The translations under genes were made by a program, and so were the position numbers. A model generated the notes under the pieces. It made no database searches, was not told the origin of the DNA, and was given only the letters and a program-made list of their open reading frames with translations. This document shows positions 1 to 64,000 of a stretch of 64,000 nucleotides of DNA, one piece after another. This stretch comes from Dermabacteraceae bacterium TAE3-ERU27 (GTDB lineage: Bacteria; Actinomycetota; Actinomycetes; Actinomycetales; Dermabacteraceae), in NCBI GenBank assembly GCA_019218415.1, contig JAHUUL010000002.1, positions 1-64,000 of the forward strand. Reading direction: 5' to 3'. The first letter of the stretch is position 1. Each line of letters opens with the position of its first letter.

Positions 1-80
1 TCATTCCGAACCCGGAAGCTAAGCTCTACTGCGCCGATGGTACTGCACTCGGGAGGGTGTGGGAGAGTAGGTCGCTGCCG
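1..80 (+). rRNA. rrf: 5S ribosomal RNA, 3' portion
   Basis: The first 80 bases read as the 3' two thirds of a bacterial 5S rRNA: the CCGAACCCGGAAGCTAAG block, the GCGCCGATGGTACTGC block and the closing GGGAGAGTAGGTCGCTGCCG. The 5' end lies outside the window. It presumably closes an rrn operon, because a strong terminator follows within 15 bases. Confidence 0.95.
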
Positions 81-92
81 TAATTTTCTTTA

Positions 93-127
93 GGGGGGTT
101 GCCTTTTTGGGTGGCCCCCCTTTTTTT
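93..127 (+). terminator. Intrinsic terminator of the rrn operon
   Basis: A GGGGGG arm (93-98) pairs with CCCCCC (115-120), extended inward by G-U and C-G pairs around a T-rich loop, and is followed by seven T residues (121-127). It lies just downstream of the 5S rRNA end. Confidence 0.9.
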
Positions 128-434
128 ATGGTCCATAGATGAGGTAGTGAAGGGACGGAGCGGTCCGGTTCGCTGCTTCCCGAAAGCGTGGAATGGCCTG
201 AGCGGCTGCCTACCCTAAACTGTCACTGGGGAAAAGAAGCCCAAAGACTCCTACTGTTTTGCGTCCACTGCGTAGAGAGCTGCACGGATGAGGTTGCCCA
301 GCCGTGACAGCTGCAACAAAAACCTGTGCCAGCAGTGTGAAAACGGTGAATGCCACCACTTTAGCCGCGCCAAAACATGAACCTCATCGGGCCGTGTCTT
401 ACCGTTAAAGGGTATGCCCAATCTTGGAGGTGCC
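128..434. other. Intergenic gap with no recognised gene
   Basis: About 300 bases between the rRNA terminator and the TPR protein. Short reading frames exist but none has a ribosome site or recognisable product. The promoter of the long downstream gene run is expected here, but I could not identify a convincing -35/-10 pair. Confidence 0.5.
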
Positions 435-2174
435 GTGGCAGAAAACCCGGGCGGAGATCGCCCTCGCGAAAAGAAAAACCAGCGCAACAGCAGCCGTAAC
501 TCAGGCGCTGGATACAGCCGCGGTTACCAAAACCGTAATGATAATGGGCGTGGCGGCGAGCGTCGCAACGACGGCGAGAGGCGCTTCGGTAATTCCGACA
601 GGCCGCGTCGCTTTAACAACGATCGCAACGATAGGCCCCGTCGTTTCAATAACGATCGCGACGATCGCCCCCGTCGCTTCAACGATGATCGCCCGCGTAG
701 GTTCGATAACCGTGACGATCGTCCGCGTCGTTTCAACGACCGTAATGATGACCGGCCGCGCCGTTATGAGGATAGGGATAATTTCCGTCCTCGCCGCGAC
801 GATGATCGCCCCCGTCGTTTCAACAACGATCGCGACGACCGTCCCCGCCGCTTCGATAACGATCGTGACGACAGGCCCCGTCGTTTCAATAATGACCGAA
901 ACGATCGCCCCCGTCGCTTTAGCAACGACCGCGACGATCGTCAGCGCCGTTTCGATAACCGCGATGAGCACCCGCGTAAGGGCAGTCGTTTTGGCGAAGA
1001 CCGCCGTGAAGACCGCCGCAGCGCGGGAGCTGACCGTCCGAAGCGAAGCTTCGATGACCGCCGCGATAACGGACCGCGTCGGGACGCTCCCAGGAACGAA
1101 TACCGCCGGGTGCGCGACGATACTCGTGACTCCCGTCCAGGGCAGGACCGCCGCGAAAAGCGCGCGGGAGACCCGGAGGTACCGGAATTCATCACCGGGC
1201 GCGAACTGGACGACACGGTGCTTTCCGAACTGCGCACCCTTAGCCGCGAATCGGCGGAAAAGGTCGGCGGCCACATCGTCGCGGCAGGCTACTTCCTGGC
1301 GGACGATCCGCAGCGCGCGCTCGCACACGCCCGCGCCGCGGTTCGTCGCGGTGGCAGGGTAGCGGCTGCCCGCGAAATCTGCGGAATCCTGCTCTACCAG
1401 AACGGTGAATACGGCGAGGCTCTCAAGGAACTGCGTACCGCCATGCGCCTCAGCGCGGATCCCTCCCTGCTACCGATGATCGCCGACTGCGAGCGCGGCC
1501 TGGGACGTCCTGAAAAGGCGCTGGATGTATCTTCCGCCCCCGAGGCCGAGAAGCTATCGGCAAGCATGGCGATTGAGCTGCTGATCGTTGTTGCCGGTGC
1601 CTACTCCGACATGGGAGACACCCAGACCGCGCTTAAGACCCTGGACATCCCGGCCCTGCGGCACAAGGTGGATGGCAAGTGGCAGGTGCGCCTGTGGGTT
1701 GCCTACGCTGACGTGCTTGCCACGCTCGGCCGTAGCGAGGAATCGCAAAAGTGGCTGCGCCTGGCCGCTGACGCGGACACCGAACGCGTAAGCGATGCCC
1801 GCGATCGACTCGGCTACCCGCCCGAGCCGGTGGCTGACGATCCGTTTGAGGACAACGAGCGCGTCACCCTGCTCGACGTCTACGAAATGTTCCCGGAGGA
1901 AGAACCCGAAGAAACCCCCGAGGAAGAAGGGGCGGAAACGGAGGAAGACTCCGAAACCGAGGAAGCCACCGAGCAGGTTCAGGAAACCGCCGAGGAAAGC
2001 GCGGAAGAAACCCCCGTTGCAACTGACGAGGCGGTTGAAACTCGCGAGGAGGACGCGGAGGAAACGGCGGAAACCGTAGCCGCGCAGGAAAAGGCGCCCG
2101 AAGAGGAGCCCGCCACGGATACCGATTCCGAGCCGGAGACTCCTGCGGCAGAAACGGAAAAGAAGGAAGACTGA
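435..2174 (+). CDS. TPR protein with arginine-rich repeat head and acidic tail
   Basis: A 579-residue protein in the position of mycobacterial Rv1691, directly before the HAD phosphatase, tlyA, nadK and recN. Three blocks are visible: an N-terminal low-complexity region with about twelve units of DRPRRFNNDR type (roughly residues 55-180), a central tetratricopeptide-like helical region (about 250-450; AAREICGILLYQNGEYGEAL is one unit), and a Glu-rich tail. I chose GTG 435, which has GGAGG four bases upstream; an in-frame ATG at 414 lacks a ribosome site. The head resembles disordered RNA-binding tails, so a role in RNA or ribosome biology is possible, but that is inference. No enzyme motif is seen. 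Confidence 0.8.
   Translation: MAENPGGDRPREKKNQRNSSRNSGAGYSRGYQNRNDNGRGGERRNDGERRFGNSDRPRRFNNDRNDRPRRFNNDRDDRPRRFNDDRPRRFDNRDDRPRRFNDRNDDRPRRYEDRDNFRPRRDDDRPRRFNNDRDDRPRRFDNDRDDRPRRFNNDRNDRPRRFSNDRDDRQRRFDNRDEHPRKGSRFGEDRREDRRSAGADRPKRSFDDRRDNGPRRDAPRNEYRRVRDDTRDSRPGQDRREKRAGDPEVPEFITGRELDDTVLSELRTLSRESAEKVGGHIVAAGYFLADDPQRALAHARAAVRRGGRVAAAREICGILLYQNGEYGEALKELRTAMRLSADPSLLPMIADCERGLGRPEKALDVSSAPEAEKLSASMAIELLIVVAGAYSDMGDTQTALKTLDIPALRHKVDGKWQVRLWVAYADVLATLGRSEESQKWLRLAADADTERVSDARDRLGYPPEPVADDPFEDNERVTLLDVYEMFPEEEPEETPEEEGAETEEDSETEEATEQVQETAEESAEETPVATDEAVETREEDAEETAETVAAQEKAPEEEPATDTDSEPETPAAETEKKED
590..965 (+). repeat. Degenerate in-gene tandem repeat coding for D-R-P-R-R-F units
   Basis: A period of about 30-33 bases, each unit coding D/N-R-P-R-R-F/Y followed by N, D and R residues. 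About twelve copies are present, with synonymous and conservative changes. CGATCG recurs through the block because GAT-CGN (Asp-Arg) is repeated. The composition also leaves other frames and the opposite strand open, producing long spurious reading frames. Confidence 0.85.
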
Positions 2175-2176
2175 CC

Positions 2177-3193
2177 GTGGCTCACCCCCAGCACCTGCCG
2201 GCTCTGTCGGATCTGTACGACACGCTTCTACTAGACCTCGACGGCACCCTGATGAACGGCTCCCAGCCGATCCGGGGAGCCTCCGAGGGCGTGGCTAAGG
2301 CCCGCGATAAGAAGCTAAACATCGTTTTCGCGACCAATAACGCTTCCCGCAGCTCCGACCAGGTGATTGCGCACCTGGAAACCGTTGGCGTTTGCGGATA
2401 CGAAAACGAGGTCATCACCTCCGTTGACGTCGCGATGGATCTTCTGCGCGAGCGCTTCCAGGCCGGTGATCCGGTACTGATCGTGGGAGGCCCGAGCCTG
2501 GCGCAGGCCGTTACGAAGGCCGGTTTTACCGCCGTACGCAGCGCGCAGGAAAATCCCGTCGCCGTGGTGCAGGGATGGAGCGCCGACGTCGGCTGGCCGC
2601 AGCTGGCCGAAGGCGCATACGCCATTAACCGCGGTGCCACCTTTATCGCCACCAACGTAGACCGCACGCTCCCCACCGAATACGGTATGGCTCCCGGCAA
2701 CGGTTCCCTGGTGCAGGCCCTCGTCCACGCCACCGGGGTCACCCCCCTAGTGGCAGGAAAGCCTCAGCCCGCGCTGTTTACGGTTGCCGCCCAACGCTGC
2801 ACGGCGGCGCGTCCGGTGGCCGTGGGGGACAGGCTCGATACCGATATCGAGGGCGGTAACCGCGCTGGTATCGATACGATCCTGGTGCTTACCGGGGTCT
2901 CCGGAATCGACGATGCGCTGCGGGCCGAGCCGCTGCTGCGCCCGACTCACCTGATCTCCGACATGCTCGGCCTGCACGAGCCCTACCAGGCGGCGACGGC
3001 CGCCGCAGACGGTTACCGCTGCGGCCGCGTCAGCGCACGTTTCGAGGGCGAGGACATCGTGATCAGCGGCGTGCTGGACAAGGACAGCCTGTTACAGGCC
3101 GGGCGCGCAGCGCTGGCGCTGGTGGCAACCTTAAACGATGCCTGGAGCGGCCGAGTGCTGGATGAGACCGGCAAGGATATCGCTTTCGCGTGA
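2177..3193 (+). CDS. HAD-superfamily hydrolase, NagD / glycerol-3-phosphate phosphatase type
   Basis: A 338-residue phosphatase of the class-IIA HAD family (NagD/PGP), matching mycobacterial Rv1692, a glycerol-3-phosphate phosphatase. HAD motif I is LLLDLDGTLMNG with the two aspartates at D20 and D22; motif II lies in IVFATNNAS; the C-terminal motif is AVGDRLDTDIEGG. About 70 C-terminal residues after the HAD fold fit the extra small domain of the Rv1692 group. GTG 2177 follows the previous stop by two bases, so the genes are probably translationally coupled. Substrate is inferred from family and synteny, not shown. Confidence 0.88.
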   Translation: MAHPQHLPALSDLYDTLLLDLDGTLMNGSQPIRGASEGVAKARDKKLNIVFATNNASRSSDQVIAHLETVGVCGYENEVITSVDVAMDLLRERFQAGDPVLIVGGPSLAQAVTKAGFTAVRSAQENPVAVVQGWSADVGWPQLAEGAYAINRGATFIATNVDRTLPTEYGMAPGNGSLVQALVHATGVTPLVAGKPQPALFTVAAQRCTAARPVAVGDRLDTDIEGGNRAGIDTILVLTGVSGIDDALRAEPLLRPTHLISDMLGLHEPYQAATAAADGYRCGRVSARFEGEDIVISGVLDKDSLLQAGRAALALVATLNDAWSGRVLDETGKDIAFA

Positions 3194-3999
3194 CTGTAAG
3201 GGCAGACCGGGCCCTCTATGAACGGGGCCTGGCTTCATCGCGTACGCACGCGCAGCGCATCATCGAAGAAGGCAGGGCTAGGCGCGGAGGGCAACCGATA
3301 GGGCGTCCCTCAACGCCGGTCGCTGCGGATGATGTCCTGGAAGTAGTAGACGTTCCTGAGGGGGGCGAATATGCCTCGCGGGGAGCGCACAAACTGGTGA
3401 GCGCGCTGGAAGCGTTCCAGGTGAGCGCCGCGGAAAGAATCTGTCTGGACGCGGGCGCTTCCACGGGAGGGTTTACCGACGTGCTGCTGCGGCAGGGGGC
3501 CAGCTTCGTCTACGCGGTAGACGTCGGCCATGACCAACTCGTGCCGCGCCTTGCGGAAGACGCGCGAGTCAGCGTGATGGACGGCCTCAACCTGCGGGAA
3601 CTAACTCCGGACAGGCTGGGGCAGGCGCCATCGCTCATAGTCAGCGACGTCTCCTTCATCTCCCTCACAACCATCATGGAGCCGCTCTCCGCCTGCCTGG
3701 CCGACGGCGGCGAGATGGTGCTGATGGTGAAGCCCCAGTTCGAGGTCGGTAAGGCGAAACTGCCAAAGAGCGGGGTGGTGCGGGAACCGGCGCAGCAGGC
3801 CGACGCGGTGGCAAAGGTGGTGCGCGCAGCCAGCGGACACGGCCTGGAAACCATCGGCGTGAGCGCGAGCGCCCTGCCGGGCCAGGACGGGAATAGAGAG
3901 TTCTTTCTCCACCTACGCGCCTCCCCGGTAGCAAAAGCAGAGGCTAACGCCGTAGCCTATGAAATGATCGAAGACGCGGTGCACGGCGGGCATCGCTAA
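3190..3999 (+). CDS. tlyA: TlyA, rRNA (cytidine-2'-O)-methyltransferase
   Basis: A 269-residue TlyA-family enzyme. In mycobacteria TlyA methylates ribose 2'-OH of 16S and 23S rRNA, and its loss gives capreomycin resistance. An N-terminal S4 RNA-binding domain (about residues 1-60) starts RADRALYERGLASSRTHAQR; the Rossmann SAM site is DAGASTGGFTDVLL (87-100); K68 in SRGAHKL and the VKPQFEVGK segment carry the expected Lys/Glu catalytic residues. GTG 3190 overlaps the preceding stop as GTGA, giving tight coupling. Length and order match the family. Confidence 0.93.
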   Translation: MTVRADRALYERGLASSRTHAQRIIEEGRARRGGQPIGRPSTPVAADDVLEVVDVPEGGEYASRGAHKLVSALEAFQVSAAERICLDAGASTGGFTDVLLRQGASFVYAVDVGHDQLVPRLAEDARVSVMDGLNLRELTPDRLGQAPSLIVSDVSFISLTTIMEPLSACLADGGEMVLMVKPQFEVGKAKLPKSGVVREPAQQADAVAKVVRAASGHGLETIGVSASALPGQDGNREFFLHLRASPVAKAEANAVAYEMIEDAVHGGHR

Positions 4000-4019
4000 A
4001 CAGCAGCAGGGAGGTGCCC

Positions 4020-4949
4020 GTGGCAGCACGGTTTTTACTGTTTGCGCACACGGGCCGCAGGCAGGCCCTGGAAGCGCTCGTTAGCGTTGTCGACGAACTG
4101 TGCGCGCGCGGAGTGCAGGCGGAAATCCTTGATAGCCAGGCGGAAGCCATCATCGCCAACCCCGAATCACCGCTGGAACTCGTGCGGGCGATGGCCGACG
4201 GGCGCGTGCTGCGCGTCGATCAAAACGTTGCCGGGCTCGGTTGCGATCTGGTGTTGGTGCTCGGCGGTGACGGCACGATCCTGCGCGCCAGCGAAATAGC
4301 GCGTAACCATGACGTTCCCCTGCACGGCGTAAACCTGGGGCACGTCGGATTCCTTGCGGAAAGCGAAGCGGAAGAACTTAGCTGCACAGTAGAGCGGCTG
4401 CTAGCTGGCGAACATCAGATAGATTCGCGCGCGACTTTGGAAGTGAGCGTTTACGACGCACAGGGCCAGCTGATCGGAAGCAACTGGGCGTTGAACGAAG
4501 CCGCCCTAGAAAAGCTGGAACGCCAGCACATGGTCAACGTGGCGATCGAGATCGATCGGCGCCCGGTGAGCGCCTTCGGCTGCGATGCAGTACTGCTGGC
4601 AACCTCAACCGGCTCAACCGCCTACGCGTTCTCTGCGGGCGGGCCTGTAATCTGGCCCGAAGTTGAGGCACTCACCGTGATCCCCCTGGCCGCGCACGCG
4701 CTCTTTGCGCGTCCCCTGGTGCTAGGGAAATCTTCCATGGTGGCGGTAGAACTGTCGGAAGATAACCGGCACGGAGCCGTCCTCACGCTGGACGGGGCGC
4801 GCTGCCTGCCGATGGCGCCCGGAGGCAGGGTAGAGGCCAGGATCTCTGATCGCCCGGTGCGTTTCGCCAGGCTGAACATGGCACCCTTCGCCGACCGTCT
4901 CGTATCTAAGTTCAAGCTGCCCGTGGAGGGCTGGCGGGGCAGAGGCTAG
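4020..4949 (+). CDS. nadK: NAD kinase
   Basis: ATP-dependent phosphorylation of NAD to NADP. About 309 residues. The family GGDGT motif appears as LGGDGTILRA, followed by GVNLGHVGFLAE and the second conserved block TSTGSTAYAFSAGGPV. I chose GTG 4020, with GGAGG at 4010-4014 five bases upstream; an in-frame GTG at 4014 overlaps that ribosome site. Its position between tlyA and recN is the classical actinobacterial order (Rv1694-Rv1696). Confidence 0.93.
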   Translation: MAARFLLFAHTGRRQALEALVSVVDELCARGVQAEILDSQAEAIIANPESPLELVRAMADGRVLRVDQNVAGLGCDLVLVLGGDGTILRASEIARNHDVPLHGVNLGHVGFLAESEAEELSCTVERLLAGEHQIDSRATLEVSVYDAQGQLIGSNWALNEAALEKLERQHMVNVAIEIDRRPVSAFGCDAVLLATSTGSTAYAFSAGGPVIWPEVEALTVIPLAAHALFARPLVLGKSSMVAVELSEDNRHGAVLTLDGARCLPMAPGGRVEARISDRPVRFARLNMAPFADRLVSKFKLPVEGWRGRG

Positions 4950-4952
4950 ACA

Positions 4953-6650
4953 ATGCTGCAGTCACTACGCATTCGCAACATCGGGGTAATAGACGATACC
5001 TGCCTCGAATTCGCTCCCGGTTTCACCGCCCTCACGGGCGAAACTGGCGCCGGTAAGACCATGGTTTTGACGGGACTGGCCATGCTGCTCGGAGTGCGGT
5101 TGGACGCTACCCGTGCCGGGGCGGGCGCGAGCGTGGAAGGCATCCTGCGAGTAGATCCCGAAACCGCTTTGGCCGACGAACTCGACGCGCTCGGGGCAGA
5201 GGTGGAGGACGGCGAGGTAATCATTTCTCGCCGCGTCACCGCCGACGGGCGTTCCCGCGCCCACATAGGTGGCGTCACCGTTCCGCTAAAAAGCCTGGCA
5301 TCCGTGGTCGGTTCGGTCGTAACCCTGCATGGACAGGCAGACCAGCTCCGGCTACGCGACGCAGACACGCAGCGTGCCGCCCTGGATAGCTACGCGGGAG
5401 ATAACGTGCACGCGCTGCGCACTACGCACGCGCAGCTACTGCTGCGCCAGCGTTCCCTTCTGCGTGAAATCCAGGAACTGCGCTCCCTGCTGGAAAAGCG
5501 AGACGAACGCAGCGCGGTGCTCACCGCCCTGCTGGAAAAGATCGCGGCCGTGGACCCCCAGCCCGACGAGCAGGAAGAACTACGCATCCGCCAGCAGAGG
5601 CTAACCAACGCGGTAGAGCTGCGCAGCAACGCAACCGCCGTCGGCAACGCCCTCCTCGGAAGCCAGGAAGCCTACGACGCTCCCAGCCTGGCCCAGCTGC
5701 TGGACAGCGCCGTCAGCTACGCGCAGGACGTTTCCCGGCTGGACGACACGTTCGCTCCCTTCACCGCGAGGCTGGAGGCGCTGCGGCTAGAGGTATCTGA
5801 CCTCGGCTCGGAGGTCGTGCGCTATGCCGACTCCGTGGAGGCATCGCCCGGCGCGCTCGAAGAAACCAACCAGCGTATCCATGACCTAAACAGCCTGGTG
5901 CGCGACGTGTCGGCCATGTTTCCGCAGGCACAGGACATTCCCGGTGTGCTGCGCGTATCCGCGAGCGCGGCCGGCGAGGTTGACCGCCTGCAGGACGCAG
6001 ATTCTCGGCTCGCCAGCCTCGAAGCCGACGCCGCAGAACTGGAAACCCAACTGAGCAGCGTGGGCGCAGAACTCACCGCGGCCCGAGGCGAGGCTGCGCA
6101 GCGGCTCTCCGCAGCGGCGACCGCGGAACTGGCGCAGCTGATGATGCCCCACGCTCGCTTCTCGGTAGAGGTAAGCGAAGCCCCTCGCAGGGAACACGGC
6201 TGCGACGCCATCAGTTTCCTCCTTACGCCGCACCCCGGTGCGCCCGCTTCCCCCATCGCCAAAGGAGCGTCCGGCGGCGAACTTTCCCGCATCATGCTCG
6301 CGCTGGAGGTGGCGCTCGCCGAAAGCGAATCGAGCAGCCACGGCGGCGTGTTTGTTTTTGATGAGATCGATGCCGGGATCGGCGGCAGGGCGGCCCGCGC
6401 GGTGGGACAGCGCCTAGCCCGGCTGGCTGATACCGCGCAGGTGATCGTAGTGACGCACCTGCCGCAGGTGGCGGCCTGCGCTAACAGACAGCTCAGCGTG
6501 GTCAAGGAAGTAAGCGGGGAAAATACCGTCTCCCGCGTCGTCGAGCTCGATGCCGAAAAGCGCGAAGAAGAGCTGGCGCGCATGCTTTCGGGGGACGACA
6601 CGGAAACCGCGCTGGCCCATGCGCGAGAGCTCTTGCGGAGCGCGAAATGA
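4953..6650 (+). CDS. recN: DNA repair protein RecN
   Basis: A 565-residue SMC-like ATPase acting in double-strand-break repair. Walker A is GETGAGKT (29-36). Long coiled-coil-forming heptads run through the middle (about 150-390). The ABC signature is GASGGELSRIML and Walker B is VFVFDEIDAGIGG, followed by the VTHLPQVAA H-loop. The ATG lies three bases after the nadK stop. Expression is therefore tied to nadK; no LexA box was seen at the start. Confidence 0.94.
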   Translation: MLQSLRIRNIGVIDDTCLEFAPGFTALTGETGAGKTMVLTGLAMLLGVRLDATRAGAGASVEGILRVDPETALADELDALGAEVEDGEVIISRRVTADGRSRAHIGGVTVPLKSLASVVGSVVTLHGQADQLRLRDADTQRAALDSYAGDNVHALRTTHAQLLLRQRSLLREIQELRSLLEKRDERSAVLTALLEKIAAVDPQPDEQEELRIRQQRLTNAVELRSNATAVGNALLGSQEAYDAPSLAQLLDSAVSYAQDVSRLDDTFAPFTARLEALRLEVSDLGSEVVRYADSVEASPGALEETNQRIHDLNSLVRDVSAMFPQAQDIPGVLRVSASAAGEVDRLQDADSRLASLEADAAELETQLSSVGAELTAARGEAAQRLSAAATAELAQLMMPHARFSVEVSEAPRREHGCDAISFLLTPHPGAPASPIAKGASGGELSRIMLALEVALAESESSSHGGVFVFDEIDAGIGGRAARAVGQRLARLADTAQVIVVTHLPQVAACANRQLSVVKEVSGENTVSRVVELDAEKREEELARMLSGDDTETALAHARELLRSAK

Positions 6651-7861
6651 TGGCGTCTTTGCTGCGCCGCTTTCGGCCCGCCCCCGCCAAAGAACCTCTG
6701 CAGCTACCGGACGGTGCGGTAAGCGGCATCGCCCGGATAGGTCGGCGCACCAAGGACCTGACGAAACGGCTGCACGGTGGGGAGATCGTCGTCATCGACC
6801 ATGAAGACCTGGATCGCGTCGCGGCGGAAGCGCTGGTGGAACGTTCCCCGCTGGCCGTGGTTAATGCCGCCCGCTCCATTTCTGGCCGCTACCCAAACCT
6901 AGGACCGCGAATCCTGGTTGACGCCGGCATCATCCTGGTCGATAACGCAGGACCAGCGGTAATGGATACAACCCGCGACGGACAGCAGATGAGCCTGGTA
7001 GGAGACGAGATATACCTCGGTGACAGGCTCGTGGCGCGTGGTAATCGGCTCAATGCAGAGGCTGTGCTGAGACAGATGGAAGACGCCAAGACCGGTCTCG
7101 GGCATCAGCTGGAATTGTTTGCGCAAAACACCATGCAATACATGCTGAACGAGCGTGATCTACTGCTCGATGGTGTGGGCGTACCCGAAGTTCGCACCTC
7201 CCTGCGCGGACGCCCCGCCTTGGTGGTTGTGCGGGGCTATCACTACAAGGAAGACCTACAGGCGCTGCGCACCTTCATCCGTGATCAGCGGCCGGTGATT
7301 ATCGGCGTGGACGGCGGGGCTGACTCCGTGCTGGAGGCCGGATACCGCGTGGACATGATCATCGGAGACATGGACTCCGTATCGGACGCCACCCTGCGCA
7401 GCGGCGCAGAAATAGTGGTGCACGCCTACCGGGACGGACGCGCGCCCGGAATGGAACGGCTGCGCGAACTCGGCCTGGCGGACTCTGCGGTAGTGTTCCC
7501 GGCCTCCGGTACCAGCGAAGATATCGCCATGCTACTGGCCGACGAACACGGGGCGAACGCGATCGTGGCCGTCGGCACCCACGGCACCCTGGTTGAGTTC
7601 CTGGACAAGGGCCGCGCCGGGATGTCTTCAACCTTCCTTACCCGGCTCAGGGTCGGCTCCAAACTGGTAGATGCCAAAGGCGTGTCGCGGCTTTATCGGC
7701 AGCAGATTTCCTCGCTGCAGATTATGCTTTTGGCTATCGCAGGAAGCTCGGCTCTGCTGGCCGCGATCTGGTCTACCCCCGGCGGGAAACTCATTTACCA
7801 GCTCGCGGGAGCCAGGATAGATGACTTCCTGACCACGTTCGTAAACCTATTTATTCAGTAG
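6647..7861 (+). CDS. steA: SteA-like septation protein
   Basis: A 404-residue homologue of Rv1697/SteA, which in Corynebacterium forms a membrane complex with SteB at the cytokinetic ring. The central domain resembles thiamine pyrophosphokinase (GVDGGADSVLEAG, then MIIGDMDSVSD), but the family is not thought to act as that kinase. One transmembrane helix lies near the C-terminus (about residues 350-372), before a short tail. The start overlaps the recN stop as ATGA. The partner steB lies 28 bases downstream. Confidence 0.85.
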   Translation: MMASLLRRFRPAPAKEPLQLPDGAVSGIARIGRRTKDLTKRLHGGEIVVIDHEDLDRVAAEALVERSPLAVVNAARSISGRYPNLGPRILVDAGIILVDNAGPAVMDTTRDGQQMSLVGDEIYLGDRLVARGNRLNAEAVLRQMEDAKTGLGHQLELFAQNTMQYMLNERDLLLDGVGVPEVRTSLRGRPALVVVRGYHYKEDLQALRTFIRDQRPVIIGVDGGADSVLEAGYRVDMIIGDMDSVSDATLRSGAEIVVHAYRDGRAPGMERLRELGLADSAVVFPASGTSEDIAMLLADEHGANAIVAVGTHGTLVEFLDKGRAGMSSTFLTRLRVGSKLVDAKGVSRLYRQQISSLQIMLLAIAGSSALLAAIWSTPGGKLIYQLAGARIDDFLTTFVNLFIQ

Positions 7862-7889
7862 CTAAATCCCTAAGGACCGTACCTACCGC

Positions 7890-8876
7890 ATGATCGATTT
7901 TCGCTACCACATAGTCTCGCTGATCTCGGTCTTTGTGGCGCTCGCCGTCGGTATCGTGCTCGGTGCCGGGGCCCTGCGCGGGAACCTGGGGGAGCAGCTC
8001 ACGACGCAGGTAGAACACCTACGCACCGAGAAAGACGACCTGCGGCAAAAGCTGGAAGAACAGCAGGGGCAGGTGCGTGCCCTAGAAGACTTCGGACGCG
8101 CCCTCGTGCCTTCCCTGCTGGATGGGCGGCTTACCGGACACCGGGTGGCGTTGGTAGCACTGGACGAAAACAATCCGGCTGCGCTGGACGCGCTCGGCTC
8201 GGACGTTACGGCGGCGGGAGCTACCGAAGTGGTACGGGTGCGGATTACCGGCAAACTAACTGACGAAGACGTCGATCTGGCTCCGGTGCTTAACAAGCTG
8301 CGTGAGGTCATCCCCGGTTACACACCCAGTGCCGTCTCCGATAGTGCGCAGGTAAGCGAATATTTGCTCCTAGCGTTAAGCGGTCGGGGAGGGACTGACT
8401 CTTCGCTTCCCCCGATGCTGCAGTCGAAAAGGCAGGAGATCCTGGACATCATCACCGGAGACTCCCTGGCAGTGATCGACGGTGACGTGCAGACCCCGCT
8501 AGATAGTCTGATTATCGTTTCGACCAGTGCTTTCAAGGACTCGGAACTTGCACAGCAGCGCGAGCGCGAAAAGGTGATTGGCCTGTCCCTGGCGAAGCTA
8601 GCTAACCAGTTGGCGGTACCGACGGTGGTGGCGGGGCCCGAGGCCGATACCCAGACCCAGCTGAGCCTGCTGGCTTCGCTGCGCGGAGACGGCTCGTTGC
8701 GGCACGTCTCTACCGTAGACGGAGTGCTGCGGCAGGACGGGCAGATAGTTACCGTGATGGCTCTCGTAGCAACCATGGAAGGAAGGGCAGACGCTTTCGG
8801 TGCTGCGCGCACGGCCAGGCTGCGACTGCCCGATCTGGCGGCTCAGCAACTAGTGCAGGAGAAGCCCGCCGGATGA
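7890..8876 (+). CDS. steB: SteB / MctB-type copper-transporter-family protein
   Basis: A 328-residue homologue of Rv1698 (MctB, annotated as a copper transport protein) and of corynebacterial SteB. The N-terminus IDFRYHIVSLISVFVALAVG is a highly conserved membrane anchor, followed by a short coiled coil (about 31-65, rich in E, K, Q) and a large extracytoplasmic domain. Adjacency to steA favours the septation role; whether it also affects copper is unknown. Confidence 0.85.
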   Translation: MIDFRYHIVSLISVFVALAVGIVLGAGALRGNLGEQLTTQVEHLRTEKDDLRQKLEEQQGQVRALEDFGRALVPSLLDGRLTGHRVALVALDENNPAALDALGSDVTAAGATEVVRVRITGKLTDEDVDLAPVLNKLREVIPGYTPSAVSDSAQVSEYLLLALSGRGGTDSSLPPMLQSKRQEILDIITGDSLAVIDGDVQTPLDSLIIVSTSAFKDSELAQQREREKVIGLSLAKLANQLAVPTVVAGPEADTQTQLSLLASLRGDGSLRHVSTVDGVLRQDGQIVTVMALVATMEGRADAFGAARTARLRLPDLAAQQLVQEKPAG

Positions 8877-9622
8877 TAGTACCCATCACAGGCGCTCTCC
8901 TAGGCGCCAGGGGAGCGCTTCAGACGCTGCGAAAACTCCCCCTGTTTTCGCGCACCAATTTTGCCGGTAACGAGGTGAGCCTGGCGGAGGGGCCCGCTGC
9001 GATAGCCGCCGCAACGCTAGGGCTTGCTCTGGCAAAGAAACCGGGGCAGGCAGGAGTGGTTGCAGGCGTTGGGGCGCTCGGGTTGTTAGATGATCTTTGC
9101 GAATCTCCGGTAGGGGCCAGCAAAGGGCTACGCGGTCACCTCGGACGGTTAAAAAACGGTGAAGTCACCACGGGAGCCCTGAAGGCCGCGGGCATCCCGA
9201 TGCTCTGCCTCGCCTATTCGCTGACTACAGAAAGCCCTGCACGGGTGCTCCCCGCGGCGGTCACCGTGGCCGGTGCGGCTAACGTAGCTAACCTGTTCGA
9301 CCTGCGCCCGGGAAGATCGCTAAAGGTTCTCTGCCTGGCCGCAATGGCAAAGATAAATACCCCGCAGGGCAAGGTTCTGATAGCTACTTCGCTTTCGCTG
9401 CTGCCGGAGGATCTGCGCGGCAAAACAATGCTGGGGGATGCGGGCGCTAACGCACTCGGCGCGCTCGCGGGTCTGGCGCTATGCGAAAAATCCTCCCCCG
9501 TCACCCTGTGGGTGTCCGCGTTAGCGGTAACCGGCCTTACCCTGGCCAGCGAAAAAATAAGTTTCTCCCGCGTTATCGCCAGTGTCGCCCCGCTGCGCAT
9601 GCTGGATGAGCTGGGAAGGTAG
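8873..9622 (+). CDS. PNPT-family (MraY/WecA-like) sugar-phosphate transferase, short form
   Basis: A 249-residue polytopic membrane protein resembling polyprenyl-phosphate N-acetylhexosamine-1-phosphate transferases, which start lipid-linked glycans. The DD motif is GLLDDL, the middle aspartate sits in ANLFDLRPGR (replacing the usual NLxDGxDG), and the third is MLGDAGANALG. It is shorter than typical MraY/WecA proteins (about 320-400) and lacks the C-terminal His-rich loop of MraY. The start overlaps the steB stop (ATGA). The next genes are a MurJ-like flippase and a glycosyltransferase, so a lipid-linked precursor role is plausible. Substrate unknown. Confidence 0.72.
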   Translation: MIVPITGALLGARGALQTLRKLPLFSRTNFAGNEVSLAEGPAAIAAATLGLALAKKPGQAGVVAGVGALGLLDDLCESPVGASKGLRGHLGRLKNGEVTTGALKAAGIPMLCLAYSLTTESPARVLPAAVTVAGAANVANLFDLRPGRSLKVLCLAAMAKINTPQGKVLIATSLSLLPEDLRGKTMLGDAGANALGALAGLALCEKSSPVTLWVSALAVTGLTLASEKISFSRVIASVAPLRMLDELGR

Positions 9623-9626
9623 CAAG

Positions 9627-11225
9627 GTGGCCTCAGCGAGGGGATCTCTAGCGGGAGACATGGGGATTATTTCTGCGGTTACCCTAGCTGCACGTATCGT
9701 GGGGTTTCTGCGATACCTGGTATTCGGTATTTTTGTGGGGGGCGGTACCGTCGGTACCGTTTATGCCTCGGTAAATTTACTCCCGAATATTTTGTTTGAG
9801 GTCCTGGCTGGGGGAGCGCTTAGCGCAGCCATCATTCCGGTGCTGGCGAGGTTGCTAGAGAGCAATAAAACTCCTGATGCGAATAGCTACCTGTCATCGC
9901 TATTAACCTGGATGCTGCTGTTGTTGCTGCCGTGCAGCCTGTTCCTCTACATTTATGCGGAACCGACAGCACGTTTAGTTTTGGGGCCAGGCACCGACGC
10001 CGCAGCGCTAGGGGCACCTTTACTGCGGGTATTTTCCTGGCAGCTCCCGCTCTACGGCATCAGCGTGGTGCTTGCCGCGTTTCTGCAGTGCCAGCAGAGA
10101 TTCTTTTGGCCAGCGCTTGTACCGCTCATTTCCAGCATTACGGTAATGCTCAGTTACCTCGGTTATGCCTATTCCGCTGGAAATGCTCCCAGCCCGCAAA
10201 CCCTTAGCGAAACGGCCCGTGCTTGGCTGGGAGTTGGCACCACAGCAGGTGTAGCAATGCTGGTTTTGCCCCTCCTTGGTCCCGTAAAAAAGGCCGGTTT
10301 CAGATACCGCCCGACACTAAGATTCCCTGTAGACACCGCACCGAGAACCCTGAGATTGGCAGGTGCTGGTGTCGGAGCAGTGGTAGCTCAGCAGCTAGCG
10401 ATGCTGTGCCTTTTACTTTTCGCTATGCGCGCGGGCGGGCCCTCGACCCTCCCCGTATTCCAGTACGCCAACGCCGTCTATCTGCTACCTTTCGCGGTCA
10501 TCGTGATCCCGGTAATTACGGCTATATTCCCGCGCCTTGCAAAGATGCACGCTACCTCTGATGTGCGTGGTCTGGATCGGTTGTCAGGGCTGGGGCTAAG
10601 ACTGGTGATATTCGTTTCTGCTTTCTCGTCCGCCTGCCTGTGGGCGGCGGCTCCCGCGGTAGAAGAGTTCTTTCAACAGATAGACAGGGACGGTGTACGA
10701 GGGGTGGGGCCCACCCTGGCAGCCCTCTCTCTCGGGCTTGTCGGTTGGAGCCTGACGGTTTACGGAACACGCTTATTTAGCGCGCTACACGCGTGGGGGA
10801 AGGCCTTTATTATCGGTGCCTCCGGATGGTTATTAGCAGCAGCGGGGATCATAGCTCTTTCGCTGCTTTCTGCAGGTAACACCTCCGCGGAAACCTCTAC
10901 GGGGTTCGCGCTTTCTTTTGCGTTCGGCTTAACCATATCCGGAGCAATCGCTTATGGCGTGCTCCAGGAACATATAGCATCGGCGGGGACCGCTGTAGAA
11001 AATACGCGTACGCTCTTAGTTTCTCTTTTGAGTGGCGCAGTGGCCGGCATGGTTGGCTGGGGGATTACGCGGCTGCTGCTTTTCCCCGGGGTCGGGTTGG
11101 CCTTAACGATTGCAATCGGCATCCTGGGGGCCGCTGTTGCGGCGGTTATTTGCCTGGGGGCGAGCTTAGCCTTTGATAGGAAACTACTAGGAGAAGCTAA
11201 ACGTTTTAAACGAAAAGAGGCGTAG
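9627..11225 (+). CDS. murJ: MurJ/MviN-like lipid II flippase family protein
   Basis: A 532-residue integral membrane protein of the MOP superfamily with about 14 hydrophobic helices. The N-terminal signature ISAVTLAARIVGFLRYLVFG and VYASVNLLPNILFEVLAGGA are typical of MurJ/MviN. The family moves undecaprenyl-linked cell-wall precursors across the membrane. I chose GTG 9627, with GGGAAGG seven bases upstream; a longer reading from ATG 9582 would overlap the previous gene by 41 bases. Its neighbours suggest it may flip the product of the PNPT-type transferase, which is inference. Confidence 0.86.
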   Translation: MASARGSLAGDMGIISAVTLAARIVGFLRYLVFGIFVGGGTVGTVYASVNLLPNILFEVLAGGALSAAIIPVLARLLESNKTPDANSYLSSLLTWMLLLLLPCSLFLYIYAEPTARLVLGPGTDAAALGAPLLRVFSWQLPLYGISVVLAAFLQCQQRFFWPALVPLISSITVMLSYLGYAYSAGNAPSPQTLSETARAWLGVGTTAGVAMLVLPLLGPVKKAGFRYRPTLRFPVDTAPRTLRLAGAGVGAVVAQQLAMLCLLLFAMRAGGPSTLPVFQYANAVYLLPFAVIVIPVITAIFPRLAKMHATSDVRGLDRLSGLGLRLVIFVSAFSSACLWAAAPAVEEFFQQIDRDGVRGVGPTLAALSLGLVGWSLTVYGTRLFSALHAWGKAFIIGASGWLLAAAGIIALSLLSAGNTSAETSTGFALSFAFGLTISGAIAYGVLQEHIASAGTAVENTRTLLVSLLSGAVAGMVGWGITRLLLFPGVGLALTIAIGILGAAVAAVICLGASLAFDRKLLGEAKRFKRKEA

Positions 11226-11228
11226 GCA

Positions 11229-13947
<2,719 letters not shown>

Positions 13948-13948
<1 letters not shown>

Positions 13949-14598
13949 TGCGTGAGCGCCCCAGGGATCTGATCGGTCGCCGAGACACGGCCAGCACCGA
14001 GCTGCTGTGCCGCGGCGCGATCTGGGACGTGGTGCGCGATACCGTAAATTTCGCGCCGGGAAATACTTTTCGGCGTGACTACATTCGCCACACCGGCGCA
14101 GTGAGCATGTGCGCGCTGCGCCGGGAGGGCGAAACCTGGCAGGTACTGCTTATTAAGCAGTACCGTCATCCGGCTGGCGTTACCTTTTGGGAGCTGCCCG
14201 CCGGGCTATTGGACGTGGACGGTGAAGCACCGTATCTGTCGGCGCGCCGGGAACTGCGCGAAGAAACCGGGTACGTTAGCGCAGGCGAAAAAACCCTGAT
14301 CGATCTTTTCCCCTCCGCGGGAAGCTGCGATGAGGCGATCCGTGTGTTCGTCTCCACCGATGTCAGTTATGCCCCCGATCCCAGCTACGTGCGAGAAGGG
14401 GAGGAAGCGGAAATAGTCCACGCCTGGTGGCCGCTAGACGACGTCATCTCGGCGATCCTGGCGGGTGAGGTGCAAAACGGGGTAGTGGTGGCCGCCATTC
14501 CCGCGCTGTTGGCGGCACTTAAACAGGACGAAACCCTCGGCTGTCTGCGCCCCGCGGATGCCCCCTGGCCTGCGGCGCCGCGACTGCGCGGGATCTAA
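13948..14598 (+). CDS. NUDIX hydrolase, ADP-ribose pyrophosphatase-like
   Basis: A 216-residue NUDIX protein after pyrG, the same place as Rv1700 (ADP-ribose pyrophosphatase). The Nudix box runs through GLLDVDGEAPYLSARRELRE and continues EETGY. The preceding IKQYRHPAG and the ELPAGLLD segment match ADPRase-type members. The start shares one base with the pyrG stop (TAATG). Likely cleaves ADP-ribose or related nucleoside diphosphates; exact substrate is inference. Confidence 0.86.
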
Positions 14599-14614
14599 TC
14601 TAAACAGGCACAAA

Positions 14615-14656
14615 CGTAAGAAGCCCCTCACCGTTAATGGCGAAGGGCTTCTTACG
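14615..14656. terminator. Bidirectional hairpin terminator
   Basis: CGTAAGAAGCCC (14615-14626) is perfectly complementary to GGGCTTCTTACG (14645-14656). It lies between the convergent NUDIX and RNase D genes and can serve both strands, although no long T run follows. Confidence 0.8.
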
Positions 14657-14661
14657 CGTTG

Positions 14662-15918
14662 TTAGGCTGCGGCGATGGGGGTGGCGGCGATTACCGGGGC
14701 CGACAGGGTAACCTGCCAGTTCCTTGCCCCGTAGCTGGAAAGCGCCTGCGATACCTGCGCAACGTTAACCTCTCCCGGGTGTTCATGCACGAAACGGCGC
14801 AGGAATGACGGAGTGAGCAGGTTTTCTAGGGGCAGAGAGTTTTCTTTAGCGGTAATGCCCAGCGCATCGCGCAGATCCTGCAATCGCTGCGCGCTATCGC
14901 TGCTGCGACGGATCGAGTGACGCCCAAATTTGCTGGCGTCGGGATCCTTGATCGCAGGCAGATGCGACTGCGGTAGTGCGTAGGCAGCCTGCGCCGCACG
15001 CCAGAAACGGTCTTTGTACGCCCCTTTTACCTGTGCTGTACGCTGGAAACTGGAACGATCCTTGGGCTGGGCAAGGCTGAGCGCCACGATCGTTCTATCG
15101 CGAAGCACCAGGTGCGGCGATAGGTCTTCTTCCCGGGCAATCGAGTCTCGTAGCTGCCAAAGCTCGCGGGCCAGCGCGAGCTGGCGGGCGGACCTGAGCT
15201 TGCCCAGCCCGTGCAGCGCACGCCAAGGCTCGCTGCGTTTACGCGGCTCAGAATTTAGCCGGACATAGGAAAATTCCTCGCTGGCCCAATCGCTCTTTCC
15301 CGCGTCTATCAGCCGCTGGGACAGGATGTCGCGCACGTCAAGCAAGATATCTACGTCGAGCGCGGCATAGGCGAGCCAGGGCTTAGGCAGGGGGCGGGTA
15401 GACCAGTCGGCCGCGGAATGCTCCTTGGCGAGCTTTACCCCCAGGGTGTCTTCAACCACGGAGCCGAGGCCAACGCGCTCCATTCCGAGGAGCCGCGCGG
15501 CAAGTTCCGTATCAAAAATAGCGTCGGGGACCAACCCCAACTCGGCCAGACAGGGAAGGTCGGCACTAGCTGAATGCAGCACCCACTCCCTCCCGCTTAG
15601 CACGCGCTTTAGGCTGGGAGGCATAGAGAAAGCCAGTGGATCTATAAGGATCGTCCCGGCTTCACGGGAGTGCAGCTGAATCAGGTAGGCACGAGCGCTG
15701 TATCGGAAGGAGGAAGCGCGTTCTGAGTCAACCGCAATCGGGCCATCTCCGGACTCTGCTTTTTTGCACCATTCCAGTAGCGGCTGCAGCCTATCCACCA
15801 GATCGGGAGTCCCACCGCGCGGCTCATCCATACGGGGTAGTGCAGGCTCCTTCACCTTGACGGGACGTAGCGCCCGGTCCCGATTACGTTCCCGGGTGCG
15901 TCGTTGCGTGACGGTCAT
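14662..15918 (-). CDS. Ribonuclease D family protein with HRDC domain
   Basis: A 418-residue DEDD-type 3'-5' exoribonuclease homologue. Exonuclease motif I is IAVDSERASSFRY (Asp and Glu), motif II lies in HSASADLPCLAELGL, and motif III is LAYAALDVDILLD with the Tyr and Asp. An HRDC-like helical region follows (KLRSARQLALARELWQLRD). It overlaps the DUF3000 gene by four bases, the conserved actinobacterial pair (Rv2681-Rv2680). Probable role in RNA maturation or turnover. Confidence 0.88.
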   Translation of the reverse strand: MTVTQRRTRERNRDRALRPVKVKEPALPRMDEPRGGTPDLVDRLQPLLEWCKKAESGDGPIAVDSERASSFRYSARAYLIQLHSREAGTILIDPLAFSMPPSLKRVLSGREWVLHSASADLPCLAELGLVPDAIFDTELAARLLGMERVGLGSVVEDTLGVKLAKEHSAADWSTRPLPKPWLAYAALDVDILLDVRDILSQRLIDAGKSDWASEEFSYVRLNSEPRKRSEPWRALHGLGKLRSARQLALARELWQLRDSIAREEDLSPHLVLRDRTIVALSLAQPKDRSSFQRTAQVKGAYKDRFWRAAQAAYALPQSHLPAIKDPDASKFGRHSIRRSSDSAQRLQDLRDALGITAKENSLPLENLLTPSFLRRFVHEHPGEVNVAQVSQALSSYGARNWQVTLSAPVIAATPIAAA

Positions 15919-16529
15919 GGTGAAGAAGTAACCTCCTGGCAGCGCGGCGAACGCGCGCGATGGGTGGGAGTGAGCGGTGAGACATCAACGGGCAGCGGTG
16001 GTAGGCCTCCCGCCGCGCACATTAATGAGCCCCAGGCTGCGAAGTGCGCCGCGAGTTGCTGGGGATCCTCGGGGGTCCAAGAAGCGCGTAGTTCCGCATC
16101 CACGCTAGAGGGACGGATAGCCAAGGAACCGTACGACTGGGAAACCACCCTGGTAACGGTGCAGCCCAGTTGCAGGGCCTGCGCGTCGTTAAGTTCTAGG
16201 GACTCGGTAACCCAGGACCAGGCGACGTCCCCGAGCATGGCTTCGGTGGCAAACTCCGGCTCTAGCTGGGCATTAACCAGAGTGACGATGCGGAACTGGC
16301 CATCCCAGTTCTCCTGTCCCTCGGGATCGTGCAACAGGATGAAACGGCCCGATGCAACGTCTTCGCCCTGGAACTCCACATCGGCAGAAGCCGCGAAAGA
16401 GAACGGGGCGAGCTGCGCCGGGGCGGGAATCTCCTGCCAGCTCACCTCGGGACGCATGGCGGCCGCGGTCATCTGCTTCTGAAGCAGCAGGAAAGCTTCG
16501 CGCGCGGGAGGGAACCTGTGAAGAGTCAC
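15915..16529 (-). CDS. DUF3000 domain protein
   Basis: A 204-residue protein of the actinobacterial DUF3000 family, function unknown. It sits directly before the RNase D gene and overlaps it by four bases, as in Mycobacterium. No membrane segment or catalytic motif is visible. GTG 16529 is preceded by no ribosome site but by TAGTCT six bases upstream, suggesting a leaderless transcript. Confidence 0.8.
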   Translation of the reverse strand: MTLHRFPPAREAFLLLQKQMTAAAMRPEVSWQEIPAPAQLAPFSFAASADVEFQGEDVASGRFILLHDPEGQENWDGQFRIVTLVNAQLEPEFATEAMLGDVAWSWVTESLELNDAQALQLGCTVTRVVSQSYGSLAIRPSSVDAELRASWTPEDPQQLAAHFAAWGSLMCAAGGLPPLPVDVSPLTPTHRARSPRCQEVTSSP

Positions 16530-16541
16530 GAAAAAAGACTA
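16530..16541 (-). promoter_or_regulatory. Candidate -10 for leaderless DUF3000 transcript
   Basis: On the minus strand TAGTCT (16541-16536) is followed by six bases and then the GTG start at 16529. The TAnnnT hexamer with a 6-base gap places the predicted transcription start on the start codon. No clear -35 is seen. Confidence 0.5.
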
Positions 16542-16624
16542 GCGGCAGGCAGGTAAAGTATGGCGGCGGCGCGCCGATAACCCCAAATAGCGATGATGAA
16601 ACGGGAAGCAGAACGGTGAACCGA

Positions 16625-17134
16625 TTAGCTGCCGATACCTTCGTAGCCGGGGTAGAGGTGCACGACGCTGGTATTTAAAGCGTCCTCAACCAGATGAGCC
16701 CAGTTCAGCGCCAGCGTTTCCTCTACCAGCTGCGGCATCGTAAACACGACCACGGTCTGGGTTTCGCAGTCATCAACACCGCTTGAAACCGCGGCCAGGG
16801 CATTCTCCTCGCGCTCGGCGGAAACGACCTCGCAACCTATGCGCGTAAACGCGTCCTTACAGCTCTCCAGGACCCGTGCGGAATCGCTGCGTTCCAAGAG
16901 CTGATCGCCGCGTAGTCGCGCCGCAAGATCCCGCGCCGCCAAATCAACGCGGAAAAGCGCCAGATCGTCTGTCACCTCCGCCACCAGGGCGCGCTGGGTA
17001 ACGGCAGGCACCACGATACGAACCGACGGGCGCGAACACTCCTCATCCCCGTCGCAGCCGAGCAGCCGGACAGCGCGTTGCGCATCTGCGGGAGAAAGTT
17101 CCACTTCGGACAGCACGATAAACGAACATGACAT
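16625..17134 (-). CDS. Hypothetical protein
   Basis: A 169-residue protein that I do not recognise. I chose ATG 17134 (MSCSFIVLSEVELSP), because the longer reading runs through the divergent gene's start. It is soluble, moderately acidic, contains six Cys, and has alternating strand/helix segments (VRIVVPAV, TQTVVVFTMP) suggesting a small alpha/beta fold. A TAGTAT hexamer seven bases before the start suggests leaderless transcription. It may share a transcript with the DUF3000 gene, although a 95-base gap separates them. Confidence 0.65.
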   Translation of the reverse strand: MSCSFIVLSEVELSPADAQRAVRLLGCDGDEECSRPSVRIVVPAVTQRALVAEVTDDLALFRVDLAARDLAARLRGDQLLERSDSARVLESCKDAFTRIGCEVVSAEREENALAAVSSGVDDCETQTVVVFTMPQLVEETLALNWAHLVEDALNTSVVHLYPGYEGIGS

Positions 17135-17141
17135 GCGGACG

Positions 17142-17162
17142 ATACTAGCGCTCGCATACGAT
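17142..17162. promoter_or_regulatory. Divergent pair of leaderless -10 elements
   Basis: Between start codons at 17134 (minus) and 17169 (plus) there are 34 bases. On plus, TACGAT (17157-17162) is followed by six bases and then ATG. On minus, TAGTAT (17147-17142) is followed by seven bases and then ATG. Each promoter's -35 region would fall at the other gene's start. Confidence 0.55.
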
Positions 17163-17168
17163 GACAGC

Positions 17169-18353
17169 ATGGCAAATCGCGGGACTTGCAGAGAACTTTC
17201 ACGCCCCTCCATCACCGGCTCCCTCGCCGCGGCGAGCGCGCTCGGGTTGGGGGCGGCCTTCGGAGCCGGGGCACGTTACGTCGCGAGACAGCCAATCGTG
17301 CCGTTGCGCACGCGTCGCCCAGACGTTTACGTGCGTGGCGTCACCTCGGATCATGTTCTGCTAGATCCGACGCCGCTCACCACGGCGCCGGGACGCTACG
17401 CGATCCAACAACAGGGCGGGGCTATCCACACGCGAGTGGGAGAACCTACCAAATCCGGGAAATACGTGCGCCGCCCGATTATCGCTACCGACAGCCCGGA
17501 GAAGCTGGAACCGGGGCCGGCCTGCTGGCGCGGCACCTACTATCGCGGCACCCCGCTAACCGCCCACGGTCTTGCCTTTAACGAGGTAATGGTGCAAACC
17601 CCCGTCGGGGCCATGCCCGCCTGGCACGTACCGCCGGGGGAGGACAACGCGAGTGACGACTGGGTGATCGTCGTGCACGGGCATGGTTCTTCCCGCGTGG
17701 AAGCGTTGCGGGCACTGCCGGTTATCAACCGGCAGGGACTGCATTCCCTTAGCATCACCTACCGTAACGATCAGGACGTTCCCGCTTCGCCCGATCAGCT
17801 CTATCACCTGGGGGCGAACGAATGGGAAGACGCCGATGCGGCGATCGAATACGCTCTCGCGCAGGGGGCGCGCAAGGTTGTGGTGCTCGGCTATTCCATG
17901 GGGGGTGGCATCGCGCTTAGGTTGTCGGTACACACCCGTTTCCCGCAACAGTTGGCGGGGATCATTCTGGACGGCCCGGCCGTCGACTGGCACGACATCC
18001 TCACCTATCACGCCCGCGCGATGTGGATTCCCCGGCCGATAGAAAAAACCGCTCTCTGGATGCTCACCTCACCGCTTGGCAGCAGACTGTTGCAGCTACG
18101 CGAGCCGCTTGCGCTCGCCGAGATGAACCCGGACTTCTACGAAAACTACCTCACCTGTAAGACGCTGCTAATCCACTCTGCGGACGACGGCTTCGTTCCG
18201 ATCGGCCCCTCCCGCGACCTCGCTGCCCGCAGGCCCGATCTGATCGAGCTGAGCGAATATCAGGGGGCCCCGCACATCTGCGAATGGAATGTGGACCGTC
18301 ACCGCTGGGAGAAAGAGGTAGTGGCCTGGCTGGAGAAGACACTGGCGGAGTAG
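17169..18353 (+). CDS. Alpha/beta hydrolase, membrane-anchored
   Basis: A 394-residue alpha/beta-hydrolase. One N-terminal hydrophobic segment (about residues 18-38, Gly/Ala-rich) could anchor it or act as a signal. The nucleophile elbow is GYSMGGG, the acid lies in HSADDGFVPIG and the catalytic His in GAPHICEW. The oxyanion region is VVHGHGSSR. ATG 17169 was chosen over 17133, because it avoids overlap with the divergent gene and follows a TACGAT hexamer at leaderless spacing. Substrate unknown; an esterase or peptidase is possible. Confidence 0.82.
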   Translation: MANRGTCRELSRPSITGSLAAASALGLGAAFGAGARYVARQPIVPLRTRRPDVYVRGVTSDHVLLDPTPLTTAPGRYAIQQQGGAIHTRVGEPTKSGKYVRRPIIATDSPEKLEPGPACWRGTYYRGTPLTAHGLAFNEVMVQTPVGAMPAWHVPPGEDNASDDWVIVVHGHGSSRVEALRALPVINRQGLHSLSITYRNDQDVPASPDQLYHLGANEWEDADAAIEYALAQGARKVVVLGYSMGGGIALRLSVHTRFPQQLAGIILDGPAVDWHDILTYHARAMWIPRPIEKTALWMLTSPLGSRLLQLREPLALAEMNPDFYENYLTCKTLLIHSADDGFVPIGPSRDLAARRPDLIELSEYQGAPHICEWNVDRHRWEKEVVAWLEKTLAE

Positions 18354-18379
18354 CTAGTCGCGGCCCAGGTCCCGAGCAT

Positions 18380-19129
18380 TTACCCGGCGGAAATATATCG
18401 GCTGCAGGTGACTTCCGCTCCGACGAGCAGGGTTTCTAACCGCCAGCGGACGCTCTGCTGCCCGGGCACAGCATCACCGCCGAGCAGGGGAGGGTTCCCT
18501 GCTCCCAGCGTGAGGTGGCTTTCACTCAGGCATAATTCGTCGACCAAAGAGGCCGATAGGAATCCGGCCAGCAGCGAAGGCCCTCCCTCCAGCAGGAGGT
18601 GGCGCAGCCCCATCTGATGCAACTGTGCGCGCAGATCGGGGAGGGAGGCGAAAGGCAGTATCCGCTCTCGCGGGAATGCGGTGGGCAGATCGCTCCCCGC
18701 GGGAATCGCTAAATAGGTGGGCCAGTCCGGATCGAGGCCGGGGGGTAGGGCGCCGGAGGCAGTGACCACCACCAAGGCCGGAAACTCCTGTCCCGAGGGC
18801 CGCAGTCTGCGGATCCCGGCGCGGCCCTTCGGCCTCCGGTAAGGCTCGCTCCGAACCGTTTGCGCGCCGACCACTATGGCGTCGGCCAGCGCCCTGCAGG
18901 CAGAAAATACGAAAAAGTCTTCGTCGCTGCGCAGGCCCCGGCTGGTCCCGGATGAGTCTGCCACGGCACCGTCTATGCTGCGATTCACGACGGCCCGCAG
19001 GCTGGTGTCTCCGGCGGGCAGTAGTTCCTCGGCAAGCGTTTCTTCCCCCTGCGGGGTGGCCGTGATGGGCAGCGGGGAGGGCAAAACCCTGCCCCCGGAC
19101 AGAACCAGGTTGAACGCTACTTCGGGCAC
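18380..19129 (-). CDS. RibD C-terminal-domain reductase (Rv2671-like)
   Basis: A 249-residue protein of the pyrimidine reductase/DHFR-like family. The NADPH-binding and substrate region shows VVNRSIDGAVAD and ALADAIVVGAQTVRSEPY; the second block is LLLEGGPSLLAGFL. It lacks the deaminase domain of full RibD. The mycobacterial homologue Rv2671 can act as a dihydrofolate reductase analogue; that is known for the family, not shown here. GTG 19129 overlaps the treZ end by 13 bases, so it is probably the last gene of the trehalose operon. Confidence 0.82.
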   Translation of the reverse strand: MPEVAFNLVLSGGRVLPSPLPITATPQGEETLAEELLPAGDTSLRAVVNRSIDGAVADSSGTSRGLRSDEDFFVFSACRALADAIVVGAQTVRSEPYRRPKGRAGIRRLRPSGQEFPALVVVTASGALPPGLDPDWPTYLAIPAGSDLPTAFPRERILPFASLPDLRAQLHQMGLRHLLLEGGPSLLAGFLSASLVDELCLSESHLTLGAGNPPLLGGDAVPGQQSVRWRLETLLVGAEVTCSRYISAG

Positions 19130-20835
19130 AGTACGTACACGCTTTCCGGTGCGGCCGTGCCAGTGAAAGCCGCGTTGCTATCCGTTCCCGCCAGGATGCG
19201 CATTCCGGATAAATCTGGAACCGACACCCGGGAGGTTCCCAGGTTAATCAGCACGGCACATGCGCCGCGGTGATAAACGAGGGCGCGTTCGGTAAGCATT
19301 CGCAGCGAGGTTTGGGACAGATCCCCGGATGCGAAACACGCGTGCGCATGCCTGAGGGCGATCAGTTCCCTGTACCAGGCGAGCATATCGGCGTGCTCGG
19401 GCATCGCCAGTTCGTCCCAGTCCAGGCGCGAGTCCAGGGCGGTCTGCGCAGACTGCGGATCGGGAACCTCATCGCCCCAGCCCATGCGCGCAAACTCTTC
19501 GCGCCTGCCCGCACTAACCAGCGGGCCCAGCTCCGCATCGTGATCCGTGAAGAATGCGAACGGGGAAGAACAGGCCCATTCCTCTCCCATAAAAAGCATC
19601 GGGGTGAACGGCGAAAGCAGGTAAAGAGCGGCGGCCGCTCGTTGGGCCAGGGGACTGATCGTGTGGTGGATACGATCGCCCGCCGCGCGATTGCCCACCT
19701 GGTCATGGTTTTGCAGGGAAGCGACGAAAGCGTGACCGTCGTAGTACGGGGAAGACGGATCTACGGGAGCGCCCCAGTTTTGGTTACGGAAACTAGAAAA
19801 GCCACCGTCGTGCAGAAAGACTCGCGTGAGCGTCTTTTCTAGAGCGTTCGCTGCAGCAAAGTCCGCGTAGTACCCGGAGGTTTCACCGCTGAAGAAAACG
19901 TGTAGCGCATGGTGGATATCGTCGGCCCACTGCGCCTGCATACCCATGCCTCCCCGGTCTAGCGGAGTCACGGTGTTTGGCTGGTTTTGGTCCGATTCTG
20001 CAAACAGGGTGATGGGGTGCGAAACCGTGGCGGCATCCGCGGCCAGATCGCACAGAATGTGCCGCTCCGAATCGTCGCGCAGTTCGTGCACGGCATCCAG
20101 CCGCAGCCCGTCCAGGCGGAAGGTCTCTAGCCACTGCCGGGCGTTGTCACGGATAAAAGCGCGCACCTCGCCGCTGCCCTCATCGTCCAGGTTAACGGCC
20201 TGTCCCCAGGGGGTTTCGTGCCGGGAGGTGAAATAGGGGCCAAACATTCCCAAATAGTTTCCGGCCGGCCCCAGGTGGTTATAAACCACGTCGAGCACAA
20301 CCGCGATACCGGCCTCGTGGGCTGCGGTAATGAAACGGTTAAAGGCGTGCGGGCCGCCATACGCGCTATGCACGGCGAATAAATCAACCCCGTCATAGCC
20401 CCAGCCGCGCTCGCCGGGGAAGGCCGTCACGGGCATTACTTCCACCGCGTCTACGCCCAGCGCCGCCAGATGAGCTAATTTCGCTATCGCCGCATCGAAC
20501 GTGCCCCCCGGGGTGAAGGCTCCTACGTGCAGCTCATACAGCACCGCGCCGCGTAGATCTTTCCCGCGCCAGTGCTCGCAGTGCGTGAACTCATTTGTCG
20601 CGATAACCTCGCTTGCCCCGTGCACCCCGTCGGGCTGGCTGAGCGAACGTGGATCGGGAAGGGGTGGGCCCTGGCCATCGATGAGGAAAGCGTATCTGTC
20701 TCCGGGACGGGGAGAGGGCGCGGGCAAATACCACCAGCCCTCCCGCTCCGCGCTCTTTACCAGGGGTAGGCGTTCCCCGTTCAGCTCAATTAGCAGGCTC
20801 TGTGCGAACGGTGCCCAGACAGAAAACTCACGCAC
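19117..20835 (-). CDS. treZ: Malto-oligosyltrehalose trehalohydrolase
   Basis: Releases trehalose from maltooligosyl-trehalose made by TreY. 572 residues. An N-terminal CBM48-like domain (VREFSVWAPFAQ) precedes the GH13 barrel with VVLDVVYNHLGPAG, GLRLDAVHEL (nucleophile Asp), FAESDQNQP and LQNHDQVGNR. I chose GTG 20835: AGGAGG lies six bases upstream and the start overlaps the treY stop by eight bases. A start at 20874 would overlap far more. Confidence 0.92.
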   Translation of the reverse strand: MREFSVWAPFAQSLLIELNGERLPLVKSAEREGWWYLPAPSPRPGDRYAFLIDGQGPPLPDPRSLSQPDGVHGASEVIATNEFTHCEHWRGKDLRGAVLYELHVGAFTPGGTFDAAIAKLAHLAALGVDAVEVMPVTAFPGERGWGYDGVDLFAVHSAYGGPHAFNRFITAAHEAGIAVVLDVVYNHLGPAGNYLGMFGPYFTSRHETPWGQAVNLDDEGSGEVRAFIRDNARQWLETFRLDGLRLDAVHELRDDSERHILCDLAADAATVSHPITLFAESDQNQPNTVTPLDRGGMGMQAQWADDIHHALHVFFSGETSGYYADFAAANALEKTLTRVFLHDGGFSSFRNQNWGAPVDPSSPYYDGHAFVASLQNHDQVGNRAAGDRIHHTISPLAQRAAAALYLLSPFTPMLFMGEEWACSSPFAFFTDHDAELGPLVSAGRREEFARMGWGDEVPDPQSAQTALDSRLDWDELAMPEHADMLAWYRELIALRHAHACFASGDLSQTSLRMLTERALVYHRGACAVLINLGTSRVSVPDLSGMRILAGTDSNAAFTGTAAPESVYVLCPK

Positions 20836-23368
20836 CGGGGTCCTCCTGGGAATCGGCGGGAACAAGCAGTGCAACGGGCCAGGAGGCCAGCAGGTCGGAA
20901 AGTCGCTGCGCCCCGCCAGAGATGGTTTCTCCGGTCAAAAGGTCGCGCCAGTGGCCAGCGGGCAGGACCACGGTATCGTCGCGCCAACCGCCCCGATGGG
21001 CTAACGAATACCCCAAACGGGTGATCACAGTGATGGCGCCGATATTGCGAGCGTCCTGCGCCGCAGGGGTTTCTTCCGCATCGCTGGCGTGAACGCGCGC
21101 GAAAGCCACCGCGTGGCCAGTAGTCGTAGCGATCGGCAGGTAAGCGGCATCGCGCCCGTGGAAGAACTCCGGTTTTTCGCGGCGCAGCCGTAGCGCACTG
21201 TGCGTCAGGAACTGTTTTTCATCCGCCAGGCCTTCGGGCCGTGCCCCGCTAAGCATCCTCTCCAGGCGTTCCGCAGCCAGCTCATGATTTACCGGGCGGC
21301 GGTTATCCGGATCCACCAGAGAGATGTCTATCCGTTCCTGCCCCTGGTAGACGTCGGGCACGCCCGGCATGGTGAGCTGAATCAGCTTCTGCCCCAACAC
21401 CGCGGTGCGCACATGCGGCAGCGTCTTGCGGGTCCACTGGGTCAGAACTTCCGCAACCTTTTCGTTCTTTAGTGCCGCACGCGCGAAGTCGCTCACCTGG
21501 GATTCGTATTCGCTGTTTTGCGCTGTCCAGGTGGTGTGCAGTTTCGCTTCCCGCATCGCCTTCAGCAGGTAACCGGTGAGGCGTTCTTCGCTGATTGTCT
21601 CTATCTCGCTACCGGGTAACTCCCAGCAGGCCGCGAGAGTCTGCCAAAACAGGGTCTCGATTCCCGGATCGACCAGCGCCCCGCGCTGCGCGGCGGTGGC
21701 CTCACGCAGTTCGGTCACCGTGTCCAGCCATTCGTGGGGCATCTCGGTTAATACCGCGAGACGGGCGCGGGTGTCCTCGCTGCGTTTCGTGTCGTGCGTG
21801 GAAAGCGTGGTCATGGAATCAGGGAAGCTGTGCACCATGCGCCGAGCGTGTTCGTGCAGCTCGTCCGGGTCCACGCCGATAATGCGCGGATCGCTGCCAA
21901 CCTCGTTTACCCCGACGAACCGGTTATAGCGATAAAAAGCTGTGTCCTCCAGAGACTTTGCCTGTACCGGCCCGCAGGTTTGCGCGAAACGGATTACGAA
22001 TTCGCGGCGGCGCGGAGAATTCGTGCGTCCGGCGCTTCCCGCCTCGTCGCCGCAGGCCAAAGCCACGACCAGCTCCAGCGTGTCGAGGTCTTCCTCGTCC
22101 AGGTGGCGCTTTGCGCGCTCGGCAGCCTCCGCAATGACCGCGCGCTCGGCTGCGGGCGCAGGTTCCGTCGGCACAATATAGGCGCGATAACGATCCATTC
22201 CCTGCAAAAGAGCGAGAATGCACGACTCAAGTTGCCGCCTAGTGTGATCGCGCAGGCGGATATCGTACTGGCAGATCGTATAGGCGAGATCGGTTAGGCG
22301 GCGCACCTCCGCGTACAGGGAGTTGGCTACGATCTCCTGCTTCGCTTGGGCGGCTACCTGGCCAAACGTGCGAACGTCACCGGTGGCCTGCTGCCAGGCG
22401 ACCGTGAGAGCGTCTGCTCCGCGCGGATCGTGGAACAGGCCGCCGACCCGCCAGAGAGCGTCGTAGCCGGTGGTGCCCGCGCAGGGCATGTCTTGCGGGA
22501 GGGTCTCTTCTCCCTCCAGGATCTTTTCCACGACGACCCAGGCGTTATCGCTGGCCTCTGCCAGGTCGCGCAGGTAGCCGCGCGGATCGGCCAGGCCATC
22601 CGGATGATCGATGCGGAAGCCGTCTATCACTCCCTCCGCGTGGAGCTTCAGTAGCAGCTCGTGGCTGGCGGCGAACACCTCAGGTTCTTCAACCCGGATG
22701 GCCGCCAGAGTATCGACGTCGAAGAAACGCCTGTAGTTGAGCTCGTCATCCGCGACCTTCCAGTAGGCCAAGCGATACCACTGCCGCTCCAGCAGATCCG
22801 CGAGCGGCAGATTCTCAGTGTGCGGCGCGACCGGAAAAACGTGATCGTAATACCGCACCACGGTCTCGCTGCGGGTTTCCTGCGACCCCGCGTGCAGCGG
22901 TATCTCCACCGTGTCCAGGGTGATCTCGCCGCGCCCCAGGACGTTACCGATTTTGTCTCCCAAAACCGGCATCAGGATGGCCCCGCTACCGTGCAAATCC
23001 ACGTCGAACCATTTGGCGTACGGGGATTCGGAGCCTTCTTTCAGGACCGACCAGAGCGCTTGGTTGTGCCAGACGGGGGAGGGAACCGCCATGTGGTTTG
23101 GGACTACGTCCACCACCAGGCCGATGCCGGCAGCATGCGCGGTGTCTGCCAACTTTCGCAGTCCCGCTTCGCCCCCTATATCGCTGCTGATACGAGAGTG
23201 GTCAACCACGTCATACCCGTGGCGTGAACCCGGTGCCGCCTGCAAAACAGGGGAACAGAAGATATGGGATACCCCTAGCCGGGATAGGTAGGGCACCAGC
23301 GCGGCCGCGTCGTGGGCGGTGAAGTCCGCGTGCAGTTGTAACCGATAGGTGGAAAGAACTTTACGCAT
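20828..23368 (-). CDS. treY: Malto-oligosyltrehalose synthase
   Basis: Rearranges the reducing-end linkage of maltodextrins to alpha,alpha-1,1, the first step of the TreYZ route. 846 residues, the usual long GH13 form. Visible motifs are VVDVVPNHMA, GFRIDHPDGLADP (nucleophile Asp), VVVEKILEGEE (acid/base Glu) and STHDTKRSED. The N-terminus STYRLQLHADFTAHDA is characteristic of TreY. An AGGAG site lies just before the ATG. It is 48 bases downstream of glgX, in one operon. Confidence 0.94.
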   Translation of the reverse strand: MRKVLSTYRLQLHADFTAHDAAALVPYLSRLGVSHIFCSPVLQAAPGSRHGYDVVDHSRISSDIGGEAGLRKLADTAHAAGIGLVVDVVPNHMAVPSPVWHNQALWSVLKEGSESPYAKWFDVDLHGSGAILMPVLGDKIGNVLGRGEITLDTVEIPLHAGSQETRSETVVRYYDHVFPVAPHTENLPLADLLERQWYRLAYWKVADDELNYRRFFDVDTLAAIRVEEPEVFAASHELLLKLHAEGVIDGFRIDHPDGLADPRGYLRDLAEASDNAWVVVEKILEGEETLPQDMPCAGTTGYDALWRVGGLFHDPRGADALTVAWQQATGDVRTFGQVAAQAKQEIVANSLYAEVRRLTDLAYTICQYDIRLRDHTRRQLESCILALLQGMDRYRAYIVPTEPAPAAERAVIAEAAERAKRHLDEEDLDTLELVVALACGDEAGSAGRTNSPRRREFVIRFAQTCGPVQAKSLEDTAFYRYNRFVGVNEVGSDPRIIGVDPDELHEHARRMVHSFPDSMTTLSTHDTKRSEDTRARLAVLTEMPHEWLDTVTELREATAAQRGALVDPGIETLFWQTLAACWELPGSEIETISEERLTGYLLKAMREAKLHTTWTAQNSEYESQVSDFARAALKNEKVAEVLTQWTRKTLPHVRTAVLGQKLIQLTMPGVPDVYQGQERIDISLVDPDNRRPVNHELAAERLERMLSGARPEGLADEKQFLTHSALRLRREKPEFFHGRDAAYLPIATTTGHAVAFARVHASDAEETPAAQDARNIGAITVITRLGYSLAHRGGWRDDTVVLPAGHWRDLLTGETISGGAQRLSDLLASWPVALLVPADSQEDPGA

Positions 23369-23416
23369 CGTGTCTCCTTTAAGACGCTCGCGGCCGCGCT
23401 CTGCGCGAAACGCGTT

Positions 23417-25531
23417 TTAGCTTGTGGGCTGGTGCTTAAATGCCATAACGCAATGGGGAGGAAGCGACAGATTAGCTCCCGGCTGGAGGGAGGCTTCTTC
23501 GTCTAGCGTCCCCGAGGTGTCCAGCATCGGTTGCCACTCACCGCCCAGCTCCGCGAGGGGCAGCACGAAACTTACCTCGTAGGAAGAGCCGTTGAAGAGC
23601 AACAGCAGGGAATCGTCGACGATCCTCTCGCCGCGCACATCGGGCTCGGGGATAGCATCGCCGTTGAGGAAAACGGTGATGCACTTCGAATCCGCGTTGT
23701 TCCAGTCCTGTTCACCCATCGGGGTGCCGCCGGTAGAGAACCACATAACATCCGGCAGGGCTGCTTCGGTATTCTCCGTTACCTCGCCCGTCAGGAAGCG
23801 GCGCCGACGAAGCACCGGGTGTTTTTTGCGTAGCTCGATCAGCTTGCGCGTGAAAGCTAACAGCTCTTCCTGATCGGGGGAGAGGCTCCAGTCCATCCAG
23901 GAGATTTCGTTGTCCTGGCAGTAACCGTTGTTGTTTCCGCCCTGGCTACGTCCCAGTTCATCGCCGTGCAGCAGCATCGGGACGCCCTGCGAGAACAGTA
24001 GCGTAGAAAGGAAGTTCTTTTGCTGGCGCAGGCGTAGCGCGTTAACGTCGGGATTATCGCTCCGGCCCTCTTCGCCGCAGTTCCAGGAACGGTTATGTTC
24101 CTCGCCGTCGCGGCCGCCTTCCTGATTGGCATCGTTATGGCGCTCGTTGTAAGAGACCAGGTCGCGAAGCGTGAAACCGTCGTGAGCCGTGACGAAATTG
24201 ATGGAGGCGATGGGCGTGCGGCCGGTGTGCTCGTAGAGATCGGAGGAACCGGAAAGGCGCGCCGCGAACTCGCCGATCACGCCCGGCTGGGAGCGGTGGA
24301 AGTCCCGGATTACGTCGCGGTACTTGCCGTTCCATTCGCTCCACAGGGGAGGGAACCCGCCTACCTGATAGCCGCCTTCACCCAGATCCCAGGGTTCCGC
24401 AATCAGCTTTACCTGCGAAATGATCGGATCTTGCTGAATGATGTCGAAGAAGGCGGACAGCCGGTCTACCTCGTGCAGTTCGCGGGCGAGGGTGGAGGCT
24501 AGGTCAAAGCGGAAGCCGTCCACGTGCATTTCGGTAACCCAATAGCGCAGCGAATCCATAATTAGCTGGAGAACGTGCGGGGTGCGCATCAGCAGGGAGT
24601 TACCGGTGCCGGTGGTGTCGTAGTAGTGGCTGCGATCGCCGTCCACCAATCGGTAGTAGGCCGCGTTATCGATACCCCGGAAGCAAAGGGTCGGCCCCAT
24701 ATGGTTGCCCTCCGCGGTGTGGTTATAGACCACATCAAGGATGACTTCGATGTCGGCCTCGTGCAGCGCCTTCACCATCTGCTTGAATTCTTGCACCTGC
24801 TGGCCTAGCTGCCCTCCGTGCGCGTATTCATTGTGGGGCGCGAAGAAACCGATGGTGTTATAGCCCCAGTAGTTGCGCAGTCCCTTTTCCTGCAGATGCC
24901 CGTCCTGCACGAACTGGTGCACAGGCATCAGTTCGATCGCGGTCACGCCGAGCGACTTCAGATAATCAATGATTACCGGATGCGCCATGGCCAGGTAGGA
25001 ACCACGAATGTCTGCGGGGATCTCGGGATGCAGCTGGGTGAGCCCCTTTACGTGAGCCTCATAGATGACGGACTCGTGGTACTCATGGTGCGGCGGATGA
25101 TCGTTTCCCCAGTCGAAATACGGAGAAACCACTACCGAATGCATGGTGTGCTGCGCGGAATCTTCGCGATTTTGTTGCGTCGGATCCTGGAAGTCGTAGG
25201 AGAACAGCGAAGGGTGATTACCGGTCATGCCGGCGATTGCCTTCGCGTAGGGGTCCAGCAGAAGCTTGCTTGCATCACAGCGGTGCCCAGCTGCCGGATC
25301 GTAGGGGCCGTGTACGCGGTATCCGTAACGTTGACCGGGCTGCACTCCCGGCAGGTAGACGTGCCATACGTAGGCGTCCTGCTCGGTCATCTCGATCCGG
25401 GTTTCTGTTCCGTCTTCTGCGAGCAGACAGAGATCTACTCGATCCGCTACCTCTGAAAAGAGGGCAAAGTTAGTGCCGCTACCGTCAAAGGTCGCGCCGA
25501 GAGGGTAGGGATTGCCAGGCCAAGTTTGCAT
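23417..25531 (-). CDS. glgX: Glycogen debranching enzyme GlgX/TreX
   Basis: A 704-residue isoamylase-type GH13 enzyme removing alpha-1,6 branches, supplying linear maltodextrin to TreY. An N-terminal CBM48 (YPLGATFDGSGTNFALFSEV) precedes VILDVVYNHTAEGN, GFRFDLASTLAR, AEPWDLGEGGY and FVTAHDGFTLRDL. As first gene of glgX-treY-treZ it corresponds to TreX of other trehalose operons. No ribosome site precedes ATG 25531; instead TAGAGT lies six bases upstream, suggesting a leaderless mRNA. Confidence 0.93.
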   Translation of the reverse strand: MQTWPGNPYPLGATFDGSGTNFALFSEVADRVDLCLLAEDGTETRIEMTEQDAYVWHVYLPGVQPGQRYGYRVHGPYDPAAGHRCDASKLLLDPYAKAIAGMTGNHPSLFSYDFQDPTQQNREDSAQHTMHSVVVSPYFDWGNDHPPHHEYHESVIYEAHVKGLTQLHPEIPADIRGSYLAMAHPVIIDYLKSLGVTAIELMPVHQFVQDGHLQEKGLRNYWGYNTIGFFAPHNEYAHGGQLGQQVQEFKQMVKALHEADIEVILDVVYNHTAEGNHMGPTLCFRGIDNAAYYRLVDGDRSHYYDTTGTGNSLLMRTPHVLQLIMDSLRYWVTEMHVDGFRFDLASTLARELHEVDRLSAFFDIIQQDPIISQVKLIAEPWDLGEGGYQVGGFPPLWSEWNGKYRDVIRDFHRSQPGVIGEFAARLSGSSDLYEHTGRTPIASINFVTAHDGFTLRDLVSYNERHNDANQEGGRDGEEHNRSWNCGEEGRSDNPDVNALRLRQQKNFLSTLLFSQGVPMLLHGDELGRSQGGNNNGYCQDNEISWMDWSLSPDQEELLAFTRKLIELRKKHPVLRRRRFLTGEVTENTEAALPDVMWFSTGGTPMGEQDWNNADSKCITVFLNGDAIPEPDVRGERIVDDSLLLLFNGSSYEVSFVLPLAELGGEWQPMLDTSGTLDEEASLQPGANLSLPPHCVMAFKHQPTS

Positions 25532-25543
25532 GTTGCAACTCTA
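25532..25543 (-). promoter_or_regulatory. Candidate -10 for leaderless glgX transcript
   Basis: On minus, TAGAGT (25543-25538), then TGCAAC, then the ATG at 25531. This would start transcription at or beside the A of the start codon and drive the trehalose operon. Confidence 0.5.
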
Positions 25544-25574
25544 TCCCCGTTCCCCAGATAAGGGCGGAACAGAC

Positions 25575-25603
25575 ACAAAAAAGCCTCCCAGCTGGGAGGC
25601 TTT
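25575..25603 (-). terminator. Terminator of the tRNA-Val(CAC) transcript
   Basis: AAAGCCTCCCAG/CTGGGAGGCTTT (25580-25603) is a perfect 24-base palindrome. Read on minus it is followed by more T residues, directly downstream of the minus-strand tRNA-Val and before glgX. Confidence 0.85.
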
Positions 25604-25615
25604 AACTTTTAAGGG

Positions 25616-25687
25616 TGGGCGATACTGGGATCGAACCAGTGACCTCTTCCGTGTGAAGGAAGCGCGCTACCACTACGCCAATCGCCC
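25616..25687 (-). tRNA. tRNA-Val (anticodon CAC)
   Basis: On minus, acceptor GGGCGAT pairs with ATCGCCC; anticodon stem CTTCC/GGAAG encloses TTCACAC, giving anticodon CAC for GUG codons. The T arm has GGTTCGATCCC. The CCA end is not encoded. The gene differs from the plus-strand tRNA-Val at 26056 in only four positions. Confidence 0.94.
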
Positions 25688-25705
25688 GGCGTGCACATAA
25701 ATATA

Positions 25706-25722
25706 CCCGAGGTTTACTCGGG
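25706..25722. other. Small hairpin between divergent tRNA genes
   Basis: CCCGAG (25706-25711) pairs with CTCGGG (25717-25722) around GTTTA. It lies in the 170 bases separating the minus tRNA-Val from the plus tRNA-Gly, where promoters for both must lie. Role unknown. Confidence 0.35.
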
Positions 25723-25857
25723 TGATGACCAAAAGCCCCCAAATGTTTCCTGTGCCACAAGGGGCCGTTTTCGATTTGCGCGACCCCCGCGGCTTCGGTA
25801 ATGTTTTCGTTGTCAGCCGGTGAGGCGCCGAGAAAACGGAGCTTCACTGATTGATCT

Positions 25858-25930
25858 GCGGACGTGGCTCAGTTGGTAGAGCATCACCTTGCCAAGGTGA
25901 GGGTCGCGGGTTCGAGTCCCGTCGTCCGCT
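25858..25930 (+). tRNA. tRNA-Gly (anticodon GCC)
   Basis: Acceptor GCGGACG pairs with CGTCCGC; anticodon stem TCACC/GGTGA encloses TTGCCAA, anticodon GCC. The T arm GGTTCGAGTCCC is standard. First of three plus-strand tRNA genes. Confidence 0.95.
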
Positions 25931-25958
25931 CGAGTGATGGATTATTCCATATCTCCGC

Positions 25959-26029
25959 GGTGGGTTGGCCGAGAGGCGAGGCAACGGCCTGCAAAGCCGT
26001 GTACACGGGTTCGAATCCCGTACCCACCT
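25959..26029 (+). tRNA. tRNA-Cys (anticodon GCA)
   Basis: Acceptor GGTGGGT pairs with ACCCACC; anticodon stem ACGGC/GCCGT encloses CTGCAAA, anticodon GCA. The T arm has GGTTCGAATCCC. It lies 28 bases after tRNA-Gly, probably in one transcript. Confidence 0.94.
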
Positions 26030-26055
26030 CGCAGTTCGGACAGCTTCCGAACCTA

Positions 26056-26130
26056 GGGCGATTGGCGCAGCGGTAGCGCGCTTCCCTGACACGGAAGAGG
26101 TCACTGGTTCGATCCCAGTATCGCCCACCA
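26056..26130 (+). tRNA. tRNA-Val (anticodon GAC)
   Basis: Acceptor GGGCGAT pairs with ATCGCCC; anticodon stem CTTCC/GGAAG encloses CTGACAC, anticodon GAC for GUC/GUU. The three bases after the discriminator A are CCA (26128-26130), so the 3' end appears encoded here, unlike its minus-strand paralogue. Confidence 0.94.
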
Positions 26131-26134
26131 GAAC

Positions 26135-26164
26135 CCCCTGTTAACAGCAGGGGCTTTTTTATTT
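26135..26164 (+). terminator. Terminator of the tRNA Gly-Cys-Val cluster
   Basis: CCCCTG (26135-26140) pairs with CAGGGG (26148-26153), followed by CTTTTTTATTT. Confidence 0.85.
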
Positions 26165-26192
26165 CCTCCCCCATTTTCCCGGCCTGCACTGT

Positions 26193-26211
26193 TTAGGTTA
26201 GCCTTGCAAGG
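26193..26211 (+). promoter_or_regulatory. DtxR/IdeR-like iron box
   Basis: TTAGGTTAGCCTTGCAAGG matches 13 of 19 positions of the DtxR consensus TTAGGTTAGCCTAACCTAA, with a perfect left half. It lies about 30 bases before the 26242 gene. The embedded TAGGTT may be the -10, so a bound repressor would block it. Confidence 0.6.
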
Positions 26212-26241
26212 CTTTTATTCCCCCTGATCGGAGAAGGAAAA

Positions 26242-26787
26242 ATGGAAACAAACAGGTATCGCCCGATCGCGCGGGTGCTTTCCGTGCTGCTTTTGGTTGG
26301 CGGCATGGTTCTTATCGCCGGCGGTCTATTCACCCATTCCCAGGTTTCTGCGCAGCTTGCGCAAGAGAAAATCTCGATGCCGCAGGGGGAGGCAATCGCG
26401 AAGCTGAAAGACGAAAGCTCGCGCAAAAATCTTGAGGCGTATGCGGGGCAGCAGCTCACAACCGGACCTCAGGCAAAAGCCTTCGCGGATCACTTCGTTT
26501 GGCAGCACCTGATGGCTGCATCCGGCGGGAAGACCTACGCCGAAGTCTCCGGCGAACTCATAAAGAAGTCGCAGGGGATGACTCCCGAACAGGTGCAGGC
26601 AAATCCTGAGTTAAATAAGTTGCAGGGGCTCAAACAGCAGATGTTCATGGGGAACTCGCTGCGCGGGATGCTGCTAAACGCTTATGCGTGGTGGACCGCC
26701 GGGAGCGTGTGCCTTTGGGGAGGGATGGCTCTTGCTGGGCTCGCCCTGGCATTTGGGGCCTTTGGATTCTTCCCTAGGAAACGCTAG
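26242..26787 (+). CDS. Two-helix membrane protein (family often mislabelled LigA dioxygenase)
   Basis: A 181-residue protein with transmembrane helices at about 10-32 and 148-173 and an extracytoplasmic middle domain. The segment KISMPQGEAIAKLKDES, then AYAGQQLTTGPQAKAFADHF, resembles actinobacterial membrane proteins annotated as aromatic ring-opening dioxygenase LigA; no dioxygenase motif is visible and that label is probably wrong. GAGAAGG precedes the ATG. A DtxR-like box upstream and the FTR1/P19 genes downstream suggest iron-linked expression. Molecular function unknown. Confidence 0.75.
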   Translation: METNRYRPIARVLSVLLLVGGMVLIAGGLFTHSQVSAQLAQEKISMPQGEAIAKLKDESSRKNLEAYAGQQLTTGPQAKAFADHFVWQHLMAASGGKTYAEVSGELIKKSQGMTPEQVQANPELNKLQGLKQQMFMGNSLRGMLLNAYAWWTAGSVCLWGGMALAGLALAFGAFGFFPRKR

Positions 26788-26805
26788 GGGGTAAGGCTCT
26801 CGTTG

Positions 26806-26843
26806 GAGGGGTGTGGGGTAGGTCCTCGCGCCCCTCTTTTTAT
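26806..26843 (+). terminator. Terminator of the 26242 gene
   Basis: GAGGGGTG (26806-26813) pairs with CGCCCCTC (26829-26836, one G-U), followed by TTTTTAT. Its right arm is also the left arm of the larger hairpin that follows, so the two folds exclude each other. Confidence 0.75.
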
Positions 26844-26878
26844 GTCGCTTTTTCTAAAAGTGACATAAAAAGAGGGGC
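26830..26878. repeat. 23-bp near-perfect inverted repeat with 3-base loop
   Basis: GCCCCTCTTTTTATGTC (26830-26846) pairs with GACATAAAAAGAGGGGC (26862-26878); the stem continues inward by six more pairs (one G-U) to a TCT loop. No T run follows on either strand, so it is not a simple terminator. It lies between the 26242 gene and the FTR1 promoter. Confidence 0.85.
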
Positions 26879-26927
26879 TATAGCGTCTTTGTGGGGCGGT
26901 GGCATGGGTAAGTGATAAGGCAGACAG

Positions 26928-26946
26928 CAAGTGTAGCTTTACCTAA
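26928..26946. promoter_or_regulatory. DtxR/IdeR-like iron box before FTR1 gene
   Basis: CAAGTGTAGCTTTACCTAA matches 13 of 19 positions of the DtxR consensus, with a good right half (ACCTAA). It lies about 55 bases before the permease start and would overlap its promoter region. Confidence 0.55.
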
Positions 26947-26999
26947 CCCGGTGTTAATCTGCTGCTGATCCTAACGGAGCATATGAGGAGCGGACATAC

Positions 27000-28364
27000 A
27001 TGGATGTGGCGGCCGGCCAATATAGCCCAAAACGATTCGGGGTCGGGTCAGACCTCCCGATTCGGCGCAACATTCTTTTTCTGACGCTACTTTCAATTCT
27101 GTTCGCTTCTTTGTTGGCGATTCCTGCCGCGCATGCCGAAGGCGAAGCAAGGGATAATCAGGCCATCGCATTAAAAGTGGTGGACGTTCTAGATAAAGCC
27201 AGCGATTCCGCTAAAAAAGGTGACTTCCAGTCTGCCTATAGGCTCGTACAGGCCTCCTATTTCGACTATTACGACCCGCTGCTAGAGGGACCGTCCCGGA
27301 TTCTTTCCGGTGGGCGAAAGATAAAGATGGAAAGCCTCTACGGGGATGCCAAGCGCGCAGCCAAACAGGAAGACGAGGCGGCTTTCCAGGACGCCGTAGC
27401 GCAGCTGCGAGTGGGAGTCGTACGCGACGCGATGATTTTGGACGGGGTGCTCGATGACGAAGCTGACGAACCCGTCAAGATTGCCGCGGCGGAAAAGGTT
27501 CTCAAAGATCGGCAGACCCTAGCCGTAGATCAGGGGAGCAGAGAGAGCTTCTCCTTCATCACCGCGTTCACGATTCTGCTGCGTGAGGGGCTGGAAGCAC
27601 TCTTGGTGGTCGCAGCCATTGTGCTTTACCTGGTGCGCAGCGGAAATAGGCACCTAAACAAGTACGTTTACGCCGGTGTTGGTGCAGGCGTTGTACTTTC
27701 GCTGGTGCTGTCGGTCGTCTTCACCAAGTTGGTGGAAAATGCCGGTGCCGCACAGGAAATGCTAGAGGGCATCACGATGTTCATCGCGGTATTCGTGCTC
27801 TTCTACATCTCCAACTGGATGCTCTCTAAGTCTGACGGAGCCGCTTGGCAGAAATTCGTGCAGGAAAAGGTGGATCGGTCCATATCGCAGCAAAAGACCT
27901 GGCTGCTCGCGTTCGCCGCTTTTCTTGCCGTGGCTCGTGAAGGCGCCGAGCTGGTGCTGTTCTACGTAGCTGCTTTTTCGGGAGATCGTTCCGACCCGCT
28001 ATGGGTTACCTATGGCATTGTCGCGGCAGTGGCAGTGCTGGCGGTAATTTTCGTAATCTTCCGCTTCTACGCGGTGAAACTTCCTATTGGGCTGGTATTC
28101 AAAGGAACTTCGCTGCTGCTATTCATGCTCGCAATCACCTTCGTTGGGAACGGTGTTGGGGAGCTCGGCGAGGCCGGGTTCATTGTTGGGCAGACGGATA
28201 TCCCCTCGCTGCATTGGCTAACATTCCCGGATCTTGGCATTTACCCCAAAGCCGAGACCCTGTTGCCGCAGCTAATCCTAATAATTGCCGCTGTGTGGCT
28301 GGGTCTTGCCCACCGCAAGTCTCTCGCTGAGAAAAAGCGTGAGGCGGAAAAGCAGAAGGCATGA
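27000..28364 (+). CDS. FTR1-family iron permease with N-terminal extracytoplasmic domain
   Basis: A 454-residue iron transporter. A signal sequence (hydrophobic to about residue 45, cleavage after AHA) leads to an extracytoplasmic helical domain (about 46-175), then seven membrane helices. The two REXXE iron-binding motifs are R195-EGL-E199 and R313-EGA-E317. This architecture resembles FetM more than plain EfeU, and a P19 protein follows, as in FetMP. GAGGAG lies nine bases before ATG 27000. A DtxR-like box upstream suggests repression when iron is plentiful. Confidence 0.9.
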   Translation: MDVAAGQYSPKRFGVGSDLPIRRNILFLTLLSILFASLLAIPAAHAEGEARDNQAIALKVVDVLDKASDSAKKGDFQSAYRLVQASYFDYYDPLLEGPSRILSGGRKIKMESLYGDAKRAAKQEDEAAFQDAVAQLRVGVVRDAMILDGVLDDEADEPVKIAAAEKVLKDRQTLAVDQGSRESFSFITAFTILLREGLEALLVVAAIVLYLVRSGNRHLNKYVYAGVGAGVVLSLVLSVVFTKLVENAGAAQEMLEGITMFIAVFVLFYISNWMLSKSDGAAWQKFVQEKVDRSISQQKTWLLAFAAFLAVAREGAELVLFYVAAFSGDRSDPLWVTYGIVAAVAVLAVIFVIFRFYAVKLPIGLVFKGTSLLLFMLAITFVGNGVGELGEAGFIVGQTDIPSLHWLTFPDLGIYPKAETLLPQLILIIAAVWLGLAHRKSLAEKKREAEKQKA

Positions 28365-28423
28365 GATCCCTGCGGGAAACCGCATTTTCTAACACATTGA
28401 AGTTGTAGGAAAGGACAGTCGTA

Positions 28424-29173
28424 ATGACTACCCCCCGTATGAACCGCCGTTCCGTACTTGGTCTTGGCGCGACCATGCTCCTCCTTGCTGGCTGCGACAA
28501 CGCCAAGAAGGAAGCCGACAAGATGGAGAAGAAGGCCGCTGCCGACAAGAAGGAAGAGGGTGACGCGAAGAAGGAGGAGGGCGATCCCCGTCTGAAGGAA
28601 TCCACTTGCGGTACCAAGGACGACGATGGTGGCGCTCACGAAATCCCCGTAGGCGAAGCCGAAGAGGGCCCCTTCAAGATGGCAGTAAACTACTTCCAGC
28701 CCGCCTACATGCTTCCCGGCACCGCCGACATGATGCCTTCCTACAAGGAATCCCTCTGCCACCTGGAGATGGACGTCAAGGTGAACAAGGAAGGCGTTAA
28801 GTACGGCTGGACCCTCGACGAGACTCCCGCTGGCCTCAACATCACCTACAAGGTTTTTGACGAGTCCGGCAAGGAGATCATCTCCGGCCCGTTCATGGAG
28901 ATGAACGCCGGCGATGGTTCGCACTACGGTACCAACGTGCCGCTGACCGCTCAGGAAAAGGGCCTTGTCGGCACCCTGCAGAAGCCGGGCAAGTTCACCC
29001 TGGTATTCAACATTGCTCCGCCGAAGGGCTACGGCCTACACGGCGATGCCCGCACCAAGGTTGAGGTCGATGGCTGGTTCAAGCCCTTCGACGTCAAGAT
29101 GGAATGGCTTTACACCGGCGAACAGCTCAAGTGCAAGGCTGAGGATCCGACCGCCCCGATCAAGAAGGGCTAA
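28424..29173 (+). CDS. P19/FetP-type iron-binding lipoprotein
   Basis: A 249-residue lipoprotein. The signal peptide NRRSVLGLGATMLLLAGC has a twin-arginine pair and a lipobox ending at Cys24, so Tat export and lipidation are likely. A Lys/Glu-rich linker (about 25-60, KKEE-type repeats) leads to the P19 domain (HEIPVGE, MAVNYFQPAYMLPG, CHLEMDVKV). P19 proteins bind metal, assisting FTR1 permeases. It lies 59 bases after the permease with an AAGGAC ribosome site. Codon use is strongly biased, implying high expression. Confidence 0.87.
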   Translation: MTTPRMNRRSVLGLGATMLLLAGCDNAKKEADKMEKKAAADKKEEGDAKKEEGDPRLKESTCGTKDDDGGAHEIPVGEAEEGPFKMAVNYFQPAYMLPGTADMMPSYKESLCHLEMDVKVNKEGVKYGWTLDETPAGLNITYKVFDESGKEIISGPFMEMNAGDGSHYGTNVPLTAQEKGLVGTLQKPGKFTLVFNIAPPKGYGLHGDARTKVEVDGWFKPFDVKMEWLYTGEQLKCKAEDPTAPIKKG

Positions 29174-29192
29174 GGTCTCTGCCTAGGCAAGC

Positions 29193-29228
29193 GGCGGGTG
29201 GCTACTCTGGTAGTCACCCGCCCTTTCT
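29193..29228 (+). terminator. Terminator after the P19 gene
   Basis: GGCGGGTGGCTAC pairs with GTAGTCACCCGCC (one mismatch) around TCTG, followed by CTTTCTT. It closes the iron operon. Confidence 0.8.
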
Positions 29229-29265
29229 TATATGCGCGGCGGCTAGAAAGAATAGGCGGCAGAGT

Positions 29266-30072
29266 ATGTCCGAGCAGGTTAAGGGTCAGCGTCAGGGACC
29301 GGAAGAAAAACGCTTGCAGGGACACTGGCTGCTGGCAAAGATGGGTAAGAAGGTGCTTCGGCCCGGAGGTATGGAAATGACCTCCGCACTGCTTACCGAA
29401 GCCGCCCCGAAGGCTGAAGACGATATCGTCGAATACGGGCCGGGAGTCGGGCGCACCGCGCAGATACTGCTTTCGGTACAGCCGCGAAGCTATACGGCTG
29501 TAGACCCAAACCTAGATGCTGCGGCGGAGCTGGCTGCGGTAATCTCCCCCCACCCCCAGGCGCGCAGGATTACCGCTGACGCGGCTGAAACGGGGCTTCC
29601 GGCTGAAAGCGCCACTCTGGTCGTGGGAGAAGCGATGCTGACCATGCAATCAGAGTCTGACAAACTGCGTGTGATGCGCGAGAGCCTGCGTATTTTGAAG
29701 TCGGGAGGACGCTACGTAGTTCACGAACTCGCCTTCACCCCGGACCACATCTCTCCCGCGCGCATCGAGGAGGTCAGCCGGGAGCTCGCGCGCACCATTA
29801 AGGTCGGTGCCCGCCCTCTGACCTGTGCGCACTGGCGGGAGCTGCTGGAAAGCGCGGGGTTTGAGGTCTGCTACGAATGGCAAAACCCGATGGCTCTGCT
29901 GAGGCCAGCCAGGCTCATTAAAGATGAGGGGCCGTTAACTTTCCTGAAGTTCGTCACCAATGTTTTGCGTAACCCGGCTGCGCGAGAGCGCGTGGGGGCC
30001 ATGCGTAAGGTGTTTAACCGTAACCGTGACAACCTTTGCGCGGTGGGTTTCGTGGTGCGCAAGCCGATTTAA
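29266..30072 (+). CDS. Class I SAM-dependent methyltransferase
   Basis: A 268-residue methyltransferase. The SAM-binding loop is VEYGPGVGRTAQIL with the acidic end of strand 2 in AVDPN; later LKSGGRYVVHELAF is the motif III region. The N-terminal LLAKMGKKVLRPGGMEMT and C-terminal PLTFLKFVTNVLRN segments suggest a small-molecule or lipid methylase; the substrate is unknown. It is monocistronic, lying after the iron terminator and convergent with the IclR gene. Confidence 0.78.
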   Translation: MSEQVKGQRQGPEEKRLQGHWLLAKMGKKVLRPGGMEMTSALLTEAAPKAEDDIVEYGPGVGRTAQILLSVQPRSYTAVDPNLDAAAELAAVISPHPQARRITADAAETGLPAESATLVVGEAMLTMQSESDKLRVMRESLRILKSGGRYVVHELAFTPDHISPARIEEVSRELARTIKVGARPLTCAHWRELLESAGFEVCYEWQNPMALLRPARLIKDEGPLTFLKFVTNVLRNPAARERVGAMRKVFNRNRDNLCAVGFVVRKPI

Positions 30073-30110
30073 GGGGGCCTTTCCCCGCGTCAAAGAGAGC
30101 GGGGCAGAAG

Positions 30111-30860
30111 CTACTGCTGGCTCGGGTCGTGACTGCGCAGTATTTCGGTGAGACGATGCGCCGCCCCCATCACAGCAGCGGCGTGCCGCTTGCCCGGCTG
30201 ACGGCTCAGCCTTTCCACCGGCCCGGAAATGCTAAGTGCGGCTATGACCCTCCCGTTGGGCCCGTAAACGGGTGCGGAAACAGATCCGACGCCAGACTCC
30301 CGTTCGCCTACGCTTTGCGCCCAGCCGCGCCTGCGCACCGCCGCCAACATCGCGGCGTTAAAACGCGCCCCGCGCAGTCCGCGATGCAGGCGATCCGGTT
30401 CCTCCCAGGCCAGTAGCACCTGCGCCGCGCTGCCCGCCTTCATGGTGAGAGTCGCGCCCAGGGGGACTGAGTCGCGCAGCCCCGAGGGGCGCTCCGCAGT
30501 AGCAACACAGATGCGATATTCGCCCTGCCTGCGATAGAGCTGACCGGACTCGCCAGTCTGATCGCGTAGGGCATAAAGGATGGGATTTGCCGCCTCGAGC
30601 AGGCGATCTTCGCCCGCGGCGGAAGAAAGTTCGCCTAGCCGTGGGCCCAGTACGAAGCGGCCCTGCATGTCGCGTGTAACGAGGCGGTGGTATTCCAGTG
30701 CGACAGCAAGCCTGTGGGCCGTCGGACGGGAGAGCCCGGAGGCGTGCACAAGCTCGGCCAGCGTGGCCGGTCCCGCCTCCAAAGTGGCGAGTATGGCTAC
30801 CGACTTATCGAGAACTCCGACACCGGATCCCTTGGCAGCCTCCAACATCGGGATGTCCAT
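30111..30860 (-). CDS. IclR-family transcriptional regulator
   Basis: A 249-residue regulator. The winged HTH spans about residues 14-70 (LAELVHASGLSRPTAHRLAV), followed by an effector domain of IclR type (SGQLYRRQGEYRICVA, ALSISGPVERL). In many actinobacteria a close relative lies divergent to leuCD (for example LtbR); here leuCD is absent and murA is divergent instead. TAATGT seven bases before the ATG suggests a leaderless transcript. An inverted repeat at 30933-30956 is a candidate operator. Confidence 0.88.
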   Translation of the reverse strand: MDIPMLEAAKGSGVGVLDKSVAILATLEAGPATLAELVHASGLSRPTAHRLAVALEYHRLVTRDMQGRFVLGPRLGELSSAAGEDRLLEAANPILYALRDQTGESGQLYRRQGEYRICVATAERPSGLRDSVPLGATLTMKAGSAAQVLLAWEEPDRLHRGLRGARFNAAMLAAVRRRGWAQSVGERESGVGSVSAPVYGPNGRVIAALSISGPVERLSRQPGKRHAAAVMGAAHRLTEILRSHDPSQQ

Positions 30861-30873
30861 GTAGTAAACATTA
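30861..30873 (-). promoter_or_regulatory. Candidate -10 for leaderless iclR-type gene
   Basis: On minus, TAATGT (30873-30868) is followed by seven bases and the ATG at 30860. Confidence 0.45.
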
Positions 30874-30932
30874 CCGTCTCAGCAGGCAAGAACTGGCAGG
30901 TGGGGGAGGGGAGCTTTCTCAAAAGATGAGGG

Positions 30933-30956
30933 GATATTTGCGACACTGTAAATATC
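30933..30956. promoter_or_regulatory. Inverted repeat, candidate operator
   Basis: GATATTT (30933-30939) and AAATATC (30950-30956) are perfect inverted arms 10 bases apart, in the intergenic region between the IclR regulator and murA. AT-rich against a GC-rich background, it is a possible regulator site. Confidence 0.45.
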
Positions 30957-31032
30957 ACGCGCCGGAAGTGCGCCGTCGGCGGGGGTTTCCGCTAGGCTGA
31001 CATAGTCAGCAGCCAACCACGACGAGGATGCT

Positions 31033-32349
31033 ATGAGCTCGATTTTTTCTGTCCGGGGCGGTCGCCCGCTAGAGGGTGAAATTACCGTACGCGGTGCCAA
31101 GAACCTGGTTTCCAAAGCCATGGTCGCGGCGCTACTCGGAGAAACCCCCAGTGTTTTGCATTCTGTGCCCGACATTCGCGACGTGCAGATTGTGGGGAAG
31201 CTGCTGGAGCTGCATGGAGTGAAGGTGGACATGGACCTTGACTCCGGCACCGTCAAAATGGATCCGAGCGTGATTGACAAGGCGGTCACCAAGGATATCG
31301 ACGCCCACGCAGGTAGCTCTCGCATTCCGATTCTTTTCTGCGGCCCCATGCTGCATCGCCTGGGTGAGGCGGTAATCCCCGACCTCGGTGGCTGCCGTAT
31401 CGGTGATCGCCCGATCAACTACCACCTGGACGTGCTGCGCGAGTTCGGCGCCAAGGTGGAAAAGCGCGAAGCCGGCATTTACATCACCGCGCCGAACGGG
31501 CTGCGCGGCACTCGCATCAAGCTCGAGTATCCGAGCGTCGGCGCAACCGAGCAGGTGCTTTTGACCGCCGTGCGCGCCAAGGGCCTTACCGAACTTAAGA
31601 ATGCCGCGGTTGAGCCTGAAATTGAGGATCTGATCGCCGTCCTGCAGAAGATGGGCGCGATAATCACCCTGCAGACCGATCGCACGATTCAGATTGAGGG
31701 CGTGGACCGTCTGACGGGATACGAGCATGTGGCTCTCCCGGATCGCATCGAAGCGGCGAGCTGGGCCTGCGCTGCGCTCGCCACCAAGGGCGATATTTTC
31801 GTGCGTAACGCGCAGCAGAAGGGCATGTTTGCCTTCCTGAACGTATTCCGCAAGATCGGCGGCGGTATCGACTTCCGTGAAGACGGTATCCGTTTCTTCG
31901 CGACCGGCAAGCCGCTAAAGGCGATCGCCATTGAAACCGATGTACATCCCGGCTTCATGACCGACTGGCAGCAGCCCCTGGTGGTGGCGCTGACCCAGGC
32001 GGAGGGGCTTTCGATCGTGCACGAGACGGTCTACGAGAACCGGCTCGGATTCACCGCCGCGCTGAATGAAATGGGCGGTAAGATCCAGGTTTACCGTGAC
32101 TGCCTGGGCGGCTCTCGCTGCCGATTTGGCCGCCAGAACTTCAACCACTCGGCGGTTATTTCCGGCGCTACCCCCCTGCGCGGTGCCGACATCACGGTGC
32201 CTGACCTGCGGGGCGGTTTCTCCTACCTGATAGCCGCGCTGGCTGCGGACGGGGTCTCTAACATTCGCGGCATCGATCTGATCGACCGTGGTTACGCTGA
32301 TTTCCGTAAGAAGCTCACCGCGCTCGGCGCAGAGTTCTGGGAGGAATAG
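31033..32349 (+). CDS. murA: UDP-N-acetylglucosamine 1-carboxyvinyltransferase
   Basis: First committed step of peptidoglycan synthesis. 438 residues, EPSP-synthase fold. GAKN near the N-terminus carries the conserved Lys/Asn, and Cys121 in GGCRIGDRPI is the residue attacked by fosfomycin, so the enzyme is the Cys type. The segment HPGFMTDWQQP is typical. A GAGG site precedes ATG 31033. It begins the murA-DUF2867-plsC-ddl run with tightly overlapping genes. Confidence 0.92.
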   Translation: MSSIFSVRGGRPLEGEITVRGAKNLVSKAMVAALLGETPSVLHSVPDIRDVQIVGKLLELHGVKVDMDLDSGTVKMDPSVIDKAVTKDIDAHAGSSRIPILFCGPMLHRLGEAVIPDLGGCRIGDRPINYHLDVLREFGAKVEKREAGIYITAPNGLRGTRIKLEYPSVGATEQVLLTAVRAKGLTELKNAAVEPEIEDLIAVLQKMGAIITLQTDRTIQIEGVDRLTGYEHVALPDRIEAASWACAALATKGDIFVRNAQQKGMFAFLNVFRKIGGGIDFREDGIRFFATGKPLKAIAIETDVHPGFMTDWQQPLVVALTQAEGLSIVHETVYENRLGFTAALNEMGGKIQVYRDCLGGSRCRFGRQNFNHSAVISGATPLRGADITVPDLRGGFSYLIAALAADGVSNIRGIDLIDRGYADFRKKLTALGAEFWEE

Positions 32350-32879
32350 TGAGCTCCTCGCTCGCTCTGCGCGACATTCCTATCCCCGATTACTGCGATG
32401 TAGTCATCGTGCCCACCCGTGGGGTGCAGGTGCGCGATCCGCAGGTCTGGGCGGAAGCGATTTTTGCTCACGAAAACGCTTCCCTGGCAATGCGCGGAGC
32501 GCGCGCGCTCTTCGATGAGGCGCTACGCATGGTAGACATCGTGCCGTCTCCCCGCGGCGAACTCGTTACGGACGAGGTGCGCGGTAACGAAGCCCTGATC
32601 GTGGATGACAACGCGCACAGGATGCTGCGTATCGCGGTAGAGGTAGATGAGAACGCGCCGCTGCTCAAGGTAACCACGGCAATTAAGTTCCGTACCCTGC
32701 GCGGCAAGCTCGCTTTTATCCCGCGCAAGCTCACTCATGCCGCCTTTGTTAACACCCTGGCCCGGCGCGCTCCCGTGACCGTTCGGCGCAGGCTGGTTAA
32801 CGGTACTCAGCGCACCAGCGCGCTGCCTACGCGCTCTACCGCTCCTGCCCGGCAGATTGAAAAACGCGGTGAAGGCTGA
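32349..32879 (+). CDS. DUF2867-like protein
   Basis: A 176-residue protein without catalytic motif recognised. The C-terminal part (LLKVTTAIKFRTLRGKLAFI, then PRKLTHAAFVNTLARRA) resembles DUF2867 proteins, thought to have a START/SRPBCC-like fold; this match is from memory and moderate. GTG 32349 shares a base with the murA stop, so it is coupled to murA. It could bind a lipid or hydrophobic ligand in the envelope pathway, but that is only inference. Confidence 0.65.
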   Translation: MSSSLALRDIPIPDYCDVVIVPTRGVQVRDPQVWAEAIFAHENASLAMRGARALFDEALRMVDIVPSPRGELVTDEVRGNEALIVDDNAHRMLRIAVEVDENAPLLKVTTAIKFRTLRGKLAFIPRKLTHAAFVNTLARRAPVTVRRRLVNGTQRTSALPTRSTAPARQIEKRGEG

Positions 32880-33549
32880 CGGTAGCTGCGGCGCCTTCTC
32901 CAGACCTCTTTTGGGGGCGGTACTGTTTTTGAGCAGGGCGCTAACCAAACAGACCGTGGAGGGCGCGGAGAACCTACCGCGCGGCGGTGCAGCTATCCTC
33001 GTCGGGAACCACCTCAGCGGCTACGACGCCGTCAGCTACGGTAGGTTGCAGTACGAACGAGGTATCCATCCTAGGTTTCTGGCTAAGCACACCCTGTTTC
33101 AGATCCCGATCGGGGGGCGTCTGCTGCGAATGCTCGGCACGATCCCCGTCTGCCGGGGAACGGAACGCGCAAAAGAGGCGTTCGCGGCCGCGCGCGCGGT
33201 GCTGGAAGAAAAACATATGGTGACGATGTTCCCGGAGGGCACCTATTCCTACGTGCCTTCGGCGGTGCCGTTGCAGGGGAAGACCGGTGCTGTGAGGTTG
33301 TCGCTACTGACCGGAGCGCCGATTATTCCCGTGGGAAGCTGGGGCAGCCAGAACGTATGGCACCCGGAAAAACTGCATCCCAGCCTATTGCCTAAGCCTC
33401 GCGTGCACTTTGTGGTTTCCGCTCCCTGGAAACCGACGTTGCTGCCGGGGGAAAACGAAACTGCCGGGGCCCGCCGGCTAACCGCAGAATTAATGGATAA
33501 GATCGCCGAGCTGACCGCTGTGGCGCGTGAAAACTGTGAGAGAAAATGA
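32857..33549 (+). CDS. plsC: 1-acyl-sn-glycerol-3-phosphate acyltransferase
   Basis: A 230-residue PlsC-like acyltransferase of phospholipid synthesis. Motif I HX4D is in VGNHLSGYDAVS, and the EGT motif is in FPEGTYS. The start is uncertain: TTG 32857 or GTG 32869, both inside the end of the previous gene and neither with a clear ribosome site. Between plsC and ddl many actinobacteria have gpsA; it is absent here, and the ddl start overlaps the plsC stop. Confidence 0.85.
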   Translation: MKNAVKADGSCGAFSRPLLGAVLFLSRALTKQTVEGAENLPRGGAAILVGNHLSGYDAVSYGRLQYERGIHPRFLAKHTLFQIPIGGRLLRMLGTIPVCRGTERAKEAFAAARAVLEEKHMVTMFPEGTYSYVPSAVPLQGKTGAVRLSLLTGAPIIPVGSWGSQNVWHPEKLHPSLLPKPRVHFVVSAPWKPTLLPGENETAGARRLTAELMDKIAELTAVARENCERK

Positions 33550-34664
33550 CGCAGAAAACTTCCCTGGCCCTCCTTTTCGGCGGGCGTTCCAGCGAGCACG
33601 GCATCTCCTGCGTCACGGCGGGTGGCATTCTTGCCGCGATCGACCGTGACCGTTACGACGTCACCGCTATCGGCATTACCCGTGACGGCCGCTATCTACA
33701 CGTAAGCGACAACCCCGCAGACTGGCAGCTCAAAGACGGGGTAGCGCCCGAGGTGCCAAGTTCCGGGGAAGAGATTCTGCTCCCCACCGGGAAGGTAGAA
33801 CCCGGACAGGGAGCCCAGCTACGCATCGTGCGCGAGGGCGAGCTGCTGCCTTTTAAGCGGGTGGATGTAATGTTTCCGCTGCTGCACGGGCCCTACGGGG
33901 AGGACGGCACGATACAGGGACTGTTCGATCTGATCGATATGCCCTACGTCGGCGCTGGCGTCTTTGCCTCCGCGGCCTGCCAGGATAAGCACTTCACCAA
34001 GGTGCTGCTTTCCGCCGCCGGGTTGCGGGTGGCCGACGGTTTCATGATCCACGAGGACGACTACCGCGCCGACGGCGGGGCGCGAGCCATGCGTCAGGCG
34101 CAGGAGCTTTCCCTGCCGCTTTTCGTAAAGCCCTCCCGTGCCGGTTCCAGCGTCGGAGTAAGCCGCGTTACCGACCTGTCGCAGCTGGAACAGGCGCTAG
34201 AGACGGCCTTCGCCGAAGACCCGCGCGTGCTTGTAGAGGCGGGCGTTTCCGGACGCGAGGTGGAGTGCGGAGTGCTGCAGGAGACCCCGCGCGGCGGCGT
34301 TATGACAACCCTCCCCGGCGAGGTGCGTACCGGCGATGACCTGGACTTCTACGATTACGAATCGAAGTATTTCGGGAAGGGAACGGTAGAGATCGAGGTT
34401 CCCGCCCGGCTAGAAGAAACCCAGATCGAACAGGTGCGGACGGTGGCCGAGCGGGCATTTCGCGCCGTCGGCCTGGAAGGACTGGCCCGGGTGGACGTGT
34501 TCGTGACCGACGACGGCGTGGTGGTGAACGAGATCAACACGATGCCTGGCTTCACCCCGTTCTCCATGTTCCCCGTGCTGTGGGATCAGATGGGGCTTTC
34601 CTACAGCGAACTGCTGACGCACCTGATCGAGCTGGCTAGTAACAGGCGTACCGGCCTGCGCTAG
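33546..34664 (+). CDS. ddl: D-alanine--D-alanine ligase
   Basis: Makes the D-Ala-D-Ala dipeptide for peptidoglycan. 372 residues, ATP-grasp fold. The N-terminus has LLFGGRSSEHGISC; FPLLHGPYGEDGTIQG and the PYVGAGVFASA loop are typical; C-terminal VDVFVTDDGVVVNEINTMPG carries metal ligands. The ligase retains the Tyr in MPYVGAG, as in D-Ala (vancomycin-sensitive) rather than D-lactate ligases, which is inference. The start overlaps the plsC stop (ATGA). Confidence 0.94.
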   Translation: MTQKTSLALLFGGRSSEHGISCVTAGGILAAIDRDRYDVTAIGITRDGRYLHVSDNPADWQLKDGVAPEVPSSGEEILLPTGKVEPGQGAQLRIVREGELLPFKRVDVMFPLLHGPYGEDGTIQGLFDLIDMPYVGAGVFASAACQDKHFTKVLLSAAGLRVADGFMIHEDDYRADGGARAMRQAQELSLPLFVKPSRAGSSVGVSRVTDLSQLEQALETAFAEDPRVLVEAGVSGREVECGVLQETPRGGVMTTLPGEVRTGDDLDFYDYESKYFGKGTVEIEVPARLEETQIEQVRTVAERAFRAVGLEGLARVDVFVTDDGVVVNEINTMPGFTPFSMFPVLWDQMGLSYSELLTHLIELASNRRTGLR

Positions 34665-34680
34665 AGCGTTCCCTGTATCT

Positions 34681-34711
34681 CAAGCCCGCCCCTTGCCTGG
34701 GGCAGGGCTTG
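34681..34711. terminator. Bidirectional terminator between ddl and DUF3515
   Basis: CAAGCCCGCCCC pairs with GGGGCAGGGCTTG (one bulged base) between the convergent genes. It has no T run. Confidence 0.65.
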
Positions 34712-34712
34712 G

Positions 34713-35204
34713 CTAGCCGCTGCAGCGAGAGTGCACGGGAACTTTCGTGAGCAGCGGCGTAAGCTCGAGCAGCGGGGCCGACACCTGCCCGCCTGGCACG
34801 GCAGACCGGGGCACGGTCATATCCAGCGCGGGGGAGAGCCCGTAGCTGCGGAAAGTAACTATGCTTTCTTCGCCGGGCTTTTCGTCCGTTTCGATCAGGA
34901 CATCGACCCGGTTCCCGGCCGCGTCTTCGAGAGAGGTGCACCGCTCGGTCGTTGGTCCCGGGGGAGTCACGCCGCAGCGCAGCACGATCAGATTTTCTCC
35001 CCGCCCCCAGGCGACGCTGCCCTGGCTGCTGGTTTCTCTGCGGGGAAGCCCGGATAGCTCGGCCGGGGCCGAGCGTACTATTTCCGCGCAGACGGGGGAG
35101 GAAGCAGAGGGCGCGGCGGGAACGGTCACGGTGCAGCCGCTCAGCGCGAAGACGACGAAGGGCGCGGCCAGCGCGGCGTAACGGAAGGGGTTTTGTCGCT
35201 TCAC
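34713..35204 (-). CDS. DUF3515 lipoprotein
   Basis: A 163-residue lipoprotein. The signal peptide ends in the lipobox ALSGC (Cys24). The remainder is a small extracytoplasmic domain with conserved Cys residues, matching DUF3515/Rv2980, found between ddl and thiL in mycobacteria as here. Function unknown. GTG 35204 lacks a ribosome site but has TAAAAT six bases upstream. Confidence 0.82.
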   Translation of the reverse strand: MKRQNPFRYAALAAPFVVFALSGCTVTVPAAPSASSPVCAEIVRSAPAELSGLPRRETSSQGSVAWGRGENLIVLRCGVTPPGPTTERCTSLEDAAGNRVDVLIETDEKPGEESIVTFRSYGLSPALDMTVPRSAVPGGQVSAPLLELTPLLTKVPVHSRCSG

Positions 35205-35216
35205 ACCGCAATTTTA
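35205..35216 (-). promoter_or_regulatory. Candidate -10 for leaderless DUF3515 transcript
   Basis: On minus, TAAAAT (35216-35211), then TGCGGT, then GTG at 35204. It lies in the short divergent space before thiL. Confidence 0.55.
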
Positions 35217-35231
35217 TGCCACTCTTGAGGC

Positions 35232-36185
35232 ATGACCGAGTGGAGCGAAGAGAAGCTAATCGCGGATTTCACGCCGCTCCTACCCAGTGTTTCCGCTCTG
35301 GTGGGGCCGGGGGACGACGCGGCCGTGCTGGACTTTTCCGGGGGACTCACCGCCACCATAGACACCTTGACCGAAGGCAGCGACTTCCTCGCGGACGCGA
35401 TTACGCCGAGGCAGCTCGGTTGCAAGGCTGCGGTTCAGAACCTGGCCGACGTCGCCGCCATGGGAGCCAGGCCCCTGGCACTGCTCGTTTCGCTGACGCT
35501 GCCCAGGGAAATGTCGGGCGACGAGAGCGCCGCCTTCTTGCGTGGCGTGGCCACCGGCCTGCGCGACAGGTGCACCCCCTACGGGGTAGGTGTGGTGGGA
35601 GGAGACTTGGGGCGCGGCGGGGAAATCTCCCTCACGGTGACCGCGCTCGGCCGCGCGGAACAGACCCCGGTGACAAGGTCCGGGGCGCGCGTGGGGGACG
35701 CGCTCGTGCTTAGCCGGGCGCGGCTCGGGCGCAGCGCGGCGGGCCTGGCTGCCCTTCTCGCGGGTTATCGACCCGAGGGGGAGTGTCCGGCCCCGTTGGC
35801 CGACGTAATCGCCTATCACCATGCCCCAGACCCGCCGCTGGAGGCAGGCTGGCTCTCGCGCGGCATGCATGCGCTGATAGACGTCTCCGACGGGCTGGTG
35901 CGGGATGCCGGAAGGATCGCGCGGGCCAGCTCGGTAAGGCTGGATATTTGCGCGCGCGCCCTGGCCGAAGACGTCGCCTCGCTGAAACCCCAGGCGCAGC
36001 TCCTCGGGGCAGACGCACACGAGTGGGTCTACTACGGGGGAGAGGAGCACCTACTTTTGGGAGCCTGCCCCGAAAACCAAATCCCGGCGGGCTTTCGCCG
36101 CATAGGTAGCGTCGCGGCAGGTAGTGGGGTGTTCCTGGACGGAAAACGGGTAAGTGGAGGGTTTGACCACTTCGTTAGCGCCTAG
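35232..36185 (+). CDS. thiL: Thiamine-monophosphate kinase
   Basis: Phosphorylates thiamine monophosphate to the active diphosphate. 317 residues of the PurM-like fold. The N-terminus has GPGDDAAVLDFSGG, with ATTIDTLTEG-type ligands; QNLADVAAMGARPLALLVSL and GVVGGDLGRGGEISLTVTALG are strong ThiL signatures, and IDVSDGLVRDAGRIA holds another aspartate cluster. It is divergent from the DUF3515 gene across 27 bases. Confidence 0.93.
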   Translation: MTEWSEEKLIADFTPLLPSVSALVGPGDDAAVLDFSGGLTATIDTLTEGSDFLADAITPRQLGCKAAVQNLADVAAMGARPLALLVSLTLPREMSGDESAAFLRGVATGLRDRCTPYGVGVVGGDLGRGGEISLTVTALGRAEQTPVTRSGARVGDALVLSRARLGRSAAGLAALLAGYRPEGECPAPLADVIAYHHAPDPPLEAGWLSRGMHALIDVSDGLVRDAGRIARASSVRLDICARALAEDVASLKPQAQLLGADAHEWVYYGGEEHLLLGACPENQIPAGFRRIGSVAAGSGVFLDGKRVSGGFDHFVSA

Positions 36186-36242
36186 CCGCTTCGCATAGCT
36201 GACCCCGCCCTGGAAACAGGCAACAAAAACGGGCAACAAAAA

Positions 36243-36271
36243 AGCACCGGGCAATGCCCGGTGCTCTTTTT
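36243..36271. terminator. Bidirectional terminator between thiL and rpmB
   Basis: AGCACCGGGC (36243-36252) pairs perfectly with GCCCGGTGCT (36256-36265) around AAT, followed by CTTTTT on plus and, read on minus, by a T run as well. Confidence 0.9.
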
Positions 36272-36280
36272 GCGTCACGC

Positions 36281-36472
36281 TCAGATGGCGCGGACCACCT
36301 TGCCGGCCTTCAGGCAGGAGGTGCACACGTTCTTGCGCTTGGGGGTGCCGTTCTCGACGGTGCGCACGGACTGGATGTTCGGGTTCCAGCGGCGCGAGGT
36401 ACGGCGGTGCGAGTGCGAAACGCTCTTACCGAAGCTCGGGCCCTTGGCGCAGATGTCACACGTAGAAGCCAC
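36281..36472 (-). CDS. rpmB: 50S ribosomal protein L28
   Basis: A 63-residue L28. Two CxxC pairs (CDIC and CTSC) mark the zinc-binding form. The true start is GTG 36472, giving [15 protein letters not shown], with AGGAGAAG upstream; longer readings are not supported. It is transcribed alone on minus, ending at a shared terminator with thiL. In several actinobacteria a DAK2-type gene lies between rpmB and recG; none is present. Confidence 0.95.
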
Positions 36473-36697
36473 GGTTCTTCTCCTGAGTAGTAGGTCTAAT
36501 GGGGTCGTGCGCGGCAGGGACGGCAGGCGCAAGAAGAATCTTGCTGCTCGCTATCCACGACACGACAACCACACAAGGATAACCCACCGAAGCAAATAAA
36601 CGCTGTATTGGTCTGTGGAGTCGGTCACCAACGCCGGGTTGGCGAATGCCGCACTCCCAACCATACCCGAAACTGAATTGCTGGCAGACTTAGCTAC

Positions 36698-38827
36698 GTG
36701 AGGATTGAGGCACACGAGGAACTGGCGGGTCTGCTCACCCCCGGCGAATACGCCGCCGTCAGCAAATGCGGGCCGCGCACGGCGGAGCAGTTACTGCGCT
36801 ACGCCCCCAGCCGCTACCTGGTGCCCGGAAACCTTACCCAGATCGCGGGACTGGATGACGGCGACGAAGCCACCGTGAAGGGCCGGGTGGTCGATAGCCG
36901 CACGGTTCGCCTACGCAAACGCCCCGGTATGATGCTCACCGCCACGCTAGGGGACGGCACGGCGGAGATCGATGCCGTCTTTTTTGGGGCTGCTCACCTA
37001 ATCGCCTACTGGGAAAAACAGCTTGGGATCGGGCAGCAGGTGCTACTGCAGGGGACAGTGAAAACCCGCCCCGGGCACGGGCCGCAGCTCACCCATCCGC
37101 AAATCATCCCCGCGGATGACGCCGAAGCGGTGGCGCAGGCGATGCGGCCTGTCCCGGTCTATCCGCTGGTGGACACGGCCAAAAGCAAGCAGAAGCACCT
37201 GCGCGGCGCGATCGGCAAAATAATCTCTGCCGCGGACTCTCTCACCGACACCCTGCCGGAAAGCTTGCGTCGCGCCTACGGCCTGCCGCGCCTGGCCGAG
37301 GCGCTACGGGAAATGCACCAACCGGTAAGTGCGGAAAGCGGAGAGCGTGCGCGGCGCTACCTGGCCTGCGAAGAAGCGTTCCTGCTGCAGCTGGTATTCG
37401 CCCAGCGCCGTTACGCCGATAGCCGCGAAAAGGCGCTGCCCCTGGCCGAAGAGGGCCCCCTGCAGCAGGAATTAACCTCACGCCTGCCCTATTCCCTCAC
37501 CGCCGGGCAGCGGGCAGTGAGCGCACAGATCGCACAGAAGATCTCGCAAAACCATCCCGCAAGCATCCTGTTGCAGGGCGACGTCGGCGCGGGAAAAACC
37601 GTGCTCGCGCTCCTAGCCATGCTGCGGGCGGTAGACAGCGGGGCGCAGGCGGTGCTGCTGGCACCCACCGAAGTGCTAGCCCAGCAGCACGCGGAAACTA
37701 TTCGCGGGCTCCTCGGCGACCTGGCGCGAGCGGGCACCATCCATGCCCCCGCGCACGCCACCCGCGTTCACCTGCTGACGGGGTCGGCCTCGGTGTCGCA
37801 GCGGCGCGAAGCCCTCCTCGCCTGCCTCAGCGGAGAAGCGGGCATCATCGTCGGTACCCACGCCCTGCTCTCCGAGAACGTCACCTTCCACAGGTTAGGG
37901 CTAGTCGTCATAGACGAACAGCACCGCTTCGGGGTAAACCAGCGTGCAACCCTGCGCGAAAGCGCACCCACCGGGTTGCATGCCCACGTGATCGTCATGA
38001 CGGCCACCCCAATCCCGCGCACCGCAGCGCTCGCGATGCTCGGCGACCTAGACGCGCTCACCCTTCACGAAACCCCCGCCGTGCGTGCGGGAGTAACCAG
38101 CCACTACGTTCCCGAAAGCGCCATTACCTGGAACAAGCGCATGTGGCAGAGGGTAGACGAAGAACTCGCGGCGGGGAGACGTGCGTTCGTCGTCTGCCCC
38201 CGCATCAACCAGGAAAACGAGGGCGGGCACAGCGTCACCCAGACCGCGCAAACCCTCGCTGCGCACCCCGATCTACCCCACGCGCGTATCGCCACCCTGC
38301 ACGGGCAGCAGAGCGCGGAACAAAAAACCGCCACCATGCGCGCCTTCGCGAACGGCGAAAGCAACCTGCTCGTCAGCACCACGGTGATTGAAGTCGGGGT
38401 GGACATCCCCGACGCCACCGCCATGGTTATCCTCGACGCCGAGCGGTTCGGGCTCTCGCAGCTTCACCAGCTCCGGGGGAGGGTAGGGCGCTCTCACCTG
38501 CCCGGCATCTGCTTCCTCGTATCCAGCGCGCCGCCCGGTAGCGACAGCGCCGACAGGCTGGCCGCAGTGGCGGCAACCACGGACGGCTTCGCGCTCGCCG
38601 AAATAGACCTGCGCTACCGTCGGCAGGGCGAACTAACCGGGACCAGTCAGGCGGGCACGCGCAGCGAACTAAAATACCTAGACCTGCTAAACGACGCCCA
38701 GCTCATCGTGACAGCCCGCGAACACGCGGAAAAGCTGATCACGAAAGACCCGGAACTAGCGGCGCACCCGGCCACCGCGCGCGCCTTGCGCCGTTTTGCA
38801 GCAGCCGAACAGATCGAAAGAAGCTGA
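36698..38827 (+). CDS. recG: ATP-dependent DNA helicase RecG
   Basis: A 709-residue replication-fork and Holliday-junction helicase. An N-terminal OB-like wedge domain (about 60-160) precedes the helicase core: Walker A LLQGDVGAGKTVLA, DExH box VIDEQHRFG, motif III VMTATPIPRT, and motif VI QLHQLRGRVGRS. GTG 36698 has no ribosome site; CAGACT lies seven bases upstream, so a leaderless start is possible but weak. It is followed by rsmD two bases after its stop. Confidence 0.94.
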   Translation: MRIEAHEELAGLLTPGEYAAVSKCGPRTAEQLLRYAPSRYLVPGNLTQIAGLDDGDEATVKGRVVDSRTVRLRKRPGMMLTATLGDGTAEIDAVFFGAAHLIAYWEKQLGIGQQVLLQGTVKTRPGHGPQLTHPQIIPADDAEAVAQAMRPVPVYPLVDTAKSKQKHLRGAIGKIISAADSLTDTLPESLRRAYGLPRLAEALREMHQPVSAESGERARRYLACEEAFLLQLVFAQRRYADSREKALPLAEEGPLQQELTSRLPYSLTAGQRAVSAQIAQKISQNHPASILLQGDVGAGKTVLALLAMLRAVDSGAQAVLLAPTEVLAQQHAETIRGLLGDLARAGTIHAPAHATRVHLLTGSASVSQRREALLACLSGEAGIIVGTHALLSENVTFHRLGLVVIDEQHRFGVNQRATLRESAPTGLHAHVIVMTATPIPRTAALAMLGDLDALTLHETPAVRAGVTSHYVPESAITWNKRMWQRVDEELAAGRRAFVVCPRINQENEGGHSVTQTAQTLAAHPDLPHARIATLHGQQSAEQKTATMRAFANGESNLLVSTTVIEVGVDIPDATAMVILDAERFGLSQLHQLRGRVGRSHLPGICFLVSSAPPGSDSADRLAAVAATTDGFALAEIDLRYRRQGELTGTSQAGTRSELKYLDLLNDAQLIVTAREHAEKLITKDPELAAHPATARALRRFAAAEQIERS

Positions 38828-38829
38828 AC

Positions 38830-39447
38830 ATGCCCCGCGTAATCGCAGGAGAACTAAAAAGCCGCGTCATTCCCGCGCCCAAAACCAGCGCCACCCGGCC
38901 CACCAGCGACAGGGTGCGCGAAGCGGTATTTTCCCGCCTCGCGGGCTGGGGCGTGCTGGAAGACGCGCGCGTGCTCGACCTCTACGCGGGAAGCGGCGCG
39001 CTCGGGATCGAAGCCCTCTCTCGCGGCGCGCGGCACGCAACCTTCGTCGAATCCCACCCCGCCACCGCCAGGCTGATCGGGAAAACCCTGCGCGATCTGG
39101 GAGTAGCCCACAAAAGCAAGGTGCTCACCGCCAAAGCACAGAGCGCCACCGCACGGCTAGAGGGCGAATACGACCTGCTGCTACTTGACCCGCCCTACCC
39201 GGTAGTGAGCGGCGAGATCAGCGAACTACTCGCGGAACTGGCAAAAAACGCCAGGGTAGCGGCTGACGCCACCATAGTCGTGGAACGCTCGCGCCGCAGC
39301 GACCCCATCGTCTGGCCCGCCCCCTACAGCGAGATCGACGTCAGCCACTACGGAGAAACCAGCATCTACTACGCAAGCACCCCCGAAGCCGACGCTGAGA
39401 CAGACCGGGCTGAAACAGACCGGACTGAGACAGCTCAGACAGAGTAG
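38830..39447 (+). CDS. rsmD: 16S rRNA (guanine(966)-N2)-methyltransferase
   Basis: A 205-residue RsmD-type methyltransferase. The SAM loop is DLYAGSGALGIEALSRGA and the catalytic motif is LLDPPYP. The C-terminal 15 residues are a Glu/Thr/Asp repeat (TDRAETDRTETAQTE) not needed by the fold. It is coupled to recG and followed by coaD, the common bacterial order. Confidence 0.92.
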   Translation: MPRVIAGELKSRVIPAPKTSATRPTSDRVREAVFSRLAGWGVLEDARVLDLYAGSGALGIEALSRGARHATFVESHPATARLIGKTLRDLGVAHKSKVLTAKAQSATARLEGEYDLLLLDPPYPVVSGEISELLAELAKNARVAADATIVVERSRRSDPIVWPAPYSEIDVSHYGETSIYYASTPEADAETDRAETDRTETAQTE

Positions 39448-39486
39448 ACACGCACACAAAACCCGCGCCCGAGAGCAGCCCTCAAG

Positions 39487-39498
39487 TAGGCTTAAACC
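39487..39498 (+). promoter_or_regulatory. Candidate -10 for leaderless coaD transcript
   Basis: TAGGCT (39487-39492), six bases, then ATG 39499. No ribosome site precedes the start. TAGGCT is a common actinobacterial -10. Confidence 0.6.
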
Positions 39499-39984
39499 AT
39501 GAGCACCGCACTAATCGCAGGCTCCTTCGACCCGATCACGCTAGGCCATCTAGACATCATCGAACGCAGCAGCCGCATCTTTACCGGCGTAATAGTCGCG
39601 GTATCCCACAACCCGGCCAAACAGGGCATGTTCACGCTGGAAGAACGCAAACAGATGATCGTCGAATCCCTACGGCTGCGAGGCATCGATAACGTCACCG
39701 TGGAAACCCTGCCCACCGGTCTACTCGCGCAATACGCGCGCAGCGTGGGCGCGGACGCAATCGTAAAAGGGGTGCGCGGCCCCCAGGACCTCGCCTACGA
39801 GGAACCCATGGCCCGCGTAAACCACCAGCTAACGGGAATCGAAACCCTCTTCCTTACGGCAAACCCAAACTACTCCCACATCTCATCTTCCATGGTTAAG
39901 GAGGTGGCGCGGCTCGGCGGAGACGTCGGTGCTATGCTGCCACCTCCCGCGCAGCAAAAACTTTCCTCCAAGGAGCATCAGTGA
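39499..39984 (+). CDS. coaD: Phosphopantetheine adenylyltransferase
   Basis: Fourth step of coenzyme A synthesis. 161 residues, nucleotidyltransferase fold. The (T/H)xGH motif appears in AGSFDPITLGHLDIIERS, and the ISSS motif in SHISSSMVKEVARLGGDV. Length is standard. Its stop overlaps the start of the DUF177 gene (GTGA). Confidence 0.95.
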   Translation: MSTALIAGSFDPITLGHLDIIERSSRIFTGVIVAVSHNPAKQGMFTLEERKQMIVESLRLRGIDNVTVETLPTGLLAQYARSVGADAIVKGVRGPQDLAYEEPMARVNHQLTGIETLFLTANPNYSHISSSMVKEVARLGGDVGAMLPPPAQQKLSSKEHQ

Positions 39985-40526
39985 ACCGCACCGGCAAAAC
40001 CGCCTCACCCTTCGTCATCGAGGCCATCGACCTAGTCGGTAGGCCAGGCTCCCAGCGCACGGTAGAACTCGAATTCCCGGCCCCCGCCGGACTCAGCTCC
40101 GACGTCATGGGCCTGCCCGAAGGCGAAAACGTCACCCTGGAAGTCTCCCTCGAATCGGTCAGCGAAGGCATCTACGCCACCGGACACATCAGCGGCACCG
40201 CGGTCGGCGAATGCTCGCGCTGCCTAGACCCGGTAGCTAAGCCCGTACGCATCCGCTTCGACGAGCTTTACACCTACCCCGCCAAGAAACCCAGCGAAGA
40301 CGAAGACGTAGTCCTGCTGGAGGACGACGAGGTAAACCTGGAGCCGCTGGTGCGCGACGTAGTGGCCCTAGCCATGCCCTACCAGCCCCTGTGCAGTAGC
40401 GACTGCGCGGGCCTATGCGGCCAGTGCGGTATTCGCATGGACGAAGACCCGGACCACGAGCACGAAGTAATCGACGACCGCTTCGCCGCCCTCAAAGGAC
40501 TCTTCAAAGATGACCAGGAAGCGTAA
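39981..40526 (+). CDS. DUF177/YceD-family protein
   Basis: A 181-residue YceD-family protein, implicated in 23S rRNA accumulation in other organisms. Cys pairs lie in GECSRCLDP and in CSSDCAGLCGQCG, possibly binding metal. In most bacteria rpmF (L32) follows directly; here it is missing and rnc starts 17 bases before this gene's stop. GTG 39981 overlaps the coaD stop. Confidence 0.88.
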   Translation: MNRTGKTASPFVIEAIDLVGRPGSQRTVELEFPAPAGLSSDVMGLPEGENVTLEVSLESVSEGIYATGHISGTAVGECSRCLDPVAKPVRIRFDELYTYPAKKPSEDEDVVLLEDDEVNLEPLVRDVVALAMPYQPLCSSDCAGLCGQCGIRMDEDPDHEHEVIDDRFAALKGLFKDDQEA

Positions 40527-41235
40527 CCTCGCGGAATACGAGGCCAAAGACCCGGCCGCGCTCGCCGAAACGCTGGGCCTCGAGATCCCGACGCAGCTGC
40601 TGGCGCTGGCGCTGACTCACCGCTCCTGGGCGTTTGAAAACGGCGGGGGAGAAAACAACGAGCGCCTTGAATTTCTGGGCGATGCCGTTTTGGGACTGGC
40701 CTCTGCCGAACTGCTTTACGAGCGCCACCCCGACCTGCCGGAAGGCCAGCTGGCGCGTCGGCGCGCCGCGGTGGTCAATATGCACGCGCTCGCGGGTATC
40801 GCCCGTGAAATCGGGCTCGGGCCGTACATCAGGCTCGGCAAGGGTGCCTTCCTGGAGGGCGGCCGCAAGAAGGAAAGCATTCTGGCGGACACCACGGAAG
40901 CCATCATCGGCGCTGTTTACCTGGGGCTCGGGCGCGACGCTGCGCGCGACTTCGTGCGTTCCCTGATCACGCCCCTGCTAGCTGACGACCGTGCGCTCAC
41001 GGCAGCCTTCGACAACAAAACCAGACTGCAGGAAATCTCTGCGGCATCGGGCCGGGAGCTTCGCTACGAGGTCGAATCTGACGGACCGGATCACGCGCGC
41101 GTGTTCACCTCAAAGGTATTCCTCGGCGGCGAGCTCTGCGGCACCGGCACGGGAGGCTCCAAGAAGGCCGCCCAGCAGGCCGCCGCAGCGGACGCCGTGG
41201 CATCGCTACTGCAAGAGGCGGGTGCCGATGCCTGA
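40510..41235 (+). CDS. rnc: Ribonuclease III
   Basis: Double-stranded-RNA endonuclease for rRNA and mRNA processing. 241 residues. The catalytic signature is NERLEFLGDAVLGLASAELL, with the second acidic cluster in DTTEAIIGAVYLGLG; a double-stranded RNA binding domain follows (about 165-235; GGSKKAAQQAAAADAV). ATG 40510 is inside the end of the DUF177 gene. mutM overlaps by eight bases. Confidence 0.95.
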   Translation: MTRKRNLAEYEAKDPAALAETLGLEIPTQLLALALTHRSWAFENGGGENNERLEFLGDAVLGLASAELLYERHPDLPEGQLARRRAAVVNMHALAGIAREIGLGPYIRLGKGAFLEGGRKKESILADTTEAIIGAVYLGLGRDAARDFVRSLITPLLADDRALTAAFDNKTRLQEISAASGRELRYEVESDGPDHARVFTSKVFLGGELCGTGTGGSKKAAQQAAAADAVASLLQEAGADA

Positions 41236-42148
41236 GCTTCCCGAAGTTGAGGTTGTGCGCCGGGGCTTGGTGCCCCACACCGTGGGCCGCACCATCACCG
41301 ACGTCAGCATCGTCGATCCGCGCTCCCTGAAACGGGAGGCGCGCAGCCCGGAGGGATTCGCCGATGCGCTGCGCGGCAACCTGATCTCGGCCGTTGCGCG
41401 GCGCGGTAAGTTCCTCTGGTTTGAGCTGGAGGCAGGTGCGCTGGTAACCCACCTGGGCATGAGCGGTCAGATGCGGGTAAGGCATGCGGATAAGGTCGGC
41501 GCCGCGCAGGCCCGCGCGGAACACCAGGGGCCGGCCCCGGATCCGCTGCGCCACCGCCGCATCACGCTGACGCTGGACGACGGCACGCAGATCGATTTCA
41601 TAGATCAGCGCCTCTTCGGCGGCATGCACCTGGATAGTTTCGTGGATACAACGGACGGGCACGCGGGAGGCTGCGGCAGCGATACGCCGCAAATCCCGGC
41701 CTGCGTCACCCACATCGCTCGCGACGTCCTCGATCCACACATGCGCCGGGCAGATGTAGTTGCAGCGATGCGTCGGCGGCGCACGCCGATTAAGGGGGTG
41801 CTGCTGAACCAGGAAGTGCTCAGCGGAATCGGCAATATTTATGCCGACGAAACCCTCTGGCAGGCGCGGGTGCACCCGCTAACTTCCGCGCAGGACGTTT
41901 CCGCGGTAAAGGCGGGCCAGCTGGTGGACGGAGCAAAGGAAGTGATGCTGCGGGCGCTGGACGCGGGCGGCACCAGCTTCGATGCCCTCTACGTGAACGT
42001 GGATGGGCGCTCGGGATACTTCGCACAGTCGCTGGCCGCCTACGGCAGGGGCGGAAAGCCCTGCCGGCGCTGTGGTAAACCGCTACATATCACGAAGTGG
42101 CAGGGACGTTCTTGCTATCATTGCAAACAGTGCCAGCGGGCTGCGTGA
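41228..42148 (+). CDS. mutM: Formamidopyrimidine-DNA glycosylase
   Basis: Base-excision repair of oxidised purines. 306 residues from ATG 41228, which puts catalytic Pro and Glu at the N-terminus (PELPEVEVVRRGL). ARRGKFLWF holds the conserved Lys; KGVLLNQEVLSGIGNIYADE is the H2TH region; the C-terminal zinc finger is CRRC..CYHCKQC. A much longer in-frame reading from 40991 runs through rnc and is not used. An insertion around residues 85-105 (AQARAEHQGPAPDP) is longer than in E. coli, as is common in actinobacteria. Confidence 0.94.
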   Translation: MPELPEVEVVRRGLVPHTVGRTITDVSIVDPRSLKREARSPEGFADALRGNLISAVARRGKFLWFELEAGALVTHLGMSGQMRVRHADKVGAAQARAEHQGPAPDPLRHRRITLTLDDGTQIDFIDQRLFGGMHLDSFVDTTDGHAGGCGSDTPQIPACVTHIARDVLDPHMRRADVVAAMRRRRTPIKGVLLNQEVLSGIGNIYADETLWQARVHPLTSAQDVSAVKAGQLVDGAKEVMLRALDAGGTSFDALYVNVDGRSGYFAQSLAAYGRGGKPCRRCGKPLHITKWQGRSCYHCKQCQRAA

Positions 42149-42179
42149 ACACGGTTAGAAATAGGAAATGAGCAGGTAG

Positions 42180-42806
42180 ATGAGCGAAACGCACAGGGTT
42201 ATGGTGGTCGACGACCACGAGGTCGTCCGACGCGGAATTATCGATGTTATCGATAGCGCAGGCGATCTTTCCGTGGCTGCCGAGGCCAGCACGGTCAAGG
42301 AGGCGCTGCGTCGCCTGCCTGCCGTGCGACCCGAAGTGCTGTTGGTTGATCTGCAGCTCCCGGACGGCACCGGTCTGGACGTCATGCGGGCGGCTAAGGA
42401 ACTGAACCCGGAGCAGGTAATGATCGTGCTCACCTCCTTCGACGATCAGGAAGCTGTCAAAGCCTCCCAGGAACTGGGGGCGCGCGGATTCCTGCTCAAG
42501 TCCGTGCGCAGCAGTGAGATCGTAGTGGCTATTCGGGAGATCCTGGCAGGTTCCGACGCCTGGAAGGGCGTGGCCGTGGAAGAGGAAGATTCCTTCTCCA
42601 GCTTCGGCCTGACCGAGGTAGAGGTACGCATCGTGGAGCTAATCGGGGAGGGCCACTCGAACCGGGAGATCGCCGGTTCCATGGGCATCGCCGAAAAGAC
42701 CGTTAAGAACCGCCTCACCCAGATCCTTGCGAAGATGGGGCTGAAGCGCCGCACCCAGATCGCGGCCTGGGCCGCGAGCAGGCACACCAACGGCTGGTCG
42801 CAGTAG
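42180..42806 (+). CDS. NarL/LuxR-family response regulator, DosR-like
   Basis: A 208-residue regulator with a receiver domain (phospho-Asp in LLVDLQLPDG, Lys in FLLKSVRSS) and a C-terminal LuxR-type HTH. The helix region EKTVKNRLTQILAKMGLKRR, then TQIAAWA, is close to mycobacterial DosR/DevR as I recall it. The probable partner kinase is encoded convergently at 42877. It lies downstream of mutM with a 31-base gap. Targets are unknown; the adjacent cyd cluster is a reasonable candidate. Confidence 0.87.
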   Translation: MSETHRVMVVDDHEVVRRGIIDVIDSAGDLSVAAEASTVKEALRRLPAVRPEVLLVDLQLPDGTGLDVMRAAKELNPEQVMIVLTSFDDQEAVKASQELGARGFLLKSVRSSEIVVAIREILAGSDAWKGVAVEEEDSFSSFGLTEVEVRIVELIGEGHSNREIAGSMGIAEKTVKNRLTQILAKMGLKRRTQIAAWAASRHTNGWSQ

Positions 42807-42819
42807 CGCGGGAGAAACA

Positions 42820-42866
42820 AAAGAGGGCGCCCCGCAGCGGTTTATACCGCGCGGGGTGCCCTCTTT
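42820..42866. terminator. Bidirectional terminator between regulator and kinase genes
   Basis: AAAGAGGGCGCCCCGC pairs with GCGGGGTGCCCTCTTT (one G-U) around a 15-base spacer; flanked by A-rich and T-containing sequence. It serves the convergent genes. Confidence 0.8.
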
Positions 42867-42876
42867 GTCTGCGGCT

Positions 42877-43956
42877 CTATTTGGCGGGGAGGGTGGCGCG
42901 CCAGGAAACCATGGTTCCCTGATCCAGGGGCAGCACGTCCACCCAGCCGTTGTGCCTGCGCGCGCGCGAACGCATGTTGGAAAGCCCGGAGGAGCGGGTA
43001 ACCGTTGGGTCTATGCCGCGACCGTTGTCGGAAACGTTGACGCGCACCACGCGATCCACGCCCTCGGAAAAGATGGATACGGTTACCGCCACGGCGGAGG
43101 CGTGCGCGTGGCGCGCGGCGTTAGCCAGGCATTCGCGCACCACAGCCACGACGTCCTGAGCCAGGTCGTCATCTACTTCCCGGTCGAGTGCCCCGGCATC
43201 TATCTGCATGCTCGGGGAGAAACCGAGCCCGGAAATGGCGAGTGCCCCCTCGTGATGCAGGCGCTGCGAGAGCGTGGCGGAAGGTGTGTCCCGGCGCAGC
43301 GACTGCACGATCTGCCTGATCTGCGTAACGGTCTGATCCACCCCGGCCAGGGACTCCGTCACCTGCCGCACCAGCGCCTCGCCTCCGCTGAGGGCATGCG
43401 CTTCCTGCCTGATCCTGTCTAGCTGCATGCCGACGGCGAAGAGTTCCTGAATCGCCATGTCGTGCAGGTCCCGCGCGATTCGGTGGCGTTCCTCGGTGAG
43501 GTCCGAGCTGTCCCGCATGACTTGCATGTCGGCCATGCCGAGGCAGAACCCCGTCAGGGAAGCGAGGGACTGTGCGTAGACGTGCCTATCCTGCTTAGCT
43601 TCGCGGTAGGCGAGCACGAGGATGCCCGCGACTTCCGCCGCGCCGGGAATCGGGAAAGCGAGGGTCTTATGCCAGTTGCCGGGGAGGTCCACGCTGCAGT
43701 TACGCACGGCGTCCAGGTCCTGTGCGCTGAGCGCACGGGCGGCAGGGCAGGAAGAGGACAGGGTGTAGCCGATCAGAGATTCCTCTCCGTGGCAGAACTC
43801 CACCACCCAGCTGCCGTCGATACCGGGAAGTATTAGCGCGGCAGTGTCGGCCTCGGTCAGCTCCGTGCTGCGTTCAACTATTAGCTGCAGTACCTCTTCG
43901 TTATCGCCACCGCTCAAGATGGCTACGGCGATGTCGTACGTGCAAGCAAGGGCCAC
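42877..43956 (-). CDS. GAF-domain sensor histidine kinase (DosS/NarX group)
   Basis: A 359-residue soluble kinase: an N-terminal GAF-like domain (about 10-145), HisKA_3 with the phospho-His in RIARDLHDMAIQELFAVG, and an HATPase domain (ANAARHAHASAVAV, NVSDNGRGI). It resembles the DosS type but has a single GAF domain, so the heme GAF of DosS may be absent; several Cys in the GAF region (EFCHGE, SSSCPAAR) could sense redox, which is speculative. GTG 43956 directly abuts the cydC stop with GAGGAG upstream, making it the last gene of the cyd operon. Confidence 0.85.
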   Translation of the reverse strand: MALACTYDIAVAILSGGDNEEVLQLIVERSTELTEADTAALILPGIDGSWVVEFCHGEESLIGYTLSSSCPAARALSAQDLDAVRNCSVDLPGNWHKTLAFPIPGAAEVAGILVLAYREAKQDRHVYAQSLASLTGFCLGMADMQVMRDSSDLTEERHRIARDLHDMAIQELFAVGMQLDRIRQEAHALSGGEALVRQVTESLAGVDQTVTQIRQIVQSLRRDTPSATLSQRLHHEGALAISGLGFSPSMQIDAGALDREVDDDLAQDVVAVVRECLANAARHAHASAVAVTVSIFSEGVDRVVRVNVSDNGRGIDPTVTRSSGLSNMRSRARRHNGWVDVLPLDQGTMVSWRATLPAK

Positions 43957-45675
43957 TTAGCTCTCCTCGAAAAGATGCGCGCAGTCGGGGTGCGCCGCTA
44001 TATCGGCGTAGGTTCCGCGTATGAGGATACCGTCTTTCCCCAGCGCGATGATGTCTTGCGCGGTCTGTAGCGCAGAGACTCTATGCGTCACAACGACCAC
44101 CGCGCTTTGCGGCGAGAAAAGGCCGTTTTCCCGCGCGAGCAGGGCGTGCAGGACCGCATCCCCCTGCTGCATGTCCATGTGCTCCGTGGGTTCGTCCAGC
44201 AGGGTCACGGGGGCGTCGCGCAAAAGCGCGCGGGCCAGCAGAAGGCGGCGACGCTCTCCGCCGGAAAGCGATAACGCGCCAGCGGCGAGCTGGGTATCAA
44301 GACCGTCGGAAAGGTTGTCGAACCAATCCCCAAGACCGGCCTTGGCGAGGGCGCTGACCAGCTCTTCGTCGGTCAGCCCGTGCTTGACCACGCGCAGATT
44401 CTCGCGCAGCGTCGTTGAGAAAATATGTGCGTCCTCCGCGTAGCAGACCGCGATCGCGCTCGCGTCGGCGGTGCCGATCTCGGTGCTGTCTACTCCTCCC
44501 AGCGTGACGCTCCCGCCAAGGGGACGTACCAAACCTGCCAGGGTGAGCAGCAGGGTGGTTTTGCCGATTCCGGAATCTCCCACCACCGCGATGCGGGATC
44601 CGGGTGTAACCCGTAGGTCTATCCCCGTGCTGAGCGGCTTGGCCTTGCTATAACCGGTCGTGAGGGAGGATGCGACTATGTCCGTGCCGACGGTTTCCAC
44701 CCGGCCGGGGGCGGTTTCCTCGTTCCCGGTGAAGGGGGCCAGCCTCTGCGCGGCGGCCCTGCTGCGGGCAAGTTGGCTGGCCGCGCCCGCGAGCGCGCCG
44801 TGCGCCTCGAAAGCGGAAAGCGGGGCGAGCAGGAGAATACCGATGACGCCCGCGCTGGCACCCGCGTGCCAGATCGGGAAGATAGCGCACAGCGAGCCAA
44901 GGACGGCGAGCGTAACCGCGAACGGGGTGGCCGCCTGCGCTACGGCGGAGGGCCAGGCGGCCCTATCGAGGGAGGCGTCAAAGCTCTCCTGCGCGGCAGC
45001 GAGCTGATCGCACTGCTGGGCAAGGCGTCCCTGCACGCGCAGCGCAGCCGCGTCGTCCAGCACCGTCAGGGTCTGGGCAACCACTTCGCCGCGTGATTCG
45101 AGCGAAGCCGCCTCGTGTACCTGCGCGGAACGATAGGAGGCGTAGGGGCCGACCACGGCGCTCAATACCAGCGCTAGCAGCAGGCTGACTCCGCCAAAGA
45201 GGGAAAACGGCAGGATGGAGACGGTTACCAGCACCGCCATCACTGCGGCTACCAGCGCGGGAACGACCGCCTTGATGATGTGATCGCCGAGCTCGTCCAC
45301 GTCGTTACCGAGGCGGGCGAGCAGATCGCCGCGCCGCAGCCTAAAGAGCGTGTCATCGTCGCGGTCTGCTAGCAGCGAGTACAGCCCGGTACGCAGTTCC
45401 ACCACGCCACGCAGTGCGGTGGAGTGCGTGAGCAGCCTGTCCACGTAACGGAACACGCCACGGGAAATACCGAGGGCGCGCACCGAAACCACCGCCACGG
45501 TGAGCGTTAGCACGGGAGGTTGCGTCCAGGAGGTAGTGATCAGCCACGCGGAAACCACGGCCAGGGTGTAACCGGCCAGGAAAGTCGCGGTGGCGGCGGC
45601 TACAGCTGCGACCAGGGAGGACCTGCGAATCTGGAGCAGGCCTACCGCGCGCCGCAGGGAATCTTGCTGCTTCAC
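43957..45675 (-). CDS. cydC: Thiol reductant ABC exporter subunit CydC
   Basis: A 572-residue half-ABC transporter: six-helix membrane domain (about 20-300) and ATPase domain with Walker A GDSGIGKTTLL, signature LSGGERRRLLLARALL and Walker B VTLLDEPTEHMD. With CydD it exports cysteine/glutathione-type thiols or heme-related compounds required to assemble cytochrome bd. It overlaps cydD by four bases. Confidence 0.92.
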   Translation of the reverse strand: MKQQDSLRRAVGLLQIRRSSLVAAVAAATATFLAGYTLAVVSAWLITTSWTQPPVLTLTVAVVSVRALGISRGVFRYVDRLLTHSTALRGVVELRTGLYSLLADRDDDTLFRLRRGDLLARLGNDVDELGDHIIKAVVPALVAAVMAVLVTVSILPFSLFGGVSLLLALVLSAVVGPYASYRSAQVHEAASLESRGEVVAQTLTVLDDAAALRVQGRLAQQCDQLAAAQESFDASLDRAAWPSAVAQAATPFAVTLAVLGSLCAIFPIWHAGASAGVIGILLLAPLSAFEAHGALAGAASQLARSRAAAQRLAPFTGNEETAPGRVETVGTDIVASSLTTGYSKAKPLSTGIDLRVTPGSRIAVVGDSGIGKTTLLLTLAGLVRPLGGSVTLGGVDSTEIGTADASAIAVCYAEDAHIFSTTLRENLRVVKHGLTDEELVSALAKAGLGDWFDNLSDGLDTQLAAGALSLSGGERRRLLLARALLRDAPVTLLDEPTEHMDMQQGDAVLHALLARENGLFSPQSAVVVVTHRVSALQTAQDIIALGKDGILIRGTYADIAAHPDCAHLFEES

Positions 45676-47267
45676 AGCGTCACCACCTTGTCAGCCAGGT
45701 TGAGCAGGGACTTGCGGTGAGCCACCAGCAAAACGGTTCGTCCCTGCTGGGAAAGCTCGCGCACCACCGCCGCGATGGTCGCCTCGGAACCGGCGTCGAG
45801 GTGCGCGGTAGGCTCGTCCAAAATCACCAGGGGAGAGGGGGAGAGCAGGCAGCGAGTAAGCGCTAGCCGCTGCCGCTGGCCGACGGAAAGACCCACGCCG
45901 TCGCGCCCGATTGGGGAGTCCAGCCCCTCGTCGAGCCCGCTCAGCACGTGATCGAACCCGGTAAGTTTGCAGGCGTTTAACAGTTCAGCCTCGCTGTGGT
46001 TGGCGCCGAGCAGCTCTCGCACCGTACCGGGACTGAGCAGCGGCCTCTGCGGTAGCCACTGGAGCTGGCTCCAGAGGGTTTCGCGAGAGATCTGCGTCAG
46101 CGGCATATCTCCGTAGCGAATCTCGCCGGCATCCGGAGGTAAAAGACCCAGCATGGCGTGCACGGTGGTGGATTTTCCGCTGCCGTTAGCCCCGGCTAGG
46201 GCCACTATGCTGCCCGGCTCCACGGTGAAAGAAAGATCGTGTGGCGCGTAGCCGTTGCGGCTAGCTACCGATAGCCCGCTAACCGCGATGGTGGTCGAGT
46301 CGAGTGACGGGCATGTTTCGCTGCCATCGCTAACTAGCGGGGTGGCCAGCAGGTTAAAGGTTTCGTCCAGCGCTGCCAGACCGTCCGTAGAGGCGTGGAA
46401 CTGCGCGCCCACCTGCCGCAGCGGGAGGTAGATTTCCGGGGCCAGAATCAGCACCGCGAGCGCGGGAAACAGCTCCATGTTTCCCGATACCAGCCGCAGG
46501 CCGATGCTGACCGCGATCAGGGCCACGCACAGGGTGGCGAGCAATTCCAGGGCCATGGCCGATAGGAAGGCGTAACGTAGCGTGCCCATGGTGGAGTTGT
46601 AGTGCCGGGTGCCGAGCTCGTGCACCGTCTTTTCCGGACCGTGTTCGCGCCCCAGCGCGCGCAGCGTGGGCAGTCCCTGCACCAGGTCCATGACTTGCGA
46701 CCACAGCTCGCGCATGTCGAGCAGCAAACGTTCGCTGCGTCCCTGCGTGAGCAGGCCGATCAGGATCATGAATACCGGAATTAGCGGCAGGGTGAAGCCC
46801 GCGATTAGCGCGCTCGTCAGATCCAGGTAAGCGACCACCGCGAGACAGATGGGGGTGACGGTCGCGGCGAGCAGTAGCTGCGGCACGTAGGAGGTTAGGT
46901 AGGGACGCAGGTTATCGAGCCCCTTGGTGGCCAGCGCGGTTACGTCGGCTCCCCGGTCGGCCAAGACCCGCGGGGAAGTCTGTGCAGTGTGCCGAACCAG
47001 GTCGGAACGGAGCTGCGAGATGGTGTCGGTTGCCGCTCGGTGGGCGTAGCGCTGCTGGCCAAAGAGAGCCAGCGCCCGCAGCGCGAGGGACACCGCCGCG
47101 ATGCTGAGCAGGCCGGGACTTGCCAGCGGGGAAACGCCGGATACGAGCAGATCTGCGCCTATCTTGCCGAGCGAGAGCGCGGTGGCGATAACGCAGAACG
47201 TCTGCAGCAGCCCGAGCAGCGCGGTGCGAATAACGTGAACGCGCGCCGCCCGCACATTCCGGATCAA
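45672..47267 (-). CDS. cydD: Thiol reductant ABC exporter subunit CydD
   Basis: A 531-residue partner of CydC. The membrane domain is followed by Walker A ALAGANGSGKSTT, signature LSVGQRQRLALTRCLL and Walker B LVILDEPTAHLDAG. The order cydA-cydB-cydD-cydC is kept. A 73-base gap separates it from cydB, with a ribosome-site-like GGAGG just upstream of the start. Confidence 0.92.
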   Translation of the reverse strand: MIRNVRAARVHVIRTALLGLLQTFCVIATALSLGKIGADLLVSGVSPLASPGLLSIAAVSLALRALALFGQQRYAHRAATDTISQLRSDLVRHTAQTSPRVLADRGADVTALATKGLDNLRPYLTSYVPQLLLAATVTPICLAVVAYLDLTSALIAGFTLPLIPVFMILIGLLTQGRSERLLLDMRELWSQVMDLVQGLPTLRALGREHGPEKTVHELGTRHYNSTMGTLRYAFLSAMALELLATLCVALIAVSIGLRLVSGNMELFPALAVLILAPEIYLPLRQVGAQFHASTDGLAALDETFNLLATPLVSDGSETCPSLDSTTIAVSGLSVASRNGYAPHDLSFTVEPGSIVALAGANGSGKSTTVHAMLGLLPPDAGEIRYGDMPLTQISRETLWSQLQWLPQRPLLSPGTVRELLGANHSEAELLNACKLTGFDHVLSGLDEGLDSPIGRDGVGLSVGQRQRLALTRCLLSPSPLVILDEPTAHLDAGSEATIAAVVRELSQQGRTVLLVAHRKSLLNLADKVVTL

Positions 47268-47340
47268 ACGGGGATCCAGCGGCGGACGGCGCGTGTCGGA
47301 TGCGGTGCGACCGGAAATTGGTCGACCTCCTTAGTTGATG

Positions 47341-48405
47341 TCAGACCGAGAAGTTCTGAGCGATCTTTTCTTTCGCCTTCAAGAGTAGACCGTTTTCGGC
47401 GGGCGCGGAGCTATCGGCCACGCGGTCGCGGAATACCCAGTAGGCCCAGATCTGGTAGGCCAGCACGAACGGCAGGATCAGCACGGTCGCGACGGTCATC
47501 ACCAGCAGGGTGTATTCGGTGGAAGAAGCCTTCGCGATCGTCAGGGAGGTGCTCGGATCGGGGTTGCCCGGCAGCACGTTCGGGAATAGGCAGCCGAACA
47601 GGAACGCCGAGGCCATTGCGATGGCGAAGCAGGAGGTCCAGAACGATGCCTTTTCGAGCTTCTTAGCGTGCAGCGGAACCAGCGCGATCAGCGCAAGGGC
47701 CGCCAGCACCAGCGGGATCCAGGTGAGTGCCTTGCCGTTGAACATGAGCTGTGCCCAGACCAGGAACACGGCGCCACCGAGGATGACCGGGATGAACAGC
47801 TTGCCAGCCAGCTTGTTGGCGTCCTCACGGATCTGCCCCTCGGTCTTAATCGCCAGGTAGAGGGTGCCGTGCATCCAGAAGAGGAGAACGAACACCACAC
47901 CACCGAGCAGGCCGAACGGGTTCAGCAGCCCGAGCAGGGAGGTGGTGACCTCACCCTGCTTGTTGATAGCTACGCCCTGCACGATATTGGCGAAAGCGAC
48001 GCCCCACAGCAGGGAGGGGAAGAAACCGCCGATGAAGTGCATCAGGTCCCAGTTCTTACGCCAGCGCGGAGAATCGGACTTTTCGCGGTACTTGAAAGCG
48101 CAGACGCGCACGATCAGCGCCACGAGGATTGCCAGCAGCGCCAGGTAGAAACCTGAGAAGAGGGTGGCGTACCAGGCCGGGAAAGCGGCGAACATGGCGC
48201 CGCCACCGACGAGCAGCCAAACCTGATTGCCGTCCCAGACCGGGCCGATGGTGCGCAGCATGACGCTCTTGCGTTCATCATCGCCCTTGCCCAGGAACAG
48301 CACGTTCATGCCGACGCCGAAGTCGAAGCCTTCCAGCACGAAGTACCCGGTGAAGAGTACCGCGATCAGGGTAAACCAGAGGATCTGGAGAAAAGTCATA
48401 TCCAT
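47341..48405 (-). CDS. cydB: Cytochrome bd ubiquinol/menaquinol oxidase subunit II
   Basis: A 354-residue polytopic membrane subunit. The N-terminus ILWFTLIAVLFTGYFVLEGF with DFGVGMN, and GPVWDGNQVWLLVGGGAMFA, are diagnostic of CydB. It supports the high-affinity oxidase for microaerobic growth. It lies 31 bases downstream of cydA. Confidence 0.95.
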   Translation of the reverse strand: MDMTFLQILWFTLIAVLFTGYFVLEGFDFGVGMNVLFLGKGDDERKSVMLRTIGPVWDGNQVWLLVGGGAMFAAFPAWYATLFSGFYLALLAILVALIVRVCAFKYREKSDSPRWRKNWDLMHFIGGFFPSLLWGVAFANIVQGVAINKQGEVTTSLLGLLNPFGLLGGVVFVLLFWMHGTLYLAIKTEGQIREDANKLAGKLFIPVILGGAVFLVWAQLMFNGKALTWIPLVLAALALIALVPLHAKKLEKASFWTSCFAIAMASAFLFGCLFPNVLPGNPDPSTSLTIAKASSTEYTLLVMTVATVLILPFVLAYQIWAYWVFRDRVADSSAPAENGLLLKAKEKIAQNFSV

Positions 48406-48436
48406 GATTCAGTGTCCTTTCCAGTGACCTGATCGA

Positions 48437-50011
48437 TCAGTAACCGAAGGACAGCGAAACGTCTTTCGCGTCCTCTTTGTCGTCACCGGTGGCGGGCAGT
48501 GCGATTCCCTTTGCGGTGTAGCGGTGCATGAGTCGGTACCAAACTACCGCGAGCACGCCGTACAGCAGAGTGAACACCACTAGGGAGGTGATAACAATCC
48601 ACGAGGGGTGGTTAGAAACGCCCTGCATGGTCATCAGGCGAACCATCGGATCGCCGGTCGGGTTCGGTGCGACAACCCACGGCTGGCGGCCTACCTCGGT
48701 GAAGATCCAGCCGAAGGAGTTAGCGAGGAACGGCATCGGGATGCACAGCAGTGCGAAAGAAGAGAGCAGCTTCGAATTGGTGAGCCCCTTCTTGGCAAGG
48801 AGATTGCCCTTCTTGTTCTCGCGGGTCACCCACAGTGCCCAGAAAGCCAGGATCGCGGCGAAGCCCGCAAGCCCGATCATGAGGCGGAAGGACCAGTAGG
48901 TGGTGAAGAGATCGGGGGTATAGTTAGCGGGAACCACCTCGCCGTTCGGCAGGGTTACCGTCTCGCCAAACTTTTCCTTGTACTCCTTCTCCAGCTCCAG
49001 CACGCCCTTAACTTCGGCGTTCGGGTTCCAGGTAGCCAGGATCGAGAGCAGGTAGGGGATGGTGATGACGTCGGTTACGTCTTCACAGTTGGTATTGAAA
49101 GCGTCGGGGCTGCCCAGGGTGAGGATCGAGAACTCGGCACCCTTCTGGGTGTGGCAGAGAGCCTCCGCGGAAGCCATCTTGATCGGCTGCTGCTGGAACA
49201 TCAGCTTCGCCTGCCAGTCACCGGTCAGACCGACAACCACGCCGGCAATAAGCATCCAGGTGACGCCCAGACGTACCGCCGGGCGGAAGATGGTGCGTGC
49301 CTGCTTGATGTGGGCAGCGCCCTCTTCGGTTTCGACGCCGAGCTTTTCACCCTTCTGGGTGTGGCGGATCATGTGCCATACGGAAATGCCCGTAACGAAG
49401 CAGGCCGCGGTGAGCCAGGCGGCGCTAATCACGTGGGGGAACGTGGCGAGTGTGGTGATGTTAGTCAGCACGCCAAAAATGCCGCCCTGTGAGGGGTCGA
49501 GTTCCGCACGTCCGGTTTCCGGGTTGAACACCGCGGCTACCGGATGCTGCATGAAGGAGTTTGCGGCCAGAATGAAGTAGGCGGAGAGAGCGGTGCCGAG
49601 GGCTACCATCCAGATGCTAAGCAGGTGAATCTTCTTGGGGAGCTTGTCCCAGCCGAAGATCCACAGGCCGAGGAAGGTGGATTCCATAAAGAATGCGAGC
49701 AAGCCCTCGAGGGCGAGCGGAGCGCCGAAGATGTCGCCCACGAAGATGGAATACTTCGACCAGTTCATACCGAACTGGAACTCCTGCACGATGCCGGTGG
49801 CGATACCGATGCCGAAGTTGATGATTAGCAGCTGGCCAAAGAACTTAGTGATCTTGACCCACGCAGCGCGCTTTTCATCGTCCTTGGCGCGGTAGGCAAT
49901 CGTCTGCATTATCGCTACAAGCATGGAGAGGCCGATTGTGAGCGGCACAAAAATGTAGTGGTAAACGGTTGTGACACCGAATTGCCACCGGGCAAGGTCA
50001 AGGGCTTCCAT
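48437..50011 (-). CDS. cydA: Cytochrome bd oxidase subunit I
   Basis: A 524-residue heme-bearing subunit, oxidising quinol and reducing O2 to water. The N-terminus ARWQFGVTTVYHYIFVPLTI holds heme-ligand His; GRQPWVV is the conserved C-terminal motif, in the segment FTEVGRQPWVVAPNPTG. First gene of the cyd cluster. GAAGGAAA lies just before the ATG. Confidence 0.95.
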   Translation of the reverse strand: MEALDLARWQFGVTTVYHYIFVPLTIGLSMLVAIMQTIAYRAKDDEKRAAWVKITKFFGQLLIINFGIGIATGIVQEFQFGMNWSKYSIFVGDIFGAPLALEGLLAFFMESTFLGLWIFGWDKLPKKIHLLSIWMVALGTALSAYFILAANSFMQHPVAAVFNPETGRAELDPSQGGIFGVLTNITTLATFPHVISAAWLTAACFVTGISVWHMIRHTQKGEKLGVETEEGAAHIKQARTIFRPAVRLGVTWMLIAGVVVGLTGDWQAKLMFQQQPIKMASAEALCHTQKGAEFSILTLGSPDAFNTNCEDVTDVITIPYLLSILATWNPNAEVKGVLELEKEYKEKFGETVTLPNGEVVPANYTPDLFTTYWSFRLMIGLAGFAAILAFWALWVTRENKKGNLLAKKGLTNSKLLSSFALLCIPMPFLANSFGWIFTEVGRQPWVVAPNPTGDPMVRLMTMQGVSNHPSWIVITSLVVFTLLYGVLAVVWYRLMHRYTAKGIALPATGDDKEDAKDVSLSFGY

Positions 50012-50471
50012 TAGTTTCCTTCAGAAGACGGGCTGGTTTTAATGATTCGTACGTTATCCGGTACCGGGAAAGAAATTGGGACGAAAGTCCCGAAAATGGC
50101 ACCCTAAAAGCAAAAAAATGCGCTTTGACCAGTAGCAACACTGTTCTGACGCCTTGTCAGTTTATCAGTCTTTTTTGGGTGTCGAGTATGTTTCGCGCTC
50201 CCTTCCTCTGATGTTGCGGTGTGCTGTGCCATACTGGGGGGAGCGCTTCTCCGTCCCGCATCGGGCGGAGGAACCCCTGCCCGCGCCGGCAGCTCACGCG
50301 CGCCGCCGATTTTGGCGGCGCATCTACATTCGTGGCTGAGGCGGCACGGTTGACACGCTGCGCTCTTCCCAGGAGCCGCGCGACACGCAGGGGGCACATG
50401 ACTTCCGCCCGCAGGGCGATGACCGTCCCGTCCAGGGTGCGCTGGATTAGCGGACTAAAAGGAGCAGCCAG
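50012..50471. other. Divergent regulatory region between cydA and rne
   Basis: About 460 bases with promoters expected for cydA (minus) and rne (plus). Short reading frames are not supported. I looked for a Rex-type TTGTGA..TCACAA site near cydA and did not find one. A GGGAC-GAAA-GTCCC mini-hairpin lies at about 50081-50094 and a GC-rich hairpin at 50300-50321. TTGACA occurs at 50350-50355 without a convincing -10. Confidence 0.5.
50300..50321 (+). other. GC-rich hairpin in the rne leader
   Basis: GCGCCGCC (50300-50307) pairs with GGCGGCGC (50314-50321) around GATTTT. It lies 150 bases before the rne start. RNase E in E. coli autoregulates through leader hairpins; a similar role here is only a guess. 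Confidence 0.4.
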
Positions 50472-53222
50472 ATGGCTGAACATATCGACACCCCCCATGC
50501 CGAGGGAACGCCCCGCAGGCGTGAGCGTCGCCGGGCAACGGCTCCCGCGAGCGCTCCGAGCGTAGAGGCGCCCCCGGTCTCCAGCGAAACTCGTTCCACC
50601 ATGGTGGCCGCGCAGCCCGCGGAGGCAGTGGTTGTGGCCCCCGCCCCGCAGCGTCGTCGGCGCCGCGCGGTAGCGGCCCCGGCGGGCCCCCCGCAGGTGG
50701 TCGAGCTGCCGCAGGCGGAAAACAGGGCCGAACCGAAGACTTCCGTCGCGCCGCAGACGGAGGGTGTGACGGACGCTCCCGTGGAAAAGCCTCGCCGCAG
50801 CAGAAATTCCCGCCGTGCGGCAGAACCGGCTGAAAAAAAGACCGAGCCGTCCGCTCAGGAAGAGACCCGGACCGAGTCCGCGCCCACCGGTGAGGTTGCC
50901 AAGGAGGAAACCGAGCAGGCTTCGCAGGAAGAGGGGCGCCCGTCGCAGCGCAAGCGTCGCAGCCGTAGCGGTAAGCGCAAGGACGCGCAGCCCGAGAAGC
51001 CGCAGGAGGCGGACGGAACTCCCGAGGTTGAAAGCTCCGAAAACAAGGAAAGCGCCGAAGCCGCTTCCGCCCCGGTTTTCGTGGCTCCCGGACGAGAAGA
51101 TCGCTCCGCCATCTTGGACGATCTGGCCAACCTGGCCCAGCAGCACAAGGCGTCGCCCCAGGACGAAGAAAAAGCGCAGGAAACTAACGCTGCACGCCTG
51201 GACTTCGCCTCCCTCCTGTTCCAGGCTCCCGTGGCCACCACTGTGGGTGAGCCAGACGCGGAAGACGAGGACGAAGCTGCAGACGAAGAAAACGAAGATG
51301 GCGCCCCCCAGCGCCGTCGGCGTCGCCGCGGTGGGCGCGGTCGGCGCGGACGCGGCCGCAGCGAAGAAAATTCGGAGGAGGAATCCTCTGAAGAAGCTGC
51401 TGACGAAACTTCCGATGACGAACAGGCGGAAGAAAGCAGCACCCGTCGTCGCCGTCGCCGCCGCCGCAACGGTAGCCAGGGCGAGGAGGGCGCGAGCGAC
51501 GATCCGCCGAACACCGTAGTGCGCGTGCGCGAAGGCCGCGATGAGGTTAGGGCCGTAAAAGGCTCTACCCGCCTGGAGGCAAAGAAGCAGCGTCGCAGGG
51601 AAAGCCGAGACGCGGGCCGCCGCAAGACCTCGATCACGGAAGCCGAGTTCCTGGCTCGCCGCGAGGCCGTTAAGCGCTCCATGGTTGTGCGCGAAGCCGC
51701 CGGCCGCACTCAGATTGCGGTTTTGGAAGACGACATCCTGGTCGAGCATTACGTAGCGCGTAAATCCCAGACCTCCATGGTCGGCAACGTCTACCTCGGC
51801 AAGGTGCAGAACGTGCTCCCCAGCATGGAGGCGGCCTTCGTAGATATTGATCGCGGACGCAACGCCGTGCTCTATGCGGGGGAGGTCAACTGGGACGCTG
51901 CGGGCCTGGACGGGCAGCCGCGTCGCATCGAGCTTGCGCTCAAGCCGGGAGACTCGGTTCTGGTCCAGGTGACCAAGGACCCGATCGGCCACAAGGGCGC
52001 GCGCCTGACCAGCCAGATCTCACTTCCTGGCCGCTACCTGGTGTTCGTGCCGGGCGGCTCCATGACCGGCATCTCCCGCAAGTTGCCCGACAACGAGCGC
52101 ACTCGCCTGAAGAAGATCATGCGTCAGATCATCCCCAAGGACGCTGGCGTGATCGTGCGTACCGCCGCCGAGGGGGCGAGCGAGGAAGAGCTGACCCGCG
52201 ACGTCGAACGCCTGCGCAAAGAGTGGGAGCGCATCCAGAAAGCGCAGGGGAGCAAGAGCGCCCCGGCCCCGCTCTCGAACGAGCCCGATCTGGTGATCAA
52301 GGTTGTGCGTGACGTCTTTAACGAAGACTTCACCTCGCTCGTGGTGCAGGGCGATAAGGCGTACAAGAACGTTCACGACTACGTCAGCTCCGTGGCACCG
52401 GATCTGCTCGATCGGGTAACCAAACACGTCGGCGAAAAGGACGTGTTCGCGAAGCACCGCATCGATGAGCAGCTCCTGAAGGCCATGGACCGCAAGGTCT
52501 ATCTGCCTTCCGGCGGTTCGTTGGTGATCGATCGCACCGAAGCCATGACTGTGATCGACGTCAACACCGGCAAGTTCACCGGTGCCGGCGGCTCCCTCGA
52601 AGAGACGGTCACCAAGAACAACCTGGAGGCGGCCGAGGAGATTGTGCGCCAGCTGCGCCTGCGCGACATCGGCGGCATCATCGTCGTGGACTTCATCGAC
52701 ATGGTGCTCGAGGCGAACCGTGACCTGGTTCTGCGACGCCTGGTGGAATGCCTTTCCCGGGACCGCACCAAGCACCAGGTGGCCGAGGTGACGAGCCTGG
52801 GCCTGGTGCAGATGACACGCAAGCGTGTCGGCCAGGGACTGGTCGAGATGTTCTCGCACGACTGCGAGCATTGCCACGGTCGCGGCATTGTGATTGACAT
52901 GCAGGGAAACACCGCGTCGTCCCCGTCACAGCAGGAGAAGGAGGCCCCCGCGCAGGGCGCCAAGCGCTCCCGCAAGGCGGCCAGGGCGAAGCGTGGCACC
53001 CGCGGTAACGCTAAGGAATCGGTGGCCGAGCTGGTCGACGAAAAGAACGCTTCCGACGTGCAGGTGCTGGCCAACGACGATAAAGCGCGAGAGATCGCGC
53101 GGGCGACCATCGCGTCTATTGCCGCTGCGGCATCAACGCACCATGAGACCCCCGAGGTTACTGTCGCTGGGCAGGTAGTAACCCCGGAATCGGCTTCCCC
53201 GGAGGCCGAGACCGAAAAATAG
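50472..53222 (+). CDS. rne: Ribonuclease E/G, actinobacterial type
   Basis: A 916-residue endoribonuclease for mRNA decay and rRNA processing. The catalytic core lies in the second half: S1 domain (VYLGKVQNVLPSMEAAFVDI), catalytic Asp in VIDVNTGKFTG and in IIVVDFIDM, and the zinc-link HDCEHCHGRG. The first ~400 residues are low complexity, alternating acidic blocks with Arg clusters (RRRRRRGGRGRRGRGR), expected to be disordered and RNA/protein binding; a shorter disordered tail follows the core. GGAG lies upstream of ATG 50472. Confidence 0.94.
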   Translation: MAEHIDTPHAEGTPRRRERRRATAPASAPSVEAPPVSSETRSTMVAAQPAEAVVVAPAPQRRRRRAVAAPAGPPQVVELPQAENRAEPKTSVAPQTEGVTDAPVEKPRRSRNSRRAAEPAEKKTEPSAQEETRTESAPTGEVAKEETEQASQEEGRPSQRKRRSRSGKRKDAQPEKPQEADGTPEVESSENKESAEAASAPVFVAPGREDRSAILDDLANLAQQHKASPQDEEKAQETNAARLDFASLLFQAPVATTVGEPDAEDEDEAADEENEDGAPQRRRRRRGGRGRRGRGRSEENSEEESSEEAADETSDDEQAEESSTRRRRRRRRNGSQGEEGASDDPPNTVVRVREGRDEVRAVKGSTRLEAKKQRRRESRDAGRRKTSITEAEFLARREAVKRSMVVREAAGRTQIAVLEDDILVEHYVARKSQTSMVGNVYLGKVQNVLPSMEAAFVDIDRGRNAVLYAGEVNWDAAGLDGQPRRIELALKPGDSVLVQVTKDPIGHKGARLTSQISLPGRYLVFVPGGSMTGISRKLPDNERTRLKKIMRQIIPKDAGVIVRTAAEGASEEELTRDVERLRKEWERIQKAQGSKSAPAPLSNEPDLVIKVVRDVFNEDFTSLVVQGDKAYKNVHDYVSSVAPDLLDRVTKHVGEKDVFAKHRIDEQLLKAMDRKVYLPSGGSLVIDRTEAMTVIDVNTGKFTGAGGSLEETVTKNNLEAAEEIVRQLRLRDIGGIIVVDFIDMVLEANRDLVLRRLVECLSRDRTKHQVAEVTSLGLVQMTRKRVGQGLVEMFSHDCEHCHGRGIVIDMQGNTASSPSQQEKEAPAQGAKRSRKAARAKRGTRGNAKESVAELVDEKNASDVQVLANDDKAREIARATIASIAAAASTHHETPEVTVAGQVVTPESASPEAETEK

Positions 53223-53236
53223 GTGACGAGCTACAC

Positions 53237-53295
53237 AGTGGTTGGCGGGTAAAAGCGCAGGCCTTTCGGCATGTCGCAGTTGACCCGCCACCACT
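53237..53295 (+). other. Long imperfect hairpin between rne and rplU
   Basis: AGTGGTTGGCGGGT (53237-53250) pairs with ACCCGCCACCACT (53283-53295) with one bulged base; an inner GCG/CGC stem is possible. No T run follows. It could be the rne terminator or a leader structure of rplU-rpmA. Confidence 0.5.
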
Positions 53296-53463
53296 ACAGC
53301 CGTAGTCTATTCGTCGGTGCATTTTTTAATGCCCCCACCATCGTGCCCGCCGAGGCGGTCACGAGACCGCGCCCCTCGCGAATATCTCGCGGCGGTGGCT
53401 GCGGACCGTGGCCCGGTAAGCGGGATCGCACGTTAAAGAACGTTCAAGAGAAAGAGCTGATTC

Positions 53464-53772
53464 GTGGTGTACGCAATCGTCCGCGCTGGCGGTCGTCAGG
53501 AGAAGGTGTCCGTTGGGGACGTCATCGAGATCAACCGCGTTGCGGGTGAGGCAGGCGACACTGTCGAATTCGCGCCGGTCCTGCTCGTTGACGGCGACAA
53601 GGTGACGAGCGACGCTGACGCTCTCGCCAAGGTCAAGGTGTCTGCCGAGGTTCTCGAGCACACCAAGGGCCCCAAGATCCGTATTCTTAAGTACAAGAAC
53701 AAGACCGGTTACAAGAAGCGTCAGGGTCACCGTCAGCAGCTGACCCAGCTCAAGGTCACCGGAATTAAGTAA
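53464..53772 (+). CDS. rplU: 50S ribosomal protein L21
   Basis: A 102-residue L21. [20 protein letters not shown] is the family N-terminus and [12 protein letters not shown] the C-terminal RNA-binding signature. GTG 53464 with an AGAGAAAGAG purine stretch upstream. Followed by rpmA after 16 bases; strong codon bias. Confidence 0.96.
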
Positions 53773-53788
53773 GGGAGAGGTTTAAGCC

Positions 53789-54040
53789 ATGGCACATAAG
53801 AAGGGCGCTAGCTCCTCTAAGAACGGCCGCGACTCGAACGCTCAGCGCCTCGGCGTTAAGCGCTTCGGTGGCCAGGAAGTCCTCGCCGGCGAGATCCTCG
53901 TCCGCCAGCGTGGAACCCACTTCCACCCCGGCTCCGGCGTAGGCCGCGGCAAGGACGACACCCTGTTCGCCCTCACCGCTGGCACCGTCGAGTTTGGCCG
54001 TCAGCGCGACCGCAAGGTCGTCAGCGTAGTCTCTGCCTGA
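53789..54040 (+). CDS. rpmA: 50S ribosomal protein L27
   Basis: An 83-residue L27. [20 protein letters not shown] is diagnostic. It lacks the N-terminal extension cleaved in Firmicutes. GGGAGAGG precedes the ATG. Confidence 0.97.
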
Positions 54041-54060
54041 GACGCTCGCAAAAACTTTTC

Positions 54061-54096
54061 AAGAGGGACGGGACCCGCACAGGGGCCGTCCCTCTT
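54061..54096 (+). terminator. Hairpin terminator after rpmA
   Basis: AAGAGGGACGG (54061-54071) pairs perfectly with CCGTCCCTCTT (54086-54096). There is no T run, as is frequent in actinobacteria; obgE starts 33 bases later. Confidence 0.7.
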
Positions 54097-54128
54097 GGGC
54101 TATCCGCACCCGCTCCTAGGGAGTTTTC

Positions 54129-55652
54129 ATGACCACGTTTGTTGACCGCGTAACCGTCCATTTGAAGGCGGGGGACGGCGGTAACGGCTGCGCCTCCATT
54201 CGCCGCGAGAAGTTCAAGCCGCTGGCGGGCCCCGACGGGGCCAATGGCGGGCACGGCGGGGGCATCGTGCTGCGGGTAGATCCCGACGTCACCACCCTGC
54301 TGCCTTTCCACCACAGGCCGCACCGCACCGCCGATTCCGGCGGATTCGGGAAGGGCGACTTCCGGCACGGAGCCAAGGGGGAGGACCTGATCCTCAGCAT
54401 TCCCGACGGCACCGTGGTGAAAACCCCCGAAGGCAAGGTCATCGCCGACATGGTGGGGGCAGGCGCGGAACTCGTGGTGGCGCGCGGCGGACGCGGTGGA
54501 CTGGGCAACGCGGCGCTGGCTTCGGCCAAGCGCAAGGCCCCCGGTTTCGCCCTGCTGGGCGAGCCCGGTGAGGAACGCCGCGTAATGCTGGAGCTCAAGA
54601 CCGTGGCCGACGTGGCGCTGGTCGGCTACCCGAGCGCGGGCAAGTCTTCGCTGATCGCGGCGATGTCGGCCGCACGTCCGAAGATCGCCGACTACCCGTT
54701 CACGACCCTGACCCCGAACCTGGGCGTGGTAGAGGCCGAGCAGTTCCGCTACACGATCGCCGATGTGCCCGGGCTTATTCCCGGCGCGAGTGCGGGCAAG
54801 GGGCTGGGCCTGGACTTCCTGCGTCACATCGAGCGCTGCCACGTTATCGTGCACGTGCTTGACGCGGCGACTCCGGAATCTGACCGCGATCCGCTACAGG
54901 ACCTGGAAACCATCGAGGGGGAGCTGCGCGCCTACGCCGATAGGCTGGTGGGCGACAGCGACGCCGGTCAGCGTATTCCGCTAATGGAACGCCCCAGCGT
55001 GGTCGTGCTGAACAAGACCGATCTGCCGGACGGTGCCGACATGGCCGAAATGGTGCGCGAACAGCTTGCCGCTCGCGGCACGCAGGTGCTGGAGGTTTCC
55101 GCGGTGTCCCGCAAGGGCCTGCGCGAGCTGGCATTCGTGCTGGGCGGCCTGGTGGAAGAAGCACGCGCGGCGCTGCCCGCACCGGAAGCGGCCCCGATCG
55201 TGCTCGCCCCCGAAGCGCTGGACGATAGCGGCTTCACGGTGACTCCCGAGCAGATGGACGGCCAGACCGCCTACCGTATTCGCGGCGAGAAGCCCGAACG
55301 CTGGGTACGCCAGACTCAGTTCGCCAACGACGAGGCCGTCGGTTACCTTGCCGACAGGCTTGCGCGCCTGGGCGTGGAGGATCAGCTTTATGCCGTAGGA
55401 GCGCAGGCCGGAGACACCGTGCTCATCGGCGAGGGCGACGACGCGGTTATCTTCGACTGGGAGCCCACCATGGTGGGCGGCGCGGAACTACTCGGTGCCC
55501 GCGGTACCGACATGCGCCTGGAAGACACCTCGCGCCCGACCCGGCAGGAAAAGCGCGAGGAGCAAAAGGCCCGCACCGCGGCCCGCCTGGACAGGCTGGC
55601 GGCCATGGAGCAGGAGCGCCGCGCCGGTCACTGGACCGATCCCACGACATGA
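54129..55652 (+). CDS. obgE: GTPase Obg
   Basis: A 507-residue ribosome-assembly GTPase. The glycine-rich Obg domain (1-158) has [16 protein letters not shown]1 is [16 protein letters not shown]3 is [11 protein letters not shown]4 is [10 protein letters not shown]-terminal OCT domain (about 360-440) and a charged tail follow, as in other actinobacterial Obg. The start follows GGGAG by seven bases. Its stop overlaps the proB start. Confidence 0.95.
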
Positions 55653-56500
55653 AACGGCCTCCGGAGCGATACCGGGATTTCGCGGACGTCACCACTTCCG
55701 CCAGGGTCGTAATCAAGATCGGTTCTTCTTCCCTGGTGGGGGAGGACGGCGCGCTCAACCTGGAGCGCATGGCAGAGGTGGCGCGCTGCGCCGCTCACTG
55801 GCAGAAAAGCAGCGGGGCCGCGGTCACGCTGGTTTCCTCCGGCGCAATCGCGGCGGCCCTACCCGTGCTGGGGTTCCGGGAACGGCCGCGCGAGCTCGCC
55901 ACGCAGCAGGTGCTCGCGGCGGTCGGTCAGCCGCTGCTGCTGGCAGCGTGGCGTGATGTTTTTGCCGAGCTGGGGCTGAGCGCCGCGCAGTTTCTGCTGA
56001 CGGAAGATGACCTTTCCTGCGTTTCGCGCCGCACTAACATTCGCGCCGCGCTGGAACCCGTGCAGGGCCTCGGTGCGATCACCATCATCAACGAAAACGA
56101 TGCGGTGGCTACCGGCGAAATCTCGTTCGGCGATAACGACCGGCTGGCCGCGCTGGTGGCGCAGACCGTCGGCGCCGATCTGCTGCTGCTCTGCACCGAC
56201 ATCGACGGCCTCTATACCGCCGCCCCCGGCACGCCCGGCGCGCAGCGGATCCCCCTGGTGCGGGATTTTTCGGAACTGGCCGGGATCAGCCTTGGCACGG
56301 TCGGCTCCAAGGTCGGCACCGGCGGCATGGTGACAAAGCTGGAGGCCGCGCAGATCGCGACGGAGGCGGGGTGCGCCACGCTGGTGCTGCAGGCTGCGGA
56401 CCTGCCGCTCGTGTTTTCGCGCCTCGCAGAGGGCAGTGAACACTGCCCCGGCACGTTCTTTGCGGCCAGCGACTCCTGCCGCGGGGATCGCAGGCAGTGA
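55649..56500 (+). CDS. proB: Glutamate 5-kinase, kinase domain only (interrupted by TGA)
   Basis: First step of proline synthesis. The 283 residues cover the amino-acid-kinase domain completely: [48 protein letters not shown] and [17 protein letters not shown]. The reading frame stops at TGA 56498-56500 after RGDRRQ, but continues open in the same frame through a PUA domain to TAA at 56816-56818. In intact ProB the stop position is a conserved Trp (E. coli RKRWIF), so TGG to TGA is the likely change. The kinase domain alone may still be active; E. coli ProB without PUA keeps activity with altered proline control. Confidence 0.88.
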
Positions 56501-56818
56501 CTCAAGCACGCCGCGCGCGCCGGAGGCAGCCTGACGGTAGACGAGGGCGCGGCCAAGGCCCTGCAAGAGCGCAACGCTTCGCTCCTATTCGCGGGTATTT
56601 GCCAGGTGCGCGGCATTTTCGCGCAAGGCGCCCCGGTGGACATCGTGGGCCTTGACGGAAAGGTAATCGCACGCGGTTTCGCTACGCAGTCCAGCGAGAT
56701 AGTGCGCAGGTTGCAGGGCATGAATCTGCACCGCATTGAGGACGAGCTGCCGGGGGCCCTGATGCGGCAGGTGGCCACGCCCGTGGCCGTGCACAGAGAC
56801 AACCTGGTGCTGCTTTAA
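56501..56818 (+). pseudogene. Detached PUA domain of ProB
   Basis: In frame with proB and directly after its TGA: LKHAARAGGSLTVDEGAAKA, then LQERNASLLFAGICQVRG, IFAQGAPVDIVGLDGKVIAR and a tail ending AVHRDNLVLL, all matching the C-terminal PUA domain of glutamate 5-kinase. No start codon with a ribosome site lies near its beginning; a GTG at 56606 would lose a third of it. It is translated only if the TGA is read through (context TGA-CTC) or is a non-functional remnant. Confidence 0.85.
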
Positions 56819-56832
56819 GCGGCCCGGCCCGG

Positions 56833-56844
56833 TAACATCGGGAC
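56833..56844 (+). promoter_or_regulatory. Candidate -10 for leaderless proA transcript
   Basis: TAACAT (56833-56838), six bases, then ATG 56845. No ribosome site is present. It would free proA from dependence on proB transcription. Confidence 0.5.
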
Positions 56845-58152
56845 ATGAGCGAAGCTACCCGAGAGCCCGCGACGCGGGATACCAGCGATGTTACGGCCCT
56901 GGTACACGAGCGCGTCCGCCTGGCGCGCAGCGCCCAGCCCACGCTGGCGGCGCTGAATCGCGAAAAGAAAGACGCCCTGCTACACACGCTGGCCGATGCC
57001 CTGGTGGCCGACAGCGAAGCGATCGTGGCAGCGAACGCCCTGGATCTGGATGCGGCCCGCGAAGCGGGAATGACGCCGGGGCTGCTGGACAGGCTGCGGC
57101 TAGACATCCAGCGGGTGGCTGCTATCGCCGCCCAGCTGCGGGACACGGCGGCGCTGCCTGACCCGGTGGGAGAGATTACGCGCGGGGGAGTGCTCGCAAA
57201 CGGGCTGCGTTTAAGCCAGGTGCGGGTGCCGCTGGGCGTGGTGGCCATGATCTATGAGGCGCGGCCCAACGTGACCGTTGACGCCGCCGGGCTTTGCCTG
57301 AAATCTGGTAACGCCGTGGTGTTGCGTGGCGGATCTGCCGCAGCGCACACCAACGAGCGAATCGTGGCGTGCCTGCGAGCCTGCCTAGCGGCGCAGGGGC
57401 TGCCGGAAGACCTGGTGGTCGGGGTAGACGGGTACGGGCGCGAGGCGGTCACCGCGCTGCTTACCGCACGCGGGCTGGTGGACGTGGCCATTCCGCGTGG
57501 CGGTGCCGGGCTGATCAACCACGTGGTTACGCACGCCCAGGTGCCCGTCATAGAAACGGGCACGGGGAATTGCCACATCTTCGTGGACGAATCCGCCGAT
57601 CTCTCGACCGCCTACGAAATCGTGTTGAACGCTAAAACGCAGAAGGTCGGTGCCTGCAACGCGGCGGAAACGCTGCTCGTACACCGCAGCGTGGCGGCCG
57701 ACTTCCTGCCCGAATGCGGTCGCCTGCTGGGCGCAGCCGACGTGACGCTGCACGCCGACGAGGAATCTGCCGCCCTGTTTAACGACTGCGGGGCACGGGT
57801 GCTTCCGGCCGAGGAAACCGACTGGGCCAGCGAGTACCTTTCCCTAGACCTAGCGGTGAAGATCGTGGCCGACGTACAGGAGGCGGTGACGCACATCCGC
57901 GCCTACTCGACCGGCCACACGGAGGCCATTTTGACCGCCAGCCTGCCCAGCCAGGAATATTTCCTGCGCGAGGTAGACGCCGCCGTGGTGATGTGTAACG
58001 CCTCCACCCGGTTCTCGGACGGCGGCGAATTCGGCTTCGGTGCGGAGATCGGAATATCGAACCAGAAGCTGCACGCCCGCGGACCGATGGGCCTGCCTGA
58101 GTTGACCACCACAAAATGGTTGTTGATTGGGGAGGGTCATACCCGGCCTTAG
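56845..58152 (+). CDS. proA: Gamma-glutamyl phosphate reductase
   Basis: Second step of proline synthesis, an aldehyde-dehydrogenase-fold enzyme of 435 residues. The conserved VPLGVVAMIYEARPNVTVDA segment, CLKSGNAVVLRGGSAA, the catalytic Cys in KVGACNAAETLLVH, and the C-terminal GPMGLPELTTTKW are all present. It lies 26 bases after the remnant of proB and appears intact. Confidence 0.95.
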   Translation: MSEATREPATRDTSDVTALVHERVRLARSAQPTLAALNREKKDALLHTLADALVADSEAIVAANALDLDAAREAGMTPGLLDRLRLDIQRVAAIAAQLRDTAALPDPVGEITRGGVLANGLRLSQVRVPLGVVAMIYEARPNVTVDAAGLCLKSGNAVVLRGGSAAAHTNERIVACLRACLAAQGLPEDLVVGVDGYGREAVTALLTARGLVDVAIPRGGAGLINHVVTHAQVPVIETGTGNCHIFVDESADLSTAYEIVLNAKTQKVGACNAAETLLVHRSVAADFLPECGRLLGAADVTLHADEESAALFNDCGARVLPAEETDWASEYLSLDLAVKIVADVQEAVTHIRAYSTGHTEAILTASLPSQEYFLREVDAAVVMCNASTRFSDGGEFGFGAEIGISNQKLHARGPMGLPELTTTKWLLIGEGHTRP

Positions 58153-58209
58153 CCCGTTCCTGTGACAGAATGGCACAGTTAGCGATATACCAACCAGAAA
58201 GGCATGCGA

Positions 58210-58395
58210 ATGCTGGACAACGTAGTGCTGCTCGCTGAGGGCGCCGCGCACGCCGAAGGTCTTGACCCCCTGTATGCGGCCGGGGCCACGTTCGTCATCC
58301 TGATGTCCCTGCTGGGGATCACCTTCCTTTTCAGCAGCATGACCGACAAGGACGCTGCCCAGAAGCCGCTGAGCGGGACGGATGCCAAGCACTAG
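58210..58395 (+). CDS. Small membrane protein
   Basis: A 61-residue protein with one transmembrane helix (about residues 22-44, [16 protein letters not shown]) and short polar ends. I chose ATG 58210, which sits seven bases after AAAGG; ATG 58204 is too close. Its end overlaps nadD by 14 bases, so it is probably real and translated. No family recognised. Confidence 0.65.
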
Positions 58396-59005
58396 TTCTC
58401 CCCGCCGCCGTATCGGTGTCATGGGTGGGACTTTCGATCCCATCCACCACGGGCACCTGGTGGCGGCAAGCGAGGTGCAGAGCAAGTTCGCTCTGGACGA
58501 AGTGATTTTCGTACCGACCGGACAGCCCTGGCAGAAGGCGGAGCGAAAGATCTCCGATGCGGAACATCGCTATCTGATGACGGTCGTTGCCACCGCCGCC
58601 AACCCTCGCTTTACGGTCTCCCGGGTCGATATCGAACGGCCCGGCAGTACCTACACGATAGACACGCTGCGCGACCTGCGCCGGCAATACCCGGATGCGG
58701 AACTTTTCTTCATCACGGGGGCCGACGCGCTGCGCAACATAGTGAGTTGGAAGAGTGCCGACGGCCTCTTCGATCTCGCCCATTTCGTGGGGGTCACCCG
58801 GCCCGGCCACGAACTTGATACCGCCGGAATCCCGGAAGATTCGGTCACCCTGATCGAGGTTCCGGCCATGGCGATTAGCTCTACCGACTGTCGGCGCAGA
58901 GTCAGCGCCGGGCAGCCCGTCTGGTACCTGGTGCCCGACGGGGTAGTGCAATACATCAACAAATACGCTCTGTATGTGGGAAGTGAGGACGATGTCCGCT
59001 CCTAA
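58382..59005 (+). CDS. nadD: Nicotinate-nucleotide adenylyltransferase
   Basis: Makes deamido-NAD from nicotinate mononucleotide. 207 residues, nucleotidyltransferase fold with [18 protein letters not shown] and the [10 protein letters not shown] motif. Starts inside the end of the small membrane protein gene. Followed by a membrane protein, rsfS and a histidine phosphatase, close to Rv2421c-Rv2419c. Confidence 0.95.
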
Positions 59006-59549
59006 AGCCCCGGTAGAAAAGAAGCCGCGCCGCCACGGTAGGCGTGCGCGGGCAGCAGCCAGCGTCGAGGAGGCTTCGACGCGCCCGGCGGTGAAGGGCC
59101 GCCGACGCGCCGCAAACCAGAGCGACGAACTGCCGCTGACTTACCGCCACGCGGTGCGTCCGCCGCAGCAGGACGAACCGCGTCCGCTGCTTAAGCGCCT
59201 CAAGCGCCTCGTCGGGCGCGACGAGGAAACTCAGGCCCTGGCGGAAGCCCCGGCCAAGGTAAACGCGCGTACCGAAGCCGCGGGAGCTGCCGATCAGGAC
59301 TTCGGCGAGCTTTCCGCCGAGGAAGCGCCTACCCCCGTGGCCGCCCCGCGTTTCGAGGGCACCGTGCTGCAGACCCGTTCGCGCCTGGGCGAGAACCCGC
59401 TGTTCTGGATCAGCTGGGCAGTGGTCATCGTGGTGCTGATCGTGCTGGTGGCGCTGCTGGTAAACGGCCTGCTGTCCTCCGGGAAGACGGAGGCGGCGGC
59501 GCTGGCTACCGCCCTGCTGCCCGGAAACTGGCCCGCAGGCCTGGCCTGA
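58992..59549 (+). CDS. Hypothetical basic membrane protein
   Basis: A 185-residue protein. The first ~130 residues are polar and probably disordered, Arg/Lys rich at the beginning; one transmembrane helix follows (about 137-160, [20 protein letters not shown]), then a short Ala-rich end. I chose ATG 58992 ([11 protein letters not shown]), preceded by GTGAGGA; it overlaps the nadD end by 14 bases. A protein of this type between nadD and rsfS occurs elsewhere in actinobacteria, often with a LytR domain, which is missing here. Function unknown. Confidence 0.7.
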
Positions 59550-59595
59550 GCGGAACCAATTTTTCAGACTTTTCATCACTTAGCTAAGGAGCCTT

Positions 59596-59979
59596 GTGAG
59601 CGCCTCTAAAGAAGCCATCGAACTTGCCCGCGTAGCGGCTAACGCCGCCGCGGAAAAACTGGCGGAAGAAATCATCGCCCTCGACGTGAGCGAGCAGCTC
59701 GTCATCACCGACGCGTTCGTCGTCTGCTCTGGAAGCAGCGAACGCCAGGTATCCGCGATCGTGGACGGGGTTGAAGAGGCGCTGCTCAAGCTGCGGGTTA
59801 AGCCGCTGCGCCGCGAGGGCGAACGCGACGCGCGCTGGGTGCTGCTGGACTTCGGTGAGATCGTGGTGCACGTACAGCACGCGGAAGACCGCGCGTTCTA
59901 CGCGCTGGAGCGCCTGTGGCGCGACTGCCCCGAGATCGAACTGGACCTGCCCGCAGAGGGCGCCGCAGACGCTTCGTGA
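59596..59979 (+). CDS. rsfS: Ribosomal silencing factor RsfS
   Basis: A 127-residue RsfS/Iojap protein, binding L14 and blocking subunit joining in starvation. Family segments are DVSEQLVITDAFVVCSGSSE and WVLLDFGEIVVHVQ. GTG 59596 follows AAGGA. Its stop overlaps the next start as GTGA. Confidence 0.94.
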   Translation: MSASKEAIELARVAANAAAEKLAEEIIALDVSEQLVITDAFVVCSGSSERQVSAIVDGVEEALLKLRVKPLRREGERDARWVLLDFGEIVVHVQHAEDRAFYALERLWRDCPEIELDLPAEGAADAS

Positions 59980-60632
59980 GCGCCGCCCGTTTAATCCTGG
60001 CCCGGCACGGCGAAACCGAATACAACCGTGCGGGGCGGCTACAGGGGCAGACCGACATTGATCTGAACGAAGCTGGCCGGGCGCAGGCGCGTGCGCTTGC
60101 GCGTACCGTGGCGGCGCTTCCCGTCGCGGAGAGGCCGGTGGTGCTGTTCTCTTCGCCGCTGCGCCGCGCTTTGGAAACCGCGCAGGCGGTAGGGGACGCG
60201 CTCGGGCTGGCGGTGCGCACTGATGAGCGCCTGCTAGAGCGAGGATTCGGCATCTGGGAGGGCCTGACGGGTGAAGAAATCTTCTCCGGCTGGCCCGAGG
60301 ACGCCCGCGCCTGGCGCGGCGCCGGATCGGTAGACCCTGCTATCGGCTTGGAATCGCGCACCGCTACGGCTGAGCGCTATGCGCAGGCCTGCCGCGAAAT
60401 CATGGCTAAGCACGCGGGGGAGTGCGTCATGATCGTCTCCCACGGCGCGGCCACCCGCCTCGCGATAGGCGAACTGCTGGGCCTGGACGCGGAGGCGTTC
60501 AACGGGATTGCAGGCCTGAACAACTGCCACTTTTCCACGCTCGTACCGCTGCGCGACTACGGCCAGGAAGGGCTAATGCGGTTGTCGTCACATAACACCG
60601 CTCCCGGTTTTGGCAGTGGCGGCGAAGCGTAG
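59976..60632 (+). CDS. Histidine phosphatase family protein, GpgP-like
   Basis: A 218-residue phosphoglycerate-mutase-fold phosphatase. The RHG motif is LILARHGETEYN, and the second His lies in MIVSHGAATRLA. I chose GTG 59976 (VSAARLILARHG), overlapping the rsfS stop by four bases, over a longer upstream reading. The mycobacterial gene in the same place (Rv2419c) is glucosyl-3-phosphoglycerate phosphatase; assignment here is by synteny only. Confidence 0.85.
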   Translation: MSAARLILARHGETEYNRAGRLQGQTDIDLNEAGRAQARALARTVAALPVAERPVVLFSSPLRRALETAQAVGDALGLAVRTDERLLERGFGIWEGLTGEEIFSGWPEDARAWRGAGSVDPAIGLESRTATAERYAQACREIMAKHAGECVMIVSHGAATRLAIGELLGLDAEAFNGIAGLNNCHFSTLVPLRDYGQEGLMRLSSHNTAPGFGSGGEA

Positions 60633-60674
60633 TAAAGTATTCATGTCGGCCCGGGAACGGGCAAGAAACGACAC

Positions 60675-60747
60675 GGGGCTATGGCGCAGTTGGTAGCGCG
60701 CTTCCATGGCATGGAAGAGGTCAGGGGTTCGATTCCCCTTAGCTCCA
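60675..60747 (+). tRNA. tRNA-Ala (anticodon GGC)
   Basis: Acceptor GGGGCTA pairs with TAGCTCC (one G-U); anticodon stem CTTCC/GGAAG encloses ATGGCAT, anticodon GGC for GCC/GCU. The T arm is GGTTCGATTCC. CCA is not encoded. Confidence 0.95.
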
Positions 60748-60756
60748 CGATTTAGG

Positions 60757-60814
60757 CGCTCGTTTTGATGCAAAGTCTGGTACATTCAGGCAAAGTATTG
60801 AAACGGGCGTTTTT
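60757..60814 (+). terminator. Possible terminator of tRNA-Ala
   Basis: CGCTCGTTT (60757-60765) pairs with AAACGGGCG (60801-60809, one G-U) across a 35-base loop, followed by TTTTT. Confidence 0.5.
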
Positions 60815-61351
60815 GCTTATTACCGCGGGTTTCTGGCGGCTGGTCTGATTGCGCTGCGGCGATATCAGCTAAATTATTGGCTTCCGCCAAAGGGGATTGA
60901 TTCATGTTTCCTAGCGCCCCCTATATAGCTGACAGGCTGACCCACGTATTGTCGGGTCGAGGTCAGGTGTTGCATGAAGGGAACGCCATCCTCCTGATCC
61001 CATCTGGTCCAGGCTGGGTTATGCGCCTGACTGTGAGCCCAGAAATAGTCCGTGTGTTCACGGGGTTGGGTGTGCGTATCTTGGTCGGCGAAGATAGTCC
61101 AGGCGACCTGGATCCCCTCGAAGCGCGCGTTCCTCGCAGTGACGGTTCTACGCATCAAGACCAACCGTAACCGTCGGGAAAAGGAAAAGCCGCGCGAAGA
61201 ACGCCGCAAGGCGCACGAGAGGGGCATGTCGCTACACGCCGGCAGCTAACTCTGCGGCCTCCAGAGCCATTTTGATCGCCACTTCTTGCGCCCCTCGATA
61301 CTTACTTGTTCACATTTCTAACTTTCCCCTTGTTCTCTGCACTACCAGGAG
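60815..61351. other. Gene-poor, lower-GC stretch downstream of tRNA-Ala
   Basis: About 540 bases without a convincing gene. A plus reading frame of 88 codons (60904-61170) and an overlapping minus frame of 117 codons (60874-61227) are both open; neither has a ribosome site or recognised family. A second plus frame (to 61249) is rich in Arg/Lys/Glu, as if a frameshifted continuation. On minus, a 24-codon piece ending at 61232 (RGAQEVAIKMALEAAELAAG, then V and stop) looks like the end of a decayed gene. A decayed insertion next to a tRNA is possible. Confidence 0.45.
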
Positions 61352-61357
61352 TATCAT
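61330..61357 (+). promoter_or_regulatory. Candidate promoter of the metPS leader
   Basis: TTGTTC (61330-61335), 16 bases, TATCAT (61352-61357), then seven bases to the ATG at 61365. A transcript starting on that ATG would be leaderless. Confidence 0.5.
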
Positions 61358-61364
61358 CAACAGT

Positions 61365-61406
61365 ATGTTCAAGATGGTCGAGATTATGAACGGGTGCGCA
61401 GGCTAG
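61365..61406 (+). CDS. Candidate Met-containing leader peptide of metPS
   Basis: A 13-codon frame, MFKMVEIMNGCAG, then TAG. Three of its first eight codons are Met. It lies 58 bases before the metPS terminator hairpin's end and its last codons form one arm of a hairpin. The only ribosome-site-like AGGAG is 13 bases upstream, too far, but a TATCAT -10 seven bases upstream fits leaderless translation. Typical of an attenuation leader; not shown to be translated. Confidence 0.5.
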   Translation: MFKMVEIMNGCAG

Positions 61407-61468
61407 AGAAGCCGCGTAGCCGCCGTCTTGCGCACCCACCCTTCACGCAAAGCAGTGAAGGGTTTTTT
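61388..61468 (+). promoter_or_regulatory. Candidate transcription attenuator before metPS
   Basis: Hairpin A pairs GGGTGCGCA (61392-61400) with TGCGCACCC (61429-61437). Directly next, ACCCTTCAC (61438-61446) pairs with GTGAAGGGT (61455-61463), followed by TTTTTT: an intrinsic terminator. An alternative fold pairs GAACGGGTG (61388-61396, one bulged base) with CACCCTTC (61437-61444), which would destroy both hairpin A and the terminator. The switching strand lies in codons 8-11 of the leader peptide. Confidence 0.6.
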
Positions 61469-61506
61469 GTTTGCCCAAACACACCACAAGACCAGGAAGA
61501 ATTCCC

Positions 61507-63060
61507 ATGTCTAACACCCCCGTCAGAGAAGTCTGGTCATCGCGTACCGTCTTCTTGGCAGCCGCCATAGGCTCGGCTATCGGCCTAGGCAACATCTGGA
61601 GGTTCCCCTACATCGCCTACCAAAACGGTGGCGGCTCGTTCCTCATTCCCTACGTCATCGCCCTCGTCACCGGCGGCGTGGCGATGCTCTTCTTTGACTA
61701 CGCGATCGGCCACCGTTTCCGTGCCGCCCCGCCGCTCGCTTTCGCGCGGATACGCCGCTGGGCGGAGCCGTTCGGCTGGGTGCAGACGCTCATCACGTTC
61801 TTCATCGCCGTCTACTACATGGCGATCCTGGCCTGGGCTGCTTTCTATACCTACTACGCGGCAACGCTGGCCTGGGGAGACGACCCCGACAAGTTCTTCT
61901 CTCAGGAATTCCTACAGGCCGACACCGCGCACGTGCACACCGGAACCTTCATCCCGGGCCTCACCGTGGTGCTGGCCATCCTCTGGGTGGTTTTGCTCCT
62001 CGTCATGTCTCTCGGAGTGGAACACGGCGTGGGGGCGGTATCCCGCTACGCGGTGCCCGCGCTGGTCGTGCTGTTCCTGATCATCACGGTGCGGGCGCTC
62101 ACCCTGCCGGGCGCCGCGCAAGGCCTGGACGCGCTGTTCACCCCCAACTGGTCGGCGCTGCTTGACCCGACGGTGTGGATGGCGGGCTACGGCCAGATCT
62201 TCTACTCGCTCGCCGTCGGCTTTGGAATCATGCTGACGCAGGCCTCCTACCTGAAGCGGCGCACCGACATCACCACCACCGCCTGGACGGTCGCTTTCGC
62301 GAACTCCTGCTTCGAGGTAATGGCCGGCATCGCGGTGTTCTCCGCGCTAGGCTTCATGGCGCAGCAGAGCGGCGCGGCCGTGGGTGACGTCGTCTCCTCC
62401 GGCATCGGCCTGGCCTTCATCGCCTTCCCCAAGATCATCTCCACCATGGCGGGCGGCCCGTTCTTCGGGGTGCTGTTCTTCGGTTCGCTCTTCCTGGCGG
62501 GCTTCACCTCCATGTTCTCCATCATCGAGGTACCGATCTCGGCGTGCATGGACAAGTTCAAGTGGGGCAGGAAGAAGGCGGTTGTGGTCGTCGGCTCCAC
62601 CGCTGCGCTGTTCTCCCTGGTGCTGCTGCCCACCACCACGGGTCTGGCCACGCTCGACATCATGGACCGCTTCATCAACGTCTTTGGCATCGTGCTGATC
62701 GCCCTACTCACGCTGGTGATAGTCGGTTGGGGAGCGAAAATGTTCCCGGTGCTTTCCCGCCACCTCGATGCCCGCTCTACCATCCGCACCCGCGGCTGGT
62801 GGACGGCCGCCGTCGGCGTGCTGACCCCGGCGGTTCTCGCGGTTACTTTCTTCGGCAACGTGAAAGAGCTCCTCGCCAGCCCTTACGAGGGCTACACCGG
62901 GCCGCAGCTCCTAACGTACGGCTGGGTGCTGGCTGCGGTGATCTACACCGCCGCGCTGGTGTTCACGTTCGTGCCCTGGCATAAGGACACCGATTTCTCC
63001 CTGCCGGAGGAATTCTGCAACGAGGAAAACACCCCGCCGGTAGAAAACTGCGCGCACTGA
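61507..63060 (+). CDS. metP: NSS-family methionine/alanine importer, large subunit
   Basis: A 517-residue sodium-dependent transporter of the neurotransmitter:sodium symporter family with about 12 helices. The N-terminal FLAAAIGSAIGLGNIWRFPY, then IAYQNGGGSFLIPY, is the family's substrate/Na+ site. I chose ATG 61507 (MSNTPVREVW) with AGGAAG eight bases upstream; a TTG at 61471 lies in the terminator tail. The tiny metS gene follows, as in Corynebacterium MetPS, which imports methionine and alanine. Expression is probably controlled by the upstream attenuator. Confidence 0.9.
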   Translation: MSNTPVREVWSSRTVFLAAAIGSAIGLGNIWRFPYIAYQNGGGSFLIPYVIALVTGGVAMLFFDYAIGHRFRAAPPLAFARIRRWAEPFGWVQTLITFFIAVYYMAILAWAAFYTYYAATLAWGDDPDKFFSQEFLQADTAHVHTGTFIPGLTVVLAILWVVLLLVMSLGVEHGVGAVSRYAVPALVVLFLIITVRALTLPGAAQGLDALFTPNWSALLDPTVWMAGYGQIFYSLAVGFGIMLTQASYLKRRTDITTTAWTVAFANSCFEVMAGIAVFSALGFMAQQSGAAVGDVVSSGIGLAFIAFPKIISTMAGGPFFGVLFFGSLFLAGFTSMFSIIEVPISACMDKFKWGRKKAVVVVGSTAALFSLVLLPTTTGLATLDIMDRFINVFGIVLIALLTLVIVGWGAKMFPVLSRHLDARSTIRTRGWWTAAVGVLTPAVLAVTFFGNVKELLASPYEGYTGPQLLTYGWVLAAVIYTAALVFTFVPWHKDTDFSLPEEFCNEENTPPVENCAH

Positions 63061-63076
63061 CCTAGGAGGAAAAGAC

Positions 63077-63208
63077 ATGTCTCTATCTGCAATCGTCATG
63101 ATGGTCGTCTACCTCGGGGTAGTCGGTGGCGGCTTAGTTGCGGGTGCCGTAGTGATGGCTACGCACCCCGACGAAACCGCCGGAGAGCTCGCGGTAAACG
63201 AGAAATAA
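63077..63208 (+). CDS. metS: Methionine/alanine importer small subunit MetS
   Basis: A 43-residue single-helix membrane protein: MSLSAIVMMVVYLGVVGGGL, then VAGAVVMATHPDETAG and a short polar end. Small MetS subunits are required with MetP for methionine uptake in Corynebacterium. TAGGAGGAAAAGAC gives a strong ribosome site. It is 16 bases after metP and too short for many gene finders. Confidence 0.88.
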   Translation: MSLSAIVMMVVYLGVVGGGLVAGAVVMATHPDETAGELAVNEK

Positions 63209-63210
63209 CC

Positions 63211-63256
63211 TTTAGCCCTGGCCGCGCCACGATAAATGCCGCGCGCCAGGGCTAAA
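63211..63256. terminator. Hairpin 1 downstream of metS
   Basis: TTTAGCCCTGGC (63211-63222) pairs perfectly with GCCAGGGCTAAA (63245-63256); inner CGCG pairs are possible. It directly follows the metS stop. Confidence 0.8.
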
Positions 63257-63267
63257 CAGCTGAAACA

Positions 63268-63310
63268 GGTGGGTGTGGCTCCCGTGCCGGAGTCACACCC
63301 ACCCGTCTTA
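63268..63310. terminator. Hairpin 2 downstream of metS
   Basis: GGTGGGTGTGGCTCC (63268-63282) pairs with GGAGTCACACCCACC (63289-63303, one mismatch), followed by CGTCTTA. With hairpin 1 it insulates metPS from the convergent regulator gene. Confidence 0.8.
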
Positions 63311-63353
63311 TATGGGGAAGAAAGTTTGTGAGGGAGTAGCGGACGGACGGAAA

Positions 63354-64000
63354 CTACTCCCAGCTCGCCTTGGCGGGATCCGTCCCGTGCGCCAGGGCAT
63401 TCGCGTTGATGGCGGCCGATAGCCACTCGCTCAGACCCGGGCGCAGGCTCTCGTAGCGGGAGGTGAAACGCTCATCGGCCAAATACATGCGTCCGAGCAG
63501 AACCTGCTTGGCATGGGTGACCTCGAACATGGCACTTAGCGCTTCCCGGTATTCCTCCGCCAAAGCCATCCCCTCTACGCTGTCGGGGGCGATACCGGAA
63601 GAAACTGCCAAGGCACAGCGCTCCTCGATACCCTTCAAGCGATCCGCAAATGCCTGCCAATCAGAGCTGCTCATTCGTGCCTGTCGTTGCTGGCTAACCT
63701 GCCAGTCATGGGTATCTCCCCATTTTTCTGCCGCCTCTTCGTCCCAGGCCGGGTTCCATTCTTGTCCCAGGATCTCGGCTCTCTCTGCCACGCTTACCGG
63801 TGTTTTGGTCATTTCTTTCTCCAATAGCTGCTCTACTGCGGTGATCTTTTTCGTCAGGGTTTCCCGCTGCGCCAACAGCAACTCAAGCTGGCTAACCAGA
63901 TGCTCTTGCGGCGAGGCGGGGCTATCGAGCAAAAGCCTGATTCTGGCAAGCGCCATGCCCGTTTCCCTGTAAACAAGTGCCCTCTGCAAGCGTTCCACGT
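63354..64000 (-). CDS. MerR-family regulator with TipAS domain (partial)
   Basis: About 215 residues of a gene whose 5' end, including the start and most of the HTH domain, lies beyond the window. The beginning ALVYRETGMALARIRLLLDS is the end of a MerR DNA-binding domain, followed by a coiled-coil dimerisation helix (QLELLLAQRETLTKKITAVE). The rest is a TipAS antibiotic-recognition domain (AEKWGDTHDW, GMALAEEYREALS, MYLADERFTSRYESLRPGL). TipA-type regulators bind thiopeptides or related ligands and induce export genes. Ligand and targets unknown. Confidence 0.88.
   Translation of the reverse strand, partial: VERLQRALVYRETGMALARIRLLLDSPASPQEHLVSQLELLLAQRETLTKKITAVEQLLEKEMTKTPVSVAERAEILGQEWNPAWDEEAAEKWGDTHDWQVSQQRQARMSSSDWQAFADRLKGIEERCALAVSSGIAPDSVEGMALAEEYREALSAMFEVTHAKQVLLGRMYLADERFTSRYESLRPGLSEWLSAAINANALAHGTDPAKASWE

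Follow-up and report, generated by a model that had tools for sequence, protein, structure and literature searches.

An amino-acid importer gene of Dermabacteraceae bacterium TAE3-ERU27 is preceded by a short leader that appears, from its sequence and conservation, to be a real and functional RNA switch; the kind is known, its target is new. In our judgement it is probably a leaderless, ribosome-mediated attenuator of the branched-chain type known from ilvBNC, here placed on a sodium-dependent importer of the NSS family and responding to isoleucine. The isoleucine reading is drawn from the invariance of the isoleucine codon at position 7 of the leader frame, where the methionine codons vary, from the kinship of the leader with those preceding ilvB and citramalate synthase genes, and from the lack of isoleucine, valine and leucine synthesis genes in most of the hosts. 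A first-pass annotation of the window (the whole stretch of 64,000 nucleotides analysed here) had proposed a methionine-responsive attenuator. It located the promoter-like elements, the frame, the hairpin and the terminator correctly, and its proposal that a ribosome attenuates expression of the importer is probably right as well; all 12 leaders compared keep the frame with its start and its stop.

The leader locus and its relatives

The features of the locus are as follows.

61330-61335, plus strand: -35-like TTGTTC, read from the sequence; weak, and missed by a consensus scan
61352-61357, plus strand: -10 element TATCAT (TAnnnT)
61365-61406, plus strand: leaderless leader frame MFKMVEIMNGCAG with stop, 13 codons; start-to-core distance and in-frame stop kept in relatives
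61366-61377, plus strand: region 1, leader codons 1-5, candidate anti-antiterminator (minimum-free-energy fold; in some relatives more complementary to region 4 than shuffled sequences are)
61383-61388, plus strand: putative regulatory codons Ile7 (AUU) and codon 8 (AUG, Met, in the window), from the 12-leader comparison
61392-61402, plus strand: region 2, 5' arm of the main stem, antiterminator-like (covariation)
61410-61422, plus strand: region 3 (minimum-free-energy fold; helix 2:3 not significant by shuffling)
61427-61437, plus strand: region 4, 3' arm of the main stem, adjoining the terminator (covariation)
61438-61469, plus strand: intrinsic terminator, stem 61438-61463 and U-tract 61464-61469, in all relatives
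61507-63060, plus strand: NSS-family sodium-dependent amino-acid importer, MetP-like (NF037979), the regulated gene
63077-63208, plus strand: MetS-like small subunit gene (NF033494, at 44.6 bits where the cut-off is 70)

The TTGTTC and TATCAT elements are separated by a spacer of 16, and 7 nt lie between TATCAT and the ATG at 61365, so placed that a leaderless transcript is expected to start at 61364/61365. A consensus sigma-70 scan of the leader region called no promoter, and the promoter call therefore rests on conserved spacing and not on consensus strength. Indeed, a TAnnnT element lies 6-7 nt ahead of an in-frame start in all 12 related leaders, compared with 7.6% per shuffled upstream region, which bears out the leaderless leader peptide proposed earlier.

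The comparison set consists of 12 metP leaders including that of the window, several of them near-identical and about 7 to 9 clearly distinct; the other 11 lie upstream of close metP relatives in Actinomycetaceae and in the sister species of the window. All 12 share the same design, with TAnnnT, 6-7 nt, a start codon (ATG or GTG), a short frame, a stem and an abutting terminator. The frame is 13-15 codons long and in phase with a core, ATTATKARCGGG, every time: the distance from start to core is 18 or 21 nt, a multiple of three in each leader, and a stop follows soon after the core even in the two leaders that have diverged most and whose neighbouring bases are altered. The frame foreseen upstream of metP in related genomes is thus kept in 12 of 12.

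Could the frame be incidental, with the conserved ATTATKARCGGG and the stems forming a riboswitch that binds a ligand directly? The core stretch AUUAUKARC is conserved as nucleotides and is unpaired in the predicted untranslated fold; no synonymous change from AUU to AUC occurs among the 12 metP leaders, and the stretch may therefore be kept as RNA sequence and not as codons. Against this, the start and the stop remain in frame with the core though their own sequence and the start distance vary, and the branched-chain codons in the leaders of relatives vary with the pathway regulated. No Rfam family matched the metP leader, nor the ilvB and citramalate-synthase leaders that were tried, in agreement with the earlier remark that no known SAM or methionine riboswitch is present. 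We regard a riboswitch as highly improbable. Searches of plasmid and phage collections gave no DNA match.

The amino acid probably sensed

The peptides encoded by the metP leaders are MFKMVEIMNGCAG (the window), MFAMIEIINGCAG, MLRKSLEIISGCAG, MLRKSTEIISGCAG, MLRKSLEIMSGCAG, MLGTGLEIISGCAG, MTYASLLIISGYAG, MTLQDGLIISGCAGL and MSNANLIISGHARIS, and they end in LIISGCAG or EIINGCAG before the stop. In the numbering of the window (leaders with the 21-nt start distance have the same codons one position later), Ile7, an AUU and the first codon of the core, is found in 12 of 12 leaders; codon 8 is Ile (AUU) in 9 and Met in 3. Each metP leader carries only 2-4 branched-chain codons, fewer than ilvL.

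The methionine reading holds that read-through is set by how fast the ribosome passes Met codons 4 and 8, or by leaderless initiation dependent on fMet. It draws on the window frame, which has Met at positions 1, 4 and 8, on the annotation of the importer, by analogy, as a methionine/alanine importer, and on the 7 of the 12 leader genomes that lack a methionine-synthase (MetE-type) domain. But the methionine codons, whose conservation upstream of metP relatives had been expected, are present in a minority of leaders (Met4 in 3 of 12, Met8 likewise in 3), a MetE-type domain is encoded in the genome to which the window belongs, and the relatives of the motif that were checked all precede branched-chain genes, bar one of unclear context. 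Methionine as the signal is accordingly quite improbable.

The kinship of the leader was traced with a covariance model built from metP leaders alone (R1), which was scanned against 213 Actinomycetaceae-like genomes and against 395 of the class. Its matches outside metP numbered 7 in the class genomes (5 ilvB and 2 citramalate synthase); in the Actinomycetaceae-like genomes they were the leaders of 3 ilvB genes and a single orphan. The orphan (L085; G576:C136:1490-1579, minus strand) encodes MASILIRRRAGT and a stop, and immediately downstream of it no branched-chain gene was recognised. Enlargement of the model with the ilvB and citramalate-synthase leaders so found (R2) gave matches in 170 of the 395 class genomes; 22 further loci were fetched, 20 of them before ilvB and 2 before citramalate synthase.

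Citramalate synthase serves isoleucine only. Its leaders resemble the metP leaders in their Ile-Ile codons, in a near-identical peptide end, and in having the same stem and terminator, and they differ in that the gene regulated is biosynthetic. The endings seen are TIICERVG, ATIISGRVG and LIIGLRVD, each before a stop, and ATIISGRVG nearly equals the LIISGCAG of metP. Leaders of this kind with Ile-Ile codons and the shared stem and terminator are L108, L109, L118 and L126, for which a search of one paper library found no published description. In the ilvB leaders of the class, Val, Leu and Ile codons are mixed, as in VVVIRRAG or LILVLGRRAA, and the class-wide matches include leaders such as MQSNSLILVLGRRAAH. 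Moreover, ilvB has been kept in G466, an Arcanobacterium-type genome from the genus with most of the metP leaders, where it stands behind a leaderless leader, MNTVLVVVVIQPSR (L087), in which TAGACT is followed by 7 nt to the start; no MetP-like importer was matched in that genome.

A related possibility is that the same architecture senses branched-chain amino acids in general, or simply the general speed of translation. The mixed codons of the class ilvB leaders would fit such a signal, as would the leucine that often stands ahead of the isoleucine pair (LII, LLII, LEII) and the Val5 of the window frame. This broader signal is unlikely, considering that the Ile codon is the only invariant one and that the nearest leader peptides are those of the isoleucine-specific citramalate synthase.

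The metP leader resembles several characterised systems. In C. glutamicum ilvBNC, the start codon lies one nt from the transcript start and there are three hairpins, with an anti-antiterminator over the first codons and an antiterminator touching the terminator, and Val codons of the leader matter (PMC11857589). The C. ulcerans ilvB leader is an experimentally supported attenuator (PMC10272879). The Corynebacterium ilvBNC leaders (IlvL; ilvB-II motif; PMC11857589, PMC10272879) resemble the design predicted for the metP leader in having a transcript that begins on the start codon or beside it, Ile, Leu and Val codons, a hairpin over the frame, an alternative fold that masks the first codons, and an antiterminator that touches the terminator. 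In contrast, the gene behind the metP leader is an importer and not acetolactate synthase, and the leader itself is shorter with fewer branched-chain codons and in most sequences has a main stem that abuts the terminator without overlapping it. Leaders of ilvB in Streptomyces, Mycobacterium and Corynebacterium likewise have a short Ile/Val/Leu frame near a terminator, in a published set that concerns ilvB and leuA and includes no transporter (PMC1262725). Published work on the codons points both ways: changing candidate codons in the S. coelicolor ilvB leader had no effect, according to work cited in that paper (PMC1262725), and this counts against the isoleucine reading. The same paper also contains candidate cysteine-gene leaders.

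A further parallel is offered by the polycysteine leaderless short ORFs that lie upstream of cysteine genes in mycobacteria. There, too, an amino acid is sensed through the codons of a short frame without a leader; the codons and genes involved differ from those of the metP leader, and there is no intrinsic terminator.

RNA folding and the proposed switch

For the 105-nt leader the computed folding energy is -45.9 kcal/mol (z = -4.65), a stability that none of 200 shuffles reached. Its main stem has 11 bp, 61392-61402 with 61427-61437, and thereby extends the hairpin drawn originally, whose core pairs GGGTGCGCA (61392-61400) with TGCGCACCC (61429-61437). Stem variants GUGC, GUGU, GUAC and GCAC each occur with a matching partner strand, and among 11 metP sequences 4 pairs are changed on both sides, a number reached in 2 of 500 shuffles. 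In a class-wide alignment with the ilvB and citramalate-synthase leaders, 12 of the 16 pairs of stem and terminator are double-changed (0 of 500 shuffles), with a covariation score of 0.460 against 0.223 in shuffles, the alignment being model-fitted, which favours covariation. The strong terminator described earlier begins directly after the hairpin, with T6 behind its stem.

When the RNA is untranslated, a different structure is predicted in 8 of 9 full-length leaders: leader codons 2-5, in region 1, pair with the 3' arm of the main stem, and the sequence behind the stop codon takes up region 2. The exception, L004, retains the main stem. In the minimum-free-energy fold of the window RNA, region 1 contributes the pairings 61366-61368 with 61432-61434 and 61370-61377 with 61423-61430, and region 3 pairs through 61414-61418 with 61395-61399, 61420-61422 with 61391-61393, and 61410-61413 with 61401-61404. 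Shuffling lends helix 1:4 moderate support, with individual p values of 0.001 to 0.67 in 8 leaders (the helix is absent in L004) and a p of about 1e-3 when the 7 clearly distinct leaders are combined by hand. Helix 2:3 was not significant in the shuffle test (combined p = 0.16) and is weakly supported.

Ribosome positions were imitated by masking the RNA. In each of the 7 distinct leaders, a ribosome with its A-site at Ile7 still allows a shortened main stem, and one that has reached the stop codon prevents it; one codon beyond Ile7 the stem is much reduced. In equilibrium folding no ribosome state removes the terminator, which persists in every state computed. This persistence is not decisive against attenuation, because the terminator of the proven C. 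ulcerans ilvB leader persists in the same calculation.

How the main stem might oppose the terminator was considered in several forms. The original proposal was an alternative pairing of 61388-61396 with 61437-61444 that breaks the terminator; it can be drawn, but in partition-function calculations, which cover the window, L004, L005 and L006, the number of pairs expected for the window RNA between region 2 and the 5' arm of the terminator is only 0.00-0.13, a negligible amount. A pseudoknot of 1:4 plus 2:5 was unsupported and was dropped. An antiterminator of the ilvB-II type (PMC10272879), between the main-stem loop and the 3' arm of the terminator, amounts by eye to about 3-6 bp and is not uniform.

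The model that we favour is as follows. Transcription would start on or beside the AUG. If Ile-tRNA is plentiful, the ribosome would reach the stop codon inside the hairpin and block the main stem, and the terminator would halt RNA polymerase. When isoleucine is short, the ribosome would stall at the AUU of codon 7, covering region 1 and freeing most of region 2; the main stem could then form beside the terminator, and more transcripts would read through into the importer. Untranslated RNA would adopt a third state, also off, in which region 1 pairs with region 4 and region 2 with region 3, resembling the C. glutamicum anti-antiterminator. The stalling, the direction of control and the way in which the main stem hinders the terminator are steps that we infer.

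The importer, its host and the meaning of the proposed switch

The importer had been named metPS and taken to carry methionine and alanine. Its assignment as a MetP-like NSS importer stands; the name metPS is not established, since the adjacent MetS-like gene scores below the cut-off of the MetS equivalog (NF033494) and so falls short of the C. glutamicum type of MetPS. The C. glutamicum namesake MetP imports methionine and alanine.

A sister strain, Dermabacteraceae TAE3-ERU5, has the MetP-like protein at 99% identity, and the copies of Actinomycetaceae (Actinomyces vulturis, Arcanobacterium, Boudabousia and strain TAE3-ERU4) are 73-78% identical to it. The host has a second NSS importer (G000:C1:257776-259254), the family's own copy, which is 50% identical to that of the window. 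By these comparisons the window importer was probably acquired horizontally, together with its leader. A tRNA gene at 60675-60747, about 0.6 kb upstream of the importer, is a possible integration point. Between it and the leader lies an 88-aa frame (60904-61170) without a family match, and convergent with the importer operon is an open frame on the minus strand (63354-63998) that we take to resemble a MerR/TipAS-type regulator.

Acetolactate synthase (TIGR00118) and ilvC are both absent above cut-off from the same 11 of the 12 genomes with a metP leader, a clade-bound auxotrophy of few clades that does not represent 11 independent events; the remaining genome (G451) has both ilvB and ilvC. Acetolactate synthase is present in 182 of the 213 Actinomycetaceae-like genomes. 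With the ilv genes missing and a MetE-type domain present, the host of the window probably must import isoleucine, valine and leucine, and may be able to make methionine.

Perhaps, then, an NSS importer retained or took over a leaderless attenuator of the isoleucine pathway in bacteria that had lost branched-chain synthesis, and the attenuator later moved between families with that importer, which would be a misnamed isoleucine transporter; we hold the chances of this history to be about even. If the isoleucine reading is true, the leader is an isoleucine-sensing switch on uptake, and the likely substrate would be corrected for a transporter family annotated by analogy as methionine/alanine importers. 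The leaderless attenuator of the ilvB type would extend to transport and to citramalate synthase, and, with such leaders found by R2 across the class, the codons of a leader could be used to predict the amino acid that is sensed.
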